A stretch of DNA of 64,000 nt from positions 1 through 64,000 of the forward strand of contig JAVEYB010000002.1 in the NCBI GenBank assembly GCA_034003725.1, written 5' to 3'. The notes beneath the pieces were generated by a model, which saw only the letters and a program-made list of their open reading frames with translations, searched no databases and had not been told where the DNA came from. Position numbers and translations under genes: made by a program. The stretch comes from Candidatus Zixiibacteriota bacterium (GTDB lineage: Bacteria; Zixibacteria; MSB-5A5; GN15; FEB-12). Below, one piece after another: positions 1-64,000 of this stretch (within the stretch, counting starts at the first letter, position 1; each line of letters begins with the position of its first letter).

Positions 1-677
1 TTCGCCACGGCGGGTGGGCACCGGACGAAACGGAATGAAGGGGTGGTGGTGTCAGCACCGTTTGCGGGAGAGGTTTGTTTAGTTTGACGAGTTGGTGGAT
101 GTGCAAACGGAGCTGACCTACGGGTAGGACACAGGTGGAGAACAAAAAGCGTGGGGAGATGGCGTGGTTTGTCCGAACCCCGACGTTCGCCGCGGCGGGT
201 AGGCACCGGACGAAACGGAATGAAGGGGTGGTGGTGTCAGCACCGTTTGCGGGAGAGGTTTGTTTAGTTTGACGAGTTGGTGGATGTGCAAACGGAGCTG
301 ACCTACGGGTAGGACACAGGTGGAGAACAAAAAGCGTGGGGAGATGGCGTGGTTTGTCCGAACCCCTACGTTCGTCTCGGCGGGTAGGCACCGGACGAAA
401 CGGGATCAAGGGGTGGTGGTGTCAGCACCGTTTGCGGGAGAGGTTTGTTTAGTTTGACGAGTTGGTGGATGTGCAAACGGAGCTGACCTACGGGTAGGAC
501 ACAGGTGGAGAACAAAATGGGTGGGGAGACGGTGCGATTTGACCGAACCCCGACGTTCACCACGGCGGGTAGGCACTGGACGAAACGGGATGAAGGGGTG
601 GTGGTGTCAGCGCCGTTTGCGGGAGAGATTCGTTTAGTTTGACGAGTTGGTGGACGTGCAAACGGAGCTGACCTACG
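1..677. repeat. 185-bp tandem repeat array, about 3.7 copies
   Basis: Units begin at 1, 186, 371 and 556 with a constant 185-bp period and only scattered substitutions; the last unit breaks off at about 677. The array probably continues to the left of the window. Each unit contains an inverted repeat with 15-base arms matching at 14 positions (51-65 with 103-117 in unit 1, loop about 37 nt), and it recurs at the same place in every unit. The period is not a multiple of three, so a reading frame shifts from unit to unit. The array is therefore taken as non-coding. Confidence 0.93.
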
Positions 678-685
678 GCTCACTT

Positions 686-741
686 GGCGGTTTCGAAGAC
701 GGAACCAACCTACTCAGGTTCGAAGACGGACCCGCCCTAAG
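686..741. repeat. two copies of a short TTCGAAGACGG palindromic repeat
   Basis: Copies at about 686-713 and 716-741 share the core TTCGAAGACGG followed by a CC-rich segment and CCTA. The core lies inside an imperfect palindrome (GGCGGGT...ACCCGCC type). The same motif occurs three more times at 16.7-17.0 kb, so this is a dispersed REP-like family. It lies just downstream of the helicase stop codon at 760. Confidence 0.75.
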
Positions 742-759
742 AAGCAGCGTCGATTCAGC

Positions 760-3039
760 TCACACCCGTGCGACTGCGAGCATGTATTCCAGCAGTTTCT
801 GCACGCCTTCCTTGCCGCGCGTACCGACCTCCATGGACGGCCCCACGCAGACAGGACAGCCCGACCCGCAGGCGCACTTGTCGACCTGATCACGACAGGC
901 CTCAAACAACCGGTCAGCTTCGTGGTACAGCTTTGCCGACATCCCGACGCCGCCGGGGACGTTTTCGTAGATGTAGACGGTGGGTCTCTCGGTAAAGGGC
1001 GCTCTCACCTGTGAGATCGAGCGCAGGTCGCGGGAGTCACACATCACCCACAGCGGGGCGATCTTGCCGAGGATGTTGGCGAGACCGCGAAGCGCGCCGC
1101 CGAATTCATCGCCGGTCAGCCCCAGTTTGATCGCGATATCACCGGGGAAAGAGTACCAGAATGCGGTCGTGTGCATTTCCAGCTCCGGCATTTTAAGCTG
1201 GCCGGAGCCGACATTTTCGTGGGTGTGAAACTTGATCTTCTTGAACAGCACGGTGACGCAGGTAACGGAGACTTCGCCGTGGTGCATCCGAGCGCCGTCG
1301 ATGTTCTCAGTCTCCTCCGATGTCCCCAGTACCTTCAGGTCGGTTTTCGTTTCGGCGTCGGTATAGTAGTCGACATCAACTTCCTTGACGTACGCCTTTT
1401 TGCCGTCCCAGTCGAGGGTGGTGACCTGGTACTGGTCGGCACCGTGCAGGTAGATGGCTTCGGGGTGCAGGAAGATCGGCGCCGAAAAATAGTCGACTTC
1501 GCCAATTACTTCAAACCCGCGCGACTCGTTCAGGATGACGAAGTTGTCCGGCGACGCCGACCGCAGGGACACCTGCTCCGCCGGATAAATGTCGGAGGAC
1601 CAGTGGTAGCGGTCGCCGGCACGTCGCAACACATTCTGGTTGGCGAGGTAGTCGAGGATTTTGCCGGTGGAGGGGTCGTGGGAGAACTCCTCGGTGGTGA
1701 AGGGCAGTTCGAACGACGCGCACTTGAGATGGTTGGTGCGGATGATCAAATTCAGCGGGTCGATGACGCCGGCTTCGGGCGTGCGATCAAAAATGTACTT
1801 CGGTTCGGCGCACAGGAACTGGTTGATGGCGGTGGAATTCGCGATCATGATGGTCAGCGACGTACTGGATCGTCGGCCCGCGCGCCCGGCCTGCTGCAGC
1901 AGCGAGGCGATCGATCCGGGATAGCCGACAATGATAGAAACATCGAGGGAGCCGATATCAATCCCCAGTTCGAGGGCGTTGGTGGATACGACGCCGGTAA
2001 TGGAACCGTTGCGCAATCCGCGCTCGATTCGTCGCCGCTCGTTGGGCAGATACCCGCCCCGGTATCCTTCGATCGATATGCCCTGGCCGAATGAACCCTT
2101 GAGTTCGCGCTGGAGGTAGGTGAGAATGATTTCCACCTGCAGTCGGAAGTGCGCAAAAACGATGGTCTGTATTTTCTCCCGCAGAAACAGGGCCGCCAGC
2201 TGTGCGGCCTCGTTGACGGCCGATTTGCGGATGCCGAGTTGGCGGTTCACGACCGGCGGATTGTACAGCAGGAAGTGTTTTTCGCCGGCCGGCGCGCCGT
2301 TGTCGTTGACCAGCGTGAGCTGGCGGCCGATGATACGCGACGCCAGATCATCGGGATTCGCGATGGTCGCGGAGCAGCAGATGAATTTCGGGTTCGACCC
2401 GTAGAAGCGGCAGATGCGGAGCAGGCGGGTGACGACGTTCGCCAGATGAGAACCAAAGACGCCCCGGTACTGGTGAATTTCATCGATCACCACGTAGCGG
2501 AGATTCTCGAACAGCTTGATCCACTTGGTGTGATGCGGAAGAATACCGGCGTGCAGCATATCCGGATTAGTGACGACAATCTGCCCCGCCGACCGTATCA
2601 ACCGTCGCGCGGTCTGTGGCGTGTCACCGTCGAATGTGTACGTCTTGATATCGACATCGAGTTCTTCAACCGTTTCGTGCAGTTCCGCGAGCTGATCCTG
2701 TGAGAGGGCCTTGGTCGGAAACAAGTAGAGGGCGCGGGCGCTGGGATTTTGCAGAACCTCATGGAGCACCGGCAGATTGTAGCACAGGGTCTTGCCGGAG
2801 GCGGTTGGAGTGACAACCACCACATCCTCGCCGCCAACGGCGGCATCGATTGCCTGTCGCTGGTGCGTGTAGAGCTGCCGGATGCCGCGTCGGCTGAAGG
2901 CATTGACCAGGCGTTTGTCCAACGAGTCGGGATAGTCCGCGTAGCGTGCATCACGCGGCGGAAAGGTCTGCCAGTGGGCGATGTTGCCGCCGACGGACGG
3001 ATCGGCACGAAGGAAATCGATGATTTGCTCGAGATTCAT
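760..3039 (-). CDS. DEAD/DEAH-box helicase with C-terminal four-cysteine domain (MrfA/YprA type, DUF1998)
   Basis: This is a 759-residue ATP-dependent superfamily 2 helicase. Visible motifs are a Q-motif-like LYTHQ near residue 56, Walker A PTASGKT at 78-84, a DEIH box at 186-189, SAT at 223-225 and QxxGRAGR at 382-389. Cysteines at about 715, 722, 724, 728 and 731 form the zinc cluster typical of the DUF1998 domain. Bacillus MrfA is a 3'-to-5' helicase that works in mitomycin-C damage repair, so a DNA-repair role is the best inference. It is the last gene of a minus-strand run that also holds an archaemetzincin-like protein and a zinc-ribbon protein. Start at 3039 is ATG, and length fits the family. 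Confidence 0.88.
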   Translation of the reverse strand: MNLEQIIDFLRADPSVGGNIAHWQTFPPRDARYADYPDSLDKRLVNAFSRRGIRQLYTHQRQAIDAAVGGEDVVVVTPTASGKTLCYNLPVLHEVLQNPSARALYLFPTKALSQDQLAELHETVEELDVDIKTYTFDGDTPQTARRLIRSAGQIVVTNPDMLHAGILPHHTKWIKLFENLRYVVIDEIHQYRGVFGSHLANVVTRLLRICRFYGSNPKFICCSATIANPDDLASRIIGRQLTLVNDNGAPAGEKHFLLYNPPVVNRQLGIRKSAVNEAAQLAALFLREKIQTIVFAHFRLQVEIILTYLQRELKGSFGQGISIEGYRGGYLPNERRRIERGLRNGSITGVVSTNALELGIDIGSLDVSIIVGYPGSIASLLQQAGRAGRRSSTSLTIMIANSTAINQFLCAEPKYIFDRTPEAGVIDPLNLIIRTNHLKCASFELPFTTEEFSHDPSTGKILDYLANQNVLRRAGDRYHWSSDIYPAEQVSLRSASPDNFVILNESRGFEVIGEVDYFSAPIFLHPEAIYLHGADQYQVTTLDWDGKKAYVKEVDVDYYTDAETKTDLKVLGTSEETENIDGARMHHGEVSVTCVTVLFKKIKFHTHENVGSGQLKMPELEMHTTAFWYSFPGDIAIKLGLTGDEFGGALRGLANILGKIAPLWVMCDSRDLRSISQVRAPFTERPTVYIYENVPGGVGMSAKLYHEADRLFEACRDQVDKCACGSGCPVCVGPSMEVGTRGKEGVQKLLEYMLAVARV

Positions 3040-3073
3040 GCGGTCAACTCTTGGTGAAGGCTGGGGTGGACGC

Positions 3074-3631
3074 TCAAACGAGCCCGGTCAGTTGACGCCG
3101 GCAGATATCGCATAGTTTTTCGCCTTTGCTGTCGATATCGAGCATGATCTGGCTGAAGTAGTTCACGCATTTGGGGTTGCGACATTCAGTCAGGCCAAAC
3201 AAGGCCGACAGCCGATGGACGGCCTCTTTGTACAGTCTCGGATACACTTTGGAATCGTCTTCCGGGAGGCCATAGAACTCCTGCCGCATATGGTAGAGCG
3301 AGACGACCGCCGTTCCGGAAAGGCGGTCGACAGAGCTGATTACGTAGTTCTCTTCCGGTAGGTAGAGGTCCTCTTCGCAGACCGCAATCACTTTCTCGCG
3401 GCTGTTGGCTTTGGTTCGCTCAATCTTGGACAGCAAGACCTGTGCGTAGAACTGGTTTCGGATGACGTTGTAGCCCTCGTCGGGCATTTTCATGCCTTTG
3501 AGGATGTCGACAGAGCGGTTGAAGACGGGGCCGAGACTCGAGGCCAGTTTGTTGACCATCATAAAATCCGCCTCGCCCATCGGCACGACAACGATTTTTG
3601 ATTTCAGGAGCGCCATCACAGGACCTGCCAT
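3074..3631 (-). CDS. archaemetzincin-like protein lacking the HExxH catalytic motif (probable pseudo-enzyme)
   Basis: The 185-residue protein follows the archaemetzincin pattern along its length, including a conserved DLY/VSLYHMR core and the C-terminal NPKCVNYFS block. Active archaemetzincins carry HExxHxxGxxHC. Here the aligned stretch reads H139-R140, A143, G146, E149, C150, so the catalytic Glu and two of the three zinc-binding His are gone. The structural four-cysteine site survives (C150, C155, C174, C177). It is predicted to fold like the protease but not to cleave peptides. Start could be 3631 or the internal ATG at 3616, which has AGGT upstream. It lies 4 nt after the zinc-ribbon gene and 34 nt before the helicase, so co-transcription is likely. 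Confidence 0.8.
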   Translation of the reverse strand: MAGPVMALLKSKIVVVPMGEADFMMVNKLASSLGPVFNRSVDILKGMKMPDEGYNVIRNQFYAQVLLSKIERTKANSREKVIAVCEEDLYLPEENYVISSVDRLSGTAVVSLYHMRQEFYGLPEDDSKVYPRLYKEAVHRLSALFGLTECRNPKCVNYFSQIMLDIDSKGEKLCDICRRQLTGLV

Positions 3632-3635
3632 AGCG

Positions 3636-3836
3636 TCACTCGGCGCCGAAGAAGCGCGAGGTGGACCCGGCGGGGGAGACCTTCACTTCCGCTTTTTTCC
3701 GGCCGCACCGCGGGCAGTATCCCACGAAGGCCGTTCCGGCCTTGTTCAGATAGAGGCGGGTGTAGACGTTACAGCACTTGAAGTGCATGCCGATAAACGG
3801 TCGCCCGGCCCGGATGTGTGCTGGTTTTTCTGTCAC
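3636..3836 (-). CDS. small zinc-ribbon-like protein, unknown function
   Basis: A 66-residue protein with a CC pair at 21-22 and a CPRCG knuckle at 41-45, spaced like a small zinc ribbon. No signal peptide or membrane segment is visible. I do not recognise a named family. The stop codon lies 4 nt before the archaemetzincin-like gene, so the two are probably translated from one message. The protein may bind zinc and serve as a partner of that gene or of the helicase, but this rests on position alone. ATG at 3836 is the only good start. Confidence 0.6.
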   Translation of the reverse strand: MTEKPAHIRAGRPFIGMHFKCCNVYTRLYLNKAGTAFVGYCPRCGRKKAEVKVSPAGSTSRFFGAE

Positions 3837-3881
3837 GGGGATAATATACGGTTTGAGCGTCGAATTGCAATATGATGCCGG

Positions 3882-4553
3882 TCATGGTTCGGGCGGACGG
3901 GAGGCCTCTTGAATGATACTTACGGTGGAAGAGCATCCGAGTCGGGACGCGCCGGAGTCGATCAACAGACGCGCCTGAGACAGAGTACGAATGCCGCCGG
4001 CGGCTTTCAGTTTTATGCGGTCGCCGACTGCTGCGTGGAGCAGGCGCACCTGTTCGTCGGTCACCGGACCGGCGAAGCCGGTTCCCGTTTTGACAAATTC
4101 CGCACCGGCGTTTGCCACCGCTTTGGCGGCGTCGGGCCAGCGGCCGGGGTCGAGCAAGTTGCACTCGATGATTACTTTGAGGATTACGTTCGACGGCAGG
4201 TTGCGCCGCACTTTGCGAATTTCGGATTCGGCTTCGACGAAACGGTCCGAGGCGAGCCAGCCGATATTGGCGACCAGGTCGATTTCGTTGGCGCCGTCGT
4301 CGACCGATGCGAGGCATTCAGCGACCTTGATTTCCGTTTTGGTCGCGCCAAGGGGGAACCCGGCGGTGGCGGCGACGCTGATGTCGGTATCGGCGAGAAG
4401 ATCACACGCGAGGGTCACCCAGACGGGATTGACACATACGGCCGCGAAGCGGTAGGTTCGGGCCTCGGCGCACAGGGTGCGAATCTGCAGTTCCGTGGTA
4501 TCGGAACGGAGGTTGGTGTGGTCAAACAGGCCCGCCAGATCCGACGGGCGCAT
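3882..4553 (-). CDS. deoC: deoxyribose-phosphate aldolase
   Basis: Class I aldolase that splits 2-deoxyribose-5-phosphate into acetaldehyde and glyceraldehyde-3-phosphate in deoxynucleoside breakdown. The 223-residue protein shows the Schiff-base lysine in KTGTGF (K155), the partner lysine in KAAGGI (K183) and the ANEIDLV strand near 89-95. The reading frame stays open further upstream, but homology begins at the ATG at 4553, 7 nt past the deoB stop, so that start is used. It follows deoB directly, which fits a deoxynucleoside salvage operon. Confidence 0.95.
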   Translation of the reverse strand: MRPSDLAGLFDHTNLRSDTTELQIRTLCAEARTYRFAAVCVNPVWVTLACDLLADTDISVAATAGFPLGATKTEIKVAECLASVDDGANEIDLVANIGWLASDRFVEAESEIRKVRRNLPSNVILKVIIECNLLDPGRWPDAAKAVANAGAEFVKTGTGFAGPVTDEQVRLLHAAVGDRIKLKAAGGIRTLSQARLLIDSGASRLGCSSTVSIIQEASRPPEP

Positions 4554-4560
4554 TGTCGAC

Positions 4561-5736
4561 TCACTGGAATGGTTCAAAGGGTGTGCCCCCGAATCGTTCG
4601 GAAATACCGAATACGTGCGCCAGGGTAGCCGCGACGTCGACAAAACTCGTCCGGGTGCCCAGATTAACGCCGCCTTTGACGGATTTCCCGTACACGAGCA
4701 GCGGGACGTATTCGCGCGTGTGGTCGGTTGACTGCTTCTGGGTGGGATCACATCCGTGGTCGGCGGTGATGATCAGCAAGTCATCGTCGCGGAGCACGGT
4801 CATCAACTCGCCCAGCCGGGCATCAAAGCGCTCCAGGGCGCGCGCGAAGCCGGTTTCATCGTTGCGGTGGCCCCAGTGCATATCGAAATCGACACAGTTG
4901 CCGAAGATCAGGCGGTGATCGGTGTCGTCGCGGGTTGCGAGGTACATTACCGACATAACTTCGTCGTTGTCGGCGGTCTTGATGGTGTGGGTGATGCCCC
5001 GGCCGCCGTACAAATCGTAGATCTTGCCGACGGCCAGTACGCGGTGGCCGTTTTGTACCAGTAAATCGAGGATGGTGTTTGTATCGGGCAGCCGGGAGAA
5101 GTCCTTCCGTCCGGCGGTGCGTCTGAACGAGCCCGGATCGCCGACAAAGGGACGGGCGATCACACGGCCGACCGCATATTTGCCGGTGCACAGGCGGCGA
5201 GCGATACGGCAGATTTCGTACAGCCGGTCGGGCGGATAGAGTTCCTCGTGGGCGGCTATCTGGAAGACTGAATCGGCCGATGTGTAGACGATCAGTTTGC
5301 CGGTGGCGAGGTGTTCCTCGCCGAGTTCTTCGATGATGGTGGTGCCGCTGGCAGGCTTGTTCCCGAGGACGCCGACGCCGGTTTCTTCCGTGAAACGCCG
5401 TATGAGGTCGTCCGGGAAGCCACCGGGGAAGACCGGGAAGGGCGACTGGAGCGTGATGCCGGCTATCTCCCAGTGGCCGGTGGTGGAATCCTTGCCGGGT
5501 GAGCGCTCGGCCATCCTGCCGAAGCTGCCGGCCGGTTGAGGGGCGGGGGGGACGCCCTCGATATCGACGATATTGCCGAGTCCGAGCCGCGCGAGGTGCG
5601 GAAGGTGCAATCCGCCGGCGGCGACGGCGACGTGGGGAATGGTGGATGCGCCTTCGTCGCCGTAGCGGTCGGCGTCGGGAAGTTCTCCGACCCCGCAGCC
5701 GTCGATGACGATCATGATCACGCGAGTTACGTTCAT
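4561..5736 (-). CDS. deoB: phosphopentomutase
   Basis: Interconverts ribose-1-phosphate or deoxyribose-1-phosphate with the 5-phosphates and supplies the substrate of deoC next door. The 391-residue protein has the alkaline-phosphatase-superfamily features of the family: metal-binding D12 in IDGCG, the DSTTGHWE phosphorylation segment with T85, MHWGHRND, and TADHGCDPT near the end. The ATG at 5736 has no good Shine-Dalgarno sequence. The gene starts only about 30 bp after the T-tract of a terminator, so its own promoter, if any, must be very compact. Confidence 0.95.
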   Translation of the reverse strand: MNVTRVIMIVIDGCGVGELPDADRYGDEGASTIPHVAVAAGGLHLPHLARLGLGNIVDIEGVPPAPQPAGSFGRMAERSPGKDSTTGHWEIAGITLQSPFPVFPGGFPDDLIRRFTEETGVGVLGNKPASGTTIIEELGEEHLATGKLIVYTSADSVFQIAAHEELYPPDRLYEICRIARRLCTGKYAVGRVIARPFVGDPGSFRRTAGRKDFSRLPDTNTILDLLVQNGHRVLAVGKIYDLYGGRGITHTIKTADNDEVMSVMYLATRDDTDHRLIFGNCVDFDMHWGHRNDETGFARALERFDARLGELMTVLRDDDLLIITADHGCDPTQKQSTDHTREYVPLLVYGKSVKGGVNLGTRTSFVDVAATLAHVFGISERFGGTPFEPFQ

Positions 5737-5767
5737 AGGGAGAAGGTAGGGCCGCCGGTCACTGCGG

Positions 5768-5806
5768 CAAAGAAAAAAAGCCCGCCCCGACGAGTCGGGG
5801 CGGGTG
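5768..5806 (-). terminator. Rho-independent terminator after the lipoprotein gene
   Basis: An 11-bp GC stem (CCCGCCCCGAC paired with GTCGGGGCGGG, 2-nt loop) is followed on the minus strand by a run of seven T and more pyrimidines. It closes the sigma/anti-sigma/lipoprotein unit before deoB. Confidence 0.9.
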
Positions 5807-5827
5807 CGTGCGAAATTTGTGAATGAT

Positions 5828-6673
5828 CTACTTCGGGACGCTTTGGACCAGCTGCTGTTCGGCGTCCACCTCGACCTTGCTTCGGTACTGCTTCCACTTG
5901 CCGCCTTCGACCATTTTGCGGTCGCTGTCGATCAGCCACCGTTCCCGGATGGATACGGCGACGCCTTCGACATACGCGAAATACATCATGCCGCTGACGT
6001 CGATTCGGTCGACGCCCTGTCTGAGGGTGCTGTCGCCATCCATGGGGGGGATCGGCAGAAGGAGATTTCCGTCGTAGGCGATCACGGCGCACTCAAACCC
6101 TTTTTCGCGGGCGAAGGACTTCAGTTCGTACGTCGTGGCGGCTTCGACTTTTTCGTCATTCAGCATGACATGGGTGGAGTGGCTCCATGTTTTGCCCTGT
6201 TCGACGGGGCCTTTCGGGAAGACGGTGGAGGCCTGTTCGTAGAACTGTCGGGTGTACGCCGTGTCTTTGACGCCGGACTGTCCGAAATCCAGATCAGCGA
6301 GGCGTCCGTCGGGGTGCATGTACAGGGTAAGCGTGCTGGTTGAGACCATGGTGTCGATCACATTCGGGTCGCCCATGCGTGGTTCGTAGACGCGGCGGTT
6401 GATGGTCTGGATGATTTCCGCCGTGCCTTCGGCAAGCACGCGGCGGACCTGCTCTTCGGCGGTGATGTCGATGGCGTACGTTCCCTCGGCCGACATTGAG
6501 TCACCGTTGAATTTCATCCAGTGGTGTTTGCGATTGATCTCGAAAACGTGCGTCTGACCGGGCTCGAATTTGAGGCGCAGCAAGACGCTTTTTTTCTGCT
6601 GCGTGCACCCGGCGTACCAGGAGAGGGCGAGGACCGCTCCCAGGACGGACACTACGATAGCTACTCGTTTCAA
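5828..6673 (-). CDS. predicted lipoprotein, possibly DUF6263-like
   Basis: The 281-residue protein begins with a short positive stretch, a hydrophobic segment and a cysteine at about residue 23 (WYAGC), which suggests lipid attachment although the lipobox is not classical. The mature part is beta-rich, with an opening like LRLKFEPGQTHVFEIN. This recalls a family of bacterial lipoproteins of unknown function; that likeness is tentative. It lies 30 nt after a putative anti-sigma gene and ends at a strong terminator, so it is probably part of the sigma-factor operon and may be an envelope sensor or regulon member. Confidence 0.6.
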   Translation of the reverse strand: MKRVAIVVSVLGAVLALSWYAGCTQQKKSVLLRLKFEPGQTHVFEINRKHHWMKFNGDSMSAEGTYAIDITAEEQVRRVLAEGTAEIIQTINRRVYEPRMGDPNVIDTMVSTSTLTLYMHPDGRLADLDFGQSGVKDTAYTRQFYEQASTVFPKGPVEQGKTWSHSTHVMLNDEKVEAATTYELKSFAREKGFECAVIAYDGNLLLPIPPMDGDSTLRQGVDRIDVSGMMYFAYVEGVAVSIRERWLIDSDRKMVEGGKWKQYRSKVEVDAEQQLVQSVPK

Positions 6674-6703
6674 CGTGCTGCTCCGTGAGGTTTGGGTTGC
6701 TCC

Positions 6704-7267
6704 TTAGCGGCCGGTCAGGTCGGCGAGTCCGGAGAGGCGGCCGATCGATCCGGGCGGGCTCAGCAGGAAGATCCCCTTCCTGAGGCTTGACCGCTCTTCC
6801 ATCGTGGCCAGATCCATGACGTGCCGTTCGAGATGATCGGCTGCCGCGCCGGCCAGAAAGACCCCGGACTGATCGTCGTCACCGGGTGCGTACACTTCGG
6901 TGTGACGGGAGCCGAGGGTCAGGGCCGCGAAAAACAGGAACAGGGAGGCGGCAGCCGAGACCAGCGACCGAACGAACATGCGCCGCTGGTGGGATGGATC
7001 GGGCGGCTCGACGGCTGTTTTGACCGGCAGGGTTCCGGCATCCACGGTGCGGGCCTCGATGAGCCGGGTCAGCTCGTCGAAATAGGCCTCGCCGGGATCG
7101 GGAGCGCGTTTTTGTCGTAACGCCTGCTTAAGACGAACCAGCAGGTCGTGCTCGGAGCGGAGGTCCTCCGAGCCGGCGAGGAGTTTTTTGACCTCGGCCA
7201 GTTCGGTCTCCGGCAGCTCGTTATCGACAAAATCCCCGAGGAGCGACATCTTGTGGCGGTGTGTCAT
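6704..7267 (-). CDS. putative membrane anti-sigma factor
   Basis: A 187-residue protein with a short acidic N-terminal helical region of about 70 residues that resembles the sigma-binding part of anti-sigma factors (LLGDFVDNELPE). One membrane segment follows at about residues 102-121, then an extracytoplasmic tail. No HxxxCxxC zinc motif is seen. It starts 9 nt after the ECF sigma gene, the usual order for sigma and anti-sigma. The function is inferred mainly from this arrangement. Confidence 0.65.
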   Translation of the reverse strand: MTHRHKMSLLGDFVDNELPETELAEVKKLLAGSEDLRSEHDLLVRLKQALRQKRAPDPGEAYFDELTRLIEARTVDAGTLPVKTAVEPPDPSHQRRMFVRSLVSAAASLFLFFAALTLGSRHTEVYAPGDDDQSGVFLAGAAADHLERHVMDLATMEERSSLRKGIFLLSPPGSIGRLSGLADLTGR

Positions 7268-7276
7268 TCTTACTCC

Positions 7277-7867
7277 TTACTTGGTAAGTCGCTTCTTCAG
7301 GATCTTCTTTAATTTCGTTCTCGCAATATGAAGGTTGGAGCGCACGGTCGCTTCGGGACACTCGAGGATGCTCGCGATCTCCGCCTTAGTATATCCTTCG
7401 ACATCATGCAGGATTGCTGTAATCTTCTGCTTGGGCGGCAGGAGATCGAGCGCGCGCTGTATTTCCTCCATCAAGGCTTTGTCTCTGAACAGGTCGCCGG
7501 GGGTGCGCACGTGCCGGGACAGGTCGGTCTGGATCTCGCCCGGGAGCGAGGACGGGTCGTTGCTGACCTCGCCATAGATCCGGCGCTTGCGCAACAGGTC
7601 GATCGAGTAATTGGTGGCGATCCGAATCAGAAACGACGTGAAATTCGTTACGTGGTTCAGGTCCTCTCGCCGCTTGTACACCCGGACAAATGACTCCTGG
7701 ACGACCTCATCGGCGTCGAGATGATTACCGAGCATCTGGTACGCCAGCGAGTAGATTTTCCGCCGGTACCGCCTGATCAGCTCGGTAAAGGCCCGATCGG
7801 AGCCGTCCAGAAATTCCTGTAACAGTTCGGGGACAGATTTTTTCTGACCCCCGAGATCTTCCACCAT
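7277..7867 (-). CDS. ECF-family RNA polymerase sigma factor
   Basis: A 196-residue sigma-70 family protein. Region 2 is seen in LAYQMLGNHLDADEVVQESF and the following ATNYSIDLLRKRR segment. Region 4 follows with LDLLPPKQK, YTKAEIASIL and a helix-turn-helix ending in VRSNLHIARTKLKK. Length and layout are typical of extracytoplasmic-function sigma factors. It is the first gene of a three-gene unit with an anti-sigma factor and a lipoprotein, and is divergent from the DHA2 exporter. Confidence 0.9.
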   Translation of the reverse strand: MVEDLGGQKKSVPELLQEFLDGSDRAFTELIRRYRRKIYSLAYQMLGNHLDADEVVQESFVRVYKRREDLNHVTNFTSFLIRIATNYSIDLLRKRRIYGEVSNDPSSLPGEIQTDLSRHVRTPGDLFRDKALMEEIQRALDLLPPKQKITAILHDVEGYTKAEIASILECPEATVRSNLHIARTKLKKILKKRLTK

Positions 7868-7913
7868 AAGAGACGAACGTACGAGTTGTGTGTTTAACGT
7901 ACAAAAAAACGGG

Positions 7914-7942
7914 TTGACGGACCCTGTGGCAAAGGTTACCCT
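7914..7942 (+). promoter_or_regulatory. possible promoter for the DHA2 exporter
   Basis: TTGACG (7914-7919), a 17-bp spacer and TACCCT (7937-7942) lie about 55 bp upstream of the preferred ATG at 7998. The -10 match is weak. Confidence 0.35.
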
Positions 7943-7997
7943 TCATGGTTGGTTTGTCAATCGTTTTTTGGATCAACGACTTATACGGACAGCCCGG

Positions 7998-9443
7998 ATG
8001 ACCGCCCCGCCCCTCCAGGAACATCGTTACAAGCTTTTCACGGTCGGCGCCCTGGGTACCTTCATGGCGACCCTTGACGGATCAATCGTCAACGTGACGC
8101 TGCCAACGCTTGCCACGCAGCTCGACACGTCGATCGACACAGTCGCCTGGGTCGTCCTCGCGTATGCACTGACCCTGATTTCCCTTCTGTTGTTGTTTGG
8201 CGCGTGGACAGAGATACGCGGCTACCGTTTCTCCTATACGTTCGGCTTTGTCTTTTTTCTGATCGGATCGATCATGTGTTCATTTTCGCCGACCATCCAC
8301 TGGCTGATCGTCAGTCGGGCGGTACAGGCGATCGGGACGGCGATGTTCGCGTCTATCGGACCCGGCATGGTCGCGACCGTGTTTCCGCCATCGGAACGGG
8401 GAAAGTGGATCGGGACGATGGTTATGATGGTTGCCGCCGGATTTATGGTTGGCCCCCCGCTCGGCGGTTTGCTGCTGAAATTCTTCAGCTGGCATTCGAT
8501 TTTCATCATCAATCTGCCGATCGGTATCATCGGGCTGTTTTTCGTCCGTCGGTACTTTCGGCACTACACCCCTCCGCGGACCGAGCGACGTATTCATCTG
8601 GTCGGAGCGCTGTCTATCGCGGTCGGACTCGTCACGTTCGTCCTCGCGCTGACCTTTGCCAACGACTACCCGTGGGGAGACGTGCGGATATGGGGAACCG
8701 CCCTCGTGTCGATACTGGCCCTGAGCGCGTTCTATCATTACGAGCGTGATCCACGAACCGCTTTGATTGGACTGGATATTTTTCGAAATCGGACTTTCAC
8801 CGCGTCGATGCTGGCAGCGACCGTACACTTCATGGCGTTGTCCGGTGTGCTGCTTCTCGTGCCGTTCTATCTGGAACGGGTCAAGGGGCTGGAGCCGTCG
8901 CAGGTCGGGATGTTTCTGGTCATCATGCCGGTCGGCATGTTCATACTGTCGTCGTGGGCCGGGAGGATTTCGGACCGGATCGGGTACCGTTTGATAACGA
9001 GCGTGGGAATGGCGGGTCTCGGGGCGGGACTACTGATGTTTTCGGGGTTCGGGGAGGACACTGCGCTGTCGTATGTCGTCCTGACGCTGGTGGTGGTCAG
9101 TGTCGGCACCGGGTTATTCAGCACGCCGAACTCCTCGGCGATGATGGGGGCTGTAACCGATCGGCAGCGGGCTATTGCATCGGGCATCCTGGCGACAAAT
9201 CGGAATATCGGCATGTCGGTCGGGGTCGCGCTGTCGACGACCCTGTTTACGTATTTCCAGCATCGGTTCGCCTACCTCGACAATCCCCACGCCGTGTTTG
9301 CAGCCAGCTACAAACCGGTGGTGTATGTCTCGGCGGCGCTGACCGTGATTGGGCTCGGCTTGTGTCTGCTGAGGACGGAGACTTCGCACGGGGGATCGGT
9401 CGCGACACCTACCAACGGTCAGTCGCCCGTGCCGCCGACATAA
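7998..9443 (+). CDS. MFS exporter, DHA2 (EmrB/QacA-like) family
   Basis: Integral membrane drug/proton antiporter of about 14 predicted helices, 481 residues from this start. The first helix carries the DHA2 motif MATLDGSIVNVTLPTLA. A second conserved segment, GPGMVATVFPPSERGKW, lies in the loop after the fourth helix, and the protein ends in a short hydrophilic tail. The frame is open for 36 codons further upstream, but that stretch is unlike a transporter N-terminus, so the ATG at 7998 is chosen. The substrate cannot be read from sequence. It diverges from an ECF sigma operon and is followed by tRNA-Ala. Confidence 0.9.
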   Translation: MTAPPLQEHRYKLFTVGALGTFMATLDGSIVNVTLPTLATQLDTSIDTVAWVVLAYALTLISLLLLFGAWTEIRGYRFSYTFGFVFFLIGSIMCSFSPTIHWLIVSRAVQAIGTAMFASIGPGMVATVFPPSERGKWIGTMVMMVAAGFMVGPPLGGLLLKFFSWHSIFIINLPIGIIGLFFVRRYFRHYTPPRTERRIHLVGALSIAVGLVTFVLALTFANDYPWGDVRIWGTALVSILALSAFYHYERDPRTALIGLDIFRNRTFTASMLAATVHFMALSGVLLLVPFYLERVKGLEPSQVGMFLVIMPVGMFILSSWAGRISDRIGYRLITSVGMAGLGAGLLMFSGFGEDTALSYVVLTLVVVSVGTGLFSTPNSSAMMGAVTDRQRAIASGILATNRNIGMSVGVALSTTLFTYFQHRFAYLDNPHAVFAASYKPVVYVSAALTVIGLGLCLLRTETSHGGSVATPTNGQSPVPPT

Positions 9444-9448
9444 AAGTA

Positions 9449-9477
9449 TTGACAGCGGTGAGCGCTGCCGATATACT
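9449..9477 (+). promoter_or_regulatory. strong sigma-70-type promoter of tRNA-Ala
   Basis: A perfect -35 TTGACA (9449-9454), a 17-bp spacer and TATACT (9472-9477) place the transcript start about 10 nt before the tRNA. Confidence 0.85.
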
Positions 9478-9494
9478 ACAAGTCTGATTTTATC

Positions 9495-9570
9495 GGGGCC
9501 ATAGCTCAGTTGGGAGAGCGCTTGACTGGCAGTCAAGAGGTCAGGGGTTCGACCCCCCTTGGCTCCACCA
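9495..9570 (+). tRNA. tRNA-Ala (anticodon GGC)
   Basis: A complete 76-nt cloverleaf. The acceptor stem is GGGGCCA with TGGCTCC, and the anticodon loop CTGGCAG sits on a CTTGA/TCAAG stem. The T-arm is AGGGG-TTCGACC-CCCCT, and the 3' CCA is encoded (9568-9570). Confidence 0.97.
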
Positions 9571-9578
9571 AATCACCG

Positions 9579-9605
9579 GAAGCCCTTCGATCATCGAAGG
9601 GCTTC
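9579..9605. terminator. 12-bp perfect hairpin between tRNA-Ala and the ArsR gene
   Basis: GAAGCCCTTCGA pairs with TCGAAGGGCTTC around a 3-nt loop, and that loop is the stop codon of the convergent ArsR gene. T-tracts are poor on both sides, but the position between convergent units suggests a bidirectional terminator. Confidence 0.65.
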
Positions 9606-9950
9606 TTCCTGTTCGGACGGTACGTCTTCGCAGTTCAAGTATCGGACCAGTGATTCAAGCCGTTGCTGCCAATACGCCCGAAACGGCTCAAGCCATTCCG
9701 CGGCATCAATCAGCGGATCGGCCTCCAATCGGCAGACAAAACTCCGTCCTACCCGTCGACGTCGCACCAGACCGGCGCGTTCCAGGATTCCCAGGTGTTT
9801 GGAGATGCCGGGGAGAGTCATGTGAAAGGGTTCGGCTATTTGTGATACAGTCAGGGGGCCATCGAGTAGTCGGGTGACGATTGCGAGTCGTGTTGGATCG
9901 GAGAGTGCGTCAAACGTACGGCATGCGGATTCGATGCTTGGGTAAACCAT
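9591..9950 (-). CDS. ArsR/SmtB-family transcriptional regulator
   Basis: A 119-residue winged-helix repressor. The family signature FDALSDPTRLAIVTRLL is followed by a recognition region LTVSQIAEPFHMTLPGISKHLGILERAGLV and a beta-wing with arginines. No cysteine metal-binding cluster like ELCVCDL is present, so it may sense something other than metal. The ATG at 9950 is chosen because a minus-strand promoter places its transcript start right at that codon. Other in-frame ATGs lie at 9965 and 9968, and none has a Shine-Dalgarno sequence. Confidence 0.85.
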   Translation of the reverse strand: MVYPSIESACRTFDALSDPTRLAIVTRLLDGPLTVSQIAEPFHMTLPGISKHLGILERAGLVRRRRVGRSFVCRLEADPLIDAAEWLEPFRAYWQQRLESLVRYLNCEDVPSEQEEALR

Positions 9951-9955
9951 ATGGT

Positions 9956-9997
9956 TATGTATCATCATTTGCGCGGGTATCGTCAAGTAAAATACTT
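9956..9997 (-). promoter_or_regulatory. putative leaderless promoter with overlapping palindromic operator for the ArsR gene
   Basis: On the minus strand TTGACG (9981-9986) and TACATA (9956-9961) are separated by 19 bp. The start would fall on or next to the ATG at 9950. A perfect palindrome AAGTAaaaTACTT (9985-9997) overlaps the -35 element, the place expected for an autorepressor. Confidence 0.45.
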
Positions 9998-10008
9998 AAC
10001 GAATTGGT

Positions 10009-10047
10009 AAAATAAAACCCGGTCCAGCCATGTGCGGCCGGACCGGG
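10009..10047 (-). terminator. Rho-independent terminator after the small membrane protein gene
   Basis: CCCGGTCC (10018-10025) pairs with GGACCGGG (10040-10047). On the minus strand the stem is followed by TTTTATTTTA. Confidence 0.85.
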
Positions 10048-10085
10048 CAGGTGTGCGTGAACTGCCTCTTGTCGAGGCAACATCT

Positions 10086-10466
10086 TTACATACTGTCGGA
10101 ACCGCCCGCCTGCGCGGCCCGGTTTTCGGCTTCAAGTCTCCGGAGGCGGGACGTAGCCAGCGGGTAGTAAATCAGGAACGCGAGGCCCGCAAAGACGAAC
10201 GTGAGGCCAACGGCGACTTCGGCAGTGACATCGTAAGGGAAAAGCTGGCTTAGCAGGGCCGCCAGACCGATTCCGACGAGGACCATACCCCATTTGAGCG
10301 AGCTCAGCGCCTGCAGCTCCCGGTTCGGGGTGAAGAGGTGCTGCACGTTCTTGTCGACCAACCCCTTCTCGATCAGCCGGTTACGCGTTCTGGCATCAGC
10401 CAGAATCTTTATGATGTAGCTGAACGCGAAGAAGATTATTCCGGTTATGAGCACGTCCTGCATCAT
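10086..10466 (-). CDS. small two-helix membrane protein, DUF6249-like
   Basis: A 126-residue protein with an N-terminal hydrophobic segment (LITGIIFFAFSYIIKI) and two further membrane helices at about 56-73 and 80-100, ending in a charged tail. The pattern LSSLKWGMVLVGIGL resembles the DUF6249 family often found beside ECF sigma genes; this is a tentative match. The start at 10466 has a clear Shine-Dalgarno AAGGAG 5 nt upstream, and the longer open frame before it is ignored. It diverges from an ECF sigma gene and could belong to its regulon. Confidence 0.7.
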   Translation of the reverse strand: MMQDVLITGIIFFAFSYIIKILADARTRNRLIEKGLVDKNVQHLFTPNRELQALSSLKWGMVLVGIGLAALLSQLFPYDVTAEVAVGLTFVFAGLAFLIYYPLATSRLRRLEAENRAAQAGGSDSM

Positions 10467-10549
10467 ATGGACTCCTTTTCTGGTTTTCAGACTGTTGCTA
10501 CCCATCTGACAGGCCACTCGGGAAGTTGTTGCAGACCAGACAGAAAAAT

Positions 10550-10578
10550 GAAACTTTTGCAGGCCTGAACCTGTCTGA
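10550..10578 (+). promoter_or_regulatory. ECF-type promoter, probably autoregulatory
   Basis: GAAACTT (10550-10556), 16 bp and GTCTGA (10573-10578) match the general ECF pattern of an AAC-containing -35 and a GTC/TCTGA -10. The predicted start at about 10585 leaves a short leader containing GAGG (10590-10593) before the ATG at 10599. Confidence 0.6.
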
Positions 10579-10598
10579 TGTACCATGTTGAGGCACGC

Positions 10599-11168
10599 AT
10601 GACAGAACAGGCGCTGGTTCAGGATATCCTAACGGGCAATCGCGACGCATTCCGCGACTTTATGACCCGGTATCAGTCGCTTGTGGTGCATGTGGTCGGC
10701 CGGATGGTCCCCAATGAGGCTGACCGTCAGGACATCTGCCAGGATGTCTTTGTTAAAGCCTATCGCAATCTGAATGGATTCAATTTCGAGGCGAAGTTGT
10801 CGACCTGGCTTGCCCGGATAGCGTACAACACCGCCTTAAATCACCTTGAAAAGCGCCGAGTCGACTTGTTTGACGACATCACCGCCGAGCACGACCGGCT
10901 GGAAGACAGACCGGCCAGCGGGCGGACGGTGGACGAGTCGGTGGCGGTATCGGACAGCGCCCGGCGGGTGCGGACCGAGATAGACCGCCTGCCGGTTTTG
11001 TACGGTACGATTCTGGCGCTGTATCACCTCGAAGAAATGACCTACCGGGAGATTGCCGACGTGATGCAATTACCCGAAGGCACCGTAAAAAGCTATCTGT
11101 TTCGGGCGCGTAAGATGCTGAAAGACCGGCTGACCGCCGCGTACGCCGAGGAGGATCTATGTCGGTAG
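10599..11168 (+). CDS. ECF-family RNA polymerase sigma factor
   Basis: A 189-residue sigma factor. Region 2 includes DRQDICQDVFVKAYRNLNGF and the core-binding LSTWLARIAYNTALNHLEKRR. Region 4 includes LPVLYGTILALYHLEEMTYREIADVMQLPEGTVKSYLFRARKML. ATG at 10599 has GAGG 5 nt upstream, while the in-frame ATG at 10578 would lie inside the putative -10 element. Its last 10 bases overlap the next gene, which encodes a likely anti-sigma factor, so translation is coupled. Confidence 0.93.
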   Translation: MTEQALVQDILTGNRDAFRDFMTRYQSLVVHVVGRMVPNEADRQDICQDVFVKAYRNLNGFNFEAKLSTWLARIAYNTALNHLEKRRVDLFDDITAEHDRLEDRPASGRTVDESVAVSDSARRVRTEIDRLPVLYGTILALYHLEEMTYREIADVMQLPEGTVKSYLFRARKMLKDRLTAAYAEEDLCR

Positions 11169-11698
11169 AAAGACTCACCGATGAACGGATATTCGACTAC
11201 CTCGACGGGAACCTGTCGGCGGAGGAACGGCAGGCGGTGGAGTGGTTGATCGCGCTGAGCGAGGAAAACAGGGCGCTGGTCGGGCAGTACCGGGAGTTGT
11301 ACGGGCAGCTTGGCACCAGACAGGTATACAGCGTGCCGCCGAGTTTCGAGCATGCGGTGCTCGAGCAGATTGAAATGGCGCGTCGCCAACGGCGCTGGTT
11401 TACGCGGCTTACTGCCGCCGCGCTTGCGGCGTGTGGAACCGCGGCGGTTCTGATTCTGGGATCGATGCTCGATCTGTCGCCGGTCGCAGCATGGCTGGTG
11501 CAGATGTTGCCCGAACTTCCCTCCGCGGCTGATGTTGCCTCGGTGTGCACGGAGTCGGCGCAGGCGTGCGGCGCCGTGATCGGCAGTCTCGGGTCGGGCT
11601 CTGCACTGTTTGCGTTTGCGGGCGCGATCCTGGTCGGTTTTCACATGCTGGATTCGGCGCTGGTCCGCTCACATTTTCGCAGCATGTCCGAGTCCTGA
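11159..11698 (+). CDS. putative membrane anti-sigma factor
   Basis: A 179-residue protein whose N-terminal 60 residues (IFDYLDGNLSAEERQAVEWLI) resemble the sigma-binding helical domain of anti-sigma factors, without a zinc motif. Two hydrophobic segments lie at about 80-103 and 145-166. The start overlaps the sigma gene by 10 nt and has GAGGAG upstream. The role is inferred from fold pattern and overlap with the sigma gene. Confidence 0.72.
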   Translation: MSVERLTDERIFDYLDGNLSAEERQAVEWLIALSEENRALVGQYRELYGQLGTRQVYSVPPSFEHAVLEQIEMARRQRRWFTRLTAAALAACGTAAVLILGSMLDLSPVAAWLVQMLPELPSAADVASVCTESAQACGAVIGSLGSGSALFAFAGAILVGFHMLDSALVRSHFRSMSES

Positions 11699-11708
11699 GC
11701 GGCGCCGA

Positions 11709-12248
11709 TCATTTGATGATCCGGATCAGCTGACGGAACGTATCTCCCTCCGCGACTTTTTGTAATTCCATCAGGCACATTTCCACCGACGTCAATACGG
11801 CGCCCGCGTCCTTGATTCGCTGGACGCCGAACTGGTAATTGTGCTCGAGCCGCGATGAAACGGCATCGACAACAAGATGCACCCGGTAACCGGCATCGAG
11901 CAGATCCATCGCGCTCTGGTAAACGCAAATATGCGTCTCTATACCGGTCAGCAGGATGTCCTTTCGGCCGAGCCGGTCGAGTTCACGAACGAAATCAGGG
12001 TTGCCGCAGGTCGAAAACGATTTTTTCACCAGCGGTGACGTGCCGGTAAGGGCGGCTTTCAGTTCGGGGATGGTTTCGCCGAGTTTGTCGGGGAGCTGCT
12101 CGTTCCAGATGATCGGTATGCTCAGCGCCTGTGCGCCGCGTGCCATGCGGACGAGGTTGGCGAACAGTCGTTCCTTCTCGTACATGAGGGTGGCCAGCTT
12201 GCCCTGAATATCAACGTAGACGAGGGTAGTGCTGTCGGGTGTCAGCAT
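11709..12248 (-). CDS. isochorismatase-family cysteine hydrolase (YcaC-like)
   Basis: A 179-residue protein of the isochorismatase-like fold with the D-K-C catalytic triad: D13 in VYVDIQGKL, K75 or K76 in LVKKSFST, and C108 in GIETHICVYQS. Members hydrolyse amides or related bonds in small molecules; the substrate cannot be predicted. The start at 12248 is favoured by GGAG 7 nt upstream, although the frame extends 13 codons further. It converges on the anti-sigma gene, and no functional partner is adjacent. Confidence 0.85.
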   Translation of the reverse strand: MLTPDSTTLVYVDIQGKLATLMYEKERLFANLVRMARGAQALSIPIIWNEQLPDKLGETIPELKAALTGTSPLVKKSFSTCGNPDFVRELDRLGRKDILLTGIETHICVYQSAMDLLDAGYRVHLVVDAVSSRLEHNYQFGVQRIKDAGAVLTSVEMCLMELQKVAEGDTFRQLIRIIK

Positions 12249-12327
12249 CGTGTTCTCCTGACTGAACGTTCGCGATTTTCTGGTCAAAGTACGTTATAGC
12301 GCTCTCCGCCGAAACAGAAAAAGGACA

Positions 12328-13767
12328 TCACGCGCAGTCCGCGGGCGCCGATCCGCCGAGGAACAAGTAGTTGACCAGGTGGATCAGGTCGGACAGATCG
12401 ATACTGCCGCCGGAATCTCCGTTGGTGTTTGCTTCGGCGGGGCAGTCCGGCGACGGTCCGCCGAGGAAGAGGTAGTTGACGAGCCAGATCAGGTCTGACA
12501 AGTCGATCGCCTCTTCGGAGTCGGCGTTGACGTTGCCGGTCGTGCCGATACAGCAGGGATCGGGCGGTCCCGCGCAGTAATCTTCGACCGCGCCGTCGTG
12601 GACGATTTTGCGGACCCGGCCGGTGTTCAGTTCGGCGATATACAGTTCGCCGTAGTAGTCTTCGCCGAAGGTCGCCAGATCGAAGTTGCCGACGTCAAAC
12701 ATGGGCGATCCGAATTCCGAGTCGACATTGCCGGCGGAGTCGACTTTCAGGCGCCAGATCTGACCCGTGCAATAGTCTCCGTAGATATACCAGCCGGTCA
12801 GATCGGGTATTGCGCATCCCCGGTAGACATGGCCGCCCGTGATGGAGCAGCGCCCGTTGTTGTGATTGTATTCGAAGATGGGGTGGTCCAGACCGGCGGA
12901 GTCGCAGTTGCTCGCCGGTTCATAGCAGTGGAAACCTTCGGTGATATCCCAGCCGTAGTTCTGCCCGCCGAGGTCGCTCCACCGTGTGACGTTCACTTCC
13001 TCGTAGACAAACTGGCCGACATCGGCGATCCACAGGTCGGCGGTGACGCGGTCGAAGCTCCAGCGGTAGGGGTTGCGCAGGCCGAATGCGAATATTTCGG
13101 GGAGGGTGTCTACCGTTCCGACCCAGGGGTTACCGACCGGGACGGTGTAAGGTGCGCCGTTGCGGACGTCAATCCTCAACAGCTTGCCCAGAAGCGCAAA
13201 CGGGCTCTGCGCCATCTCCAGCGGATCACCCGTGCCGCCGCCGTCGCCCATGCCGATATACAGATACTTGTCGGGGCCGAAGAGGATCGTGCCGCCGTTG
13301 TGGTTGGTCTGCGGCTGACGGATCTTGAGAATAACCTGCTCTGCCGAGGGGTCGGCGATATCGGGGTTGCCGGTGATGGGGAATCTCGAGATAAACGTCC
13401 AGTCGGTGTCGTTGATGCGGTTGACGTAGTTCAGGAAAAATGCCTGGGTGTCGGGGAAATCGGGGTGGAAGGCCATGCCGAGGAGGCCGCGCTCCCCGCC
13501 GGTAACGACACGATCGCTGATATCGAGCATGGGCTGCGACAGCACCGAGTCACCTTCGATAATCCGCACGTAGCCTTCGCGCTCCAAGACGAACAGCCGT
13601 ACGCTGTCGTTAGGGGCGCTGGTGATGTAGATCGGGTTCGAAAGCCCCGAAACGACCGTTTGCAGGGAGAGGGTCAGGGTATCGGGGTTTTGGGCATGGC
13701 CGGTTGTCGCGATCAGCCCCGCGACGAAAAGGAAGCAGAGGCCTCGGAAAAACTGTACACGGATCAT
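12328..13767 (-). CDS. secreted PQQ-type sugar/sorbosone dehydrogenase-like protein with C-terminal dockerin-like repeats
   Basis: The 479-residue protein starts with a signal peptide (cleavage near HAQ, residue 26). Residues about 30-400 form a glucose/sorbosone dehydrogenase beta-propeller, seen in ERGLLGMAFHPDF, NHNGGTILFGPDKYLYIGMGDGGG, FGLRNPYRWSFD and NYGWDITEG. A cysteine-bearing insert (CYEPASNCDS) is likely disulphide-bonded. Residues 411-479 hold two calcium-binding dockerin-like repeats with the shared motif IDLSDLIxLVNYLFLGG. Propeller members oxidise sugars or bind carbohydrates in the periplasm or outside the cell. The dockerin module suggests attachment to an unseen partner. 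No cohesin is recognisable in this window. Confidence 0.88.
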   Translation of the reverse strand: MIRVQFFRGLCFLFVAGLIATTGHAQNPDTLTLSLQTVVSGLSNPIYITSAPNDSVRLFVLEREGYVRIIEGDSVLSQPMLDISDRVVTGGERGLLGMAFHPDFPDTQAFFLNYVNRINDTDWTFISRFPITGNPDIADPSAEQVILKIRQPQTNHNGGTILFGPDKYLYIGMGDGGGTGDPLEMAQSPFALLGKLLRIDVRNGAPYTVPVGNPWVGTVDTLPEIFAFGLRNPYRWSFDRVTADLWIADVGQFVYEEVNVTRWSDLGGQNYGWDITEGFHCYEPASNCDSAGLDHPIFEYNHNNGRCSITGGHVYRGCAIPDLTGWYIYGDYCTGQIWRLKVDSAGNVDSEFGSPMFDVGNFDLATFGEDYYGELYIAELNTGRVRKIVHDGAVEDYCAGPPDPCCIGTTGNVNADSEEAIDLSDLIWLVNYLFLGGPSPDCPAEANTNGDSGGSIDLSDLIHLVNYLFLGGSAPADCA

Positions 13768-13907
13768 CGTATCCTCCTCCTGCGCGCGGGAAGGCGCGCA
13801 CGCTGCTCGGATTGACAGGGCATGTCGGGAATGTGGTAAAAATGGATTTCCGTTCTCTGTTATACAACGCCGTTACGGCCGGGAAGTGCCCGCCGTGTGC
13901 GTTGAGA

Positions 13908-14756
13908 TCAGGACTTCAACGGCCGCCACGAGAGAATGCGGTCCAGCCGGAACGTGCGCTCATCGTGGGCCAGCAGGCACTGGGCGTTAAGGTAGAGGTT
14001 TTGTCCGAGGCGGTGGATGTGAATCGGCCTGATCGGCCTCGTCTGAATGGGTTGGCCCGGTTTGGCGTAGCGGATTTCGATGGTGGCGGCATCGCGGATG
14101 GCGGCTGCGAGGGAGTCAAATTCCGGGGGAAGCTCCGTTACGACCTGGGCGCCATCGGCGAATTTATAGACACCAATCGTCTCGAACAACTCTGATATTG
14201 TCGTAAACTCACGGGTCATCCCGATCAACTTCAGGAAAATCAGAGAGACCAGATCGGCATCGCCAAGCGCCCGGTGAACCTGAGAGTCGGCCAGTTCAAG
14301 TTTGAGCGCGAGCGACAGGAGAGAGTACGACGGCAGATCGGGCTCGAGATAGCGGGCGAGATCGCGCGTGTCGACAATCGGATTTTCCGGCAAGGGCAGG
14401 TTGTTACGTCGAATCTCCCACGCGATAAACGAAATATCAAAGGGGGCGTTGTGGGCGATCAGGACCGAGTCCGGGCCGCAGAAGTCGAAGAAACGCGCAA
14501 GCACCGGCCCGACCGGGTCGGCATCGGATACCATCGAGTCGGTGATGCGGTGAATGCTCACGACCTCACCGGGGATCGGTCGGCCCGGGTTAACCAGTTC
14601 GGTGAACATGGCGATATCCCGTCCCTCCAGGTCAAATGCCAGGGCCCCGACTTCCACTATCCGGTTGCTGGCCGCCCACAGGCCGGTAGTCTCGGTGTCG
14701 AACGCGACAAAGCGAATCCGGTTCAGGGGGGAGAGGAGATCAAACCCGGGTTCCAT
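13908..14756 (-). CDS. DnaQ-like DEDDh 3'-5' exonuclease fused to a C-terminal WYL domain
   Basis: Residues 13-190 form a DEDDh exonuclease: D20 and E22 in FDTETTG, D107 in HNAPFDISF, H161 and D166 in HRALGDADLV, all five present. Residues about 205-282 read as a WYL-type domain (AIRDAATIEIRYA, IRPIHIHRLGQNLYLNAQC, ERTFRLDRI). WYL domains sense ligands, probably nucleic-acid species, in many regulators of DNA-damage and defence loci. The pairing suggests a nuclease controlled by, or recruited to, nucleic acid fragments. It is alone on its strand and divergent from the ammonia-lyase gene. It is not a canonical polymerase III epsilon subunit. Confidence 0.82.
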   Translation of the reverse strand: MEPGFDLLSPLNRIRFVAFDTETTGLWAASNRIVEVGALAFDLEGRDIAMFTELVNPGRPIPGEVVSIHRITDSMVSDADPVGPVLARFFDFCGPDSVLIAHNAPFDISFIAWEIRRNNLPLPENPIVDTRDLARYLEPDLPSYSLLSLALKLELADSQVHRALGDADLVSLIFLKLIGMTREFTTISELFETIGVYKFADGAQVVTELPPEFDSLAAAIRDAATIEIRYAKPGQPIQTRPIRPIHIHRLGQNLYLNAQCLLAHDERTFRLDRILSWRPLKS

Positions 14757-14784
14757 GACATAAACATGCGGTTTCGGGTTCCAA

Positions 14785-14812
14785 TTGACAATAGCTTTCG
14801 GCAGGCTATCTT
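14785..14812 (+). promoter_or_regulatory. sigma-70-type promoter upstream of the ammonia-lyase
   Basis: A perfect TTGACA (14785-14790), 16 bp and TATCTT (14807-14812). The start would be near 14819, about 210 nt before the lyase ATG, which leaves a long leader. Confidence 0.55.
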
Positions 14813-14830
14813 GTACGCGGAGGTACTGAC

Positions 14831-14941
14831 ATGCAGTGCACCGTCACGCAGAAAACCGTATCCGCCCGGAGCGGCCTCCCGGCCAACTGCTCCTCGTCGA
14901 TCTACAACTCCCTCTCGGCCTCAGGGCTGCAGGACGAGTAG
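14831..14941 (+). CDS. possible 36-residue leader peptide
   Basis: A short frame with ATG at 14831 and GGAGGT about 6 nt upstream, just downstream of a good promoter. The peptide is rich in Ser and contains two Cys and no His, so a histidine attenuator is unlikely. The leader also holds a small hairpin (GTCCGG/CCGGAC) at about 14963-14978. The signals are good, but there is no evidence of conservation. Confidence 0.3.
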   Translation: MQCTVTQKTVSARSGLPANCSSSIYNSLSASGLQDE

Positions 14942-15028
14942 CGGTCGTCCATTCGTGTATCCGTCCGGTGGTCCGGACACGTTCCCGTTTGAAATACAAC
15001 ACTCAGTTTGTCGATACAGGAGTCTGAT

Positions 15029-16552
15029 ATGGCGATCGTACTCGATGGTTCCGGTCTCTCGATCGAGAAGCTCGTCAGGATAGCGCGGCACGGCGAGCAG
15101 GTGGAATTGAGCCGCGATGCGGTTGAGCGAATAAACAAGTGCCGGGCGATGCTCGAGAAGAAGATCGACGCCCATGAAATCATGTATGGCGTCAACACCG
15201 GTATCGGGGAGTTCTCCGAGGTCGTTCTCGATGACAATCAGGTGAAAGAGTTCCAGAAGTTTCTGATATACAACCATGCGGCGGGGATCGGCGATCCGAT
15301 GCCGCTCGAGTACGTTCGGGGAGCGCTGGCCGCGCGGATCAATGTCCACGCGCACGGCAACTCCGGGGTGCGGCTGGCGGTTACGCAGACGCTGGTGGAG
15401 ATGCTCAACAAAGGCGTTACGCCGTACGCCTGTCAGAAAGGTTCGGTTGGAGCGTGTGGTGATCTGGCCCCGATGGCGCAGATAGCGTTGCTGATGATGG
15501 GCGAGGGGAAGGCCTACTACAAGGGCGAGTTGCTGGAAGGCCGGGTCGCACTGGAGCGTGCCGGGATACCGATTCCGGGTCTGAAGGCGCGCGACGGCCT
15601 TGCTGTCATCAACGGCTCCAACGTACTGACCGCAATGGGCGCGTTGTTTTTGTACGACGCCAACCGCTGGCTGAAGCAGGCCGAGATCGCCGCCGCCATG
15701 TCGCTGGAGGCGCTGAAAGCCAACATGAAGCCCTACAGCGCGAAGCTGCACGAAGTGCGCGGGTTCAAAGGCGCGATTCGCTCGGCCGAAGCTATCCGCA
15801 AGGTGGTCGCCGGGGGTGATCTGGCCGAGCAGCGGATCAAATGCAAGGTGCAGGACGCGTACTCGATGCGATCGACGCCGCAGGTGGTCGGCGCCGCGCA
15901 CGATGCACTCGCCTATGCGCGCTCGCAGGTCGAGATCGAACTGAACGGGGTAGGGGACAATCCGATTTTCTTCCCCGACGAGAATTTGCAGCTCTCCGGG
16001 GCCAATTTCCAGGGAACGCCGGTGGCGGTCCCGATGGACATGGCGGGATACTGTGTGACGATGGTGTCGGTGATGTCCGAGCGGCGCATGAACCGGCTCA
16101 ACAACCCGGCGCTGAGTGTCGGCCTGCCGCCGTTTTTGACCAAAGGCGCGGGTATGTTCTCCGGGCTGATGCTGAGCCAGTACACCGCCGACTCGCTGAT
16201 TGTCGAGCAGCGCATCCTATCGAACCCGGCCTCGGTTCAGTCGATCCCGGCTGCGGCCGACCAGGAAGATTTCGTCTCGATGGGGATGAACGGGGCGATC
16301 AAAAACGCGCAGATTCTCGACAACGCGTATGGTGTGCTCGGGATCGAGATGATGGCGGCCGCGCAGGCGCTCGATTTCCGCGACTACAAGTTCGGGGCGG
16401 GCACGACCAAAGCCCACGAGGTGGTCCGCCGCCATGTCGATTTCCTCGATATCGACCGGCCGTTGTATCCGGATCACACGAAGATGAAAGAGGTCGTGAA
16501 GTCCTTTGAAGTGCTGGAGGAAGTGGAGGCAGTGGTCGGTTCATTGGAGTGA
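15029..16552 (+). CDS. histidine/aromatic ammonia-lyase family enzyme with Ala-Cys-Gly cofactor triad
   Basis: A 507-residue member of the MIO-dependent lyase family. Y53 in MYGVNTG, N82-H83 in YNHAAGIG and the QED motif in DQEDFVSMG follow histidine ammonia-lyase rather than the phenylalanine or tyrosine enzymes. The triad that cyclises to the MIO cofactor, Ala-Ser-Gly in almost all members, reads A142-C143-G144 here (GSVGACGDLAP). Histidine lyase turns histidine into urocanate, but no hutU, hutI or hutG is nearby, so the role is open. The ATG at 15029 has GGAG 6 nt upstream; an earlier in-frame start lies at 15008. The gene ends at a strong terminator. Confidence 0.88.
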   Translation: MAIVLDGSGLSIEKLVRIARHGEQVELSRDAVERINKCRAMLEKKIDAHEIMYGVNTGIGEFSEVVLDDNQVKEFQKFLIYNHAAGIGDPMPLEYVRGALAARINVHAHGNSGVRLAVTQTLVEMLNKGVTPYACQKGSVGACGDLAPMAQIALLMMGEGKAYYKGELLEGRVALERAGIPIPGLKARDGLAVINGSNVLTAMGALFLYDANRWLKQAEIAAAMSLEALKANMKPYSAKLHEVRGFKGAIRSAEAIRKVVAGGDLAEQRIKCKVQDAYSMRSTPQVVGAAHDALAYARSQVEIELNGVGDNPIFFPDENLQLSGANFQGTPVAVPMDMAGYCVTMVSVMSERRMNRLNNPALSVGLPPFLTKGAGMFSGLMLSQYTADSLIVEQRILSNPASVQSIPAAADQEDFVSMGMNGAIKNAQILDNAYGVLGIEMMAAAQALDFRDYKFGAGTTKAHEVVRRHVDFLDIDRPLYPDHTKMKEVVKSFEVLEEVEAVVGSLE

Positions 16553-16570
16553 AGGAACCGCCTCCATGAG

Positions 16571-16603
16571 AAGCCGGGCGTGCGCAAGCGAGCCCGGCTT
16601 TTT
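16571..16603 (+). terminator. Rho-independent terminator of the ammonia-lyase gene
   Basis: AAGCCGGGC (16571-16579) pairs with GCCCGGCTT (16592-16600), followed by a short T-tract. Confidence 0.85.
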
Positions 16604-16616
16604 GATTGCGTGTCGG

Positions 16617-17015
16617 GCGTGGTGTACGTCCTCGGGCACCGGGTCATCCGATGTGACGGAAGATCGTAGGGCATGTCTGTCTTCAGACGTGCAGATTCAT
16701 GGCGGGTTCGAAGACGGACCCGTCCTACAAAGTGTGGGACATTGACGGCATGAATCCCCGTTTGTGAAAAGAACCCACAGCAAGCTGTGGGCGACCCAGT
16801 CCGTAGGGCACGTATGTCTTCAGACGTGCAGATTCGTGGCGGGTTCGAAGACGGACCCGTCCTACAGACTGTGGGACATTGAAGGCATGAATCCCCGTTT
16901 GTGAAAAGAACCCACAGCAAGCTGTGGGCGACCCAGTCTGTCGATTGGTCGCGTGGTGCACGAGGACGTACACCACGCACAGTGAGATGGCGGGTTCGAA
17001 GACGGCCCGCCCTAC
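16617..17015. repeat. compound repeat element: 24-bp terminal inverted repeats around a duplicated 137-bp unit
   Basis: This fills the gene-free stretch after the lyase. A 137-bp unit occurs twice (from 16666 and from 16803). Each copy contains the palindromic motif GGCGGGTTCGAAGACGG (16701 and 16838) and a perfect hairpin CCCACAGCAAGCTGTGGG. The pair is bracketed by inverted arms at 16617-16640 and 16955-16978 that agree at 23 of 24 positions. The right arm is itself nearly palindromic. A third copy of the GGCGGGTTCGAAGACGG motif follows at 16989-17015 and runs into the ybjQ stop codon. No transposase is present, and no target duplication is obvious. Confidence 0.85.
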
Positions 17016-17338
17016 GAGGCATCATCCTCCACGACTACCGCGGTGCCGTAGACGAGAATTTCGGCGGCGTGCTGGGCGATTTCGGCAGTCGAGAAGCGAG
17101 TCATCACGATTGCATTTGCGCCCATCGAGCGGGCGTGTTCGATCATCCGGTCCATCGCCTGCTCCCGCGCTTCGGCCATGAGCTTGGTGTAGTCCTTGAT
17201 TTCACCGCCGACGACGTTTCGGAAGGCCGCCGCGAGATCACGTCCGATGTGGCGAGCGCGGATGGTATTGCCCCTGACGAGCCCCAGCGTCTTGACTATC
17301 CGTTTATGCTGGATGTATTCCGACGTAACGATGATCAC
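17012..17338 (-). CDS. YbjQ/UPF0145 family protein
   Basis: A 108-residue cytoplasmic protein of the YbjQ family, a pentamer-forming fold once described as heavy-metal binding, with no firm function. Seen here are MIIVTSEYIQHKRIVKTLGLVRGNTIRARHIG (shown in parts: TSEYI, GLVRGNT), the central GGEIKDYTKLMAEAREQA and the final ANAIVMTRFSTAEI. Its start overlaps the anti-sigma-like gene by 4 nt. Its TAG stop falls inside a copy of the dispersed palindromic repeat. Confidence 0.9.
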   Translation of the reverse strand: MIIVTSEYIQHKRIVKTLGLVRGNTIRARHIGRDLAAAFRNVVGGEIKDYTKLMAEAREQAMDRMIEHARSMGANAIVMTRFSTAEIAQHAAEILVYGTAVVVEDDAS

Positions 17339-17778
17339 AGTTCGACCTCCCGATATCGGTCACGTTTGTAGGCAAAAAGCCGCTCGCGGCCGTAGGATAC
17401 AAGCAAAATCACGAGCCCGACTGCGACGCCCGAGACGCCGGCTTTGAGCCAGAGGGGGTTGTCCGTGCTCAGCCACAGGTGGCTGAACGCTTCAAACGCG
17501 CCAAAACACAACAGCACGATCACGCTGATCGACAGGACAATCCAGCCGATCCCGCGTTCCAGTTTGCGATACAGCGACTGCCAGTAGGTTTCCCATACTT
17601 CGGGGGGCAGGTCGGCGTATCGCATCATACCGGTTACGGTCTGCAGGTTCCGGAATTCGTCGAGTTCGGCGCGCAATTCGGGGTTGGTCGTCAGCGCCTG
17701 CTCGAAGGCCTTTTTCTGGTCCTCAGTCAGCTCGCCATCGACATACCCCGCTACGAGTTTGCGAAGGTCGTCATTCAT
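17335..17778 (-). CDS. putative membrane anti-sigma factor
   Basis: A 147-residue protein with an N-terminal sigma-binding-like helix pair (LRKLVAGYVDGELTEDQKK) and two membrane segments at about 80-100 and 110-128, ending in a basic cytoplasmic tail. There is no zinc motif. It overlaps the ECF sigma gene upstream (4 nt) and the ybjQ gene downstream (4 nt), so the three form one translationally coupled unit. The role is inferred from context and layout. Confidence 0.7.
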   Translation of the reverse strand: MNDDLRKLVAGYVDGELTEDQKKAFEQALTTNPELRAELDEFRNLQTVTGMMRYADLPPEVWETYWQSLYRKLERGIGWIVLSISVIVLLCFGAFEAFSHLWLSTDNPLWLKAGVSGVAVGLVILLVSYGRERLFAYKRDRYREVEL

Positions 17779-18323
17779 CGGTCCGCCTCCCGCATGCGTT
17801 TGGCCAGCCGCTTGCGCGCGTAGTACAATCGCGACATAACCGTTCCTTTGGGAATCTCCAGTAGCCGGGCAATCTCGTCGTACGACATCGCCCGAAAATG
17901 CTGCAGGGTGATAATCTCCCTGTCCTCGAACGATAACTGCATGAGCGCCTTTCTGAGCAGCTGCACCTGCTCCCGGGCGACCAGTTCTGATTCCGGCGTT
18001 TCTTCCGAAACCATCAGGAAACTGCTGTCGTCGATATCAACCACCCGATGGTCGCGGCGCGAACGTCGCCGGAGCCAGGTCCGGGAAAGGTTGGCGACTA
18101 TAGTATAAAACCAGGGGAGAAACGGCTGCGAACGGTCATAGGTCTTGGCCGAGCGGTAGACGCGAAGAAACGCTTCCTGCGAAATGTCGTAAGCATCGTC
18201 GCGGTTGCCAACCAGCCCCAGGGCGGTCTGAAACGCGAGTTTCTTATATCTCTCGACCAGAATGCCGAGCGCCTTTTTGTCGCCCGACCCGACATCGATG
18301 ACCAGCGCGGAATCGTCGTTCAT
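17775..18323 (-). CDS. ECF-family RNA polymerase sigma factor
   Basis: A 182-residue sigma factor with region 2 (GNRDDAYDISQEAFLRVYRS, then FLPWFYTIVANLSRTWLRRR) and region 4 (LMQLSFEDREIITLQHF, YDEIARLLEIPKGTVMSRL). ATG at 18323 is favoured by GGGGA about 6 nt upstream; in-frame ATGs also occur at 18329 and 18353. This is the third sigma/anti-sigma pair in the window. Confidence 0.92.
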   Translation of the reverse strand: MNDDSALVIDVGSGDKKALGILVERYKKLAFQTALGLVGNRDDAYDISQEAFLRVYRSAKTYDRSQPFLPWFYTIVANLSRTWLRRRSRRDHRVVDIDDSSFLMVSEETPESELVAREQVQLLRKALMQLSFEDREIITLQHFRAMSYDEIARLLEIPKGTVMSRLYYARKRLAKRMREADR

Positions 18324-18353
18324 TTCCATTCCCCGGTTTAGTTGACTAGACAT

Positions 18354-18626
18354 ACCCGCCTGATTTCGTTTTATTCGATCCCGTCGGGAGGTTTCTGACG
18401 CTGGGTTAACCGGTTAAGAGGTAACGTGTAAGGGGGCACTTGGCAAGATAAAAGGGGGCGGTCTCGAAGTGATGCACGGTTAGTTCAGGCCGGGCCCGAC
18501 GCCCGCCTCGGCGGGGCGGGATGCCCGCAAGCGGCACCGGAACAGGCTCACCCTCCGTGCTTGCGCCCGGTGACCGGACGGGCATACCTTGCGGGCAAAC
18601 TCTGATTGCACAGCAGGGAGTCAGCC
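18354..18626. other. intergenic region between divergent genes, with a 12-bp palindrome
   Basis: About 270 bp between the sigma gene and the DUF1028 gene. A perfect palindrome TTAACCGGTTAA lies at 18406-18417 and could be a regulator site for the sigma operon. On the sigma side a GAAACC element is followed 16 bp later by TAAAAC, a weak ECF-like promoter. On the other side the sequence is GC-rich with imperfect hairpins around 18495-18590. No gene is seen. Confidence 0.4.
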
Positions 18627-19616
18627 ATGAGAATTCGAATTACCCTCGCGATTATTCTCGCTTTCGTCGTTTCGGTGTCGGCATCGGATCGGCAAGAGCG
18701 TGGTACGCCTATTCATCCGGTTCACACCTACTCCATCGTCGCCTATGACAGCGCCACCGGTCAGCTCGGAGCGGCGGTGCAGTCGCACTGGTTCAAGGTG
18801 GCTGACGTCATCTGGGCCGAGCCGGGACTTGGGGCGGTTGCGACGCAGTCATTGTCGGAGATTTCGTATGGTCCGTTGGCACTCGAGATGATTAGGGTAG
18901 GGAAGACGCCGCAGGAGGCGCTTGACGGTCTGTTAGCGTCGGATCCGTCGGCCGACGTCCGGCAGGTCGCTGTAATGAACGCGTTCGGTCAGTCGGCCAC
19001 ACATACCGGAAGCCGGTGTATTGCCGAAGCGGGACATCGATGGGGGCCGGGGTATTCGTGTCAGGCGAATTTGATGCGCGACTCGACCGTCTGGGACGCC
19101 ATGGGCGATGCGTTTGAGAAGGCGACCGGCGATCTTGCCAGCCGTATGCTGGCGGCGCTCGACGCCGCACAGGCGGCCGGGGGAGATATTCGCGGCAAGC
19201 AGTCAGCGGCGATGATCGTGGTTGCGGCCCACCCCAGCGGTCGTCCGTGGGATGATCGGCTGGTCGATATCCGGGTGGATGACAGCCCGGAACCCCTGCA
19301 GGAACTTCGCCGGCTGCTGAAGATCAACCGTGCTTACAACCTCATGAATCTCGGCGATGAATTGATGGCGGAGGATATGCTGGACGAAGCAGAGGAGGCC
19401 TACCGAAAGGCTGCGGAAATGGTGCCGGGCAACGCCGAGATCATGTTCTGGCATGCCGTGACGCTGGTTTCGATCGACGAGATTGACCGGGCGCTGCCGA
19501 TATTCAAAGAGGCTTTCGCTATGGACGAGTCCTGGCGCATTCTCGTGCCGCGTTTAGTGGAGTCGGAACTGATGCCGGACGACAGCGCTCTGATCGAGAG
19601 GATCGTCTCTCAGTGA
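18627..19616 (+). CDS. secreted DUF1028 (Ntn-hydrolase-like) protein with C-terminal TPR-like helices
   Basis: A 329-residue protein with a signal peptide (residues 1-20, ending SVSAS). Residues about 30-225 match DUF1028: HTYSIVAYDSATGQLGAAVQSHWF, GAVATQSLSEISYG and RWGPGYSCQANLM. That family has an N-terminal-nucleophile-hydrolase-like fold of unknown activity, and the Thr of HTYSIVA is the candidate nucleophile (inference). Residues about 240-320 contain tetratricopeptide-like helices (NLGDELMAEDMLDEAEEAYRKAAEM). ATG at 18627 has GGGAG upstream. It stands alone on its strand. Confidence 0.85.
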   Translation: MRIRITLAIILAFVVSVSASDRQERGTPIHPVHTYSIVAYDSATGQLGAAVQSHWFKVADVIWAEPGLGAVATQSLSEISYGPLALEMIRVGKTPQEALDGLLASDPSADVRQVAVMNAFGQSATHTGSRCIAEAGHRWGPGYSCQANLMRDSTVWDAMGDAFEKATGDLASRMLAALDAAQAAGGDIRGKQSAAMIVVAAHPSGRPWDDRLVDIRVDDSPEPLQELRRLLKINRAYNLMNLGDELMAEDMLDEAEEAYRKAAEMVPGNAEIMFWHAVTLVSIDEIDRALPIFKEAFAMDESWRILVPRLVESELMPDDSALIERIVSQ

Positions 19617-19632
19617 CGGGGACCGGATCGAT

Positions 19633-19788
19633 TCACGGCGCCGAATAGAAGAGGCCACGGGCCGCGCCGGGGCTGCATTTTTGGTAGGTCGCATATGCCC
19701 GCGCGGCGGCCGATACCACATACTCAGCGGACTCGCCGGAGACGAACGATTGAATGACGGCCGCCAGCGTGTACGCCTCGGGGGCCAT
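19633..19788 (-). CDS. possible 51-residue ORF downstream of recN
   Basis: A short frame starting at ATG 19788, 19 nt after the recN stop, with GGGG 5 nt before the start. The product is alanine-rich (VVSAAARAYATYQKC) and has no recognised domain. It could be a real small gene co-transcribed with recN or a chance frame in a GC-rich intergenic stretch. Confidence 0.3.
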   Translation of the reverse strand: MAPEAYTLAAVIQSFVSGESAEYVVSAAARAYATYQKCSPGAARGLFYSAP

Positions 19789-19807
19789 CAGGGCCCCGAT
19801 CGCCTTT

Positions 19808-21460
19808 TTATTCCGGCAGTGCCACCATGCGTTCGAGTTCCCTCTCGACGCCTTTAGGATCAAGTTCGGTGACACGGATAACCGCGCGCCTGTCTTTGTC
19901 CGATGATTTCCGTACGGCGAAGTGATGATCCGCGAGCCGCGCGATCTGGTGAAGGTGCGTGATGACGAATACCTGTCTGTTTTCTGAGAGTTTTTTGATC
20001 TTTCGGCCGACTTCAAGCGCCGTCTGTCCTCCGATGCCGGCATCAACTTCGTCGAACACGAGCAGCGGATGGAGCGCTTTGTGGTTCTTTTTCTCGGCGG
20101 CTTTGAGCGCCAGAAGGACGCGCGAGATTTCGCCGCCGGACGCCGTCCGCACGAGCGATCGCAGCGGCTCGCCCGGATTGGCGGAGAACAAAAATCGTCC
20201 TGTCTCCAGACCGTGGGGGAGCGGCCTCACGGTCCGGTCCTTGAAAACGATGCCGTCCGGATGGTTTTCGTACTGGAATTCAAATTCAAATCCCCCGTTA
20301 TCGATTGCCAGTTCCGCCAATTCCTTTTTCACGAGCTTGCCCAGGTAAACGGCAGCCGAACGGCGCGCTTCCGAAAGCGCCACCGCCTCACGGGCATAGG
20401 CGGCACGGCGTGCTTCGTTTTCACGGGATAAGGTCTGGACCAGGTCATCGATATCCGGGCGGTCGTTGAGCTGGAAGTGGATCGAGGCGAGTGTCTGCAC
20501 TATCGATTCTTCCGAGCCGCCGTATTTCTTTTTGAGCCGATAGAGCTCGTCGAGTCGGGCGTTGATTTCCTCGAGGCGGGCCGGGTCATCCTCGATCGAC
20601 GCACCGTACTGTTCGATGGTTCGACGAAGGTCTTCGATCTGGAAGTCGATCTCGGCGAGCAAGCCGGCGTTCGCGCTCAGCGACTTGTCGATCTCCGCCA
20701 TGTCATCGAGACATTTGCGCGCCTCGCGCAGCAGACTGAGGGCAGACACCTCGTCACCGTCGAGCAACTGCTGAATCTGATTGGCGGCGCTCATGAGTTC
20801 GCGCGACGAATCCAGTTTTCGCTTTTCGGCGATCAGCTTTTCTTCTTCGCCGGGGCGCACGTCGGCCTTTTCAATTTCGTCCCGCTGGAACAGCAAAAGT
20901 TCGCGCTCCCGCGCCAGCTGCTCCCGCTGATTTTGCACGCGGCGCAGTTCGGCGGCGACTTGTTCCCAATGCGAAAACCTGACCCGGACCGATTCCCGGG
21001 CGCTGTCGAGCGATCCGAAATAGTCGAGGAAGAGCAGGTGGTTGTCTTCGTTCATGAGCATTTGATTGGCGTGCTGACCCAGGATTTCGGCGATCGGGCG
21101 CGTCAATTCGTTCAGGCGCGCAAGGGTCGCCGCTTCACCTCGGATTTTGACTCTGGACTTGCCGTCCGCGGTGATCTCACGGAACACCGACAGAGTACTG
21201 TCGGCGATGTAATCGGCGTTGTCCTTCGCATAACGCGGACCGAGCGGGGAGATATCGAAGTCGGCTTCCACGATCGCAGCCGCCGCGCCGTGCCTCACGT
21301 ACTCGCGGTCGGCCCGGTCGCCGAGCACCAGCGCGAGCGCGGTCACGATGACAGACTTGCCGGCGCCGGTTTCCCCCGTGAGGACGGTCAGGCCGGGACC
21401 GAAGGCAAGGTCGACCGAATCGACCAGCGCCACATTCCGTATTTTCAGGCGCGTGAGCAT
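19808..21460 (-). CDS. recN: DNA repair protein RecN
   Basis: A 550-residue SMC-like ATPase of double-strand-break repair. Walker A is GETGAGKS at 29-36, and a long coiled coil occupies the middle. The signature ASGGEISRVLLALK and Walker B LLVFDEVDAGIGG lie near the C-terminus. The ATG at 21460 overlaps the dnaG stop by one base, and the length is that of typical RecN. It is the distal gene of the mutS2-dnaG-recN run. Confidence 0.96.
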   Translation of the reverse strand: MLTRLKIRNVALVDSVDLAFGPGLTVLTGETGAGKSVIVTALALVLGDRADREYVRHGAAAAIVEADFDISPLGPRYAKDNADYIADSTLSVFREITADGKSRVKIRGEAATLARLNELTRPIAEILGQHANQMLMNEDNHLLFLDYFGSLDSARESVRVRFSHWEQVAAELRRVQNQREQLARERELLLFQRDEIEKADVRPGEEEKLIAEKRKLDSSRELMSAANQIQQLLDGDEVSALSLLREARKCLDDMAEIDKSLSANAGLLAEIDFQIEDLRRTIEQYGASIEDDPARLEEINARLDELYRLKKKYGGSEESIVQTLASIHFQLNDRPDIDDLVQTLSRENEARRAAYAREAVALSEARRSAAVYLGKLVKKELAELAIDNGGFEFEFQYENHPDGIVFKDRTVRPLPHGLETGRFLFSANPGEPLRSLVRTASGGEISRVLLALKAAEKKNHKALHPLLVFDEVDAGIGGQTALEVGRKIKKLSENRQVFVITHLHQIARLADHHFAVRKSSDKDRRAVIRVTELDPKGVERELERMVALPE

Positions 21461-23181
21461 TATAGACCGTACCCCTTGAGTTCCTCGAGCAACTGATTGG
21501 CGCGGTCGGTGTCGCCGGTGGCTTCGGCTTCCGCGAGTTCACGCTGCAGCCGCAACCGGATTTTTTTGCGACGTTCCTCGATGATTCGGGACGTGTGTGC
21601 GCGCGTCTGTTCGGAGACGGACTCCGGCGGCCACTCGATGAACGAGATCTCTCCTACCAGCGATTTCATCTCATCGTCCTGAAAAGTTTCCAGTAGGCGG
21701 GCGGCGTCGAGTTCGCCGGAGGACTGATACTGCGTAATCATGGCGGTATACAGCCGCGACAGCTGCTTCGAGTCGAAGTCGTCGGGGGAGACCCGTTCGA
21801 AAACGTAGTCGATCGAGCCCGGGTTGTTAAACAGCAGCGAGAGAAAGTCCAGTTCGATCTTGTTCAGCTTGCGGCGTTTTTCGGCGACTCGTTGGGCGGA
21901 GGGCATGGGCGAGGACACGCCGGCGGCCAGGAGCGTTTTGTCGACCCGGAGCGCCGTGGCGGCTTCGTCGTAAAACAACGCCCGTCGGGTCGAGTCCCCG
22001 ATTTGCGCGCCGACGGCCGCGAGTTCCTTGATGAGTTTCTCTTTGGCGATCAGGCCCGCCGAGGCGACGTCGACATTTCGCAATCGGTACGCGATGTAGT
22101 CCAGCGCCGCGTCATGCAGTTCATAAACGCGCGCATAGCCGCCCGCGCGCGCGAGCGTGTCCGGGTCTTCGCCTTCCGGTCCAACCATCACCTTCACTTC
22201 GAGTCCCGCATCGTAGAGCGCATCGACCGACCGCAGCGCCGCCTGCTGGCCGGCCGAGTCGGCATCAAAGAACAGGTAGACCTTTTCGGCGAACCGCGCC
22301 AGCAGTCGTGCCTGCTGGGCCGTGAAGGCGGTTCCGCTCGAGGCAACGACGTTATGAATGCCCGCCTGCCAGAGGGAGATGAGGTCGAAGTATCCCTCGA
22401 CGATGAAGACCTCCGCGGACGACCGAATCGCGTCTTTTGCGAAGTTCAGGCCGTAGAGGACGAAACTCTTCGAGTACAACGGTGTCTCAGGGGAGTTTAC
22501 GTACTTGGCCGTTTCGCCTTTTTTCAACGTGCGTCCGCCAAAGGCGATCGGCTTCTGGCTGAGATTGAAGATGGGGATCATCAGACGCGCGCGGAATCGA
22601 TCGAAGTACGAGTCCTTTTTGTCGGAGTGAACGGCGAGGCCGGCTTGTTCGAGATCGGCCGGGGAGAGGTCCTTCGATGATGCGAATCGTATCAGTCCGT
22701 CCCAGTCTTCGCCGGCCAGTCCCAACTGGAACATCTCGATCGACTCGTCGGAAATCTGGCGCCGTCCCCGCAGGTAACCATCGAGAACCTTGGCGAATCG
22801 CCGGTCGAATAAGAGCTTCCGGAAATACTCCAGCGCGACCACGTGGGCATAGTTTAACCGCTCCAGTTGCTCCCGACGATAATCCGAGCCTGTCTCCTTG
22901 ATGACGATGTTTGCACGCTGTGCGAGCAGCCGCACGGCCTCGACAAACGTCATCTTCTCATGTTCCATGAGAAAGGTGATGGCGTTGCCCCCTTTGCCGC
23001 ACCCGAAGCAGTAATACATCTGTTTGTCGGGGGAGACGGTGAACGACGGGGTTTTTTCCGTGTGGAAGGGGCACAGGCCCAGAAAGTTCTTGCCGCGTTT
23101 TTTCAGCCGGACGTACTCGCCGATCACATCGGCGATATCGACCGAGTCGCGAATCCGCTCTATGGTATCCTGTGGGATCAT
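21460..23181 (-). CDS. dnaG: DNA primase
   Basis: Synthesises RNA primers at the replication fork. The 573-residue protein has the N-terminal zinc-binding domain (LCPFHTEKTPSF, YYCFGCGKGGN), the catalytic core with Toprim motifs EGYFDLISL and FDADSAGQQAA, and a C-terminal helicase-binding region. Length is slightly short but normal for the family. It overlaps both neighbours slightly: 4 nt with mutS2 and 1 nt with recN. Confidence 0.96.
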   Translation of the reverse strand: MIPQDTIERIRDSVDIADVIGEYVRLKKRGKNFLGLCPFHTEKTPSFTVSPDKQMYYCFGCGKGGNAITFLMEHEKMTFVEAVRLLAQRANIVIKETGSDYRREQLERLNYAHVVALEYFRKLLFDRRFAKVLDGYLRGRRQISDESIEMFQLGLAGEDWDGLIRFASSKDLSPADLEQAGLAVHSDKKDSYFDRFRARLMIPIFNLSQKPIAFGGRTLKKGETAKYVNSPETPLYSKSFVLYGLNFAKDAIRSSAEVFIVEGYFDLISLWQAGIHNVVASSGTAFTAQQARLLARFAEKVYLFFDADSAGQQAALRSVDALYDAGLEVKVMVGPEGEDPDTLARAGGYARVYELHDAALDYIAYRLRNVDVASAGLIAKEKLIKELAAVGAQIGDSTRRALFYDEAATALRVDKTLLAAGVSSPMPSAQRVAEKRRKLNKIELDFLSLLFNNPGSIDYVFERVSPDDFDSKQLSRLYTAMITQYQSSGELDAARLLETFQDDEMKSLVGEISFIEWPPESVSEQTRAHTSRIIEERRKKIRLRLQRELAEAEATGDTDRANQLLEELKGYGL

Positions 23182-25550
23182 TGTCTCAGTTTCACGATCG
23201 TGACGCCCGCGCCGCCCTCGTTCCAGTTGCCGAGACGCAACGACTCGACATCGGCGTGCCCCTTGAGGAAAGCGGTCAGCGAACGGCGCAGGGCGCCGCT
23301 GCCCTTGCCGTGGACGACATATACCTGCCCCAACCCGGCCAGTCGCGCGCGGTCGAGATATTTCTCGAGCGCATCGGTGGCTTCCTCCACGGTCATGCCC
23401 CGGAGGTGAATCTCCGGCGAAACCGACTCATTCACCTGGAATGCCGATGCGGCGGCGGCGTGTTTTCTAGTGGACGCACTTCCCGAAGGCGCCAGCCGCT
23501 CGAGGCTGCGCAGCTCAACGGTAGTAGTGAACTGGCCGAGGCGGACCCGGGCGCGGTCGCCCTGCACCTGTTCGATCTCACCCGTCTGGCCGAGCGACAT
23601 GATGCGCACCAGGTCACCCTCCGCGAAGGTCGCCGGCTCGGTCGGCGCCGTCTTGTCCGCACGAAGGTTGTCCGTCTGTCGCGCCGCCTCCTGTTTCAGG
23701 TCGCGGAGTCGTCGATGCGCTTGTTTGACGGTTTCCTTGTCCGCCTGCGACTTTCGGATATCGGCGACCAGTTGTTCGGTGTCACGGCGACTTTGTTCCA
23801 GGAGGCGGTCCACCTCGGCGAGCGCTTTTCGCTTCTCGTCATCGACATCTCTGGTCAGGCGCTCCGACTGTGCGCGAAAGTATGACTCGAGTTCTTTGGC
23901 CTTTGCAAGTCGCTCGGACAATTCCGATTGATCCTCTTTGACTTTTTTCAGTTCCGCTTCGAGCGAGGCAATCAATTCGCCCAGTGACCGTTCGCCGCTG
24001 CCGATAAGTTTCGCGGCGTGTGCACACACCGATTCCGGCATGCCGAGACGACTGGCGATTTCCACGGCATACGACGATCCGGGGATGCCTACCTGCAGGC
24101 GGAAGGTCGGGGCCAGTGTTTCCCGGTTGAACTCAAGGGAGGCATTCTCGATTTCCGGGTGCTGGAGCGGCAGCGTCTTCAGTTGCGAGTAATGTGTGGT
24201 TGCAACAAGTCTGGCTCCGTGGGAGATCACATGCAGGATGATAGCCTCGGCCAGTGCCGCGCCTTCCTTGGGATCGGTCCCCGCGCCGATTTCGTCGAAC
24301 AGGACAAGCGTGCGGTCGGACAGCCCTTTGACCGCGCTGATGATGTTTCGGATGTGCGACGAGAAAGTCGACAGTGACAGTTCAATCGACTGCTCGTCTC
24401 CGATATCCGCGTAGATCTGTTCGAATATACCCATGCGGCTGGTGGGATCGGCAGATATAGGCAGGCCCGACTGGGACATGAGGACCAGCAGCCCGATAGT
24501 CTTGAGCGCAATCGTCTTGCCGCCGGTGTTGGGTCCGGTCACGAGAACGGCCTGCCGGGTTTCGCCGAGATCGAGTGTGAGCGGAATCACATTCTCCCGG
24601 ATTCCGCTCTGTGCAACCAGCAGCGGGTGGCGGGCATTGACCAGCGAGAAGCCGGCCTCGGAATCGATGCGCGGTCGCGCAGCCCCGACCGCCCGTCCGA
24701 ACCGGGCCGCCGCGTGGTAGGAATCCAGCCGTCCGATGACCCGGATGTTCTCTTCGAGCGCCGGGCGGTGCGACGCGATTTCGGCGGTGAGGGCGCGGAG
24801 GATTCGGTCGATCTCCAGTCGTTCTTCCTGCATGAGCATGTTGAGGCGGTTGTTCATCTCGACCGTCTCGTTCGGCTCGATGTAGAAGGTGGCCCCGCTC
24901 TGCGATCGGTCGTGGAGAATGCCGCTGTCGGCTTTGTACTGGCCGGCGAGTATCGGGATGACGTACCGGCCGTTGCGCTGGGTGATAACGTCGGTCTGCC
25001 ATCCGGATTGCTTCTGTTGCCCGGCGAGAATCGATTCCAGTCGCGCCAGCAGCCGCCGCTTGCTGTCTCCCATTTCTATGCGAATGCGGCGGAGCTGGGG
25101 AGAGGCCGAATCCTTGATTTCACCGCGCTCGTCGATCGTCCGGTTGATGTCCTTACGCAGCTCCGGAAAGGCCCGCATGCGGGAGATGTATTCGGCGATC
25201 AGCGGAAAGCTGTCGCGCCCGTCGCGGTCATAGTCGAATATGTCAGCCGAGACCTCGATGAGTTCCAGCACGGTGCGGATTTCATCGGGGTCGAGGAAGA
25301 TGCCCTCGACCGCCGTTTTCGCAAGAACCTCCCGGGCATCCTCCATGCGGGCCAGGGGGAACGCGGCGCCGACCGTGACGATATCGAGCATTTCACCGAT
25401 TTCGCGATGACGCAATTCGATCGCGTCGCGGTCCGTGGTGGGGAGGAATTTCGCGACTTCACCGTGACCGTACGGCGTAATGCACTGCCCGGCGATGCGG
25501 GAGAGCACCTTGTCGAATTCGAGTGTCTCAAGTGTATGCGGATCAATCAT
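23178..25550 (-). CDS. mutS2: MutS2 ATPase/endonuclease with Smr domain
   Basis: A 790-residue MutS-family protein without mismatch-binding domain I. Walker A is TGPNTGGKTIALKT, followed by LFDEIGAGTDPKEGAAL. A long basic coiled coil occupies about residues 510-630, and the C-terminal Smr nuclease domain has LRGMTVEEA and VYVVHGKGSGALR. MutS2 acts against recombination or rescues collided ribosomes, depending on species. The ATG at 25550 matches family starts (MIDPHTLETLEFDKV). Two more in-frame ATGs lie upstream and would begin right at the T-tract of a terminator. Confidence 0.95.
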   Translation of the reverse strand: MIDPHTLETLEFDKVLSRIAGQCITPYGHGEVAKFLPTTDRDAIELRHREIGEMLDIVTVGAAFPLARMEDAREVLAKTAVEGIFLDPDEIRTVLELIEVSADIFDYDRDGRDSFPLIAEYISRMRAFPELRKDINRTIDERGEIKDSASPQLRRIRIEMGDSKRRLLARLESILAGQQKQSGWQTDVITQRNGRYVIPILAGQYKADSGILHDRSQSGATFYIEPNETVEMNNRLNMLMQEERLEIDRILRALTAEIASHRPALEENIRVIGRLDSYHAAARFGRAVGAARPRIDSEAGFSLVNARHPLLVAQSGIRENVIPLTLDLGETRQAVLVTGPNTGGKTIALKTIGLLVLMSQSGLPISADPTSRMGIFEQIYADIGDEQSIELSLSTFSSHIRNIISAVKGLSDRTLVLFDEIGAGTDPKEGAALAEAIILHVISHGARLVATTHYSQLKTLPLQHPEIENASLEFNRETLAPTFRLQVGIPGSSYAVEIASRLGMPESVCAHAAKLIGSGERSLGELIASLEAELKKVKEDQSELSERLAKAKELESYFRAQSERLTRDVDDEKRKALAEVDRLLEQSRRDTEQLVADIRKSQADKETVKQAHRRLRDLKQEAARQTDNLRADKTAPTEPATFAEGDLVRIMSLGQTGEIEQVQGDRARVRLGQFTTTVELRSLERLAPSGSASTRKHAAAASAFQVNESVSPEIHLRGMTVEEATDALEKYLDRARLAGLGQVYVVHGKGSGALRRSLTAFLKGHADVESLRLGNWNEGGAGVTIVKLRQ

Positions 25551-25566
25551 CTGTCGCATCCGAAGC

Positions 25567-25597
25567 ATATAAAAAAACCGGCCGAAGGCCGGTTTAA
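25567..25597 (-). terminator. Rho-independent terminator between cvpA and mutS2
   Basis: AAACCGGCC pairs with GGCCGGTTT around a 3-nt loop, followed on the minus strand by TTTTTTTAT. The T-tract runs directly into the first possible mutS2 start codons. Confidence 0.88.
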
Positions 25598-25629
25598 TAT
25601 ACGGTTACGGCTTTGAAATCAAAATCAAT

Positions 25630-26271
25630 TTAGGACGGCGATTCCGTGTTGAAGAAGCGATCGATCTGATAGATCACCCGGTATACCTGCTGCCGATCCT
25701 CGTCGACGTTCTGGTTGTTTTTGCCGGAGGGTGCGGTGGCGTTCGGCTGCAGAAGTGTCGATTCCATCTGCTCCATGAAATTGCCGCTGCCCTTGTGCAG
25801 TTTCTCGGTCGAATCGTACATCAGGGGAATCGTCTTGGCGATAGTCGGGCCGAAGAACGAATTCTCGAAGCTGGTGTAGAACCAGTCCGGCAGGGGCAGA
25901 AGGAACGTGAGCAGGGTCAGGAAGCTGACGCCGACCCAGCCGCGCAGAAAGCCGACCAGGGCTCCGCCCATTTGATCGCGACGCTTGTCGGTTTTGACCG
26001 ACGCGAACTTGTAGAAAAGCATTCCCAGCAGTTTGAAGATCACATAGGATCCGGCCAGCAGGATCACAAAGGAGAGGAACGCCGATACCAGAGTTGATCC
26101 CCCCATCTGCTCGTGCATCCAGATCGCGAGGCGGTCGATATACCGAATGGAGATGATCAGCGCAACGAAAAAGAGCACAAACGCCATCAACTCTCTGATG
26201 AGGCCTTTTTTCGAGCCGACTACTACCATAGCCAGCAGCAGGGCGACCAAAACGCCGTCAATCCAGTTCAT
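25630..26271 (-). CDS. CvpA-family membrane protein
   Basis: A 213-residue protein with four hydrophobic helices in the first 150 residues (start MNWIDGVLVALLLAMVVVGSKKG in parts: NWIDGVLV, GSKKGLIREL), then a polar C-terminal tail. The N-terminal pattern is that of the colicin V production protein family, linked to envelope integrity. It is the third gene of the rpsU-yqeY-cvpA unit and ends at a terminator. The frame starts at ATG 26271. Confidence 0.85.
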   Translation of the reverse strand: MNWIDGVLVALLLAMVVVGSKKGLIRELMAFVLFFVALIISIRYIDRLAIWMHEQMGGSTLVSAFLSFVILLAGSYVIFKLLGMLFYKFASVKTDKRRDQMGGALVGFLRGWVGVSFLTLLTFLLPLPDWFYTSFENSFFGPTIAKTIPLMYDSTEKLHKGSGNFMEQMESTLLQPNATAPSGKNNQNVDEDRQQVYRVIYQIDRFFNTESPS

Positions 26272-26327
26272 ACCCGAACTCCCTGTAGTGGGTTGGTCAT
26301 TCAGGTTGAGGATAGGAGAGTTTTTAA

Positions 26328-26774
26328 TTATTTGGCAAGAATTTCCTGCACCAGGCGGTTGACCAGTTTGCCGTCGGCCCGGCCCTTGACTTTGGGCATG
26401 ACGGCTTTCATTACCAGTCCCATTTTGGCAGGAGAATCGGCGCCGGTTTCGGCCACCGCATCGCTGATGATCTGACGGACTTCAGCTTCAGACAGCTGGA
26501 CGGGCAGGTAGCCCTGAATAACGTCGAGTTCGGACGTCTCTTTGGTCACCAGGTCCTGGCGGCCGGCGGCCTGATACTGTTCGATGGATTCTCGGCGTTT
26601 CTTGGCGGCGGAGGAGAGGACGTCGATAACGTCGGTATCGGACAACGCCGTTTTCTTTTCGATCTGGGCGTATTTGATATCAGACTTAAGGCCCCGAAGG
26701 ACGGTAGCTTTCAGCTTTTCACCGGCCTTCAGGGCCTTGATCAAGTCCTGGTCTATCTGCTCAAGAATAGGCAT
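26328..26774 (-). CDS. yqeY: YqeY/GatB-domain protein
   Basis: A 148-residue protein of the YqeY family, related to the tRNA-binding tail of GatB. Seen are LKAGEKLKATVLRGLKSDIKYAQIEK, AAKKRRESIEQYQAAGRQDLV, LSEAEVRQIISDA and KMGLVMKAVMPKVKGRADG. The function is unsettled and may involve tRNA-dependent amidation or translation quality. It lies 6 nt after rpsU, a common pairing in bacteria. Confidence 0.93.
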   Translation of the reverse strand: MPILEQIDQDLIKALKAGEKLKATVLRGLKSDIKYAQIEKKTALSDTDVIDVLSSAAKKRRESIEQYQAAGRQDLVTKETSELDVIQGYLPVQLSEAEVRQIISDAVAETGADSPAKMGLVMKAVMPKVKGRADGKLVNRLVQEILAK

Positions 26775-26780
26775 ATGCGA

Positions 26781-26978
26781 CTAATAGCGATCGAGGTAAC
26801 GGGCCTTGCGCGCTTTGCGCTTGGCTGCCGCGAGCTTCCGCTTGCGCGTCTCAGACGGCTTCTCGAAATGCTGGTGTTTCTTGTAGTCGGAAAGAATCCC
26901 CGCCTTTTCGCAGAACTTGTTGAAACGACGCAACGCTTTTTCAAACGATTCGTCGTCGCGAACACGAACTCCGGTCAA
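26781..26978 (-). CDS. rpsU: 30S ribosomal protein bS21
   Basis: A 65-residue basic protein with the S21 pattern: [26 protein letters not shown], then a [11 protein letters not shown] segment and an arginine/lysine-rich tail. The start codon is TTG at 26978, preceded by AAAGGGGTG, and no nearby ATG gives the family N-terminus. It is the first gene after a good promoter and leads rpsU-yqeY-cvpA. Confidence 0.95.
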
Positions 26979-27047
26979 TCAGTTCACCCCTTTCGCGGTG
27001 CTATATGTTAACGCAATCCTGCGTCCTGTAGTTACTTACCTAGTGAC

Positions 27048-27075
27048 AACATAACCAATCGAGAGAAGTTGTCAA
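27048..27075 (-). promoter_or_regulatory. sigma-70-type promoter of the rpsU operon
   Basis: On the minus strand TTGACA (27070-27075), 16 bp and TATGTT (27048-27053), about 65 bp ahead of the TTG start. Confidence 0.75.
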
Positions 27076-27132
27076 GCTTTCAAATATATCGGCAAAAGAC
27101 AGGGAACGCCAGTCATTTGTGGTGACGACTCA

Positions 27133-27161
27133 GGAACTTCGGTCGGGACGCCGACTATAAT
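27133..27161 (+). promoter_or_regulatory. possible leaderless promoter of the DUF4184 gene
   Basis: TATAAT at 27156-27161 ends 5 nt before the ATG at 27167, so transcription would begin at or next to the start codon. An ECF-like GGAACTT (27133-27139) sits 16 bp before the -10. Confidence 0.45.
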
Positions 27162-27166
27162 CAACA

Positions 27167-27994
27167 ATGCCGTTTACGACGTCACATCCGGCGATCATTT
27201 TGCCGCTCAAGCAGATATGGCCGAGGTGGTGGTCGCTTTCGGGCCTTATGGCCGGCGCCATGTCGCCTGACCTGCTGTATTTTCTGATGATGGGCACGAC
27301 CGAACGATCGTTCAGCCACAGCTGGATGGGGCTGTTCGTGTTTTGCGTTCCCGCCGGGATGGTTTTCGCGTTCGTGTTTCATAGGTTCTTCAAGCGTCCG
27401 TTTTTCGGGGCGCTGCCAGATCCTCTGGATCGCTTTTTCTCAGGGCTGGCTGCTTCTCCCTTTCACATTCGATCGGCGCGGGACTGGCTGGTACTGGGGA
27501 TGTCGGTCCTTGTGGGCGCGCTCAGCCATTTCTTCTGGGATTCATGGACTCACGCCCATGGTGCGATCGCCAGCCGCATTCCTCTCTTTCTATCGTATAT
27601 CACCGTCGGCGGCAGCAGCGTCCAGGTAACCACGATTCTGCAACACGCGAGCACTCTGGTCGGGGGAGGGATGATCGTATGGTATGCGGTGACCGGGAGA
27701 ATTGTACCACCCCGGCTTTCCGATTACCACCCCATTCCAAGTCATCGAAAGCGCCGGTTCTGGATGTTTGCGTTTTTGGGCTCCCTGTTAGCTGTGGTAC
27801 TCGCGCTCCAGATTTGGTGCGGCGGTTTCGGATTCTGGACGATCGCACACGCGGACCGTGGGACGCTCATCCGGGCGATCGGGTTGGGGAGCTGGGCGGG
27901 CTTCTTCTGGGCCACCTGCCTGTGCGGCGTGCGAGCTCGTCGCGAGGCGGAAAAGCATGGCCGCTCAAGGCGTTACGAGAATGTCCTGAAGTAA
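27167..27994 (+). CDS. DUF4184 family membrane protein
   Basis: A 275-residue integral membrane protein of about seven hydrophobic helices. The N-terminal stretch MPFTTSHPAIILPLK and then GLMAGAMSPDLLYFL, plus HFFWDSWTHAHG further on, are typical of DUF4184, whose function is unknown. Conserved His and Asp residues recall membrane metal-dependent hydrolases, but this is speculation. The gene has no Shine-Dalgarno sequence and may be read from a leaderless message. It converges with the HIT gene, 11 nt away. Confidence 0.82.
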   Translation: MPFTTSHPAIILPLKQIWPRWWSLSGLMAGAMSPDLLYFLMMGTTERSFSHSWMGLFVFCVPAGMVFAFVFHRFFKRPFFGALPDPLDRFFSGLAASPFHIRSARDWLVLGMSVLVGALSHFFWDSWTHAHGAIASRIPLFLSYITVGGSSVQVTTILQHASTLVGGGMIVWYAVTGRIVPPRLSDYHPIPSHRKRRFWMFAFLGSLLAVVLALQIWCGGFGFWTIAHADRGTLIRAIGLGSWAGFFWATCLCGVRARREAEKHGRSRRYENVLK

Positions 27995-28005
27995 GATATT
28001 ACGAC

Positions 28006-28338
28006 TTACTCGGACAGCCACGTCAACCGTTCGCTTCCCCGGTTGGAGAGGAAGTGGTAATGGATGTGGAAGACTTCCTGTCCGTATCCGTTATTCACCA
28101 TCAATCGATAGTGGTCGGTAATCCCGAGGGTTTCGGCGACCTGTTTGGCCGTGCGGTTCAGCAGGGACAGCACTTCCGGAGGCGTTTCGTGGAAGGTTGC
28201 GTACTCGGCTTTCGGCACGATCAACAGGTGGACGCGATCTTTCGGCCGATGATCGGCAAAGACGATTACGTCGTCGTTTTCCATGAAAATCCGGGCGGGA
28301 ATTTCACGGTTGATGATTTTTCTAAAGACATTCGACAT
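28006..28338 (-). CDS. HIT-family nucleotide-binding protein (HINT-like)
   Basis: A 110-residue histidine-triad protein that hydrolyses or transfers nucleotide phosphoramidates. It shows the start FRKIINREIPARI, the DHRPKDRVHLLIVPK segment and the catalytic triad as FHIHYHFLS near the end. The length fits HINT. ATG at 28338 matches the family start, and the longer frame to 28407 is ignored. It is divergent from yebC. Confidence 0.93.
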   Translation of the reverse strand: MSNVFRKIINREIPARIFMENDDVIVFADHRPKDRVHLLIVPKAEYATFHETPPEVLSLLNRTAKQVAETLGITDHYRLMVNNGYGQEVFHIHYHFLSNRGSERLTWLSE

Positions 28339-28499
28339 GTCGGCAATATATACTCCGGGGTCAAAAGTGCAAATCTTGAGGAATCGAATTGGTTGTTGCG
28401 GGCGCACTTGCCAACGAAGGCGCTATTGATTACATTGACATCGGTACGCGCGGTTATCCACCCTTAGACTCAATGTTAATGGATTCTGGAGGAGAATAG

Positions 28500-29255
28500 A
28501 TGTCCGGTCATTCGAAATGGTCGACAATCAAACGCAAAAAGGGCAAAGCCGACCAGGAGCGGGGACGGCTGTTCACTCGTTACACGAAAGAAATAGCGGT
28601 TGCGGCGCGGGAAGGGGGCGGAGATCCGGATATGAACGCCCGCCTTCGCACGGCGATCAACGCGGCCAAGGCGGTCAATATGCCCGCCGACAACATCAAG
28701 CGCTCGATACTCAAAGGCACAGGACAGTTGCCGGGCGTATCGTATGAGTCGTTGACATACGAGGGATACGGCCCCGGTGGGACGGCGGTGTTCCTTGAAG
28801 TAATGACCGACAACCGAAACCGGATCGTATCGGAGGTGCGCCACCTGTTTTCCAGGTATGGAGGCAACCTTGGGGAAAACGGTTCGGTGGCGTGGATGTT
28901 CCACAAGCGAGGCGTCATTCAGGTCGAAGCCGACAAGGCCGACGAGGAGACGCTCATGGAGGCGGCGCTGGAGGCGGGCGCCGATGATTTTGGCCGCGAC
29001 GGAGACACGTTTGAGATATTGACCGACCCCGGATCACTCGAGGATGTCGTCACGGCGATCGAGGCGAAAGGAATCGCAATCGCATCGTCGGAAGTCACCA
29101 TGCTCCCGCAGAACACGATCAGACTGGACAAGGAATCCGACGCCAGTTCCATGCTGAAGCTTATGGACGCCCTGGAAGAGAATGACGATGTTCAGAAAGT
29201 GTACGCCAATTTCGATATCGACGAGGCCCTGCTCGAGAGACTGGCCGGAGAATAG
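28500..29255 (+). CDS. YebC/PmpR-family protein (TACO1-like)
   Basis: A 251-residue protein with the family start MSGHSKWSTIKRKKGKAD, then RTAINAAKAVNMPADNIKRSI, YEGYGPGGTAVFLEV and VYANFDID near the end. Family members are described as transcription regulators or as translation factors that help with difficult peptide stretches. A strong Shine-Dalgarno GGAGGAG lies 5 nt before ATG 28500. In many genomes yebC lies just upstream of ruvC; here the gap to ruvC is about 2.3 kb, filled by a HAD and an MFS gene. Confidence 0.95.
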   Translation: MSGHSKWSTIKRKKGKADQERGRLFTRYTKEIAVAAREGGGDPDMNARLRTAINAAKAVNMPADNIKRSILKGTGQLPGVSYESLTYEGYGPGGTAVFLEVMTDNRNRIVSEVRHLFSRYGGNLGENGSVAWMFHKRGVIQVEADKADEETLMEAALEAGADDFGRDGDTFEILTDPGSLEDVVTAIEAKGIAIASSEVTMLPQNTIRLDKESDASSMLKLMDALEENDDVQKVYANFDIDEALLERLAGE

Positions 29256-29289
29256 GCCGGCCGGGGCCCGAAGATCATGACAAGAGTGC

Positions 29290-29328
29290 CTGCCGTCGAA
29301 CGATCGAGTCCGACGGCAGTTCTTTTTC
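29290..29328 (+). terminator. Rho-independent terminator after yebC
   Basis: CTGCCGTCG (29290-29298) pairs with CGACGGCAG (29311-29319), followed by TTCTTTTT. Confidence 0.85.
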
Positions 29329-29334
29329 CTGCCT

Positions 29335-30120
29335 ATGCCTGATAGTCCCGACATTTTCGGAAATGCCCGGGCGTTGCTGTTTGATCTGGACGGCGTCCTG
29401 TATGTCGGCAATCGGATGATCGACGGCGCGGACCGGGTCATCAGCCACGTCCGCTCACGTCGTTTGCCGTGTCGGTTCACCACCAACACGACCACGATGT
29501 CGCAGGCGGCCCTGCATCGAAAACTGCTGGATCTCGGCCTGCCGGTCGAGCAATCGGAAGTTTTCGGGGTAATCCGGGCCGCGCACCTGTTTCTCGAACA
29601 GGAAGGTGATCCGCTGTGTCACTTTCTGCTGACCGATGATCCGCGAGGGGACTTTGCGGGTTTTCGGCAGTCAGAGGATCATCCCACGCATCTGGTGGTG
29701 GGCGATGTCGGCAAGGTCTGGGATTACCGACTGATGCAGCGGTGTTTCGAGATGATCATCGACGGGGCGAAACTGGTGGCGCTCCACAAAGGCAAGTACT
29801 GGCAGACGGAAACCGGGCTGCGCATGGATATCGGCGCATTTGTCGCAGGTCTCGAGTACGTTACCGACACGACGGCAATCGTAATCGGCAAGCCGTCGCA
29901 GAAGTTCTTCAAGCTGGCGCTGGACGATCTTGGCCTCGATGCATCGCAGGTAGTCATGATCGGCGATGATTTGACGAATGATATCGGCGGCGCACAGCAG
30001 GCAGGCATGAAGGGGGTGCTGGTACGAACCGGAAAATTCCGTCAGGATTTGGTTGACCGTTCACCGGTCACACCCGACATGGTTATCGATTCAGTCGCTG
30101 ACCTGCTGCACCTGATCTGA
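29335..30120 (+). CDS. HAD-IIA family hydrolase (NagD/LHPP-like phosphatase)
   Basis: A 261-residue phosphatase with motif I ALLFDLDGVLYVGN, motif II around RFTTNTTTM, a C2-type cap, K in GKPSQKFFKLAL, and motif IV MIGDDLTNDIGGAQQAGM. Such enzymes dephosphorylate small phosphate esters or phosphoamino acids. ATG 29335 lies just beyond the terminator T-tract with little leader. Its last 30 bases overlap the convergent MFS gene. Confidence 0.88.
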   Translation: MPDSPDIFGNARALLFDLDGVLYVGNRMIDGADRVISHVRSRRLPCRFTTNTTTMSQAALHRKLLDLGLPVEQSEVFGVIRAAHLFLEQEGDPLCHFLLTDDPRGDFAGFRQSEDHPTHLVVGDVGKVWDYRLMQRCFEMIIDGAKLVALHKGKYWQTETGLRMDIGAFVAGLEYVTDTTAIVIGKPSQKFFKLALDDLGLDASQVVMIGDDLTNDIGGAQQAGMKGVLVRTGKFRQDLVDRSPVTPDMVIDSVADLLHLI

Positions 30121-31401
30121 GACTGTCGGTTCGTTCGACGCAGGCGGTTCGAACGCGAGATATTCGCGAAACGCCCTGCTGGTTGCCATCGCGATGGTCA
30201 GGCACATCGTGATGGCGCCGATCGAGGCAAACAGCAGCGGGATGTTCTGGTCCACCATATCGGCCACTACGCCCGCGAGTCCCATTGCAATCGGCGACAG
30301 TCCCATTGCCAGCGTGCCGAGCAGTCCGAACACTCGTCCCCGTATACGCGACGGCGTGCTCAACTGGAGTATTGTCATGACGCCGATATTGAAGAAACCT
30401 GCACACAGGCCGGAGACAAAGAGAGCCGCCATCACCGGAAACGGATCGTTCATCGGCGCGATCACAAACAGCATGACCGACAAACCGGAGAGCGCCGTTA
30501 TCATCAGGACGCTTCGCAGGCGGCCGGACATGCTGAACGCGCCGGCGGCAAGGTAGCCGACCATAGCGCCGACGCCCATTCCGGCCATGATGAATCCGTA
30601 CCAGTCGGGTGTGGATCGCAAGTGATCCTCGACGAAAAACGGCATCAGAATGCCGACCGGGACGAAGAAGAAATTGAGGAAGGCGGCCGCCATGAAGAGC
30701 CTGCGCAGGCCGACCGTCCTCCATACATACGCGAACCCTTCGCGCAGGTCAGTGACAAACGACTGTACGACAGCCGCGCGTCCCTTTTGCCGCTCCGGGA
30801 TTTCCTGCGGTATGGTCATGAACATTTCGCTGATGGCGGAGAGAATGTAGCTCAGGCCGTTGAGAAGAAACAGCGCCGGTGCGCCGACGACGCGAAACAG
30901 CACGCCGCCGGTACCCTGCCCGACAAACTGCGCCACCTGCATGGAGAGCTGGTTTAGCGAGTTCGCCGACGCCACGCGGCCGGCAGGGACTATGTCCGGT
31001 ATGGCGGCTCCTACGGCAGGGTTGAAAAAAGCACCGAGGCCGGCGTTGACTGCCGCAGCGACAAAGAGAAGTGTGATGATGACCGAGGTATCATCGGGCC
31101 GCCAGAATACGTAGCCTGCGAGTGCGCAGATCACCAGGCCGCGGACAAGGTCGGTCACGACAATGATGTTGCGTCGGGAGTGGCGGTCGGCGTAGGCGCC
31201 GGCCAACGGTCCGAGCAAAACGCCCGGAATGGCTGACGCCATCATGACCAGGCCGACCAGCGTGGCCGATCCCGTGGCCCCTTTCAACCAGAACATCAGG
31301 GCGACTGAATATACCATCGACCCGACCTGGCTGACCAGCTGGCCCTGCCAGAGCAGCACGAAGTCTTTGTTGAACAGCCTGGTTGGCGAAATCATTTCCA
31401 T
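30091..31401 (-). CDS. MFS transporter (EntS/MefA-like subfamily)
   Basis: A 436-residue membrane protein with about 12 helices. Seen are LFNKDFVLLWQGQLVSQVG at the start, GVLLGPLAGAYADRHSRR as the loop 2-3 signature, and ANSLNQLSMQVAQFVGQGTGG. The subfamily exports macrolides, siderophores or similar compounds; the substrate here is unknown. No regulator is adjacent. Its 3' end overlaps the convergent HAD gene by 30 bp. Confidence 0.85.
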   Translation of the reverse strand: MEMISPTRLFNKDFVLLWQGQLVSQVGSMVYSVALMFWLKGATGSATLVGLVMMASAIPGVLLGPLAGAYADRHSRRNIIVVTDLVRGLVICALAGYVFWRPDDTSVIITLLFVAAAVNAGLGAFFNPAVGAAIPDIVPAGRVASANSLNQLSMQVAQFVGQGTGGVLFRVVGAPALFLLNGLSYILSAISEMFMTIPQEIPERQKGRAAVVQSFVTDLREGFAYVWRTVGLRRLFMAAAFLNFFFVPVGILMPFFVEDHLRSTPDWYGFIMAGMGVGAMVGYLAAGAFSMSGRLRSVLMITALSGLSVMLFVIAPMNDPFPVMAALFVSGLCAGFFNIGVMTILQLSTPSRIRGRVFGLLGTLAMGLSPIAMGLAGVVADMVDQNIPLLFASIGAITMCLTIAMATSRAFREYLAFEPPASNEPTVSDQVQQVSD

Positions 31402-31539
31402 CCCAATACGAGCGTACGGCCCAAAAGATGCATTTCGTCCAGGTTGGCGGTACGCGCAGACTTGGCTTCATGAGTCACATCAAGCTCTCCGGGACCATTT
31501 TCTTGTTGAAATAAGGGCGATTTCCGGGTATGAAGGAGT

Positions 31540-32034
31540 ATGGTGATTCTGGGAATTGACCCCGGTCTGGACACGACCGGTTACGGCCTGATTGACTTCG
31601 GGGCGGGGCAGTATCGAGTTATAGAGGCCGGAGTCGTGCGGTCTACCGCGAAGTTGTCGCTGTCGGAGCGATTGGGTGAAATCGCGCGCGATATTTCGTC
31701 CGTGCTCGCGCAGTTTTCACCCGAGGGGGTAGCGGTAGAGGAATTGTACGCTCATTACAATCATCCCCGGACGGCCATCATCATGGGGCATGCCCGTGGG
31801 GTCATTTTTCTTGCCGCGGCCCAGGCAGGCGTACCCGTATATTCGTACGCCGCGACGAAAATCAAGAAGTCACTGACCGGCAACGGCCGGGCCACCAAAC
31901 TGCAGATGCAGCGGATGGTGGCATCCACCCTGAATCTGTCGACGGTCCCACAGCCGCCGGACGCGGCCGACGCATTGGCCGTGGCGCTGTGTCACTGCCG
32001 GGTTCTCGAGGTCGACGAGGGGGTGGCGGTATGA
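31540..32034 (+). CDS. ruvC: Holliday junction endonuclease RuvC
   Basis: A 164-residue resolvase. Acidic catalytic residues are seen in ILGIDPGLDTTGYG, GVAVEELYAHYNHP and PPDAADALAVALCH. It cuts Holliday junctions together with RuvAB. GGAG precedes the start too closely for ATG 31540, so the GTG at the next codon (31543) may be used. The gene begins the ruvC-ruvA-ruvB run and overlaps ruvA by 4 nt. Confidence 0.96.
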   Translation: MVILGIDPGLDTTGYGLIDFGAGQYRVIEAGVVRSTAKLSLSERLGEIARDISSVLAQFSPEGVAVEELYAHYNHPRTAIIMGHARGVIFLAAAQAGVPVYSYAATKIKKSLTGNGRATKLQMQRMVASTLNLSTVPQPPDAADALAVALCHCRVLEVDEGVAV

Positions 32035-32678
32035 TCAGTCGCCTGACCGGGAAGCTCGTCCAGGTAACCGACCAGACCGCGTTGGTGGAGACGAACGGTG
32101 TGTGCTACGAAGTGATGGTTCCGTCGGGCCTGGCGGAGAGGCTCCGCAGCAACGGCCGTCTCAACCAGCCGATCACGTTCGAGACGATTTACTATATCGA
32201 AGCCGGCGACAAAAAGGCGTCGCATTTTCCCCGTCTGGTAGGGTTCCTAGATCCTGTTGACCGCGAGTTCTTCTCGCTGTTCACACAGGTGCCCGGTCTG
32301 GGTGTTAAGCGGGCGCTAAAGTCGCTCGTGTTTCCGATTCGCCAGATCGCCGAGGCGATCGAGGTCAAAGATACGGCCACGCTGGTCCGGCTGCCCGGCG
32401 TGGGAGCCCGGCAGGCGGAGAAGATTATCGCCGAACTTCACGGCAAAACGGTTAAGTTCGCCCTGTCCCGGACGGAGGAACCGCTGGCGGTTGTTCAGCG
32501 GGAAAAAAGCCCGCTGGTCGACGAGGCAATTGCGGTCCTTACGCAGCTTCAATACTCGGCCAATGAGGCCCGGCAGATGGTCGACGCGGCGGTCAAAGAG
32601 CATCAGGAAGTTCGCACCGTGGAGGAGTTGATCACGTTGATTTTTCAAACTGAACGGCATCGGAAAGCAGGCGTCTGA
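32031..32678 (+). CDS. ruvA: Holliday junction branch-migration protein RuvA
   Basis: A 215-residue protein with the N-terminal OB fold (MISRLTGKLVQV), two helix-hairpin-helix motifs (LGVKRALKSL and LPGVGARQAEKIIAEL) and a C-terminal RuvB-contacting domain (AIAVLTQLQYSANEARQMV). It tetramerises on junction DNA. It overlaps ruvC by ATGA and ruvB by one base. Confidence 0.96.
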   Translation: MISRLTGKLVQVTDQTALVETNGVCYEVMVPSGLAERLRSNGRLNQPITFETIYYIEAGDKKASHFPRLVGFLDPVDREFFSLFTQVPGLGVKRALKSLVFPIRQIAEAIEVKDTATLVRLPGVGARQAEKIIAELHGKTVKFALSRTEEPLAVVQREKSPLVDEAIAVLTQLQYSANEARQMVDAAVKEHQEVRTVEELITLIFQTERHRKAGV

Positions 32679-33706
32679 TGGCTCGAGAGCGGATAATATC
32701 GGGTGCGCAGGTCACTCCCGACGAGGACCTCGTCCAGTTCTCGCTTCGCCCGACAACGCTCGCGGACTATGTGGGGCAGATTGAGTTAAAAGAGAAACTT
32801 CATGTATTACTCGAAGCCGCAAAGGTGCGCAGGGAACCGGTGGAGCATATTCTGCTGTATGGCCCGCCGGGACTGGGGAAAACCACGCTGGCGCACATTA
32901 TCGCCAACGAAATGGGCACGAAGCTGATCTCGACATCGGGACCGGCGCTCCAGCGAACGGGCGATCTCATGGGTATTCTGACCAACTTAAACGACGGCGA
33001 TATCCTGTTCATCGATGAGATGCACCGGCTGTCGGCAGTGATCGAGGAATTCATCTATCCGGCGATGGAGGATTTCAAGGTCGATTTCGTGGTCGATAAG
33101 GGGGCGTTTGCAAAGGTGATCAATATTCCCCTGAAGCGTTTCACGCTCGTGGGTGCCACGACCCGGGCCGGGATGTTATCGGCGCCGCTCAGGGACCGGT
33201 TCGGGCTGTACTACCACCTTGACTTCTATCCGCCGGAGGAGTTGGCGACCATTGTCACGCGGTCGGCCAGACTGCTTGAGATAGAGGCCGACGCCGAGTC
33301 GGCTGCGGTGATCGCGTCACGGTCGCGCGGGACGCCGCGGGTGGCCAACCGGTTGCTGCGACGGGTTCGTGACTATGCGACCGTGAAAGGGGACGGCGTC
33401 ATTCACGCGGAGATCGCGCGGCAGGCGCTGGACGTGGAAGGGGTCGACGCTGCCGGGCTTGACGAACTGGATCGAAAGCTGCTTCGCATTGTTATAGAAT
33501 ACTATAAGGGCGGGCCGGTCGGTATCGAGGCGCTCGGCGCGACACTCAACGAGGAAGTCGATACGCTGGTCGATATGGTCGAACCGTACCTGCTGAAAAT
33601 TGGATTCCTGCAGCGGACCAGGCAGGGCCGGATGGCGTCAACGGAGGCCGCCCGGCACCTGGGTCTGAAACTCGGCGGCAGCAGCCCCCAACAGTCCCTC
33701 CTGTGA
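32678..33706 (+). CDS. ruvB: Holliday junction helicase RuvB
   Basis: A 342-residue AAA+ motor that drives branch migration with RuvA. Motifs are LRPTTLADYVGQ, Walker A YGPPGLGKTTLA, Walker B LFIDEMHRL, sensor 1 VGATTRAGML, and a C-terminal winged helix ending RTRQGRMAST. The length is normal. Confidence 0.97.
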   Translation: MARERIISGAQVTPDEDLVQFSLRPTTLADYVGQIELKEKLHVLLEAAKVRREPVEHILLYGPPGLGKTTLAHIIANEMGTKLISTSGPALQRTGDLMGILTNLNDGDILFIDEMHRLSAVIEEFIYPAMEDFKVDFVVDKGAFAKVINIPLKRFTLVGATTRAGMLSAPLRDRFGLYYHLDFYPPEELATIVTRSARLLEIEADAESAAVIASRSRGTPRVANRLLRRVRDYATVKGDGVIHAEIARQALDVEGVDAAGLDELDRKLLRIVIEYYKGGPVGIEALGATLNEEVDTLVDMVEPYLLKIGFLQRTRQGRMASTEAARHLGLKLGGSSPQQSLL

Positions 33707-33768
33707 TGCACCGTCGCGAGAAGGGGCTGGTGTTCGAGAAGTCCCGGGCGCGATGAGAGAACCGATTC

Positions 33769-34020
33769 ATGACGATCAATCGCTACAGAATCGAGCGTCC
33801 CGAGCAGATTTCGCAGGCGCTCAGCGAAGAAACCATCAAGTATCGCGATGAGCTGTACGAGATGAACGGCACGATACTGACCGTACACGACGCCCGGGTT
33901 GCCGTCCACGCGTTTGACCAGTATGCTCGGGGATTCGAGGTGACCACGCCGCTAACGTACTATCAAAAGAAGCTGATGTACCGCTATATCCGGCGAATCA
34001 GGCCGGGGCGGTATCGATAA
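33769..34020 (+). CDS. small protein of unknown function
   Basis: An 83-residue, mostly charged soluble protein rich in Tyr and Arg (YYQKKLMYRYIRRIRPGRYR at the end). I recognise no domain. It sits 62 nt after ruvB and 4 nt before the DUF2905 gene inside a same-strand run, so it is probably expressed. ATG 33769 has no strong Shine-Dalgarno sequence. Confidence 0.6.
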   Translation: MTINRYRIERPEQISQALSEETIKYRDELYEMNGTILTVHDARVAVHAFDQYARGFEVTTPLTYYQKKLMYRYIRRIRPGRYR

Positions 34021-34024
34021 CGCT

Positions 34025-34252
34025 ATGTCGGAATGGTCGGCAATCGGACGCGCGCTGGTTGTGGTCGGTTCCGTGGCTGTCATTATGGGACTGATCTTCG
34101 TCTTTCACGACCGGATTCCTTTTCTGGGGAAACTGCCCGGAGATTTTTTCGTGAAGAAGAACAACACCACGTTCTATTTTCCACTGACGACCATGCTGAT
34201 CATTTCGGTCATTCTTACGATCCTGCTGAATCTGTTTGGGCGGAGTAAGTAG
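34025..34252 (+). CDS. DUF2905 family small membrane protein
   Basis: A 75-residue protein with two membrane helices at about 8-27 and 50-70, joined by the signature RIPFLGKLPGDFFVKKNNTT. DUF2905 has no known function and is often found between ruvB and queA, as here. Confidence 0.9.
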   Translation: MSEWSAIGRALVVVGSVAVIMGLIFVFHDRIPFLGKLPGDFFVKKNNTTFYFPLTTMLIISVILTILLNLFGRSK

Positions 34253-34255
34253 GCC

Positions 34256-35293
34256 GTGGACGTTTCCCTGTTCGACTATGATCTGCCTCGGGAGTTGATC
34301 GCCCAGTTCCCCGAAAGACGTCGCGACCAGTCACGCCTGTTGACTTTCGACCGATCCAGCGGCCAAATCCGGCACGGCAAATTCCGGGACGTGCTCTACG
34401 GTCTCGACGCGGGAGATGCGCTGGTCGTGAACAACACCCGCGTGTTCAAGGCGCGTTTGATCGGCCGCAGAGCTTCCGGCGGAAAGGTGGAGATCTTCCT
34501 TGTCCGCAGGACTGATCATTCCAGCGAGCGCTGGATTGCACTGGTTTCACCCAGCCGACGACTGAAAGAACAAGAAGTTATCCCGTTCGATGACAGGTTG
34601 TGGGTAGTGCTCGAGCGTTCGCTTGGCGACGGTCAGTGGGAAATCGGTTTCGAGTCGGCGCAGGCGCGGGAGCGGCTGATCAGCCGGTTCGGGCATGTTC
34701 CGCTTCCGCATTACATTGCCCGACCGGACCAACCGGCCGACCTCGCGCGCTACCAGACTATTTTTGCCGACAAAAGCCGAACGGGCGCGGTGGCCGCCCC
34801 TACCGCGGGGTTTCACTTCACACCCTCGCTGCTCACCGCCGCGGAGCAGAAAGGAGTGAAGATCGTCCGGTTGACCCTTCACGTCGGACCGGGAACGTTT
34901 AAGCCCATCACCGCGGATGATATCACCCGGCATTCGGTTGATCCCGAATGGGCCGAACTGACACCGGAGGCGGCCCAGGCGTTAACGGAAACGAGGAAAT
35001 CCGGGGGCCGCATTGTTGCGGTCGGGACGACCTCGGTCCGGACCCTCGAGTCGGCCGGTGTATCAGGCGGACGGGTGCAGCCGTTTTCGGGGATGGTTGA
35101 TCTGTACATTCGCCCCGGACACACCTTCCGGCTCGTGGATCGCATGATTACGAATTTTCATTTGCCGCGATCATCGTTGCTGGTCCTGGTGTCGGCGTTT
35201 GCGGGGCGGGAGCGCATACTTTCTGTTTACCGGGAGGCGGTCGCCCAGAGTTACCGGTTTTACAGTTATGGCGACGCCATGCTGATCGTATAA
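34256..35293 (+). CDS. queA: S-adenosylmethionine:tRNA ribosyltransferase-isomerase
   Basis: Catalyses the epoxyqueuosine-forming step of queuosine biosynthesis. The 345-residue protein has FDYDLPRELIAQFP at the start, DALVVNNTRVFKARL, TAGFHFTP, and the C-terminal TNFHLPRSSLLVLVSAFAG. The start is GTG at 34256, 3 nt after the preceding stop. No other queuosine gene lies in the window. Confidence 0.96.
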   Translation: MDVSLFDYDLPRELIAQFPERRRDQSRLLTFDRSSGQIRHGKFRDVLYGLDAGDALVVNNTRVFKARLIGRRASGGKVEIFLVRRTDHSSERWIALVSPSRRLKEQEVIPFDDRLWVVLERSLGDGQWEIGFESAQARERLISRFGHVPLPHYIARPDQPADLARYQTIFADKSRTGAVAAPTAGFHFTPSLLTAAEQKGVKIVRLTLHVGPGTFKPITADDITRHSVDPEWAELTPEAAQALTETRKSGGRIVAVGTTSVRTLESAGVSGGRVQPFSGMVDLYIRPGHTFRLVDRMITNFHLPRSSLLVLVSAFAGRERILSVYREAVAQSYRFYSYGDAMLIV

Positions 35294-35335
35294 AACGGTT
35301 TGCGGCGAGTTGAAGCCCGGATATATTGGGTGCCG

Positions 35336-36022
35336 ATGAATACGTACGCGCTGATTGTCGCTGCCGGCCGGGCAGTCCGTTATGGCGGAACTCGCCCCAA
35401 GCAGTTTGTGGAGGTGTGCGGCCGGCCGCTGCTGTCGTGGACCATCAGTCGTTTTGAACAGGCCGAATCGATAGACGGCATCATTGTCGTCGTCAGCGAG
35501 CAGTACGCCGGCGCCACGGCCGGAACCGTTATCGATCCGTTTCACTTCCTCAAGGTACGCAAGATCGTGTTTGGAGGAGAAACGCGTCAGGCGTCGGTGG
35601 CGAACGGTCTGGCGGCATTGCCGGGGGGGATCGGCTGGGTGGCTATTCACGACGGCGCCCGGCCGCTGGTACTGCCGGAAGATATCGATCGCGTGGTCGC
35701 GAAGGCGAAAAGCGGGACGTGTGCGATGCTGGCCGCCCCGGTTACCGACACGGTGAAGACAGTCCGCGACGGAATAGTAGTGGGAACGATCGATCGAGAC
35801 AACCTGTGGCTGGCGCAAACACCGCAGGTCTTTCGTCTCGATCTTATTCGCGCGGCCCACCAGACGCCATCGGACGAAAGCGCATCGGACGATGCGATGC
35901 TCGCGGAACGATGCGGTCATGCGGTGCAGATCGTGGAATCAAGCGGACCGAACACCAAGGTCACGACGCCCGAGGACCTGGTGGCGGTCGAAGCATTTTT
36001 GCGACGGGAGGCGCATGCATAG
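35336..36022 (+). CDS. ispD: 2-C-methyl-D-erythritol 4-phosphate cytidylyltransferase
   Basis: Third step of the MEP isoprenoid pathway. The 228-residue protein has a nucleotide-binding start ALIVAAGRAVRYGG (variant of GxGxR), KQFVEVCGRPLL, IHDGARPLV and TPQVFRLDLI. The ATG at 35336 matches the family; the frame is open for 12 codons more. It overlaps ispF by 8 nt, a common arrangement. Confidence 0.94.
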   Translation: MNTYALIVAAGRAVRYGGTRPKQFVEVCGRPLLSWTISRFEQAESIDGIIVVVSEQYAGATAGTVIDPFHFLKVRKIVFGGETRQASVANGLAALPGGIGWVAIHDGARPLVLPEDIDRVVAKAKSGTCAMLAAPVTDTVKTVRDGIVVGTIDRDNLWLAQTPQVFRLDLIRAAHQTPSDESASDDAMLAERCGHAVQIVESSGPNTKVTTPEDLVAVEAFLRREAHA

Positions 36023-36503
36023 GTTGCGTATCGGGCATGGCTTCGATGTCCATGCCTTCGCCCCGGACCGTCGGCTGATGATCGGCGGTGTCGAAATACC
36101 GTACGAGCGGGGACTTGCGGGTCACAGCGACGCCGATGTATTGCTGCACGCGGTGGCCGACGCGCTGCTTGGCGCGGCGGGACTCGAAGACATCGGCCGG
36201 CACTTCCCGCCGGGTGATCCGGCATACAAAGACGCCGACTCGGCCGCACTGCTGGTGCGCGTACTCGAGATGATCATCGATGCCGGGTTCAAATTGATCA
36301 TAAATGTCGACACGATCATTATGGCCGAGAAGCCCAAACTCAACCCGTACGTGCCGGCGATGCGGGAGCGGATTGCCGATCTGCTGGGGATAGACTCATC
36401 GCGGGTCGGCATCAAAGCCACCACCACCGAGCAGCTCGGGTTTGTCGGGCGTGAGGAAGGGATTGCCGCGTCGGCCGTGTGCCTGATTGCCGCCCATGAC
36501 TGA
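36015..36503 (+). CDS. ispF: 2-C-methyl-D-erythritol 2,4-cyclodiphosphate synthase
   Basis: Fifth step of the MEP pathway. The 162-residue protein has the metal-binding RIGHGFDVHAF, GLAGHSDADVLLHAVADALLGA, then DIGRHFPPGD and KATTTEQLGFVGREEGIA. It overlaps ispD by 8 nt and the DedA gene by 8 nt. Confidence 0.96.
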   Translation: MHRLRIGHGFDVHAFAPDRRLMIGGVEIPYERGLAGHSDADVLLHAVADALLGAAGLEDIGRHFPPGDPAYKDADSAALLVRVLEMIIDAGFKLIINVDTIIMAEKPKLNPYVPAMRERIADLLGIDSSRVGIKATTTEQLGFVGREEGIAASAVCLIAAHD

Positions 36504-37134
36504 GTCGTTCGACCAGATACAGAAGTACATCGACTACCTGTTTGCCTACGGTCCGGTCTGGGTGTACATGGCAATTTTCGCCGCGAGTTTTATCGAAAAC
36601 ATCATACCGCCGTTCCCCGGGGACACATTCATATTCGTGGGTGGCGCGCTGGTCGCGTTCGGGCGGCTCGATCTCAATTGGCTGATGGTGCTGGTCAACA
36701 CCGGCGGAATGGCGTCCGTGATGTTGCTGTACTATCTCGGACGAAAACACGGTCGTGAGTACTTCATTCGGAAGAACTATCGTTATTTTTCCGCGGATGA
36801 TGTGTACCGGATGAGTGACCGGCTGCGGCGACACGGCGCCTGGATACTCGTGTTCTCGCGGTTTGTGGTCGGGCTGCGGACCGCGCTGGCGCTGTCGGCG
36901 GGAATCGGGCGTTATTCGATGGCGCGGACACTGGTGTTCTCGCTGATCTCCTACCTGCTGTTTACGTCCTTACTGGTCTATGTTGCGATCACGATGGTCA
37001 ACAACGTGCATCTGATCGAACGATACGTGAGGGCATACAATTGGATTGTGTGGCCCGCCTTGATCTTGCTGGTCGGAATCTATATTTTCCGTCGGTACAA
37101 AAAACTCAAAGGCAGGAAAGAAACAACAGGATGA
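36496..37134 (+). CDS. DedA-family membrane protein
   Basis: A 212-residue membrane protein of the DedA/SNARE-associated family, which includes flippases of lipid carriers. It has the re-entrant motif FIENIIPPFPGD, then YYLGRKHGREYF, and FSRFVVGLRTALALSAG with the conserved F-x-R/G-x-R pattern. ATG 36496 overlaps ispF by 8 nt, and its stop overlaps ddl by 4 nt. A link to lipid carrier recycling would suit the neighbouring cell-wall and isoprenoid genes (inference). Confidence 0.92.
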   Translation: MTESFDQIQKYIDYLFAYGPVWVYMAIFAASFIENIIPPFPGDTFIFVGGALVAFGRLDLNWLMVLVNTGGMASVMLLYYLGRKHGREYFIRKNYRYFSADDVYRMSDRLRRHGAWILVFSRFVVGLRTALALSAGIGRYSMARTLVFSLISYLLFTSLLVYVAITMVNNVHLIERYVRAYNWIVWPALILLVGIYIFRRYKKLKGRKETTG

Positions 37135-38162
37135 ACGTCCTCTTATTGGCGGGCGGCAACTCGAGCGAGCGTCAGGTGTCCCTCGATTCCGGCGCGGCCA
37201 TCCTCCGGGCCCTTCGCGCGCTCGGACACACGGTCGAAGCGGTCGATCCGGCTCTCGGCATGGCGTTGATCGAAGGCGATCACGGCCTGATCCCTCGCGA
37301 TACGGCCGTTCGCGCGACCAAACACGATCAATTGCCCGTTGCGGCACAGGAATTCCGGCAACTGGTTCTAAGTGACCGTCGGCGATCGTTTGACGTGGTG
37401 TTTCTCGGGCTTCATGGCGGCGCGGGGGAGAACGGGACAATCCAGAATCTGCTCGATCTGGCCGGTCTTCCGTATACCGGCTCCGGTATGGCCGCGTCGG
37501 CAGTTGCCATGGACAAGGCGCTTACCAAGCGCCTCATGATTTCGTCGGGGATACCGACTCCCGAATTCCGACACCTCAAAGTGAATCGACATCCCGTCAC
37601 TCCGGAGGTAATCGACTCGCTTCTGGAATCGCCGGGACTGCCGATGATAGTCAAGCCGAATGACAGTGGTTCGACGGTCGGTTTGAGCAAGGTCATGAGC
37701 AGCGGTGAACTGCCGGAGGCGATCGAGCGATGCCGCGTGGAGTCGGCGAGCATTCTTGTCGAAGCCTATGTGGCCGGTCGCGAAATGACGGTAGCCGTGC
37801 TCGACGGTGAAGCGCTGCCTGTTGTGGAGATACGGCCGCGATCCGGTCTCTATGACTATGAGGCGAAATACACCAAAGGAAAGACGGAGTATCTGGCCCC
37901 GGCTCCGATCGACCAACAAACGGCCGCCGGCATGCAGGCGGCGGCCGTCCGGCTCTATGAAGTCATCGGTGCGGCCGGGCTCGCAAGAGTCGACTTCATG
38001 CTCGATTCCGGAGATCGCTTCTTCTGCCTCGAACTGAATACGCTCCCCGGGATGACGGAGCTGTCGCTGTCGCCGATGGCCGCCAGGGCGGTGGGAATGT
38101 CATTCGAGGAGCTTGTGAGACGTATCGTTGAATCAGCTATTCGGGAATTCAAACTGAAATGA
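37131..38162 (+). CDS. ddl: D-alanine--D-alanine ligase
   Basis: ATP-grasp enzyme that makes the D-Ala-D-Ala dipeptide for peptidoglycan. The 343-residue protein shows GGNSSERQVSLDSG, FLGLHGGAGENGTIQ, IVKPNDSGSTVGLSKV, DYEAKYTKG and the C-terminal LNTLPGMTELSLSPMAA. The serine of EVSLxS and the catalytic Arg region look intact. The ATG at 37131 overlaps the DedA stop (ATGA), although the frame extends upstream. Confidence 0.95.
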   Translation: MNVLLLAGGNSSERQVSLDSGAAILRALRALGHTVEAVDPALGMALIEGDHGLIPRDTAVRATKHDQLPVAAQEFRQLVLSDRRRSFDVVFLGLHGGAGENGTIQNLLDLAGLPYTGSGMAASAVAMDKALTKRLMISSGIPTPEFRHLKVNRHPVTPEVIDSLLESPGLPMIVKPNDSGSTVGLSKVMSSGELPEAIERCRVESASILVEAYVAGREMTVAVLDGEALPVVEIRPRSGLYDYEAKYTKGKTEYLAPAPIDQQTAAGMQAAAVRLYEVIGAAGLARVDFMLDSGDRFFCLELNTLPGMTELSLSPMAARAVGMSFEELVRRIVESAIREFKLK

Positions 38163-38896
38163 CACCATTGCATGTACGCGCGCTGATTTTCGATCTCGGC
38201 TGTACGCTGATCGAATATGAGGCCTATTCCTGGGATGAGCTGGCCAGGAAGGCTGTCGCCGCTGGGCACGAGTATCTCCAGCGGGAGAACCTTGCCGTGC
38301 CTGCGTACGATGAGTTTTACGCGCACTATGCGGAAATCCGGGACCGTTTCCGCACGCAGGTGGCCCGTGACCTGGTGGAGTGGACGGTTACCAAAGCTGT
38401 CCGAATACTTCTGGAGCGTCTTGAGCTGCCGTTTGACGACGACCTCGTGGAGGGTTTCTTCGACGCCTACTACGCACCGGTGGCCGGGGAGTTGTTCGTG
38501 TATGACGATACCCGCACCGTGTTGCAGGAACTCCGCCCCCGGTATCCGGTGATCGGGCTGATCTCCAATACGATCTTTCCCGATCGGACGCACGAGGCCG
38601 AACTGGAGCGTTTCGGGCTGGCGGAGTTTTTTGACTTCAGGGTCTATTCGTCGAGTTTCGGACTGCGTAAGCCGCATGCGGACATTTTCTATCACGCCGC
38701 CAACCAGGCCGGATTCGCTCCTTCGGAATGCGTCTATATCGGTGATCGCTACGAAGAAGATGTCATCGGACCGAGCCGAATCGGGATGCACGCAATCCTC
38801 AAACACAAGTCGGGGCGGGAGTACCCGGAGCGGCGGCCCGAGGCCTGGGCCGAGATTCAGGCGTTGTCGGAGCTTCCGGGGCTGCTTTCGAAATAA
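38159..38896 (+). CDS. HAD-family hydrolase
   Basis: A 245-residue HAD-like phosphatase. Motif I is atypical: LIFDLGCTLIEYE, with D then G-C-T in place of DxD, so the second aspartate is replaced by G. Further motifs are GLISNT (motif II), K in GLRKPHADIFYHA and YIGDRYEEDVIGPSRIG (motif IV). The loss of the second Asp weakens the case for ordinary phosphatase activity. It overlaps ddl by ATGA. The substrate is unknown. Confidence 0.82.
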   Translation: MTPLHVRALIFDLGCTLIEYEAYSWDELARKAVAAGHEYLQRENLAVPAYDEFYAHYAEIRDRFRTQVARDLVEWTVTKAVRILLERLELPFDDDLVEGFFDAYYAPVAGELFVYDDTRTVLQELRPRYPVIGLISNTIFPDRTHEAELERFGLAEFFDFRVYSSSFGLRKPHADIFYHAANQAGFAPSECVYIGDRYEEDVIGPSRIGMHAILKHKSGREYPERRPEAWAEIQALSELPGLLSK

Positions 38897-38992
38897 TGTA
38901 GACGGCGACCAACCGGTCGTGTATATTTGCAGACTCACGTTCGGGCCGGTTGTGCCCGTTGAGGATCCGGCGCTCACAGAAAGGATCATATC

Positions 38993-40069
38993 GTGGATGC
39001 TACCGAATTGTTGCTGAAAGAACTCACCGAAGCCAACGGCGTCTCGGGATACGAGTCGGAAGTCCGGGCGATCATGGCCCGGGAGATGAAAAAGACCGCG
39101 ACCAAAATCGAGTATGATCGACTTGGGTCTATACTTGGAATCAAGAAGGGTACCGCCGATACTCCCCGCGTACTGGTGGCCGGCCATATGGACGAAATCG
39201 GGTTCATGGTCAAGGAAATCACCAGTGAGGGGTATATCAAGTTTCTTCCTCTCGGGGGCTGGTGGGGGCACGTAGCCCTCGGCCAGCGCATGAGAATCAT
39301 CACCTCCAAAGGTCCGGTCCTGGGTGTGATCGGGTCAACGCCGCCGCATCTGCTGCCGATTGAAGAGCGCAAGAAAGTGCTCGAGATCAAGGATATGTTC
39401 ATCGATGTGGGCGTGCAGGAGAAGTTCGACGTCAAAAAGAAGCTCGGGATAAAGCTGGGCGACCCGATTATTCCGGACAGCGGCTTCACTATTATGGGAA
39501 ATTCGAAAATGTACCTGGCGAAGGCATTCGACAACCGCATGGCCTGCGCCGTGGTTCTCGACGTGCTCAAGCACTTCAAGAGCGGCAAACACCCGAACAC
39601 GATTCTCGGCGCCGGCACGGTGCAGGAGGAGGTCGGCTGTCGCGGCGCGCAGACCATTGCGCATGTCGGTGATCCCGATGTCGCGATCATTGTCGATACC
39701 GGCATCGGCCAGGACATTCCGCCCGACGGTTTCAAGAAGGCGGAAAAGATGGGCGCGGGACCGGCGCTGCTGCTGTACGACGCCGGGATGATCCCGAATC
39801 TCAAGCTTCGCGACCTGGCGATCGATATAGCGGAAAAGAGCAAGATTCCGTACCACCTGACCTACATGGAACGGGGAGCGACCGACGGCGCCCGGGTGCA
39901 TATGAGCCGTACCGGCGTGCCCTCGATCGTGATCGGACCGCCGGTACGCTATATCCACAGTCATAACTCGATGATGTACCGGCCCGATTATGATCATACG
40001 GTGAAGCTCGCCTGCGAGCTGATCAAGAAGCTGGATGCGAAAACGGTCAGGGGGCTCACGGAGGATTAA
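38993..40069 (+). CDS. M42-family aminopeptidase
   Basis: A 358-residue cocatalytic zinc aminopeptidase that forms large complexes. Zinc ligands and active site are seen in VAGHMDEIGFMVKEI, AFDNRMACAVVL, VQEEVGCRGAQT and IVDTGIGQD, with a final HSHNSM segment. The start is GTG 38993 with AAAGGA upstream; the nearby ATG is out of frame. A gap of 96 bp separates it from the HAD gene, and cysS follows 5 nt later. Confidence 0.93.
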   Translation: MDATELLLKELTEANGVSGYESEVRAIMAREMKKTATKIEYDRLGSILGIKKGTADTPRVLVAGHMDEIGFMVKEITSEGYIKFLPLGGWWGHVALGQRMRIITSKGPVLGVIGSTPPHLLPIEERKKVLEIKDMFIDVGVQEKFDVKKKLGIKLGDPIIPDSGFTIMGNSKMYLAKAFDNRMACAVVLDVLKHFKSGKHPNTILGAGTVQEEVGCRGAQTIAHVGDPDVAIIVDTGIGQDIPPDGFKKAEKMGAGPALLLYDAGMIPNLKLRDLAIDIAEKSKIPYHLTYMERGATDGARVHMSRTGVPSIVIGPPVRYIHSHNSMMYRPDYDHTVKLACELIKKLDAKTVRGLTED

Positions 40070-40074
40070 GACGG

Positions 40075-41469
40075 ATGTCGCTGCAGTTCAAGAACACCCT
40101 GACGGGGAAAAAGGAAGATTTCACGCCGATCTCGCAAGGGAAGGTGCGCCTGTATACCTGCGGACCGACCGTGTACAATTTCGCCCATATCGGCAACTTC
40201 CGAACGTTCATGTTCGAGGACCTGCTGCGGCGGTACCTGAAGTACAAGGGATTTCAGGTCACGCAGGTGATGAACATTACGGATATCGATGACAAGATCA
40301 TTCGAGACTCCCAGGCTCAGGGCAAGAAACTGCGAGAGTTCACCGATCCGTACACCGAGGCGTTCTTCCAGGACCTCGACACGCTGGGCATCGAGCGGGC
40401 CGAGATCTATCCGCGCGCCACGGACCATATCAGCGAAATGGTGGCCATTATCAAGACGCTGGTGGCACGCGGGATGGCTTATGAGGTGGACGGGAACTAC
40501 TATTTCAAGATCTCCAGCTTCCCGGACTACGGTAAACTTGCCAAGATAGATACGGCCACGCTCAAGCCGGGCGCCCGGGTTGCAACGGACGAGTATGAGA
40601 AGGAGTCGGTCTCGGATTTCGCGCTGTGGAAGGCGTGGGACGAGAAGGACGGCGACATATACTGGGAGACGGAGATCGGCAAGGGCCGACCCGGGTGGCA
40701 CCTGGAGTGCTCGGCCATGTCCATGAAGTATTTGGGCGACCGGTTTGACATTCATACCGGTGGCGTCGATAACATTTTCCCGCACCACGAGAATGAGATC
40801 GCCCAGTCGGAAGGGTGCACGGGACATCCTTTTGTCAATTACTGGCTGCATGCGGAGCATTTGATTGTCGAGGGGCGGAAGATGTCCAAGTCGCTCGGCA
40901 ACTACTTCACCCTGCGCGATCTGCTGGACAAGGGCTACTCCGGCACGGCGGTGCGGTATGTCCTGGTGGCGACCCACTACCGCCAGCAACTGAATTTCAC
41001 GTTTCAGGGGCTCGATGCGGCGGCGGCGGCGCTGCAGCGATACAACGATTTCATCCGGAATCTCGAGAGTCACCCCGGCGGGCAATCGGACGGGTCGGCG
41101 CCGGAAGTGTTGCGCACCGCCCGGGAGCGCTTTGAATCGGAACTGGATGACGATCTGAATATTTCCGGTGCCCTCGGCGTGGTGTTCGATTTCATCCGGG
41201 ACATGAACCGACTCCGCGCGGACGGCACGCTGTCCACCGAGGATGTACGGGCGGCTCTGGAGCTTATTCGCTCGTTTGATACCGTTCTGGGTTTCGAGTT
41301 GAAGACGGAGAGTCTCGATGAAGAGATCGAGCGGTTGATTGCCCAGCGTACCGAGGCCCGCCGCACGAGAGATTTTGCGACCGCCGACAGGATTCGCGAC
41401 GATCTCGTCAGCCGCGGAATCGTGCTCGAAGATACCCCGCAGGGCGTCAAGTGGAAGCGGAAAGTCTGA
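40075..41469 (+). CDS. cysS: cysteinyl-tRNA synthetase
   Basis: A class I synthetase of 464 residues with zinc-binding YTCGPTVYNF, the HIGH motif as AHIGN, the zinc site GRPGWHLECSAMSM, HHENEIAQSE and KMSKSLGN. The C-terminal anticodon-binding helix bundle is present, with RDFATADRIRDDL. It closes the long plus-strand housekeeping run and is followed by tRNA-Thr. Confidence 0.97.
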   Translation: MSLQFKNTLTGKKEDFTPISQGKVRLYTCGPTVYNFAHIGNFRTFMFEDLLRRYLKYKGFQVTQVMNITDIDDKIIRDSQAQGKKLREFTDPYTEAFFQDLDTLGIERAEIYPRATDHISEMVAIIKTLVARGMAYEVDGNYYFKISSFPDYGKLAKIDTATLKPGARVATDEYEKESVSDFALWKAWDEKDGDIYWETEIGKGRPGWHLECSAMSMKYLGDRFDIHTGGVDNIFPHHENEIAQSEGCTGHPFVNYWLHAEHLIVEGRKMSKSLGNYFTLRDLLDKGYSGTAVRYVLVATHYRQQLNFTFQGLDAAAAALQRYNDFIRNLESHPGGQSDGSAPEVLRTARERFESELDDDLNISGALGVVFDFIRDMNRLRADGTLSTEDVRAALELIRSFDTVLGFELKTESLDEEIERLIAQRTEARRTRDFATADRIRDDLVSRGIVLEDTPQGVKWKRKV

Positions 41470-41488
41470 CGGCCGCCGCGGAACCGCC

Positions 41489-41517
41489 TTGACATCGGCC
41501 GCTGTTTCTGGTACATA
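41489..41517 (+). promoter_or_regulatory. promoter of tRNA-Thr
   Basis: TTGACA (41489-41494), 17 bp and TACATA (41512-41517), placing the start about 8-10 nt before the tRNA. Confidence 0.65.
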
Positions 41518-41532
41518 GACGAGTCGTTGAAA

Positions 41533-41605
41533 GCCGGCGTAACTCAGTTGGTAGAGTAGCTGATTTGTAATCAGCCTGTCGGGGGTTCGAGTCCCTTCGC
41601 CGGCT
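41533..41605 (+). tRNA. tRNA-Thr (anticodon TGT)
   Basis: The acceptor stem is GCCGGCG with CGCCGGC, the anticodon loop is TTTGTAA on a GCTGA/TCAGC stem, and the T-arm is GGGGG-TTCGAGT-CCCTT with two G-U pairs. The discriminator is T. No CCA is encoded; a T-run follows immediately. Confidence 0.95.
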
Positions 41606-41656
41606 TTTTTTTCCCCCCGAACCAACGACCGGGTCGTACCGCGACCATTAATAGCC

Positions 41657-41685
41657 TTGAGGGTAGAAAGACTCGCCGTTATATT
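41657..41685 (+). promoter_or_regulatory. possible promoter of the rfb block
   Basis: TTGAGG (41657-41662), 17 bp and TATATT (41680-41685). The implied start at about 41692 would fall in the GGGGGAG Shine-Dalgarno region of rfbB, so the exact use is doubtful. Confidence 0.35.
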
Positions 41686-41700
41686 CCGGGGGAGATCATC

Positions 41701-42765
41701 ATGAGCAAGCCGCGTTTCTCCAGTACTATTGCCGTCACGGGCGGGGCCGGTTTTATCGGGTCCAACCTGCTCACTTATCTGGTGGACCATCATCATGACC
41801 GGCAGTTTGTCAATCTCGACACGCTGACGTATGCCGGGAATCTGGCCAACCTGAAGTCGATCGAAGACCGCCCCAACTACCGCTTCGTGAAGCTCGACAT
41901 TGCCGATTCTGGAGCGGTCGAGGCTGCGTTTGATCGATTTCAGTTCGATGGCATAATCCACCTTGCGGCGGAAACGCACGTCGATCGTTCCATTCTCGGG
42001 CCGCATCCCTTCATTCGGACAAACGTCGCGGGAACGCTCACGTTGCTCGAGGCGGTTCGACAGTCCGGTCGACGGATCAGATTTCACCACGTCTCGACCG
42101 ACGAGGTGTTCGGATCGCTCGGCCCGACCGGGCTATTCCGCGAAGACAGCCCGTACCGTCCCAGCTCGCCCTATGCCGCGTCCAAGGCGTCGGCGGATCA
42201 TCTCGTGCGGGCGTACCATCAAACCTTCGGTCTCGACTGTGTCATTACGAACTGCTCGAACAACTTTGGTCCGTATCAATTTCCGGAGAAGCTTGTTCCG
42301 CTCACGATTCGGAACGCCGTGGCCGGGGAGACCATTCCCGTATACGGCGACGGATTACAGGTGCGGGACTGGCTGTACGTCGCCGACCACTGCCGTGCAC
42401 TTGATTTGGTCTTTCGCGAAGGGGTCACCGGCAGCACCTATCTTATCGGCGCCGATAACGAAGTGACCAACCGTGAGATCATTCAACGGGTGTGTCGGGA
42501 ACTCGATCGCCGGCTTGGCGGAGGACCCCGGGAGAAACTGATGCGCACCGTGGCCGACCGCCCGGGGCACGATCGGCGGTACGCGATGGATAGCGCGAAG
42601 ATCAGACAGGAGCTCGGATGGGCTCCCTCGGTCTCATTCGACGATGCGATTGCGGCGACCGTGGACTGGTATCTCACACATGCGGACTGGCTCGACGCCT
42701 GTGTGACCGGAGAATACCGGAAGTACTACGAACTCAATTACTCCAACAGACAGCAGGCACTATGA
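41701..42765 (+). CDS. rfbB: dTDP-glucose 4,6-dehydratase
   Basis: Short-chain dehydrogenase that makes dTDP-4-keto-6-deoxyglucose. The 354-residue protein has the NAD-binding GGAGFIGSNLL, AAETHVDRSI, the HVSTDEVFGSLG segment, catalytic SPYAASKAS (YxxxK), and TNCSNNFGPYQFPEKLVPL. Shine-Dalgarno GGGGGAG precedes ATG 41701. First gene of the rfbBAD block; it overlaps rfbA by ATGA. Confidence 0.96.
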   Translation: MSKPRFSSTIAVTGGAGFIGSNLLTYLVDHHHDRQFVNLDTLTYAGNLANLKSIEDRPNYRFVKLDIADSGAVEAAFDRFQFDGIIHLAAETHVDRSILGPHPFIRTNVAGTLTLLEAVRQSGRRIRFHHVSTDEVFGSLGPTGLFREDSPYRPSSPYAASKASADHLVRAYHQTFGLDCVITNCSNNFGPYQFPEKLVPLTIRNAVAGETIPVYGDGLQVRDWLYVADHCRALDLVFREGVTGSTYLIGADNEVTNREIIQRVCRELDRRLGGGPREKLMRTVADRPGHDRRYAMDSAKIRQELGWAPSVSFDDAIAATVDWYLTHADWLDACVTGEYRKYYELNYSNRQQAL

Positions 42766-43655
42766 CTCGGGCGGTCACACGAGGCATCATTCTGGCGGGA
42801 GGCAGCGGTACCCGGCTCTATCCGGCTACCAGCGTCGCGTGCAAGCAGCTTCTGCCCGTCTATGACAAGCCGCTTATTTATTACCCGATGGCGACTCTGA
42901 TGCAGTTTGGTATCCGGGAGATGATGATCATATCGACGCCCGAAGATACCCCGCGCTTCGAGCATTTGTTCGGGGACGGCTCCCATCTCGGACTGTCGCT
43001 TCGTTACGCCGTCCAGGAGCGACCGCAGGGAATCGCTCAGGCCTTCCTGGTGGCCGAGGATTTCTGCCAGGACGCCCCCGTGGCCCTGGTTCTCGGCGAT
43101 AACATCTTCTATGGCATCGAACATCTCTCTTCGACCGTTGCTTCGTTCGACGGTGGCGCGCTCATCTTTGCGTACAAGGTTCACGATCCGTCGCGTTACG
43201 GCGTCGTGACATTCGACAACGACGGTTTGCCCGTTTCCATCGTGGAGAAGCCGACAGAGTCGAAGTCTCCGTACGCGGTGACCGGCTTATATATCTATGA
43301 CGCCGATGTCGTTTCGCTGGCGCGGTCGTTGAAACCGTCGCGGCGGGGAGAACTCGAGATCAGCGAATTGAACGGACTCTACCTGCAGGCGGGGCGGCTC
43401 CGGGTGGAGCGGTTGGGGCGCGGTATCGCCTGGCTTGACACGGGAACGTTCGAAAGCCTTCTCGAGGCGGGGAATTTTATCGCGACCATCGAACGCCGGC
43501 AGGGACAAAAGATCGCGTGTCTCGAGGAGATCGCGTTTCGCTGCGGTTTCATCGACCGCCGCCGCATGCAGTCGCTGATCGAACGCCTTGCCCCGACCAG
43601 CTATCGGGCCTATCTCGAAGGAGTCGTGCGGGACGCCGATGAAGGCCGGAGCTAA
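42762..43655 (+). CDS. rfbA: glucose-1-phosphate thymidylyltransferase
   Basis: Makes dTDP-glucose from dTTP and glucose-1-phosphate. The 297-residue protein has GIILAGGSGTRLYPAT, KQLLPVYDKPLIYYP, VLGDNIFYG, VSIVEKPTESKS and the late WLDTGTFESLLEA. The start at 42762 overlaps rfbB by 4 nt, and the end overlaps rfbD by 17 nt. Confidence 0.96.
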   Translation: MTRAVTRGIILAGGSGTRLYPATSVACKQLLPVYDKPLIYYPMATLMQFGIREMMIISTPEDTPRFEHLFGDGSHLGLSLRYAVQERPQGIAQAFLVAEDFCQDAPVALVLGDNIFYGIEHLSSTVASFDGGALIFAYKVHDPSRYGVVTFDNDGLPVSIVEKPTESKSPYAVTGLYIYDADVVSLARSLKPSRRGELEISELNGLYLQAGRLRVERLGRGIAWLDTGTFESLLEAGNFIATIERRQGQKIACLEEIAFRCGFIDRRRMQSLIERLAPTSYRAYLEGVVRDADEGRS

Positions 43656-44517
43656 AATCCTGATCACCGGCGCGGGCGGTCAACTTGGTTCGGCGCTCGT
43701 TCGCGAATTGCAGGCGACGTACGCCATCACGGCCGCGAACCACGCGTCGCTGGACATTTGCGACCGGCATTCGGTCGAACGCAAGATCGAGGCATTGCGG
43801 CCGGCCGCTGTCCTGCATTGTGCGGCCTGGACCGATGTCGATGCCTGCGAGAAGGACCCGGAACGGGCGGTCGCCGTCAATACCAACGGGGCGCGGAATG
43901 TTGCCACCGTGTGCGCACGAACGGAATCGTGGATGGTTTACTTCTCAACCGACTACGTGTTTGACGGGCTCGGCGCTCGGCCGTATCGAGAAGATGATGT
44001 CGCCACGCCGGTCAATGTCTACGGTCGAAGCGAGCTGACCGGGGAAGAGGCGGTTGCGGCCGCCGGGTGCCCGTGGACGGTGATTCGCACGGCGTGGCTG
44101 TACGGGCGGCCGGGACGCAACTTCGTCCGATCTATCGTCGAGGCAGCCCGTTCGCGGATAAACAAACGGACTAGCGAGCCACTTCGGGTGGTCAGTGACC
44201 AGATCGGCAACCCGACATGGGTTGACGATCTGGCTCATCAGGTGCGGGTCATTCTTGCACACGACCTGTTGGGGCGATATCATGCGGCGGCACACGATCA
44301 TTGTTCGCGATACGATCTGGCGCGTGCGGTGATTCAGGAGCTGGCTTTGCCCGTGGCGGTGGAGCCGTGCCGGAGCGCCGAAAGCGGACGACGCGCGCCA
44401 CGCCCGGCCTTTTCGGCCCTCGACAATGCTGCGCTAAGAGAGGCGGGGCATGACGTAATGCGTCCGTACGCGGAGAGTATAAACAGCTTCCTGAAGCAGG
44501 AAAGAGACACGTTGTGA
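43639..44517 (+). CDS. rfbD: dTDP-4-dehydrorhamnose reductase homologue with altered catalytic lysine
   Basis: A 292-residue short-chain dehydrogenase that should reduce dTDP-4-keto-L-rhamnose to dTDP-L-rhamnose. Seen are the nucleotide-binding GAGGQLGSALVREL and FSTDYVFDG with T104. The active-site YxxxK reads Y128-G-R-S-E132 (VYGRSELTGE), so the usual lysine is glutamate. The rest of the fold looks intact. Alignment with Salmonella RmlD puts the same residues at 104, 128 and 132. It overlaps rfbA and the next gene. Confidence 0.85.
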   Translation: MKAGAKILITGAGGQLGSALVRELQATYAITAANHASLDICDRHSVERKIEALRPAAVLHCAAWTDVDACEKDPERAVAVNTNGARNVATVCARTESWMVYFSTDYVFDGLGARPYREDDVATPVNVYGRSELTGEEAVAAAGCPWTVIRTAWLYGRPGRNFVRSIVEAARSRINKRTSEPLRVVSDQIGNPTWVDDLAHQVRVILAHDLLGRYHAAAHDHCSRYDLARAVIQELALPVAVEPCRSAESGRRAPRPAFSALDNAALREAGHDVMRPYAESINSFLKQERDTL

Positions 44518-44993
44518 CCACACCCGGCAGCCGAATCCCCGGCGTCATGATTCGACCGCTGGGCAAGTACACGGATCAGCGCGGCTGGTTGATCGAAATG
44601 TTTCGCCGTGACGAGCTTCCATCGGGTCTCGATCCCGCTATGGGTTACGTGTCATCGACCAGGCCCGGCGTCGCGCGAGGGCCCCACGAGCATCGCGAGC
44701 AGTCCGATATATTCTTCTTTCCGGGAAACTCGTCTTTCAGGTTGTATCTGTGGGACAACCGCATTCCGAATGGCGCTCACGAAACTATCGACCTGCCGTT
44801 GGGGCAGTACTTCTGCGTGGTCGTTCCGCCCGGCGTCGTCCACGCCTACAAAAACATCGGCAGTGTCGACGGAATCGTGATGAATTTCCCCGACCGGCTC
44901 TACGCCGGCAGGGGGCGAACCGAACCCGTGGATGAGATCCGGCATGAAGATGACCCGGACTCACCGTTCACAATTGATGACGAGGGTGTGTAA
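44514..44993 (+). CDS. RfbC-like cupin (dTDP-4-dehydrorhamnose 3,5-epimerase family)
   Basis: A 159-residue cupin, about 20 residues shorter than classical RfbC. Seen are DQRGWLIEMFRRDEL, a His-bearing VARGPHEHREQSDIF, and VVVPPGVVHAYKNIGSVDGIVMNF. The catalytic Tyr of RmlC appears to be replaced (IVMN at the FLYK position). It resembles a divergent group annotated as 3,5-epimerase-like. It may still supply the epimerase step here, or act as a 3-epimerase or ketoisomerase on a related dTDP-sugar. The start is GTG 44514 overlapping the rfbD stop. Confidence 0.75.
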   Translation: MTTPGSRIPGVMIRPLGKYTDQRGWLIEMFRRDELPSGLDPAMGYVSSTRPGVARGPHEHREQSDIFFFPGNSSFRLYLWDNRIPNGAHETIDLPLGQYFCVVVPPGVVHAYKNIGSVDGIVMNFPDRLYAGRGRTEPVDEIRHEDDPDSPFTIDDEGV

Positions 44994-44996
44994 CGC

Positions 44997-45566
44997 ATGC
45001 AGGACCTGATCAGAGCACATATCAAGCGACACGTTGCCGTGGTCGAACACGTGATGAATGACATGGTAGACGACATCGCGGCGGCTGCTGAGCTCATGAT
45101 AAGTACCCTGGAGGCCGGTCACACGATTCTCCTGTGCGGCAACGGCGGCTCGGCCGCTGATGCGCAGCACATTGCCGCCGAGTTGTCCGGACGGTACCTC
45201 CGCGACCGTCGGGCGCTGCCCGCGATCGCCCTGACGACCGACACGTCGGCGTTGACTGCTATCGGCAACGACTTTGGTTTTGAGAGCGTCTTTGCCCGGC
45301 AGGTGGAGGCGTTGGCGCGGGTGGACGATCTACTGATCGGGATTTCGACATCGGGCAACTCTGCGAACGTGATTGGAGCGTTTGAAGCGGCGCGCGCGGC
45401 AGGATGTCGGACGATCGCGTTGTCCGGCCGCGACGGCGGGCAGATGCGGGTGTTCGCGGAACTGAACCTGATTGTGCCGTCAAACGACACTCCGCACATC
45501 CAGGAAATGCATATCACGATAGCACACGTGTTGTGTGACCTGATCGATCGTCACTTTGCCCGATGA
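44997..45566 (+). CDS. gmhA: sedoheptulose-7-phosphate isomerase (SIS domain)
   Basis: A 189-residue SIS-fold isomerase that begins ADP- or GDP-heptose synthesis. Seen are [51 protein letters not shown] and the C-terminal [14 protein letters not shown]. It lies 3 nt after the cupin gene. No other heptose gene (gmhB, hldE, gmhD) is in the window, so the heptose pathway is completed elsewhere or the enzyme serves another sugar. It converges on a minus-strand gene 10 nt away. Confidence 0.93.
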
Positions 45567-45576
45567 TGAGGCCGAT

Positions 45577-46920
45577 TCAGCCGAGTTTGGAAGGAGCAAC
45601 GGTCGGGGCGGCGGACGACTCGCGTACAAATTGCTGGAACATGCAGACGTCGTCACGTTTGCGGATGTGGTCCATGTACTCAATCCCCGGCAGGTCGAGC
45701 AGCACTGTCCGGCAGCCGAATTCGATCCCCTCATAGATCGCGGTTGAGTAAACCCCCATCTGATACTCCGACTGTGCGAACAGGGCGTAGAGGTCTTCGT
45801 CAAGGCACAGACGGACATTCGGCTGTGTCACAAGTGCGGCTAAAGACGGGTATTCGCGCCAGCGGTCGTACTCGCCGGGGTGCAGCTTGTAGACAATGCG
45901 ATATTTTTCAAGCGATCGACGGTGCTGATATACAAGGGCCGCGATCTTCTCCCCGATAGAACCCTGAGAGAGGACCAGAACCTGTCCCGTGTTCCTCTGA
46001 ACGTGCCGGTACCTGCGACGGTTCTGCTCCATGAACGGGAAGCCGGCGTTGACGATTCGTTCTTTGGAGATCGGGAGAGGCATCATGGTAGCCCAGAAGT
46101 CGCTCCAGGCATAAAAGGTGTCCGGGAAATAGTCGAGCGGCGCATTGCGGTCGGGGAAACTATAGCCGAGATGGTAGCGGCTGAACGCGCCGTGCTGGAT
46201 TTCGACCGTTTCAATGCCCAGGTCTTTGGCGGCTTTGATTAGTTCCCCCTGACCGTATGACACGACGAGGTAGATCCGCGACGGGCGTCGCTTCTCCAGC
46301 AACCGGATGTATTGCTGGTAGGTTGCCTTGAAATGACGTATTCCCCGTTCGAATCCGGGAAGCAATTCGATCGGCCGTCCGGCGTGCGCCAGAATCTCAT
46401 TCTCGACCAATTGCACTAGATCACGCGCATCCGAGCCGACCTTAACGCGCATGAGCCTCTTCCGGACGGAGGCGTTGAGAATCAGGCGATCCAGATAGGA
46501 TCGATCGGGAGAATCGGACTTGTCATGGCGGCCAAGATATGGGCGCTCGAGGGTGTGAAATCGAACCCCCTGATTTCTCAGTTCCTGCTGCAGGTAGTGT
46601 GTATAGATGTCAATTCGCCGCCCGTCAACCGATTTGGATCGTTCATGTTCGAACACGAGCGCATCGACGCGCTCCCGGCCGCGTAACGGGTCTTTGCGTA
46701 CCGCTGCGTACAGACAGCGGGGCAGGGAGCGAAGTCGGTCCGGGGTGGACGCCGCTGTCGTGTGCGGCTGGTCCAGCACCCCGGTCTGCTGTGCGATCCG
46801 AAAGTACACCGGCATGCGCAGATACTGCCATATCTTGACGCCGCATACCTCCCAGTCGAGCAGGTCGAACCGGGATTCCAGGTCCCAGACCAGTTCGCAG
46901 ATGTCTTTGACGGACGTCAT
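45577..46920 (-). CDS. putative surface-polysaccharide glycosyl- or phosphotransferase
   Basis: A 447-residue cytoplasmic protein. The second half contains IETVEIQHGAFSRYHLGY, VLVLSQGSIGEKIAAL, VYKLHPGEYDRW and MGVYSTAIYEGIEFGCRTVLLD, a pattern shared by GT-B fold capsule transferases such as the Capsule_synth and glycerophosphotransferase families. The acceptor and donor cannot be named. It begins 4 nt after the Wzx-like gene and lies downstream of neuB and spsF, so it may transfer the CMP-linked product of those genes. The start ATG 46920 is used; the frame is open further upstream. Confidence 0.6.
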   Translation of the reverse strand: MTSVKDICELVWDLESRFDLLDWEVCGVKIWQYLRMPVYFRIAQQTGVLDQPHTTAASTPDRLRSLPRCLYAAVRKDPLRGRERVDALVFEHERSKSVDGRRIDIYTHYLQQELRNQGVRFHTLERPYLGRHDKSDSPDRSYLDRLILNASVRKRLMRVKVGSDARDLVQLVENEILAHAGRPIELLPGFERGIRHFKATYQQYIRLLEKRRPSRIYLVVSYGQGELIKAAKDLGIETVEIQHGAFSRYHLGYSFPDRNAPLDYFPDTFYAWSDFWATMMPLPISKERIVNAGFPFMEQNRRRYRHVQRNTGQVLVLSQGSIGEKIAALVYQHRRSLEKYRIVYKLHPGEYDRWREYPSLAALVTQPNVRLCLDEDLYALFAQSEYQMGVYSTAIYEGIEFGCRTVLLDLPGIEYMDHIRKRDDVCMFQQFVRESSAAPTVAPSKLG

Positions 46921-46924
46921 CGTA

Positions 46925-48196
46925 TCAGCCTTCATCCAATGCCGGCCGAGGGGAGAACCACGGCATGCTGTAGATCCGATTGGCGTACCACCAGGTGCCG
47001 ATAGACATGATGCCGTAGGCGATGAGCGACGCCTGCGCAGCACCGACCGCGCCATTAATTGATATGAGAAGATACGTCAGCCCGATGTTGGCTACCGCCG
47101 CCACCGCGGTATTGATGGCCAGAAAGGACGTGCGGCCTTCGTGGATCAGATACAGCAGCATGCATTGGTAAATGCCGCGCACGGCGAATCCGAGCGCAAT
47201 CCACAGCACAACCGACAGCCCCGAGGAGAATTCCGCATCGACCATGATGTCGAACGCAAGGTGCGACGCCGCGGTGATCGCCAGCGCCGCCGCTATCATC
47301 GCGGCTACGAACCCATACGTGTACCGTACGATTCGACCCCGATCGATCCGCAAGGGGTCTTTGATTGCCCTGAAGAACCACGGCGACCAGGATTTCATGA
47401 ACGCGTCGCCGAACAGCATCGTAATCATTCCGAACTGGTATCCGACCGCATAAATGCCGACCGCTTCCTTGCCGAGCATGCGGTCGATAAACAGGCGGTC
47501 GGTGAAGCCGACCACCACGATACCTAGCATGTGAGGAACCAGGGGAAGTGAGACTTTCAGTATCTCGCGAATGGAAACGGAAGAGACCGACGGCAAAAGC
47601 AGCCGTCGGCGGCGCATATGGACCAAACTGATGAGACCGATGATGACAGAGGCCGTCAGGATGCCCGTGGCCCGGCCTTCCCATCCCATGCCGTATGCAA
47701 TGATAAGCGTCAGTGAAACGGTGACATTGAGAATGGTGCTGCCGATCTCGTACGTGCCGTAGGCGAGGGGACGCCGTTCCTGGATAAGCAGGACGAGGTT
47801 ACATTTATTGACCATGTTTACCAGCGAGATCAGCGGCAACACCGTTATCCATCCGGCCGGAAGTCCGAACACGTTACCGGTGAAAAGCACCACCGCCGCG
47901 AGCAGTATGGTCGCCACCGTAAAGGAGCCGAACAGCACCAGCAGGATGTTGGCGATGTAGGCCGCCAGATCTTCCCTCGAGAGATGAAAGTACTTGCGGA
48001 GAATGTTCTGGCTGATATTCAGGTCAACCACGGGGTTTAGAAAGGTCAGCAGAACCTGGAAGATGGCGACCGTGCCGTATTCGGCCGGCGAGAGGTAGCG
48101 CGTCAGAACGGGCAGCAGCAAAAACGGAATCGCCTTGTTGACGATACTGCTGCCAAAATACACTGCGGACGATTTCAGCATGTCTGCGACCTGCAC
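46925..48196 (-). CDS. polysaccharide flippase (Wzx-like)
   Basis: A 423-residue membrane protein with 12 to 14 predicted helices and the start LKSSAVYFGSSIVNKAIPFLLLPVLTRYLSPAEYG, typical of oligosaccharide flippases that move undecaprenyl-linked repeat units across the inner membrane. It directly follows the HAD gene and lies within a minus-strand polysaccharide block with Wzz-like and Wzy-like genes, so together they form a Wzx/Wzy-dependent export pathway. Confidence 0.92.
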   Translation of the reverse strand: MQVADMLKSSAVYFGSSIVNKAIPFLLLPVLTRYLSPAEYGTVAIFQVLLTFLNPVVDLNISQNILRKYFHLSREDLAAYIANILLVLFGSFTVATILLAAVVLFTGNVFGLPAGWITVLPLISLVNMVNKCNLVLLIQERRPLAYGTYEIGSTILNVTVSLTLIIAYGMGWEGRATGILTASVIIGLISLVHMRRRRLLLPSVSSVSIREILKVSLPLVPHMLGIVVVGFTDRLFIDRMLGKEAVGIYAVGYQFGMITMLFGDAFMKSWSPWFFRAIKDPLRIDRGRIVRYTYGFVAAMIAAALAITAASHLAFDIMVDAEFSSGLSVVLWIALGFAVRGIYQCMLLYLIHEGRTSFLAINTAVAAVANIGLTYLLISINGAVGAAQASLIAYGIMSIGTWWYANRIYSMPWFSPRPALDEG

Positions 48197-48889
48197 TTAT
48201 CCGTGAATCGATTCGAGCGTCGCGCCGGATTGCACGATTTCCCGAATTTGCGGAAACGAGTTCACACGCCAGTCTGCTCCCGTTCGAGTTCCAAGATAGT
48301 TGTTAAACTCGATCGTGCAAATGCCCAGTCGGTTGGCGCCCTCTATTTCGTCGGCGTCGTGACCGACAAAGACAGCCTCGGTCACGTGGCAGCCGACGGT
48401 TTCGAGCGCGATGCGATAGATCGCAGGATCCGGTTTGCGGCAGCCGGTATCATGCGACGTGACGACGCTCTCAATCAGGGGGTTCAGGTCGAACCGGGAA
48501 AGAATTTCCGCGCGCACCCGCTCGCCCGTCAACTCGTTGTCCGAGACCACCACGTTCGCAATCCCGTCCCGCTTGAGGCGATGTAACGTCTCGCGTACGC
48601 CCGGGTACAACTCGCGTATCGCTTCAAAGCGCCGCTTTTCCTGATAGGACTCCTCGATAAATGTCTCCGGGTCCTTCATGCCGGTCGAATAAACAAAGCT
48701 GCGGAAGGCAGAATCGTATGTATCGGACCCCTCGTAGACCGGCTGGAGTGCGCGTTCATAGCTCCAGTAGAAGTTTGCAAAGCTGCCGGTAACGTGTCCC
48801 AGTTCGGTGAGACGATGATACATCCACTGTCTCCAGTGGTGGGCCTCGAAGAAGATGTCGCCGAGGTCGTATAAGACGGCGCGGATCAT
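48197..48889 (-). CDS. HAD-family phosphatase in the NeuB cluster
   Basis: A 230-residue HAD hydrolase. The first motif reads VLYDLGDIFFE (D followed by L-G-D). It also has VVSDNELTG (motif II), CRKPDPAIYRIAL and VFVGHDADEIEGANRLG (motif IV). It lies between neuB and wzx. A nonulosonate-9-phosphate phosphatase role is plausible because NeuB-type enzymes of the phosphorylated pathway need one, but substrate is not shown by sequence. The start at 48889 (ATG) is preferred; GTG 48895 overlaps the neuB stop. Confidence 0.82.
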   Translation of the reverse strand: MIRAVLYDLGDIFFEAHHWRQWMYHRLTELGHVTGSFANFYWSYERALQPVYEGSDTYDSAFRSFVYSTGMKDPETFIEESYQEKRRFEAIRELYPGVRETLHRLKRDGIANVVVSDNELTGERVRAEILSRFDLNPLIESVVTSHDTGCRKPDPAIYRIALETVGCHVTEAVFVGHDADEIEGANRLGICTIEFNNYLGTRTGADWRVNSFPQIREIVQSGATLESIHG

Positions 48890-48894
48890 GACCA

Positions 48895-49941
48895 CTACTC
48901 GAACATGTCGACGGTCAACAGCGACTGCTCGGGAATACGACAGCGGGCCCGTCGGCCGATCAGGGCGGAACGCTGATGCCAGCCGAGACCGGTGCCGGGG
49001 GAGAGCATGGTCAAATCGTCCGAACTGAGCACATCTCCAATCTCGAGCCCTCGCTTGATCGCCAGCGACCGGCGGAGCTTGGTCATGGTGCCGCGAACCG
49101 CTTCATGGACCCGGATTTCACCGCTGCCCAGCGCCAGTTCGGCGTTGCGGATATCGCGCACCATGCGCCACACACCGTCCATCTCGAGTGATCCCGCGTG
49201 GTCGGAGCCTTTCATTGCCCGGCTGAGGGTGACGTGCTTTTCTATAATTGTCGCGCCAAGTCCCACGGCGAGGACCGGGACCATTATCCCGATCGAGTGA
49301 TCCGAATAGCCGATTTCGCAGCGGTCGCCGTACCGTTGCCTGAGGGTCTCGATCGTCCGCAGGTCGATATTCCGGTACTGCGCCGGGTATTCCGATATGC
49401 AGTGGAGCAGAGCGATGTTTGAATGGTGACGGCTGATAATCCCGATCGCTTCGTCGATCTCATCCGGACCGGACATGCCGGTCGACAGAATCACCGGTAT
49501 CAGGGTCTCGGCGATACGTTCGAGCAGCGGGATATTGGTCAGATCGCGCGAGGCGACCTTTATCCGGTCTATTCGTACATGGTCGAGAAGTCGCAGGGTG
49601 CGGGGTGAGCAGAGGGTGACGACGAAGTCCAGTCCCTTGTCCCGGGCGTACCGTTCCAGTTCGGGGTACTGCTCGTAGTCGAATTCAAGTTTCGCGCGGT
49701 GTTCGCCGTATGTCGCTCCGAACGAATGTGGGCTGTCGTAGGGGCGGGCGGCCTCGTCCCGGCTCAACTCTTCGCTCAAGTCCCGCTTGGTGAACTTGAC
49801 GGCATTAATGCCGGGGAGCATGCAATGCGTGAATCCGTCGTAAATCGGCATGGCGATCATATCGATCAGCTTCTTGGCCAGATCGATACTCCCGTTGTGA
49901 TTCTGGCCGATTTCACCGATTATATAAGTCTGTGGGGTCAC
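48895..49941 (-). CDS. nonulosonic acid synthase (NeuB-like) with SAF domain
   Basis: A 348-residue enzyme that condenses phosphoenolpyruvate with a hexosamine-type sugar to a nine-carbon acid such as sialic, legionaminic or pseudaminic acid. Seen are YIIGEIGQNHNGSIDLAKKL, NAVKFTKRDLSEEL, IKVASRDLTNIPLL, ILSTGMSG, GYSDHSIG and EKHVTLSRAMKGSDHAGS. A C-terminal SAF domain covers about 288-348 (RRSLAIKRGLEIGD). A short insertion lies between the first helix and second strand (PIYDGFTHCMLPG). The start is GTG 49941 with AGGA upstream, overlapping spsF by 4 nt. Confidence 0.92.
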   Translation of the reverse strand: MTPQTYIIGEIGQNHNGSIDLAKKLIDMIAMPIYDGFTHCMLPGINAVKFTKRDLSEELSRDEAARPYDSPHSFGATYGEHRAKLEFDYEQYPELERYARDKGLDFVVTLCSPRTLRLLDHVRIDRIKVASRDLTNIPLLERIAETLIPVILSTGMSGPDEIDEAIGIISRHHSNIALLHCISEYPAQYRNIDLRTIETLRQRYGDRCEIGYSDHSIGIMVPVLAVGLGATIIEKHVTLSRAMKGSDHAGSLEMDGVWRMVRDIRNAELALGSGEIRVHEAVRGTMTKLRRSLAIKRGLEIGDVLSSDDLTMLSPGTGLGWHQRSALIGRRARCRIPEQSLLTVDMFE

Positions 49942-50720
49942 GTGCGTATCCTCTTTGCGTTGGTTGCGATTCCGGTGGCCATCGTGCCCACGATAGCCGC
50001 ATCGGCGAGCGCGAGATCGCAAACGTCTCTATACGTGAAATGGGGATCTCCCAGTCTGTTCAGCAGCGTTTTCACCGTGGCGAGGTCCTCGGGCGTGTCG
50101 ACCGTGAACCGGAGCTCCTCGTGCGGCAGATCGGACGGCATCCTGAGGTAAGCTGACTGAAACTCGGAGCCGGTGTAGAAGACGGGCGTGACGTGCTCGC
50201 GCTGGGCGGCCGTGTGAATGTGTGTCACCGCGTCGAGCAGCGCCTGCGTGCGAATGAACTCCACGAAGAATCCCCAGTGCGTGAGTACTGCCGGTCGGCC
50301 GTCCGGACTTCTGTATGACACATAGTCCGGCGCCGCCGTCCGGGCCAGCGACTGGATATACTCCGCCAGGGAATCGATAAACAACGGCTCCAGAAACGGA
50401 TTGTCCGCGCACACCCGGACGACATAGTCCGGTCCCGGCTGCAGCCCTTCGGCGAAAGATCGAAAGCGCTCGTACACGTTGTGCTCGTAGCCGCGCGCCA
50501 CCGCAATGGTGCGCTCGCGAAGGAACGCGACGAGCGCATCGTCGCTCGCAGCCGATGTCGTGAGGACAGTCAGCTCGGATTTGCGTCCGGTTCCGGACTG
50601 CCTCACACGCCGGATCACCTGTTCGATCAGCGAGGTTTCGTTGTCCACGAGCTCCATCACTTTGCCCGGGAACCGGGTGGACCCGAGTCGCGCCTGAATC
50701 AGGAAGTGAAAGGTGATCAT
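49938..50720 (-). CDS. SpsF-like cytidylyltransferase family protein
   Basis: A 260-residue nucleotidyltransferase of the CMP-sugar synthetase type. The first motif is FLIQARLGSTRFPGKVM. It also has DYVVRVCADNPFLEPLFID and HEELRFTVDTPEDLATVKTLL. It likely activates the NeuB product with CTP; overlap with neuB and with the Wzz-like gene supports a shared pathway. Family members named SpsF act in spore coat polysaccharide and in legionaminate clusters. Confidence 0.87.
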   Translation of the reverse strand: MITFHFLIQARLGSTRFPGKVMELVDNETSLIEQVIRRVRQSGTGRKSELTVLTTSAASDDALVAFLRERTIAVARGYEHNVYERFRSFAEGLQPGPDYVVRVCADNPFLEPLFIDSLAEYIQSLARTAAPDYVSYRSPDGRPAVLTHWGFFVEFIRTQALLDAVTHIHTAAQREHVTPVFYTGSEFQSAYLRMPSDLPHEELRFTVDTPEDLATVKTLLNRLGDPHFTYRDVCDLALADAAIVGTMATGIATNAKRIRT

Positions 50721-51817
50721 GACAACACCCTGAATCCCGAATCGACGAGTTTGCGAACCCGGTTGACGGTCCGCACTGAGCGCGGGAAGGCCTCCGCGAC
50801 CGTATCGCGAAGTTCACGATACACCACGTGGTGGTCGGTTTTTCGCGATGCCCCCGCGAAGGCGACCACGCCGATCGTGGAGAGCACCGTCGAGAGCAGC
50901 GCGATTGCGACCAGGCTCAACAGTCGACGCGGGCCGGATTTCTCGGTGGGGAGCGACGGTTCATCGAGAACGCGCACAATCGGCACATCCTTCATCGCTT
51001 CAAACTGCGCCATCTGGTAGTTTTCCTGCAGGATCTGATAGGCAGCCAGATGCGCGTTGACCGAACGCTGCAGCCGGGACAATTCGTACATGATGTCGGG
51101 ATTGCTGGTCACCGCCCAGTCACGATTGACGTTCCGGAAGTCGCGCAGGGAATCCTCGGCGGCCTGCAGCAGTGCCTGCGTACTCGAGAGCTGCCCGGCC
51201 AGATACGTGGCATTCTCACGCGCCGCCGACGCCCGTTTCTCGCGATTGTACCGTTCGAGATTGTCGACATAGGCCGTGACTATCTGCTGAGAAAGCGTGG
51301 GGTATATCGTTTCTACCGAGACCCTGATTTGGCCGGTCCGGGAATCTGTCGATACTTCCGTGATTCCCGCCAGTTTCTCGCGCAGACGGTCAGGGTTCGT
51401 CTCGCCGAAATAGGTTGCCAGTGTGAGTGAGGGATCGCTGTCGCACTCCGGCACCTCGTACGATCGATCCAGCACGGCGTCGCGCACAAGCTGGGAACTG
51501 AGGATGTTGGGAAACAAAAAGGAAGAATTATCACCGGTCGGCATGATGCCGCCGCCCAGCCCAACCAACGACCGCAGCGAAGCCAGTCCTTCGGTCTGAC
51601 CCGAGGGGAGGATCGTGGCGTATGACGTGTATCGATTCGGAGTAGTGAAAAGCCAGAGGGCTGCCAGCGCGACGATAGAACATACGAAAACGACGATCGT
51701 GCGCCGACGCCGAATGACGTCCTGCAGGAGCAGCAGAAGGTCGATATTATCGGTTGGCTCGCCAATCGTTTCGGATGATTCGCCCAATGATCTTCTCACG
51801 TGCAGTTTGCCGTCCAT
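50717..51817 (-). CDS. Wzz-like chain-length determinant protein
   Basis: A 366-residue inner-membrane protein with one helix near residues 40-58 (TIVVFVCSIVALAALWLF) and a second near 312-332, framing a long periplasmic region with coiled-coil stretches (TYLAGQLSSTQALLQAAEDSLRDF). The late EKSGPRRLLSLVAIAL matches the family signature. It controls polymer length together with the Wzy-like protein upstream. No tyrosine-kinase domain is fused. It overlaps spsF by 4 nt. Confidence 0.9.
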   Translation of the reverse strand: MDGKLHVRRSLGESSETIGEPTDNIDLLLLLQDVIRRRRTIVVFVCSIVALAALWLFTTPNRYTSYATILPSGQTEGLASLRSLVGLGGGIMPTGDNSSFLFPNILSSQLVRDAVLDRSYEVPECDSDPSLTLATYFGETNPDRLREKLAGITEVSTDSRTGQIRVSVETIYPTLSQQIVTAYVDNLERYNREKRASAARENATYLAGQLSSTQALLQAAEDSLRDFRNVNRDWAVTSNPDIMYELSRLQRSVNAHLAAYQILQENYQMAQFEAMKDVPIVRVLDEPSLPTEKSGPRRLLSLVAIALLSTVLSTIGVVAFAGASRKTDHHVVYRELRDTVAEAFPRSVRTVNRVRKLVDSGFRVLS

Positions 51818-51913
51818 TGTATTCCTTCAGGTAAATCACTCAATTAATAAGCAACCGCGATGCCGGGTTAGAGGCCGGTCGAGGTTGCCCGCATCCACTG
51901 ACTCCACAAGAAC

Positions 51914-53269
51914 TTAGCCGCCTGTTTTCAAATCCTCATCGCGACTCGCCGGAAAAAACTTCTCAGTCGACCGGAAATCCCGGCACACGGCAGCGCGCGA
52001 CGGATTGCCCGATTTGTTCCAGAGTGCGAGGGCGATTCCCGATGTCATCATGAGCGCAGCCGATTCGATAACATTCGTTGTCGCGCCGCACACAAGACCG
52101 ATCACCACCACTACCATGAGATAACCGACCGCCCTGTGCTCGGAACGATGTCGCAGCGCCTGCCACAGGAGCCAGGCGAGCGCAAGAGCGGCAATCGTGA
52201 TGCCAAACGCTACCGTCAGGTAGACGTACATGTTGTCGGCAGCATTGTACTTCGATGACTCGAAATAAAGCTGAGCCGTTCCGATTCCGCCGATTCCCCG
52301 ACCCGTCAACACGGTGTGGTCGAGGTTGAGGAGAGCGAGTGCTTCCGGCCACATCCGCTCCATCCGCGCGACATACGACGATGCGAGTATGTTGATAATA
52401 AGATTGTTTGTGCGAAGAAGGCTTGTGACGGCGGCAGGGGAGACCGCGGCCAGAATCGGCGGAACGCACGCAAAGAAGCCGAATGCAGCTAAAGCGAACT
52501 GCAGGGCCGCTCGGGCGGCATGTCGTGAAGTCCCCCGAAAGCGGCGCTGCACGCCGATGCCGGCGAGAATGACTGTGAGAGCGAGGAAGGCCAACAGTGC
52601 GGTCTTCGCGGTTGTGGCAACGATTCCGGCGAAACCGAGCGTCAACAGGGTGGCATCGAAAAACCGGATGATTCGTGCATCGCGGTCGGACCGCGCCGCG
52701 CGCTCCGCGATGTACAGCGCCGCAAGGCAGAAAAGAATATTGGCCGTTTCGAAGTTCACGCGCCCAAAACCGGCGAGCCGAGGCAAGCCGGACATCCCCC
52801 ACGCCCGTGAGCCTTCCAGAGTCTCTCCGAAAGCCTCGTACTGGAACCCTGCCCACGGCGCATCGAAAAACATCTCGACTGCCAATCCCAGCACGACGAG
52901 CGGTACTCCCAATCGGAACGCGGTCCGGAGGGCCGTGCTGTCGATAAGGCGCGTCGCAGTCGCAGTGTAACCGACCAGAAACGTGACGAAAATCTTGGCG
53001 CCGAAAACAACCTGCGCCGCAGGCAGGCGGTGCCACAAGGCGACCAACACACCGTACACAAGGACTGCGACCACCAGACCTACTGTCGTATTGATGCGAA
53101 AATGGATGGCAATCCTGAGTGCGTACCAGGCTATCACGAGCAACAGCAGTCCGTCCTTGGCGTAAATCATCAGGGGCAGTCCGGCCGACGCGAACAAGTA
53201 GCGCAGCGCTCCCTCGGTGATAACCATGAACGACCACACGCCCAACATCCACATCGCCGCTCGTTTCAT
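51914..53269 (-). CDS. O-antigen polymerase/ligase-like membrane protein (Wzy-like)
   Basis: A 451-residue polytopic membrane protein of about 11 helices with a large periplasmic loop containing LNLDHTVLTGRGIGGIGTAQLYF, typical of the Wzy_C/O-antigen ligase fold. Sequence alone cannot separate polymerase from ligase. ATG 53269 overlaps the stop of the upstream glycosyltransferase (ATGA). The frame is open further upstream but that part is not family-like. Confidence 0.78.
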   Translation of the reverse strand: MKRAAMWMLGVWSFMVITEGALRYLFASAGLPLMIYAKDGLLLLVIAWYALRIAIHFRINTTVGLVVAVLVYGVLVALWHRLPAAQVVFGAKIFVTFLVGYTATATRLIDSTALRTAFRLGVPLVVLGLAVEMFFDAPWAGFQYEAFGETLEGSRAWGMSGLPRLAGFGRVNFETANILFCLAALYIAERAARSDRDARIIRFFDATLLTLGFAGIVATTAKTALLAFLALTVILAGIGVQRRFRGTSRHAARAALQFALAAFGFFACVPPILAAVSPAAVTSLLRTNNLIINILASSYVARMERMWPEALALLNLDHTVLTGRGIGGIGTAQLYFESSKYNAADNMYVYLTVAFGITIAALALAWLLWQALRHRSEHRAVGYLMVVVVIGLVCGATTNVIESAALMMTSGIALALWNKSGNPSRAAVCRDFRSTEKFFPASRDEDLKTGG

Positions 53270-54453
53270 CGCACGGCCTCCCCGTAGAGCTGTTCGTACT
53301 GCTCGGCGATGCGTGCGGGTGAGAATCGCCGGGACAACCGCCTCGCCTGTTCGGGAAGTGTGTGCCGCCACGAGTCGTCCGCGAGGAGGCCGGCCAGTGT
53401 TTCGGTAAGGGAATCCGGGCGATCCGCATCAAAAACAAAGCCGTTTTCGCCGTCGCGCACCAGCTCCGGCAGGCCGCCCCGGTTCGACGACACAACCGGC
53501 ACCCCGCACGCATTCGCTTCGGCGACAATACGCCCAAACGGTTCGTTCCACAGCGACGGGACGACCAGCGCATCGAGAGTCTGATATATTTTCTCGGGCG
53601 GCTGCTGGCCGTGAAAGGTCACGCGGTCTGATCCGTACGTTCGCGTAAGATATGCGCCGTAAGTCTCGGTGTGTGCACGGCCGAATATGTGGGCGTCAAC
53701 CTTCGCTGAATTCAGTCTTCGAAGGCTGGACAGCAGCAGCTCGATCCCTTTGTGCGGTGCGAGGCTTCCCACGAATCCGAGGTGCACCCGTGAGGGATCC
53801 TTCGCAAACGCCGGGCCGGACGCCCTTGCCGATGGTACGGGATTGAAGATCGTACGGGTTAACAGCGCATTTGTGAAAAAACCATGACCGAGATGGATGT
53901 CGAGAATATAGTCACTGATGCCGACCGCAGCCCGCACGCGCGGCGCCTGACGCTTTTTCCCATTTGATGCGATCCGGCAGGTCACACACTGGCGGTTGCA
54001 TCGACGACCGTCGGCAAACATCGTGCTCCTGACACACAGCAGGTAGTGGTCGCGAATGGTGTGGACAATCGGTACCCCCGCTCGTTCTGCCGCCCGCCAT
54101 ACCGCCACCGATAACCCGGCAAGGTTGTTCGTGTGGATCAGATCGGGACTGGTCTCGGCAATCAGCTTCCTGAAGGCGGGCTCGGCCCACCGGTTGTCCA
54201 TGTCGATGGCGTGCCAGAGAGGCTTGATGAGCGAGGGGCGGGACGACGACGTTCGCATCCAATAGAGATTGGGAGTCCGAAGATAACGAACGTCGACACC
54301 GTTGACGACAGCGCGGTCGTCGGTCGGACCGGTGCACGCGACCGTCACCGAGTGCCGGCGGTTTACCAGTTCCTCGGCCAGCAGTTGAACGGAGCGCTCC
54401 GCTCCGCCGACCTCAAATGGCGTATAGAGTGAATTAAAGATCAGAATCTTCAT
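53266..54453 (-). CDS. GT4-family glycosyltransferase
   Basis: A 395-residue GT-B glycosyltransferase with the N-terminal glycine-rich FEVGGAERSVQLLA, the HTNNLAGLSVAV segment, a cysteine cluster RRCNRQCVTCRI and the donor-site SLWNEPFGRIVAEANACGVP (E-x7-E). It is likely to add one sugar of the repeat unit. ATG 54453 is chosen by family fit. The first gene of the minus-strand block, it diverges from another glycosyltransferase. Confidence 0.9.
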   Translation of the reverse strand: MKILIFNSLYTPFEVGGAERSVQLLAEELVNRRHSVTVACTGPTDDRAVVNGVDVRYLRTPNLYWMRTSSSRPSLIKPLWHAIDMDNRWAEPAFRKLIAETSPDLIHTNNLAGLSVAVWRAAERAGVPIVHTIRDHYLLCVRSTMFADGRRCNRQCVTCRIASNGKKRQAPRVRAAVGISDYILDIHLGHGFFTNALLTRTIFNPVPSARASGPAFAKDPSRVHLGFVGSLAPHKGIELLLSSLRRLNSAKVDAHIFGRAHTETYGAYLTRTYGSDRVTFHGQQPPEKIYQTLDALVVPSLWNEPFGRIVAEANACGVPVVSSNRGGLPELVRDGENGFVFDADRPDSLTETLAGLLADDSWRHTLPEQARRLSRRFSPARIAEQYEQLYGEAVR

Positions 54454-54679
54454 GTCGACACAATTCCCATTTTGTCGCAGCCCGAAGCCGCGTGTCGTCC
54501 TCCACATAGTATCGTCACCACCGGTCACACACTTTACCCGGCTATACCGGAATACCGTGCGGTCACACGCGGTTAGCGGTGATTATCCGGGATATGCTAA
54601 AGGGGAGGCGGCAGGGGACCGATAACACGGACGTATAAGCGGCGCGCCACAACGGCCGCCCCGAACATAGGATGTAGCG

Positions 54680-55762
54680 ATGATCGTCAATGCGCGCTTT
54701 CTCACGCAGCCAACGACCGGGGTCCAGCGGTACGGACAGGAACTGTCCCGTCTGATCAAGGCGCTTCGGCCGGACACACGCTTCGTGTCTCCCCGGAACG
54801 TGTTACATTCAGGTATAGCCGGTGAACTGAACGTTGAAAAGGTTGGCACCGCGACCGGGCATGTGTGGGAACAGGTCGCGCTGCCCCGGTTCCTGAAGAA
54901 ATACGCGGACGGTGAACTCCTGTTGAGTCTGGGTAATACCGGGCCGGTGCGATACGACAACCAGATAGCCGTGATCCACGACCTGTCCGTATTCCGTCAC
55001 CCCGAGTCCTACTCCAGAAAATTCGGTCTGCTCTATCGAACTATCTTGCCGCGGCTGGTCCGCACCTGCCGGGCGATTGTGACCGACAGCGCTTTTTCCC
55101 GTGATGAACTTGTATCGGAATTCGGATGCGATAGCGATGCCGTTTTTGTGGTTCCGTGCGGCGTAGGATCTCAGTTCAGACCGGACCGCGCGGCCCCCCC
55201 CGAAAAACCCTATATTCTGGCAGTCTCCTCACTCGCTCCTCACAAGAATCTTCAACGGTTGCTTGATGCGTTTGAGATGGCAGGTCTGCGTGGTGTGACA
55301 TTAAGAGTAGTCGGGACAGGGGGGAGTGTGTTCGCCCACACCTCCGTCCGTGGGCGCGAAATGTCTGACGTGACGTTTCTTGGTCATGTTGCTGAGGAGC
55401 AACTGGTGGATCTATACCGCAACGCCTCACTGTTTGTATATCCGTCGCTCTACGAGGGGTTCGGACTGCCGCCTTTGGAGGCTATGGCCTGTGGATGTCC
55501 GTGCCTTGTCTCAAACGCGGCCTCCTTACCCGAAGTGTGCGGTGACGCTGCCATCTATTGCGATCCGGCCAGCACTGATAGCATCGCTCAGGGCATGACC
55601 CGGCTGCTGAATGATCCGCTCCTTCGCTCGGACTGCCGCCAACGCGGACTCATGCGGGCGGCCGGTTTCTCCTGGGAGGTCAGCGCCCGTCGACTGCTCG
55701 AAGTCATTGACACTGTTGCTGCCGAGCGCCTGTCCCGCCGCGCCGAATCTCTGTCTCGATAA
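54680..55762 (+). CDS. GT4-family glycosyltransferase
   Basis: A 360-residue GT-B enzyme with the start MIVNARFLTQPTTGVQRYGQEL (parts FLTQPTTGVQRY), TDSAFSRDELVSEFG, ILAVSSLAPHKNLQRLLDAF and PSLYEGFGLPPLEAMACGCP. A mannosyl- or rhamnosyltransferase role is usual for this group; the substrate is not proven. No clear promoter is seen in the 226-bp divergent region before it. Confidence 0.9.
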   Translation: MIVNARFLTQPTTGVQRYGQELSRLIKALRPDTRFVSPRNVLHSGIAGELNVEKVGTATGHVWEQVALPRFLKKYADGELLLSLGNTGPVRYDNQIAVIHDLSVFRHPESYSRKFGLLYRTILPRLVRTCRAIVTDSAFSRDELVSEFGCDSDAVFVVPCGVGSQFRPDRAAPPEKPYILAVSSLAPHKNLQRLLDAFEMAGLRGVTLRVVGTGGSVFAHTSVRGREMSDVTFLGHVAEEQLVDLYRNASLFVYPSLYEGFGLPPLEAMACGCPCLVSNAASLPEVCGDAAIYCDPASTDSIAQGMTRLLNDPLLRSDCRQRGLMRAAGFSWEVSARRLLEVIDTVAAERLSRRAESLSR

Positions 55763-56013
55763 GCAACTTGGTGCCCGCCGGTCGAGGCTTCATCCTGTTT
55801 CAAAGTGTTACAGTAAGTCTCTGTTGCGTTGAAGGTTACGCTGCTCACGTGATGTTCTGCTCGAAGCCCGGCAACCGAGTCTGCAGGCTTAATCGTATAA
55901 TGAACAGGTTCAAGATGTTGGCAGGTTTTTTTCATTGATTTTTTCTCCTTATCAACTACATTAGGGGCTCGCCTGAAGGCCCCCGGCTCTCAGGCGCGAT
56001 ATATCTCCGCGTT
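55763..56013. other. non-coding stretch before tRNA-Tyr
   Basis: About 250 bp with no convincing gene. It contains a T-run near 55926-55932, a short 7-bp hairpin (CGCCTGA/TCAGGCG) at about 55970-55996, and AT-rich blocks. No clean -35/-10 pair for the tRNA was found. Confidence 0.4.
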
Positions 56014-56098
56014 GGTGGGGTTCCCGAGCGGTCAAAGGGATCAGACTGTAAATCTGACGGCGAAGCCTTCGAAGGTTCGAATCCTTCCCCCACCACCA
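56014..56098 (+). tRNA. tRNA-Tyr (anticodon GTA)
   Basis: A class II tRNA of 85 nt. The acceptor is GGTGGGG with CCCCACC, the anticodon loop CTGTAAA sits on a TCAGA/TCTGA stem, there is a long variable arm, and the T-arm is GAAGG-TTCGAAT-CCTTC. CCA is encoded at 56096-56098. Confidence 0.96.
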
Positions 56099-56519
56099 TT
56101 TCCGGCCCCAACACCCACACCACATCGAACCCATCACCGGTGTGCTCACGTGTGACCGGTGGGCCTGCACTCCACACAGCCTGAACCGCGACCAGTCGGA
56201 AGCGACAAATTTCATCCTATTTCTACGCAAGCCTCTAAATCATTGCGCCGAACCGCCGACATACATTTTAGGGAAGAACAATGAAGTACTGGCATGATCT
56301 CACACGGCTGTGTGATCGATTCGGTCAGGCTTAACAACGGAGTGTTGAGTTGCACGGAAGCAACCATCAATCAATCAGGTCCAGGGGAAGGGCCACAACC
56401 GATCAGTCAACATGTCTTACGCAGTCTCCCGGCAGTACAAGCACGAGACTCAGGCCGGCGGTCATCAAGTCAGTTGAGATCGAGGCCGCAGATCATCTGA
56501 CATCACGCGGGGGCAAACC
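56099..56519. other. non-coding stretch between tRNA-Tyr and the epimerase gene
   Basis: About 420 bp with lower GC than the genes around it. Short frames occur, but none has a good ribosome-binding site, composition or recognisable domain. No hairpin with a T-tract was found. Confidence 0.4.
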
Positions 56520-57623
56520 ATGAAGAGTTGTATCATCTTTGGTGGATCCGGCTTTGTCGGCACCCATCTGGCGCGGCATCTTCTTGAGACCGGACGGTTC
56601 AATCACATCCAGCTTGCCGACATCCAGCCGTCGAGTCTGACCGGACTGCCGGGAATCTCATTCTCCCGGGTCGACGTACGCAAGCCCATTCCGTTGGATT
56701 TGGTCGCGGACCGTCCCGAATGGATATTCAATCTCGCGGCGATTCATCGCGAGCCGGGTCACACCCGCGAGGAGTACTTTGATACCAACCTCGCCGGGGC
56801 TCACAATGTGTGCATGTACGCCGAGGCGTGCGGCTGCAATAACATTTACTTCACGAGCAGTATTTCGGTCTACGGCCCGACCACGGGACCGACCGATGAA
56901 CGCCGGCCGATTCAACCGTCGACCCCGTACGGCGGATCCAAGTACCCGGCTGAACTGATCCACGACATATGGCGTCAGCGGCGTCCCGGCCGGCGGCTTC
57001 TGATCAGCCGCCCGGGCGTGCTCTATGGACCCGGCGACCCGGGCAACATTCTGCGGATGATCAACGCCGTCAAGCGCGGCTATTTCGCATTCCCGGGATC
57101 ATCGTCCATTCACAAATCCTACGGCTATATTTATGGTTTTCTCGACAGCATCGACTTCGTGATGGACAGCCCGCACGATTTTCTAGTCTACAACTATGTA
57201 GAGACTCCCACCCAGCCACTGGCGCATATCGTGGCCGAAACGAAGCGGTTTCTCGGCAGTCGTGCGATAACGGTATCAATCCCATTATGGCTGCTCTTGC
57301 CGATCGCATCGGCGATCCAGAAAATGATTGGATTCCGTAACCCCATCCATCCGGTGCCCGTTCGCAAGGCCGCCACGCCTACCCACATCGTTCCCCAGAC
57401 GCTTATGGAGATGGGGTACACGTTCAGATACTCATTTGCGGAGTCTCTGCGTCACTGGCTGACGGTCGCCCCCGAGGACTTCGGCTATGCCCCGGCAGTC
57501 GACCCGGAATCCAAACGCCGCCTGCGCCTGCGTCGCGGGGTCGAGTCAGCCGACTCCGAGGTCCCCGTGACCGCGCGGCGTCACTCACGCATGACTGAAA
57601 AAGAATCGGTGGCAGGACGATGA
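56520..57623 (+). CDS. NAD-dependent sugar epimerase/dehydratase
   Basis: A 367-residue extended short-chain dehydrogenase with FGGSGFVGTHLARHL, FNLAAIHREPGHT, FTSSISVYGPTTGPT and the catalytic STPYGGSKYPAEL (YxxxK). It shares the nucleotide-sugar epimerase pattern, but the exact substrate is unclear. The C-terminus has a membrane-like stretch (ITVSIPLWLLLPIASAIQKM) that is unusual for soluble epimerases. It overlaps the following glycosyltransferase by 4 nt. Confidence 0.85.
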   Translation: MKSCIIFGGSGFVGTHLARHLLETGRFNHIQLADIQPSSLTGLPGISFSRVDVRKPIPLDLVADRPEWIFNLAAIHREPGHTREEYFDTNLAGAHNVCMYAEACGCNNIYFTSSISVYGPTTGPTDERRPIQPSTPYGGSKYPAELIHDIWRQRRPGRRLLISRPGVLYGPGDPGNILRMINAVKRGYFAFPGSSSIHKSYGYIYGFLDSIDFVMDSPHDFLVYNYVETPTQPLAHIVAETKRFLGSRAITVSIPLWLLLPIASAIQKMIGFRNPIHPVPVRKAATPTHIVPQTLMEMGYTFRYSFAESLRHWLTVAPEDFGYAPAVDPESKRRLRLRRGVESADSEVPVTARRHSRMTEKESVAGR

Positions 57624-58861
57624 GATATCCAATCAGGAAACTGCCGCCTCTCGACGATCTCAAAGTCGCGATCGTGCACGAGTGGCTCATCAACTATTCC
57701 GGTGCGGAACGGGTGGTCGAGCAATTGCTCGCCATCTTTCCGCAGGCTGACCTCTTCGCACAGGTTGACTTCCTGCCTGAGGAACTGCGCGGGTTCATCA
57801 GTCATAAACCCGTGACGACATCGTTCATCCAGCGGTTGCCCGGCGCGCGAAAACACTACCGCAGTTACCTGCCGCTTATGCCGCTCGCTGTCGAGCAGTT
57901 CGACCTGACCGGCTACGATCTCGTCATCTCCAACAACCATGCGGTAGCCAAAGGCGTCATCACCGGTCCGGATCAGATTCATATCTCGTACGTTCAGTCG
58001 CCGATCCGCTACGCCTGGGATCTGACCCACCAGTATCTCCGCGAGTCAGGGCTTGATCGCGGGCTCAGGGGCTGGGTCGCGAAGCTGCTGTTACACCGTA
58101 TCCGCACCTGGGATGCGCGCGCCGCTAACGGCGTCGATCGCTTTGTCGGCAACTCCGGATTTATCGCTCGCCGCATTGCCAAGGCGTACCGTCGGGAAGC
58201 CGACGTCATCTATCCGCCGGTGGATGTTGCATCGTTTTCGTTGCGTGAGCAAAAGGACGACTACTTTCTCGCCGCCTCGCGCCTGGTACCCTACAAGAAA
58301 ATAGACCTGATCGTCGAAGCCTTTGCTTCGCTGCCCGACCGAAAGCTCGTGGTCATCGGCGACGGACCGGACATGGCAAAAATCGCCGCCAAGGCCGGAC
58401 CTAATGTCAGAATCCTCGGATACCAGCCATTCGAAGTCCTCCGTGATTACATGCAGCGCGCGCGGGCCTTTGTGTTTGCCGCCACTGAAGATTTCGGGAT
58501 CATCCCGGTGGAAGCGCAAGCCTGTGGGACACCGGTCATCGCTTTCGGACGTGGTGGAGCCACCGAGACGGTGGTTCACGGGCAGACGGGTGTCTTCTTC
58601 GAAGAACAGACGGTTGCGAGCCTGGTCGATGCCGTGCGGGAATTCGACCGCCTCGGGATCGCCTTCGAGCCGGCCATCATCAGAAACCACGCCCTTCAGT
58701 TCTCCGTGGAACGCTTTCAGCGGGAGTTCCGCAGTCTTGTGATAGACACGGTCGAGTCGATGACCGGTATGCGCAGGCAGCGGGCACTCCCGCCACAGGA
58801 AACGATCCCGCAATCCGAGGAAACGCCGTCGACACCGTCGCGGGCGGTCCGCGTCTCCTGA
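57620..58861 (+). CDS. GT4-family glycosyltransferase (mannosyltransferase-like)
   Basis: A 413-residue GT-B glycosyltransferase. Seen are VAIVHEWLINYSGAERVVEQL, YVQSPIRYAWDLTHQYL, FLAASRLVPYKKIDLIVEAF and the donor site ATEDFGIIPVEAQACGTPV. This pattern is common in exopolysaccharide mannosyltransferases. It ends with a low-complexity tail rich in P, E and S. It overlaps the epimerase gene. Confidence 0.9.
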   Translation: MRYPIRKLPPLDDLKVAIVHEWLINYSGAERVVEQLLAIFPQADLFAQVDFLPEELRGFISHKPVTTSFIQRLPGARKHYRSYLPLMPLAVEQFDLTGYDLVISNNHAVAKGVITGPDQIHISYVQSPIRYAWDLTHQYLRESGLDRGLRGWVAKLLLHRIRTWDARAANGVDRFVGNSGFIARRIAKAYRREADVIYPPVDVASFSLREQKDDYFLAASRLVPYKKIDLIVEAFASLPDRKLVVIGDGPDMAKIAAKAGPNVRILGYQPFEVLRDYMQRARAFVFAATEDFGIIPVEAQACGTPVIAFGRGGATETVVHGQTGVFFEEQTVASLVDAVREFDRLGIAFEPAIIRNHALQFSVERFQREFRSLVIDTVESMTGMRRQRALPPQETIPQSEETPSTPSRAVRVS

Positions 58862-58969
58862 CGGGTTCCGGGTCTGCATTCCTTTCGAAACAAAGCGCCT
58901 CCGGCTTCGTTTAATCTGCTTTACTCGCAAAGAGCCTGCTGCTATGTTTGCAGAGCCTGCGTTCGCACT

Positions 58970-60343
58970 ATGGAAACCGCACTGAAACGACAACCGGCGG
59001 ACTTCACCGAGGGGTCTGTCATCGGCTCCATTCTTAAGATGGGCCTCCCTTCCATGTTTGGATTTCTATCCCAGCACATCTATGCCATGACCGACATGTT
59101 CTGGGTTTCCAAGCTCAACGAGGGGGAGGCAGGCGTCGCCGCCATCACGTTCTTCGCGAACATGATGTGGTTGCTGTTTTCGTTCAACCACCTGGTGGGA
59201 ACGGGTTCCGTTGCCGTGATATCCCGGCGGTACGGCGAACGCAATTACACGCAGACCGAAAAGGCCATTAAAGAGACGTTTCTCCTCAAATTCGGGCTCG
59301 GTGTTCCGCTTGCGGTCGCAGGGTGGTTTATTCTTCCGACCATGCTGAAGCTGCTCGGTGCAGAGGGCGAAACGCTGGCGCTGGGGATTGTGTATGGCCG
59401 GGTGATGCTGATAGGGCTGCCGGTTATGTATACCGCGTATTCGGTTTTCACGGCGCTGCGGGGCGTTGCGAACCCGAACCTCGCGATGGGACTCATGCTT
59501 GGTTCCAACTTCCTCAACCTTGTACTGGATCCGCTGTTCATATTCGGCTATCTCGGTTTGCCGGCCATGGGAATAAAGGGCGCGGCGGTGGCCTCGGTCC
59601 TGTCGTTTACGCTGACGCTCACCGTGGGTGTCGGTCTTTTTGCCACCCGCCTTACCAACGTACGGCTGCGCATCGCCGGGGCGGCTCCGCTGGGGATAGC
59701 CAGCGCATGGAAGATCGTACGTATCGGCATACCCGCGTGGCTGGGCGAGCTGTCGTGGTCCGGATCGCGTCTGCTGCTTACCCCCATTGTCGCCGCGTAC
59801 GGAACCCCGGTCGTTGCCGCCTACGGCGTCGCGACCCAGTGGTTTTCGTTCGGCATCATGATTCTCGTTGGAATCGGGCTCGGGTTGTCCTCGCTGATAG
59901 GTCATAACATCGGCGGGGGTAAGCTCGATCGGGCGAAAAAGACCGCCGATCAGGCGCTCCTGCTTGCGATCAGTATCATGACCGTCATCGGCCTGCTCAC
60001 GTTTCTCTTTGCACGCCAGTACGTCAGCCTGTTCTTCGACTCCGGAGAGACAGTCGAGCACGGCGTGGAGATACTGAGGATATTCGCCCTCAGTTACCCG
60101 TTCTTCGGAATCTTCATTATGCTCGAGCATATCCATTCCGGTGTCGGGCTCAACTCGCCGGTCATGGTACTGATATCCATCCACGCCTGGGGGCTCCAGG
60201 TCATACCGTCATTGCTCGTCACCAATGTGTTCGGTTTTGACCAGACTGCCATCTGGGTCGTGCTGACCTGCTCCGGCGTGGTCACCTCAATGCTTTTCTA
60301 CTTGTATTACCGCCGGGGAAAATGGCTTACCGTCTCGGTGTAG
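58970..60343 (+). CDS. MATE-family efflux transporter
   Basis: A 457-residue multidrug/toxin extrusion transporter of 12 helices, with start GSILKMGLPSMFGFLSQHIYAMTDMFWVSKL, a second-half repeat IGIPAWLGELSWSG, and GIGLGLSSLIGHNIGGGKLDRA. It exports cations or other compounds using a Na+ or H+ gradient. It could equally serve lipid export, because it lies beside the polysaccharide genes. Confidence 0.92.
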   Translation: METALKRQPADFTEGSVIGSILKMGLPSMFGFLSQHIYAMTDMFWVSKLNEGEAGVAAITFFANMMWLLFSFNHLVGTGSVAVISRRYGERNYTQTEKAIKETFLLKFGLGVPLAVAGWFILPTMLKLLGAEGETLALGIVYGRVMLIGLPVMYTAYSVFTALRGVANPNLAMGLMLGSNFLNLVLDPLFIFGYLGLPAMGIKGAAVASVLSFTLTLTVGVGLFATRLTNVRLRIAGAAPLGIASAWKIVRIGIPAWLGELSWSGSRLLLTPIVAAYGTPVVAAYGVATQWFSFGIMILVGIGLGLSSLIGHNIGGGKLDRAKKTADQALLLAISIMTVIGLLTFLFARQYVSLFFDSGETVEHGVEILRIFALSYPFFGIFIMLEHIHSGVGLNSPVMVLISIHAWGLQVIPSLLVTNVFGFDQTAIWVVLTCSGVVTSMLFYLYYRRGKWLTVSV

Positions 60344-60430
60344 GCGGGGGTCGGTTCTCTTCGTCGGGCCTAACACGGATCAAGTGGATTCATTTTAGGT
60401 CTATTATTGCCGAACAAGAGTAGAAAGAGC

Positions 60431-60459
60431 TTGTTACGATATAACATATGAAATAGAAT
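60431..60459 (+). promoter_or_regulatory. promoter of the aceE-aceF unit
   Basis: TTGTTA (60431-60436), 17 bp and TAGAAT (60454-60459). The start would be near 60466, giving a leader of about 75 nt that contains a hairpin (CCGGGC with GCCCGG) before the aceE ATG. Confidence 0.6.
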
Positions 60460-60539
60460 GGAGCCCACCGACTTTTGGGTCGTTACGGTTCAACGGCCGG
60501 GCGCGACGTATGCCCGGATCTGCTGCAAAGGTGAAATAC

Positions 60540-63221
60540 ATGACCGAGCACGAGGCGAAGAAACGAGCGCACGAAATCGAATACGAAAATCGTGAGTGGA
60601 TCGAATCGCTAGACTACGTCTATGAAAACCAGGGCCCCGATCGCGTCCGCGAGCTGCTGCGTCGTCTGCAGCTGCGCGCGCAGCAGCAGGGCATCCAGAT
60701 TCACTTCACGGCCAATACGCCGTATATCAACACCATCCCGGTGGAGCGCCAGCCTGCGTTTCCGGGCAGCCGTGAGATCGAACGCCGCATAAAAAGCATC
60801 ATTCGATGGAATGCGATGGTGATGGTGGTCCGTGCCAACCGCGAATCCAGCGGGATCGGCGGCCATATCTCCACGTATGCATCCTGCGCGACACTCTACG
60901 AGGTCGGCTTCAATCATTTCTTCCGTGGACGAACCGAACAGCATCCGGGTGATTTGATTTACTTTCAGGGCCATGCGGCCCCCGGCGTGTATGCGCGCGC
61001 GTATCTCGAAGGACGGATCACCGAGAAGCATCTCGAGAACTTCCGCCGTGAGTTGAAACCGGGCGGCGGGCTGTCCTCGTACCCGCATCCGCGCCTGATG
61101 CCGGAATTCTGGCAGTTCCCGACTGTTTCCATGGGGCTCGCCCCCATCACCGCCATCTATCAGGCTCGATTCAACCGGTATCTCCACGATCGGGGTCTTG
61201 CCGACACGGCCGATCAGAAGATTTGGGCGTTTCTCGGCGACGGTGAGCTGGATGAGCCGGAGTCACTCGGGGCGATTACGCTGGCGTCCCGCGAAAAGCT
61301 TGACAATCTCATTTTCGTGATCAACTGCAATCTGCAGAGACTCGACGGTCCGGTGCGGGGCAACGGCAAGATCATCCAGGAACTGGAGGCCGCATTCCGA
61401 GGCGCCGGATGGAATGTTATCAAAGTAATCTGGGGCTCGGACTGGGACCCGCTGCTGAAGATGGATACCGACGGCGTACTCGTGAAAGTCATGGAAGAGA
61501 CGCCGGACGGTCAGTATCAGAAATATTCGGTGTCCGACGGTGACTATATCCGCAGGGACTTCTTCGCGCGAGATCCGCGATTGATTGAGATGGTCAAGCG
61601 CTACTCCGACGAGCAACTGGTGAAGATGCGTCGCGGCGGCCACGATCCCCAGAAGGTGTATGCCGCGTACAAAGCGGCGGTCGAGCATACGGGAGCGCCG
61701 ACGGTAATCCTCGCCAAAACGATCAAGGGATATGGCCTCGGCGAAGCGGGCGAGGGACGAAACGTCACGCATCAGCAGAAAAAAATGAATGAGCAGGAAC
61801 TCAGGGAGTTCCGCAGCCGCTTTGGGATTCCGATTTCGGACGATGACATCGCCGGCGCGCCGTTTTATCGTCCCCCGGAAGACAGCGAGGAAATGCGTTA
61901 CCTGAAAGCGCGTCGCGACGAGCTCGGCGGGCACGTGCCGAAAAGAATCGTGGTGGCGCCCCCCGTCACCGTGCCGCCGCAGGACGTCTTCGACGAATTC
62001 CTGCACGGCACCAAAGACCGCGAAGTCGCTACCACTATGGTGATGGTCCATCTGCTGTCCAAGCTACTTTCGGACAAGACCTTTGGTCCGCACATCGTGC
62101 CGATTGTCCCCGATGAAGCCCGCACGTTCGGGATGGAGTCGCTTTTCCGTAAGGTCGGAATCTATTCGCATGTCGGACAGATTTACGAACCGGTCGACAA
62201 AGAAAGCCTGCTCTATTATAAGGAAGCGAAAGACGGGCAGATCCTCGAAGAAGGAATTACCGAGGCGGGCTCGATGTCGTCGTTTGTCGCCGCCGGCACC
62301 GCTCATGCCACTCACGGCATCAACATGATTCCGTTTTTCATCTTTTATTCGATGTTCGGATTCCAGAGAATCGGTGACCTCATCTGGCTGGCCGGTGATG
62401 CCCGTGCGAAGGGATTTCTCGTTGGCGGCACGTCGGGGCGCACCACCCTGGCCGGCGAGGGACTGCAGCATCAGGATGGCCACAGTCATTTGCTCGCGTA
62501 CAAACTCCCCACATTGCACGCCTACGATCCGGCGTATGCCTTCGAACTCGCCATCATCGTGAAGGAAGGGCTGAAGAGAATGTACGAACAGGGGCAGGAA
62601 ATCATGTACTACATCACCGTGATGAACGAGCCGTATATTCAGCCCGCCATACCGAAAGGCGTCGAGGAGGAAGGGGTCCTCAAAGGGCTTTACAAATTCC
62701 GCAAGTCTTCGATGAAAGCAGGCGGGGCGAAGGCGCACCTGCTCGGCAGCGGTACGATCCTCAACGAAGCTCTCAAGGCGCAGGAGCTGCTGGAATCTGA
62801 GTACGGCGTGTCGGCCGACGTTTGGAGCGCGACGAGCTACAAAGAGTTGTATGTCGATGCCGTTGACACCGAGCGTTGGAACATGTTTAACCATGACCAG
62901 ACGCACCGGGTCCCGTACGTACAGCGAATTCTGGAAAAGGAACAGGGCGTCTTCGTGTCGGCGTCCGATTACCTCAAAATGCTGCCCAGCGCGATTGCGC
63001 GGTGGATCCCCGGGCCGTATACGATCCTCGGTACCGACGGCTATGGCCGCTCGGAGTCGCGGGAATCACTTCGCGACTTCTTCGAGGTCGACCACCGCTA
63101 CATCACGCTTGCCGCGCTGCACACGCTGGCTCATCAGAACAAGGTCAAAAACGAGGTCGTCACAAAGGCCATGAGGAAGATGGATATCAACCCCGAAAAG
63201 GCCAATCCTCTGTTTGAATGA
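60540..63221 (+). CDS. aceE: pyruvate dehydrogenase E1, homodimeric type
   Basis: An 893-residue thiamine-diphosphate enzyme that decarboxylates pyruvate and acetylates the E2 lipoyl group. The TPP-binding motif is GDGELDEPESLGAITLASRE with NCNLQRLDGPVRGNGKI. Further segments are HISTYASCATLYEVGFNHFF, GTSGRTTLAGEGLQHQDGHS and the C-terminal LGTDGYGRSESRESL. ATG 60540 has AGGTG upstream and matches family starts; a GTG/ATG extension to 60510 is not needed. It is followed by aceF, 16 nt later. Confidence 0.96.
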   Translation: MTEHEAKKRAHEIEYENREWIESLDYVYENQGPDRVRELLRRLQLRAQQQGIQIHFTANTPYINTIPVERQPAFPGSREIERRIKSIIRWNAMVMVVRANRESSGIGGHISTYASCATLYEVGFNHFFRGRTEQHPGDLIYFQGHAAPGVYARAYLEGRITEKHLENFRRELKPGGGLSSYPHPRLMPEFWQFPTVSMGLAPITAIYQARFNRYLHDRGLADTADQKIWAFLGDGELDEPESLGAITLASREKLDNLIFVINCNLQRLDGPVRGNGKIIQELEAAFRGAGWNVIKVIWGSDWDPLLKMDTDGVLVKVMEETPDGQYQKYSVSDGDYIRRDFFARDPRLIEMVKRYSDEQLVKMRRGGHDPQKVYAAYKAAVEHTGAPTVILAKTIKGYGLGEAGEGRNVTHQQKKMNEQELREFRSRFGIPISDDDIAGAPFYRPPEDSEEMRYLKARRDELGGHVPKRIVVAPPVTVPPQDVFDEFLHGTKDREVATTMVMVHLLSKLLSDKTFGPHIVPIVPDEARTFGMESLFRKVGIYSHVGQIYEPVDKESLLYYKEAKDGQILEEGITEAGSMSSFVAAGTAHATHGINMIPFFIFYSMFGFQRIGDLIWLAGDARAKGFLVGGTSGRTTLAGEGLQHQDGHSHLLAYKLPTLHAYDPAYAFELAIIVKEGLKRMYEQGQEIMYYITVMNEPYIQPAIPKGVEEEGVLKGLYKFRKSSMKAGGAKAHLLGSGTILNEALKAQELLESEYGVSADVWSATSYKELYVDAVDTERWNMFNHDQTHRVPYVQRILEKEQGVFVSASDYLKMLPSAIARWIPGPYTILGTDGYGRSESRESLRDFFEVDHRYITLAALHTLAHQNKVKNEVVTKAMRKMDINPEKANPLFE

Positions 63222-63237
63222 AGTCGAGGAACAGACT

Positions 63238-64000
63238 ATGATACAGGAAATCACGATTCCGGAAATAGGCGAGAAGATCGAGTCCGGCAAAGTTGTCGGA
63301 GTGTTGGTCTCAACCGGGGACACGGTCGATATCGATCAACCGCTCATCGAGTTCGAAACCGACAAGGCCGTCGTGGAAATCCCGTCAACCGCAAAGGGAA
63401 CGGTCACGGAAATCAGCGTGAAGAACGGGGACGAGGTCAGGATCGGTCAGGTGATCGTTCGTATTGAGACCGACTCCGAGTCCGCTTCGCCACAAAAACA
63501 ACCTCAACCTGAACCGGAGAAGCCGCCCGTTTCTCAGGACCGAGCAGCGACGGTCGAATCCGAAACTGCTGCGCCGAAGTCGCGCCCGGCCCCCAAAGGC
63601 ATCGAGAAGGAGAGCGCAAGGCCAATCGCCTCAGCATCGCCGGATTCAGATGAAACTACTGAAGACAGCGGGGAGGAAACGCCTGAACGGCGTCAGTCTG
63701 AAGAGTTGCCTGAGCCGGCTGAAAGCGGCCACGCCGCGCCGGCATCGCCGTCGGTTCGACGGTTAGCCCGCGAACTGGGCGCCGATATCAACGAAGTTCG
63801 GGGCACCGGACCGGGTGGACGAATCACTGTAGAAGATGTCAAGGCGCATGTGAAGAAAATCGTTACCGGTCATCCTGCCACTGAACCGGGCGGATTCGGA
63901 GAATCGGCTCGCGAAGGTCGTGCGCTTCCCGATTTCAGCAAGTGGGGAGATATTCGTCGCGAGCCGATGTCGCGCGTTCGCTCGATCACGGCCGACAGCA
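63238..64000 (+). CDS. aceF: dihydrolipoamide acetyltransferase E2 (5' part, cut by the window end)
   Basis: The visible 254 residues start at ATG 63238 with GAGGA upstream. Residues 1-80 are one lipoyl domain with the lipoylated lysine K43 in FETDKAVVEIP. A Pro/Glu/Ser-rich linker follows (about 83-165). The E3-binding domain is SPSVRRLARELGADINEVRG and TGPGGRITVEDVKAH. The catalytic acetyltransferase domain begins near the right edge (GDIRREPMSRVRSI) and is incomplete. The frame has no stop inside the window. Confidence 0.93.
   Translation, partial: MIQEITIPEIGEKIESGKVVGVLVSTGDTVDIDQPLIEFETDKAVVEIPSTAKGTVTEISVKNGDEVRIGQVIVRIETDSESASPQKQPQPEPEKPPVSQDRAATVESETAAPKSRPAPKGIEKESARPIASASPDSDETTEDSGEETPERRQSEELPEPAESGHAAPASPSVRRLARELGADINEVRGTGPGGRITVEDVKAHVKKIVTGHPATEPGGFGESAREGRALPDFSKWGDIRREPMSRVRSITADS

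Follow-up and report, generated by a model that had tools for sequence, protein, structure and literature searches.

A pseudo-archaemetzincin of Zixibacteria with a dismantled catalytic site and a closely linked zinc-ribbon gene

The window analysed here, a single stretch of 64,000 nucleotides from a Candidatus Zixiibacteriota bacterium, carries an archaemetzincin homologue whose catalytic residues are largely replaced and whose four zinc-finger cysteines are all present. The protein, which we designate pAMZ (pseudo-archaemetzincin), is encoded on the reverse strand (positions 3074 to 3631), tightly behind the gene of a small zinc-ribbon protein, zr. As judged by sequence comparison, the catalytic loss is older and wider than this one gene, and represents a trait throughout much of Zixibacteria. 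pAMZ is almost certainly non-proteolytic. We lean toward the view that pAMZ and zr form a non-catalytic adaptor pair, similar to CarG of Myxococcus xanthus with a different partner, that acts on a nucleic-acid-associated machine. CarG is an earlier example of an inactive archaemetzincin that serves regulation; an uncharacterised family of zinc-ribbon partners is what the present locus adds.

The pAMZ frame is open throughout its 185 codons, in agreement with the clean reading frame noted in the preliminary description of this DNA. Membership of the archaemetzincin family was indicated by the Pfam profile PF07998 (score 49.4 bits, cut-off 24.4), by the solved archaemetzincins of the PDB, which match the sequence with E values down to 6.5e-20, and by the AlphaFold2 model (mean pLDDT 92.5; the model carries no metal), of which the best PDB matches were 3lmc, 2x7m, 3zvs and 4axq at TM scores of 0.76-0.81, that is, the archaemetzincin fold. 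The score against the NCBIfam model NF033823 (archmetzin), 132.8 bits, was slightly below its cut-off of 145. The usual start Met of the relatives (MALLKSK...) is equivalent to position 3616 of the window; the true start is probably this ATG, giving a protein of about 180 residues, and the ATG at 3631 that opens the 185-residue frame as called may lie slightly upstream of it. The nearest named relative is a copy on contig WJMS01000057 (candidate division GN15; G002/L032), from the same genus and an independent assembly, with 93% protein identity to pAMZ. A frameshift or sequence error at the catalytic site, the case that the preliminary description had itself raised against its reading, is ruled out because the same HRLSALFG is present in this independent assembly.

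Within the segment between 3182 and 3217 of the reverse strand, the HExxHxxGxxHC motif of the family reads HRLSALFGLTEC (H139-R140-L-S-A143-L-F-G146-L-T-E149-C150), exactly as first described. Compared with the HExxHxxGxxH site of M54 peptidases, the sequence HRLSALFGLTE has lost the Glu and the second and third His. The earlier statement that the catalytic Glu and two zinc His are gone (R140, A143, E149) is right for the window protein; extended to the clade it is untrue for the two His, as H143 is kept in most relatives. The methionine of the Met-turn (CxM), a loss absent from the preliminary description, is also gone, the sequence being C155-V-N157, so that only H139 and G146 remain of the catalytic residues and the Met-turn Met. 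Re-reading of the frame bore out the retention of the four M54 zinc-finger cysteines in the segment between 3101 and 3184 of the same strand (C150-x4-C155 ... C174-xx-C177), where Asn157 occupies the Met-turn position. By these features pAMZ would be a pseudoprotease, in which the archaemetzincin fold is held by a structural Cys4 zinc and the catalytic zinc site is dismantled, and its peptidase activity would be lost in vitro.

Archaemetzincin-family genes were detected in 106 of 117 relatives, and in 94 of the 97 Zixibacteria genomes of at least 85% completeness. The motif was compared in 137 copies, of which 105 are altered and 32 intact. Among the altered copies, the catalytic E140 is gone in 95 and H149 in 101, with E or D at position 149 in 40; Met157 is replaced in 71, by Asn in 60. 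H139 is kept in 77 and H143 in 71 of these copies, and C150, C155, C174 and C177 are all kept in every one of the 105. In family f1, to which the window gene belongs, the catalytic Glu is gone in every copy, apart from an extra intact paralogue in a few genomes; most of these copies read HQxxH and some HRxxH or HHxxH, the third His being replaced by Glu or Asp and the Met by Asn. Other and often fuller degradation (such as KIVAR, RVVGA and QEVAY) was observed for f4, f2, f3, f8, f9, f14, f12, f5 and f18; in f8, f9, f14 and f18 most ligands are gone and the same zr-archaemetzincin gene pair is kept. In f7, f17 and part of f13, HExxH is kept and the third His is replaced by Asn, one f7 copy having YExxH. 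The full HExxHxxxxxH triad is found mostly in separate paralogues, together with copies of f11, f15, f16 and f19. Closer relatives retaining HExxH would have refuted the preliminary description, and none was found in f1 to f4, f8, f9, f12 and f14, extra paralogues aside.

When the catalytic columns are left out of the tree-building, the placement of the altered genes largely tracks the host families, a pattern that vertical inheritance would give. At a minimum, the tree requires two changes for alteration of the triad and five for loss of Glu140. Since the first two His survive in most relatives, A143 represents a late step in the genus of the window. Seemingly separate losses of Glu, in loci without zr, were observed in f19 and f11 (G118, locus L189; G086, L138; G119, L192), the motifs being HQxxY..D and HQxxHxxGxxH. 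One locus (L051, DYGG01000001.1) from a record titled Ignavibacterium sp. has a Zixibacteria f4 copy, and the title looks like a misassignment.

The altered gene is under purifying selection. Between the window pAMZ and its sister species, dN was 0.048 and dS 1.07, giving a dN/dS of 0.045, and values between pairs of close relatives were 0.01-0.08, as estimated by a simple pairwise method in which some dS values are saturated. The expectation that the substitutions be common to a clade with dN/dS below 1 thus agrees with the data, the closest species having the same motif. Among the 89 zr-linked copies, variability at the former catalytic positions 139, 140, 143, 146 and 149 ranges from the 65th to the 99th percentile, with 149 the highest of them at the 99th and 140 at the 74th. 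The charged positions K69, E71, K74, E79, E86 and E87 are conserved in zr-linked copies and not in intact copies, a comparison to be read by the ranking within each set only, as the zr-linked set is more closely related internally than the intact set. Selection on a non-proteolytic role, for which the preliminary description had argued, is well supported by the shared substitutions, the low dN/dS, the invariant Cys4 and the variability of position 149.

The zr gene, absent from the preliminary description, is located at 3636 to 3836 on the same strand as pAMZ, with a GTG start at 3836 and its stop at 3638-3636, and codes for a Cys4 zinc-ribbon protein of 66 residues. Its sequence follows the pattern FKCC-x(18)-CPxC, and the predicted fold is a four-strand zinc ribbon (pLDDT 89). 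In Pfam and NCBIfam no curated family matched above cut-off, the only matches being weak ones to generic zinc ribbons; searches of PHROGs and the PDB gave nothing convincing, and Foldseek returned weak matches to Tudor, zinc-ribbon and ribosomal proteins, all of them with E of at least 0.5. zr is present once per genome in 75 of the 97 Zixibacteria genomes. Using a limit of 200 nt upstream, zr was found directly upstream of 89 of the 105 altered archaemetzincins and of none of the 32 intact ones; the Fisher p value of about 1e-19 for this linkage overstates it, as few evolutionary events are involved, and is not to be taken literally. On the tree, zr requires nine changes as against two for loss of the triad, and the test of independent pairs was without power. 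Between the zr stop and the start of the archaemetzincin lie 6 nt in the median case and 4 nt in the window, as measured to the ATG at 3631. In f8, f9, f14 and f18 the two frames overlap by ATGA, the usual sign of translational coupling, and from this arrangement pAMZ is probably co-translated with zr.

zr is not strictly required, since several altered archaemetzincins are without it nearby (G020, G080, G096, G102, G081, G115, G118, two of f12 and two of f11). In G125 and G013 the zr locus is cut off by contig ends. The zr of G113 (f5; L132, G113:C23 910-1074) carries an in-frame TGA with the remaining protein conserved, which represents either a recent loss or an assembly error. In G055 (L202, G055:C14:40000-47500), zr is on another contig (3566-3733), the only clear zr away from an archaemetzincin in the same stretch. 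No fusion of zr with an archaemetzincin was noticed, the two being separate frames wherever they are adjacent. Outside Zixibacteria, plasmids gave no match for zr or pAMZ, and viral contigs gave 51 matches to the zr pattern with no relative among them.

All genes of the surrounding locus are on the reverse strand. Directly downstream of pAMZ is a YprA/MrfA-type DECH helicase with an MZB domain (760 to 3039), identified by profile matches. Upstream of zr are deoC for deoxyribose-phosphate aldolase (3882 to 4553, the domain part of the frame 3882-4751, with the start estimated), deoB for phosphopentomutase (4561 to 5736, from profile matches and the conserved neighbourhood), a conserved neighbour coding for a DUF6263 protein (5828 to 6673), a 187-residue protein without family match (6704 to 7267), which by its position is a possible anti-sigma factor, and an ECF-type sigma factor (7277 to 7867). 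Of the 49 loci whose flank is long enough, 32 have the sigma factor gene conserved at the head of this neighbourhood, and deoC/deoB are conserved upstream in 51 of the 66 loci that leave room for them. In 11 families (f1, f2, f3, f4, f5, f6, f8, f12, f14, f15 and f18), the helicase is found no more than about 400 nt downstream. Other genes lie upstream in f5, f7, f12 and f18; despite this difference, zr and the archaemetzincin stay together in f5, f7 and f18, and the archaemetzincin and the helicase in f5, f12 and f18. In the f15 locus of G094 an intact archaemetzincin without zr precedes the helicase, and the locus may originally have looked like this.

To our knowledge, archaemetzincins are widespread and their biology is almost unknown. 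In CarG of M. xanthus, which is homologous to archaemetzincins, Gln stands in place of the catalytic Glu (HQxxH). The protein neither shows protease activity nor binds DNA, and in vivo it depends on its cysteines. It functions solely as a complex with CarD, to the gene of which its own gene is translationally coupled, and the CarG-CarD complex serves many ECF sigma factors (PMC3427221, PMC8156234, PMC4374960). Two zinc ions are bound by CarG despite the missing Glu (PMC8156234). pAMZ resembles CarG as a member of the archaemetzincin family with an inactive motif and an intact Cys4; the catalytic Glu is replaced in both, Gln being the substitute in CarG as it is in most Zixibacteria copies, and the pAMZ gene is likewise tightly spaced behind an upstream partner gene, at a distance that would fit translational coupling. 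In contrast to CarG, the partner of pAMZ is a 66-residue zinc ribbon instead of CarD, and pAMZ is also without the third His and the Met-turn Met. The connection to ECF sigma factors is established for CarG, whereas in Zixibacteria there is a conserved ECF sigma gene nearby. CarG has been reported from Cystobacterineae only (PMC9304148), whereas the pAMZ form is spread across a phylum.

Identity of pAMZ with CarG was considered and rejected. Against NF033824 (non-proteolytic archaemetzincin-like protein), which from its name and description we infer to be the NCBIfam model of CarG, pAMZ scored 84.2 bits (83.8 in the genome scan) relative to a cut-off of 250, and CarD/CdnL is absent. No stand-alone CarD/CdnL was detected in any of 60 Zixibacteria genomes; the PF02559 domain (CarD_TRCF_RID) was found exactly once in each of the 60, always in a frame of 941-1325 residues, the size of Mfd. 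CdnL/CarD is widespread in other bacteria, and Zixibacteria, as sampled by these 60 genomes, appear to be without the stand-alone form.

As in the M54 archaemetzincins (AmzA of Archaeoglobus, Methanopyrus and Methanocorpusculum), pAMZ has the fold and the four zinc-finger cysteines; unlike AmzA, it is without the HExxHxxGxxH residues, save H139 and G146, and without the Met-turn Met. For human AMZ1 we know of no zinc-ribbon partner. Replacement of its third zinc His by Asn, Ser or Thr, the sole replacement named for this protein (PMC3427221), resembles the state of f7, f13 and f17. Even the intact archaeal archaemetzincins with solved structures had no proteolytic activity in reported assays (PMC3427221). 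A literature search on Zixibacteria metalloproteases or archaemetzincin pseudoenzymes found no report.

In the mechanism proposed here, pAMZ binds zr, encoded immediately upstream, and a complex of the two is likely on the strength of the gene pairing. The pair would then contact a nucleic-acid machine as a non-catalytic adaptor. The working principle would be that of CarG, which is inactive as an archaemetzincin and controls transcription only via a co-translated partner; here the partner is a different one. That the machine belongs to transcription is a tentative suggestion, based on this analogy and on the ECF sigma gene 3.6 kb away, which is possibly an ordinary neighbour. Zixibacteria hold graded intermediates, from intact copies through those with the third His lost and those with the Glu lost to those with nearly all ligands lost, and the dismantling may have followed this order, third His, catalytic Glu and then the other ligands, after the zinc-ribbon partner joined the locus. 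We are more hesitant about the full proposal, in which the phylum-wide co-translated pair would be a previously unknown regulator of transcription or DNA repair that arose by such stepwise dismantling once zr had joined. The archaemetzincin with a firm role is the inactive CarG, so far placed in a myxobacterial group alone; at the pAMZ locus, repurposing of this kind would be a core trait of another phylum, with a defined partner gene. If this is true, repurposing of the CarG type is no peculiarity of myxobacteria but a route open to evolution in general, and occurs here without CarD or CdnL. The locus makes testable both the role of a non-cutting archaemetzincin fold and the use of this fold as a general protein-interaction module for nucleic-acid machinery.

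Three other explanations were weighed. Decay of a pseudogene, or an error of assembly, might be suspected from the missing catalytic residues, from the origin of the genomes in metagenome assemblies and from the in-frame TGA in the zr of G113; for the window gene it is refuted by the low dN/dS (0.045 at dS 1.07) and the sister copy, which has the same substitutions in an independent assembly, and with an open frame, an invariant Cys4 and a family present in nearly every genome of the phylum it is left with hardly any probability. The leftover site might instead bind zinc and serve a hydrolase of altered chemistry or a metal sensor, with H139, H143 and E/D149 holding the metal. Other zincins are known in which the third ligand is acidic, many altered copies keep these residues (77, 71 and 40 of 105, respectively), most f7 and f17 copies keep HExxH with Asn149, and two zinc ions stay bound in CarG even with its catalytic Glu gone (PMC8156234). 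Such chemistry cannot, however, be the shared function, because H143 is missing from the window protein, f8, f9, f14 and f18 have lost most ligands with the gene pair unchanged, and few sites vary as much as position 149; we regard this explanation as quite improbable.

The alternative closest to the proposed adaptor pair makes pAMZ and zr an accessory of the downstream YprA/MrfA-type helicase, recruiting it to damaged or crosslinked DNA; stripping proteins from DNA may have been the task of the active archaemetzincin ancestor. The neighbourhood recalls those of MrfAB, DISARM and Dpd, in that a helicase of this family adjoins pAMZ, and MrfAB works in mitomycin repair in Bacillus subtilis (PMC12458937). 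The proximity of the helicase in 11 families, among them loci whose upstream genes differ (f5, f12 and f18), and its position behind even an intact archaemetzincin without zr in G094 fit this explanation. Unlike in MrfAB, DISARM and Dpd, no MrfB, nuclease or defence gene was recognised among the scanned neighbours of the pAMZ helicase, and the survey of the YprA helicase family mentions no protease or metzincin (PMC12458937). Furthermore, f7, f9, f17 and one of the two f18 loci have zr and an altered archaemetzincin with no helicase found downstream, and in f13 the helicase is 1.4-1.5 kb off; the link of the archaemetzincin to zr is tighter than that to the helicase. A role of the pair as an adaptor linked to the helicase or to DNA repair is accordingly rated unlikely.

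Besides the altered genes, a different arrangement was observed for intact copies. In the locus L135 (G034:C13:9000-27000, 4113-13991), and also in L081 and L136, two different intact archaemetzincins are separated by about 9 kb; a response-regulator-like gene immediately precedes each of them, and the pair flanks a putative electron-bifurcating hydrogenase cluster, the names of the neighbouring genes being read by eye. The arrangement is common to f1 (G034 and G037) and f17 (G107) at high identity, which suggests horizontal transfer and a tie of intact archaemetzincins to two-component or hydrogenase regulation.
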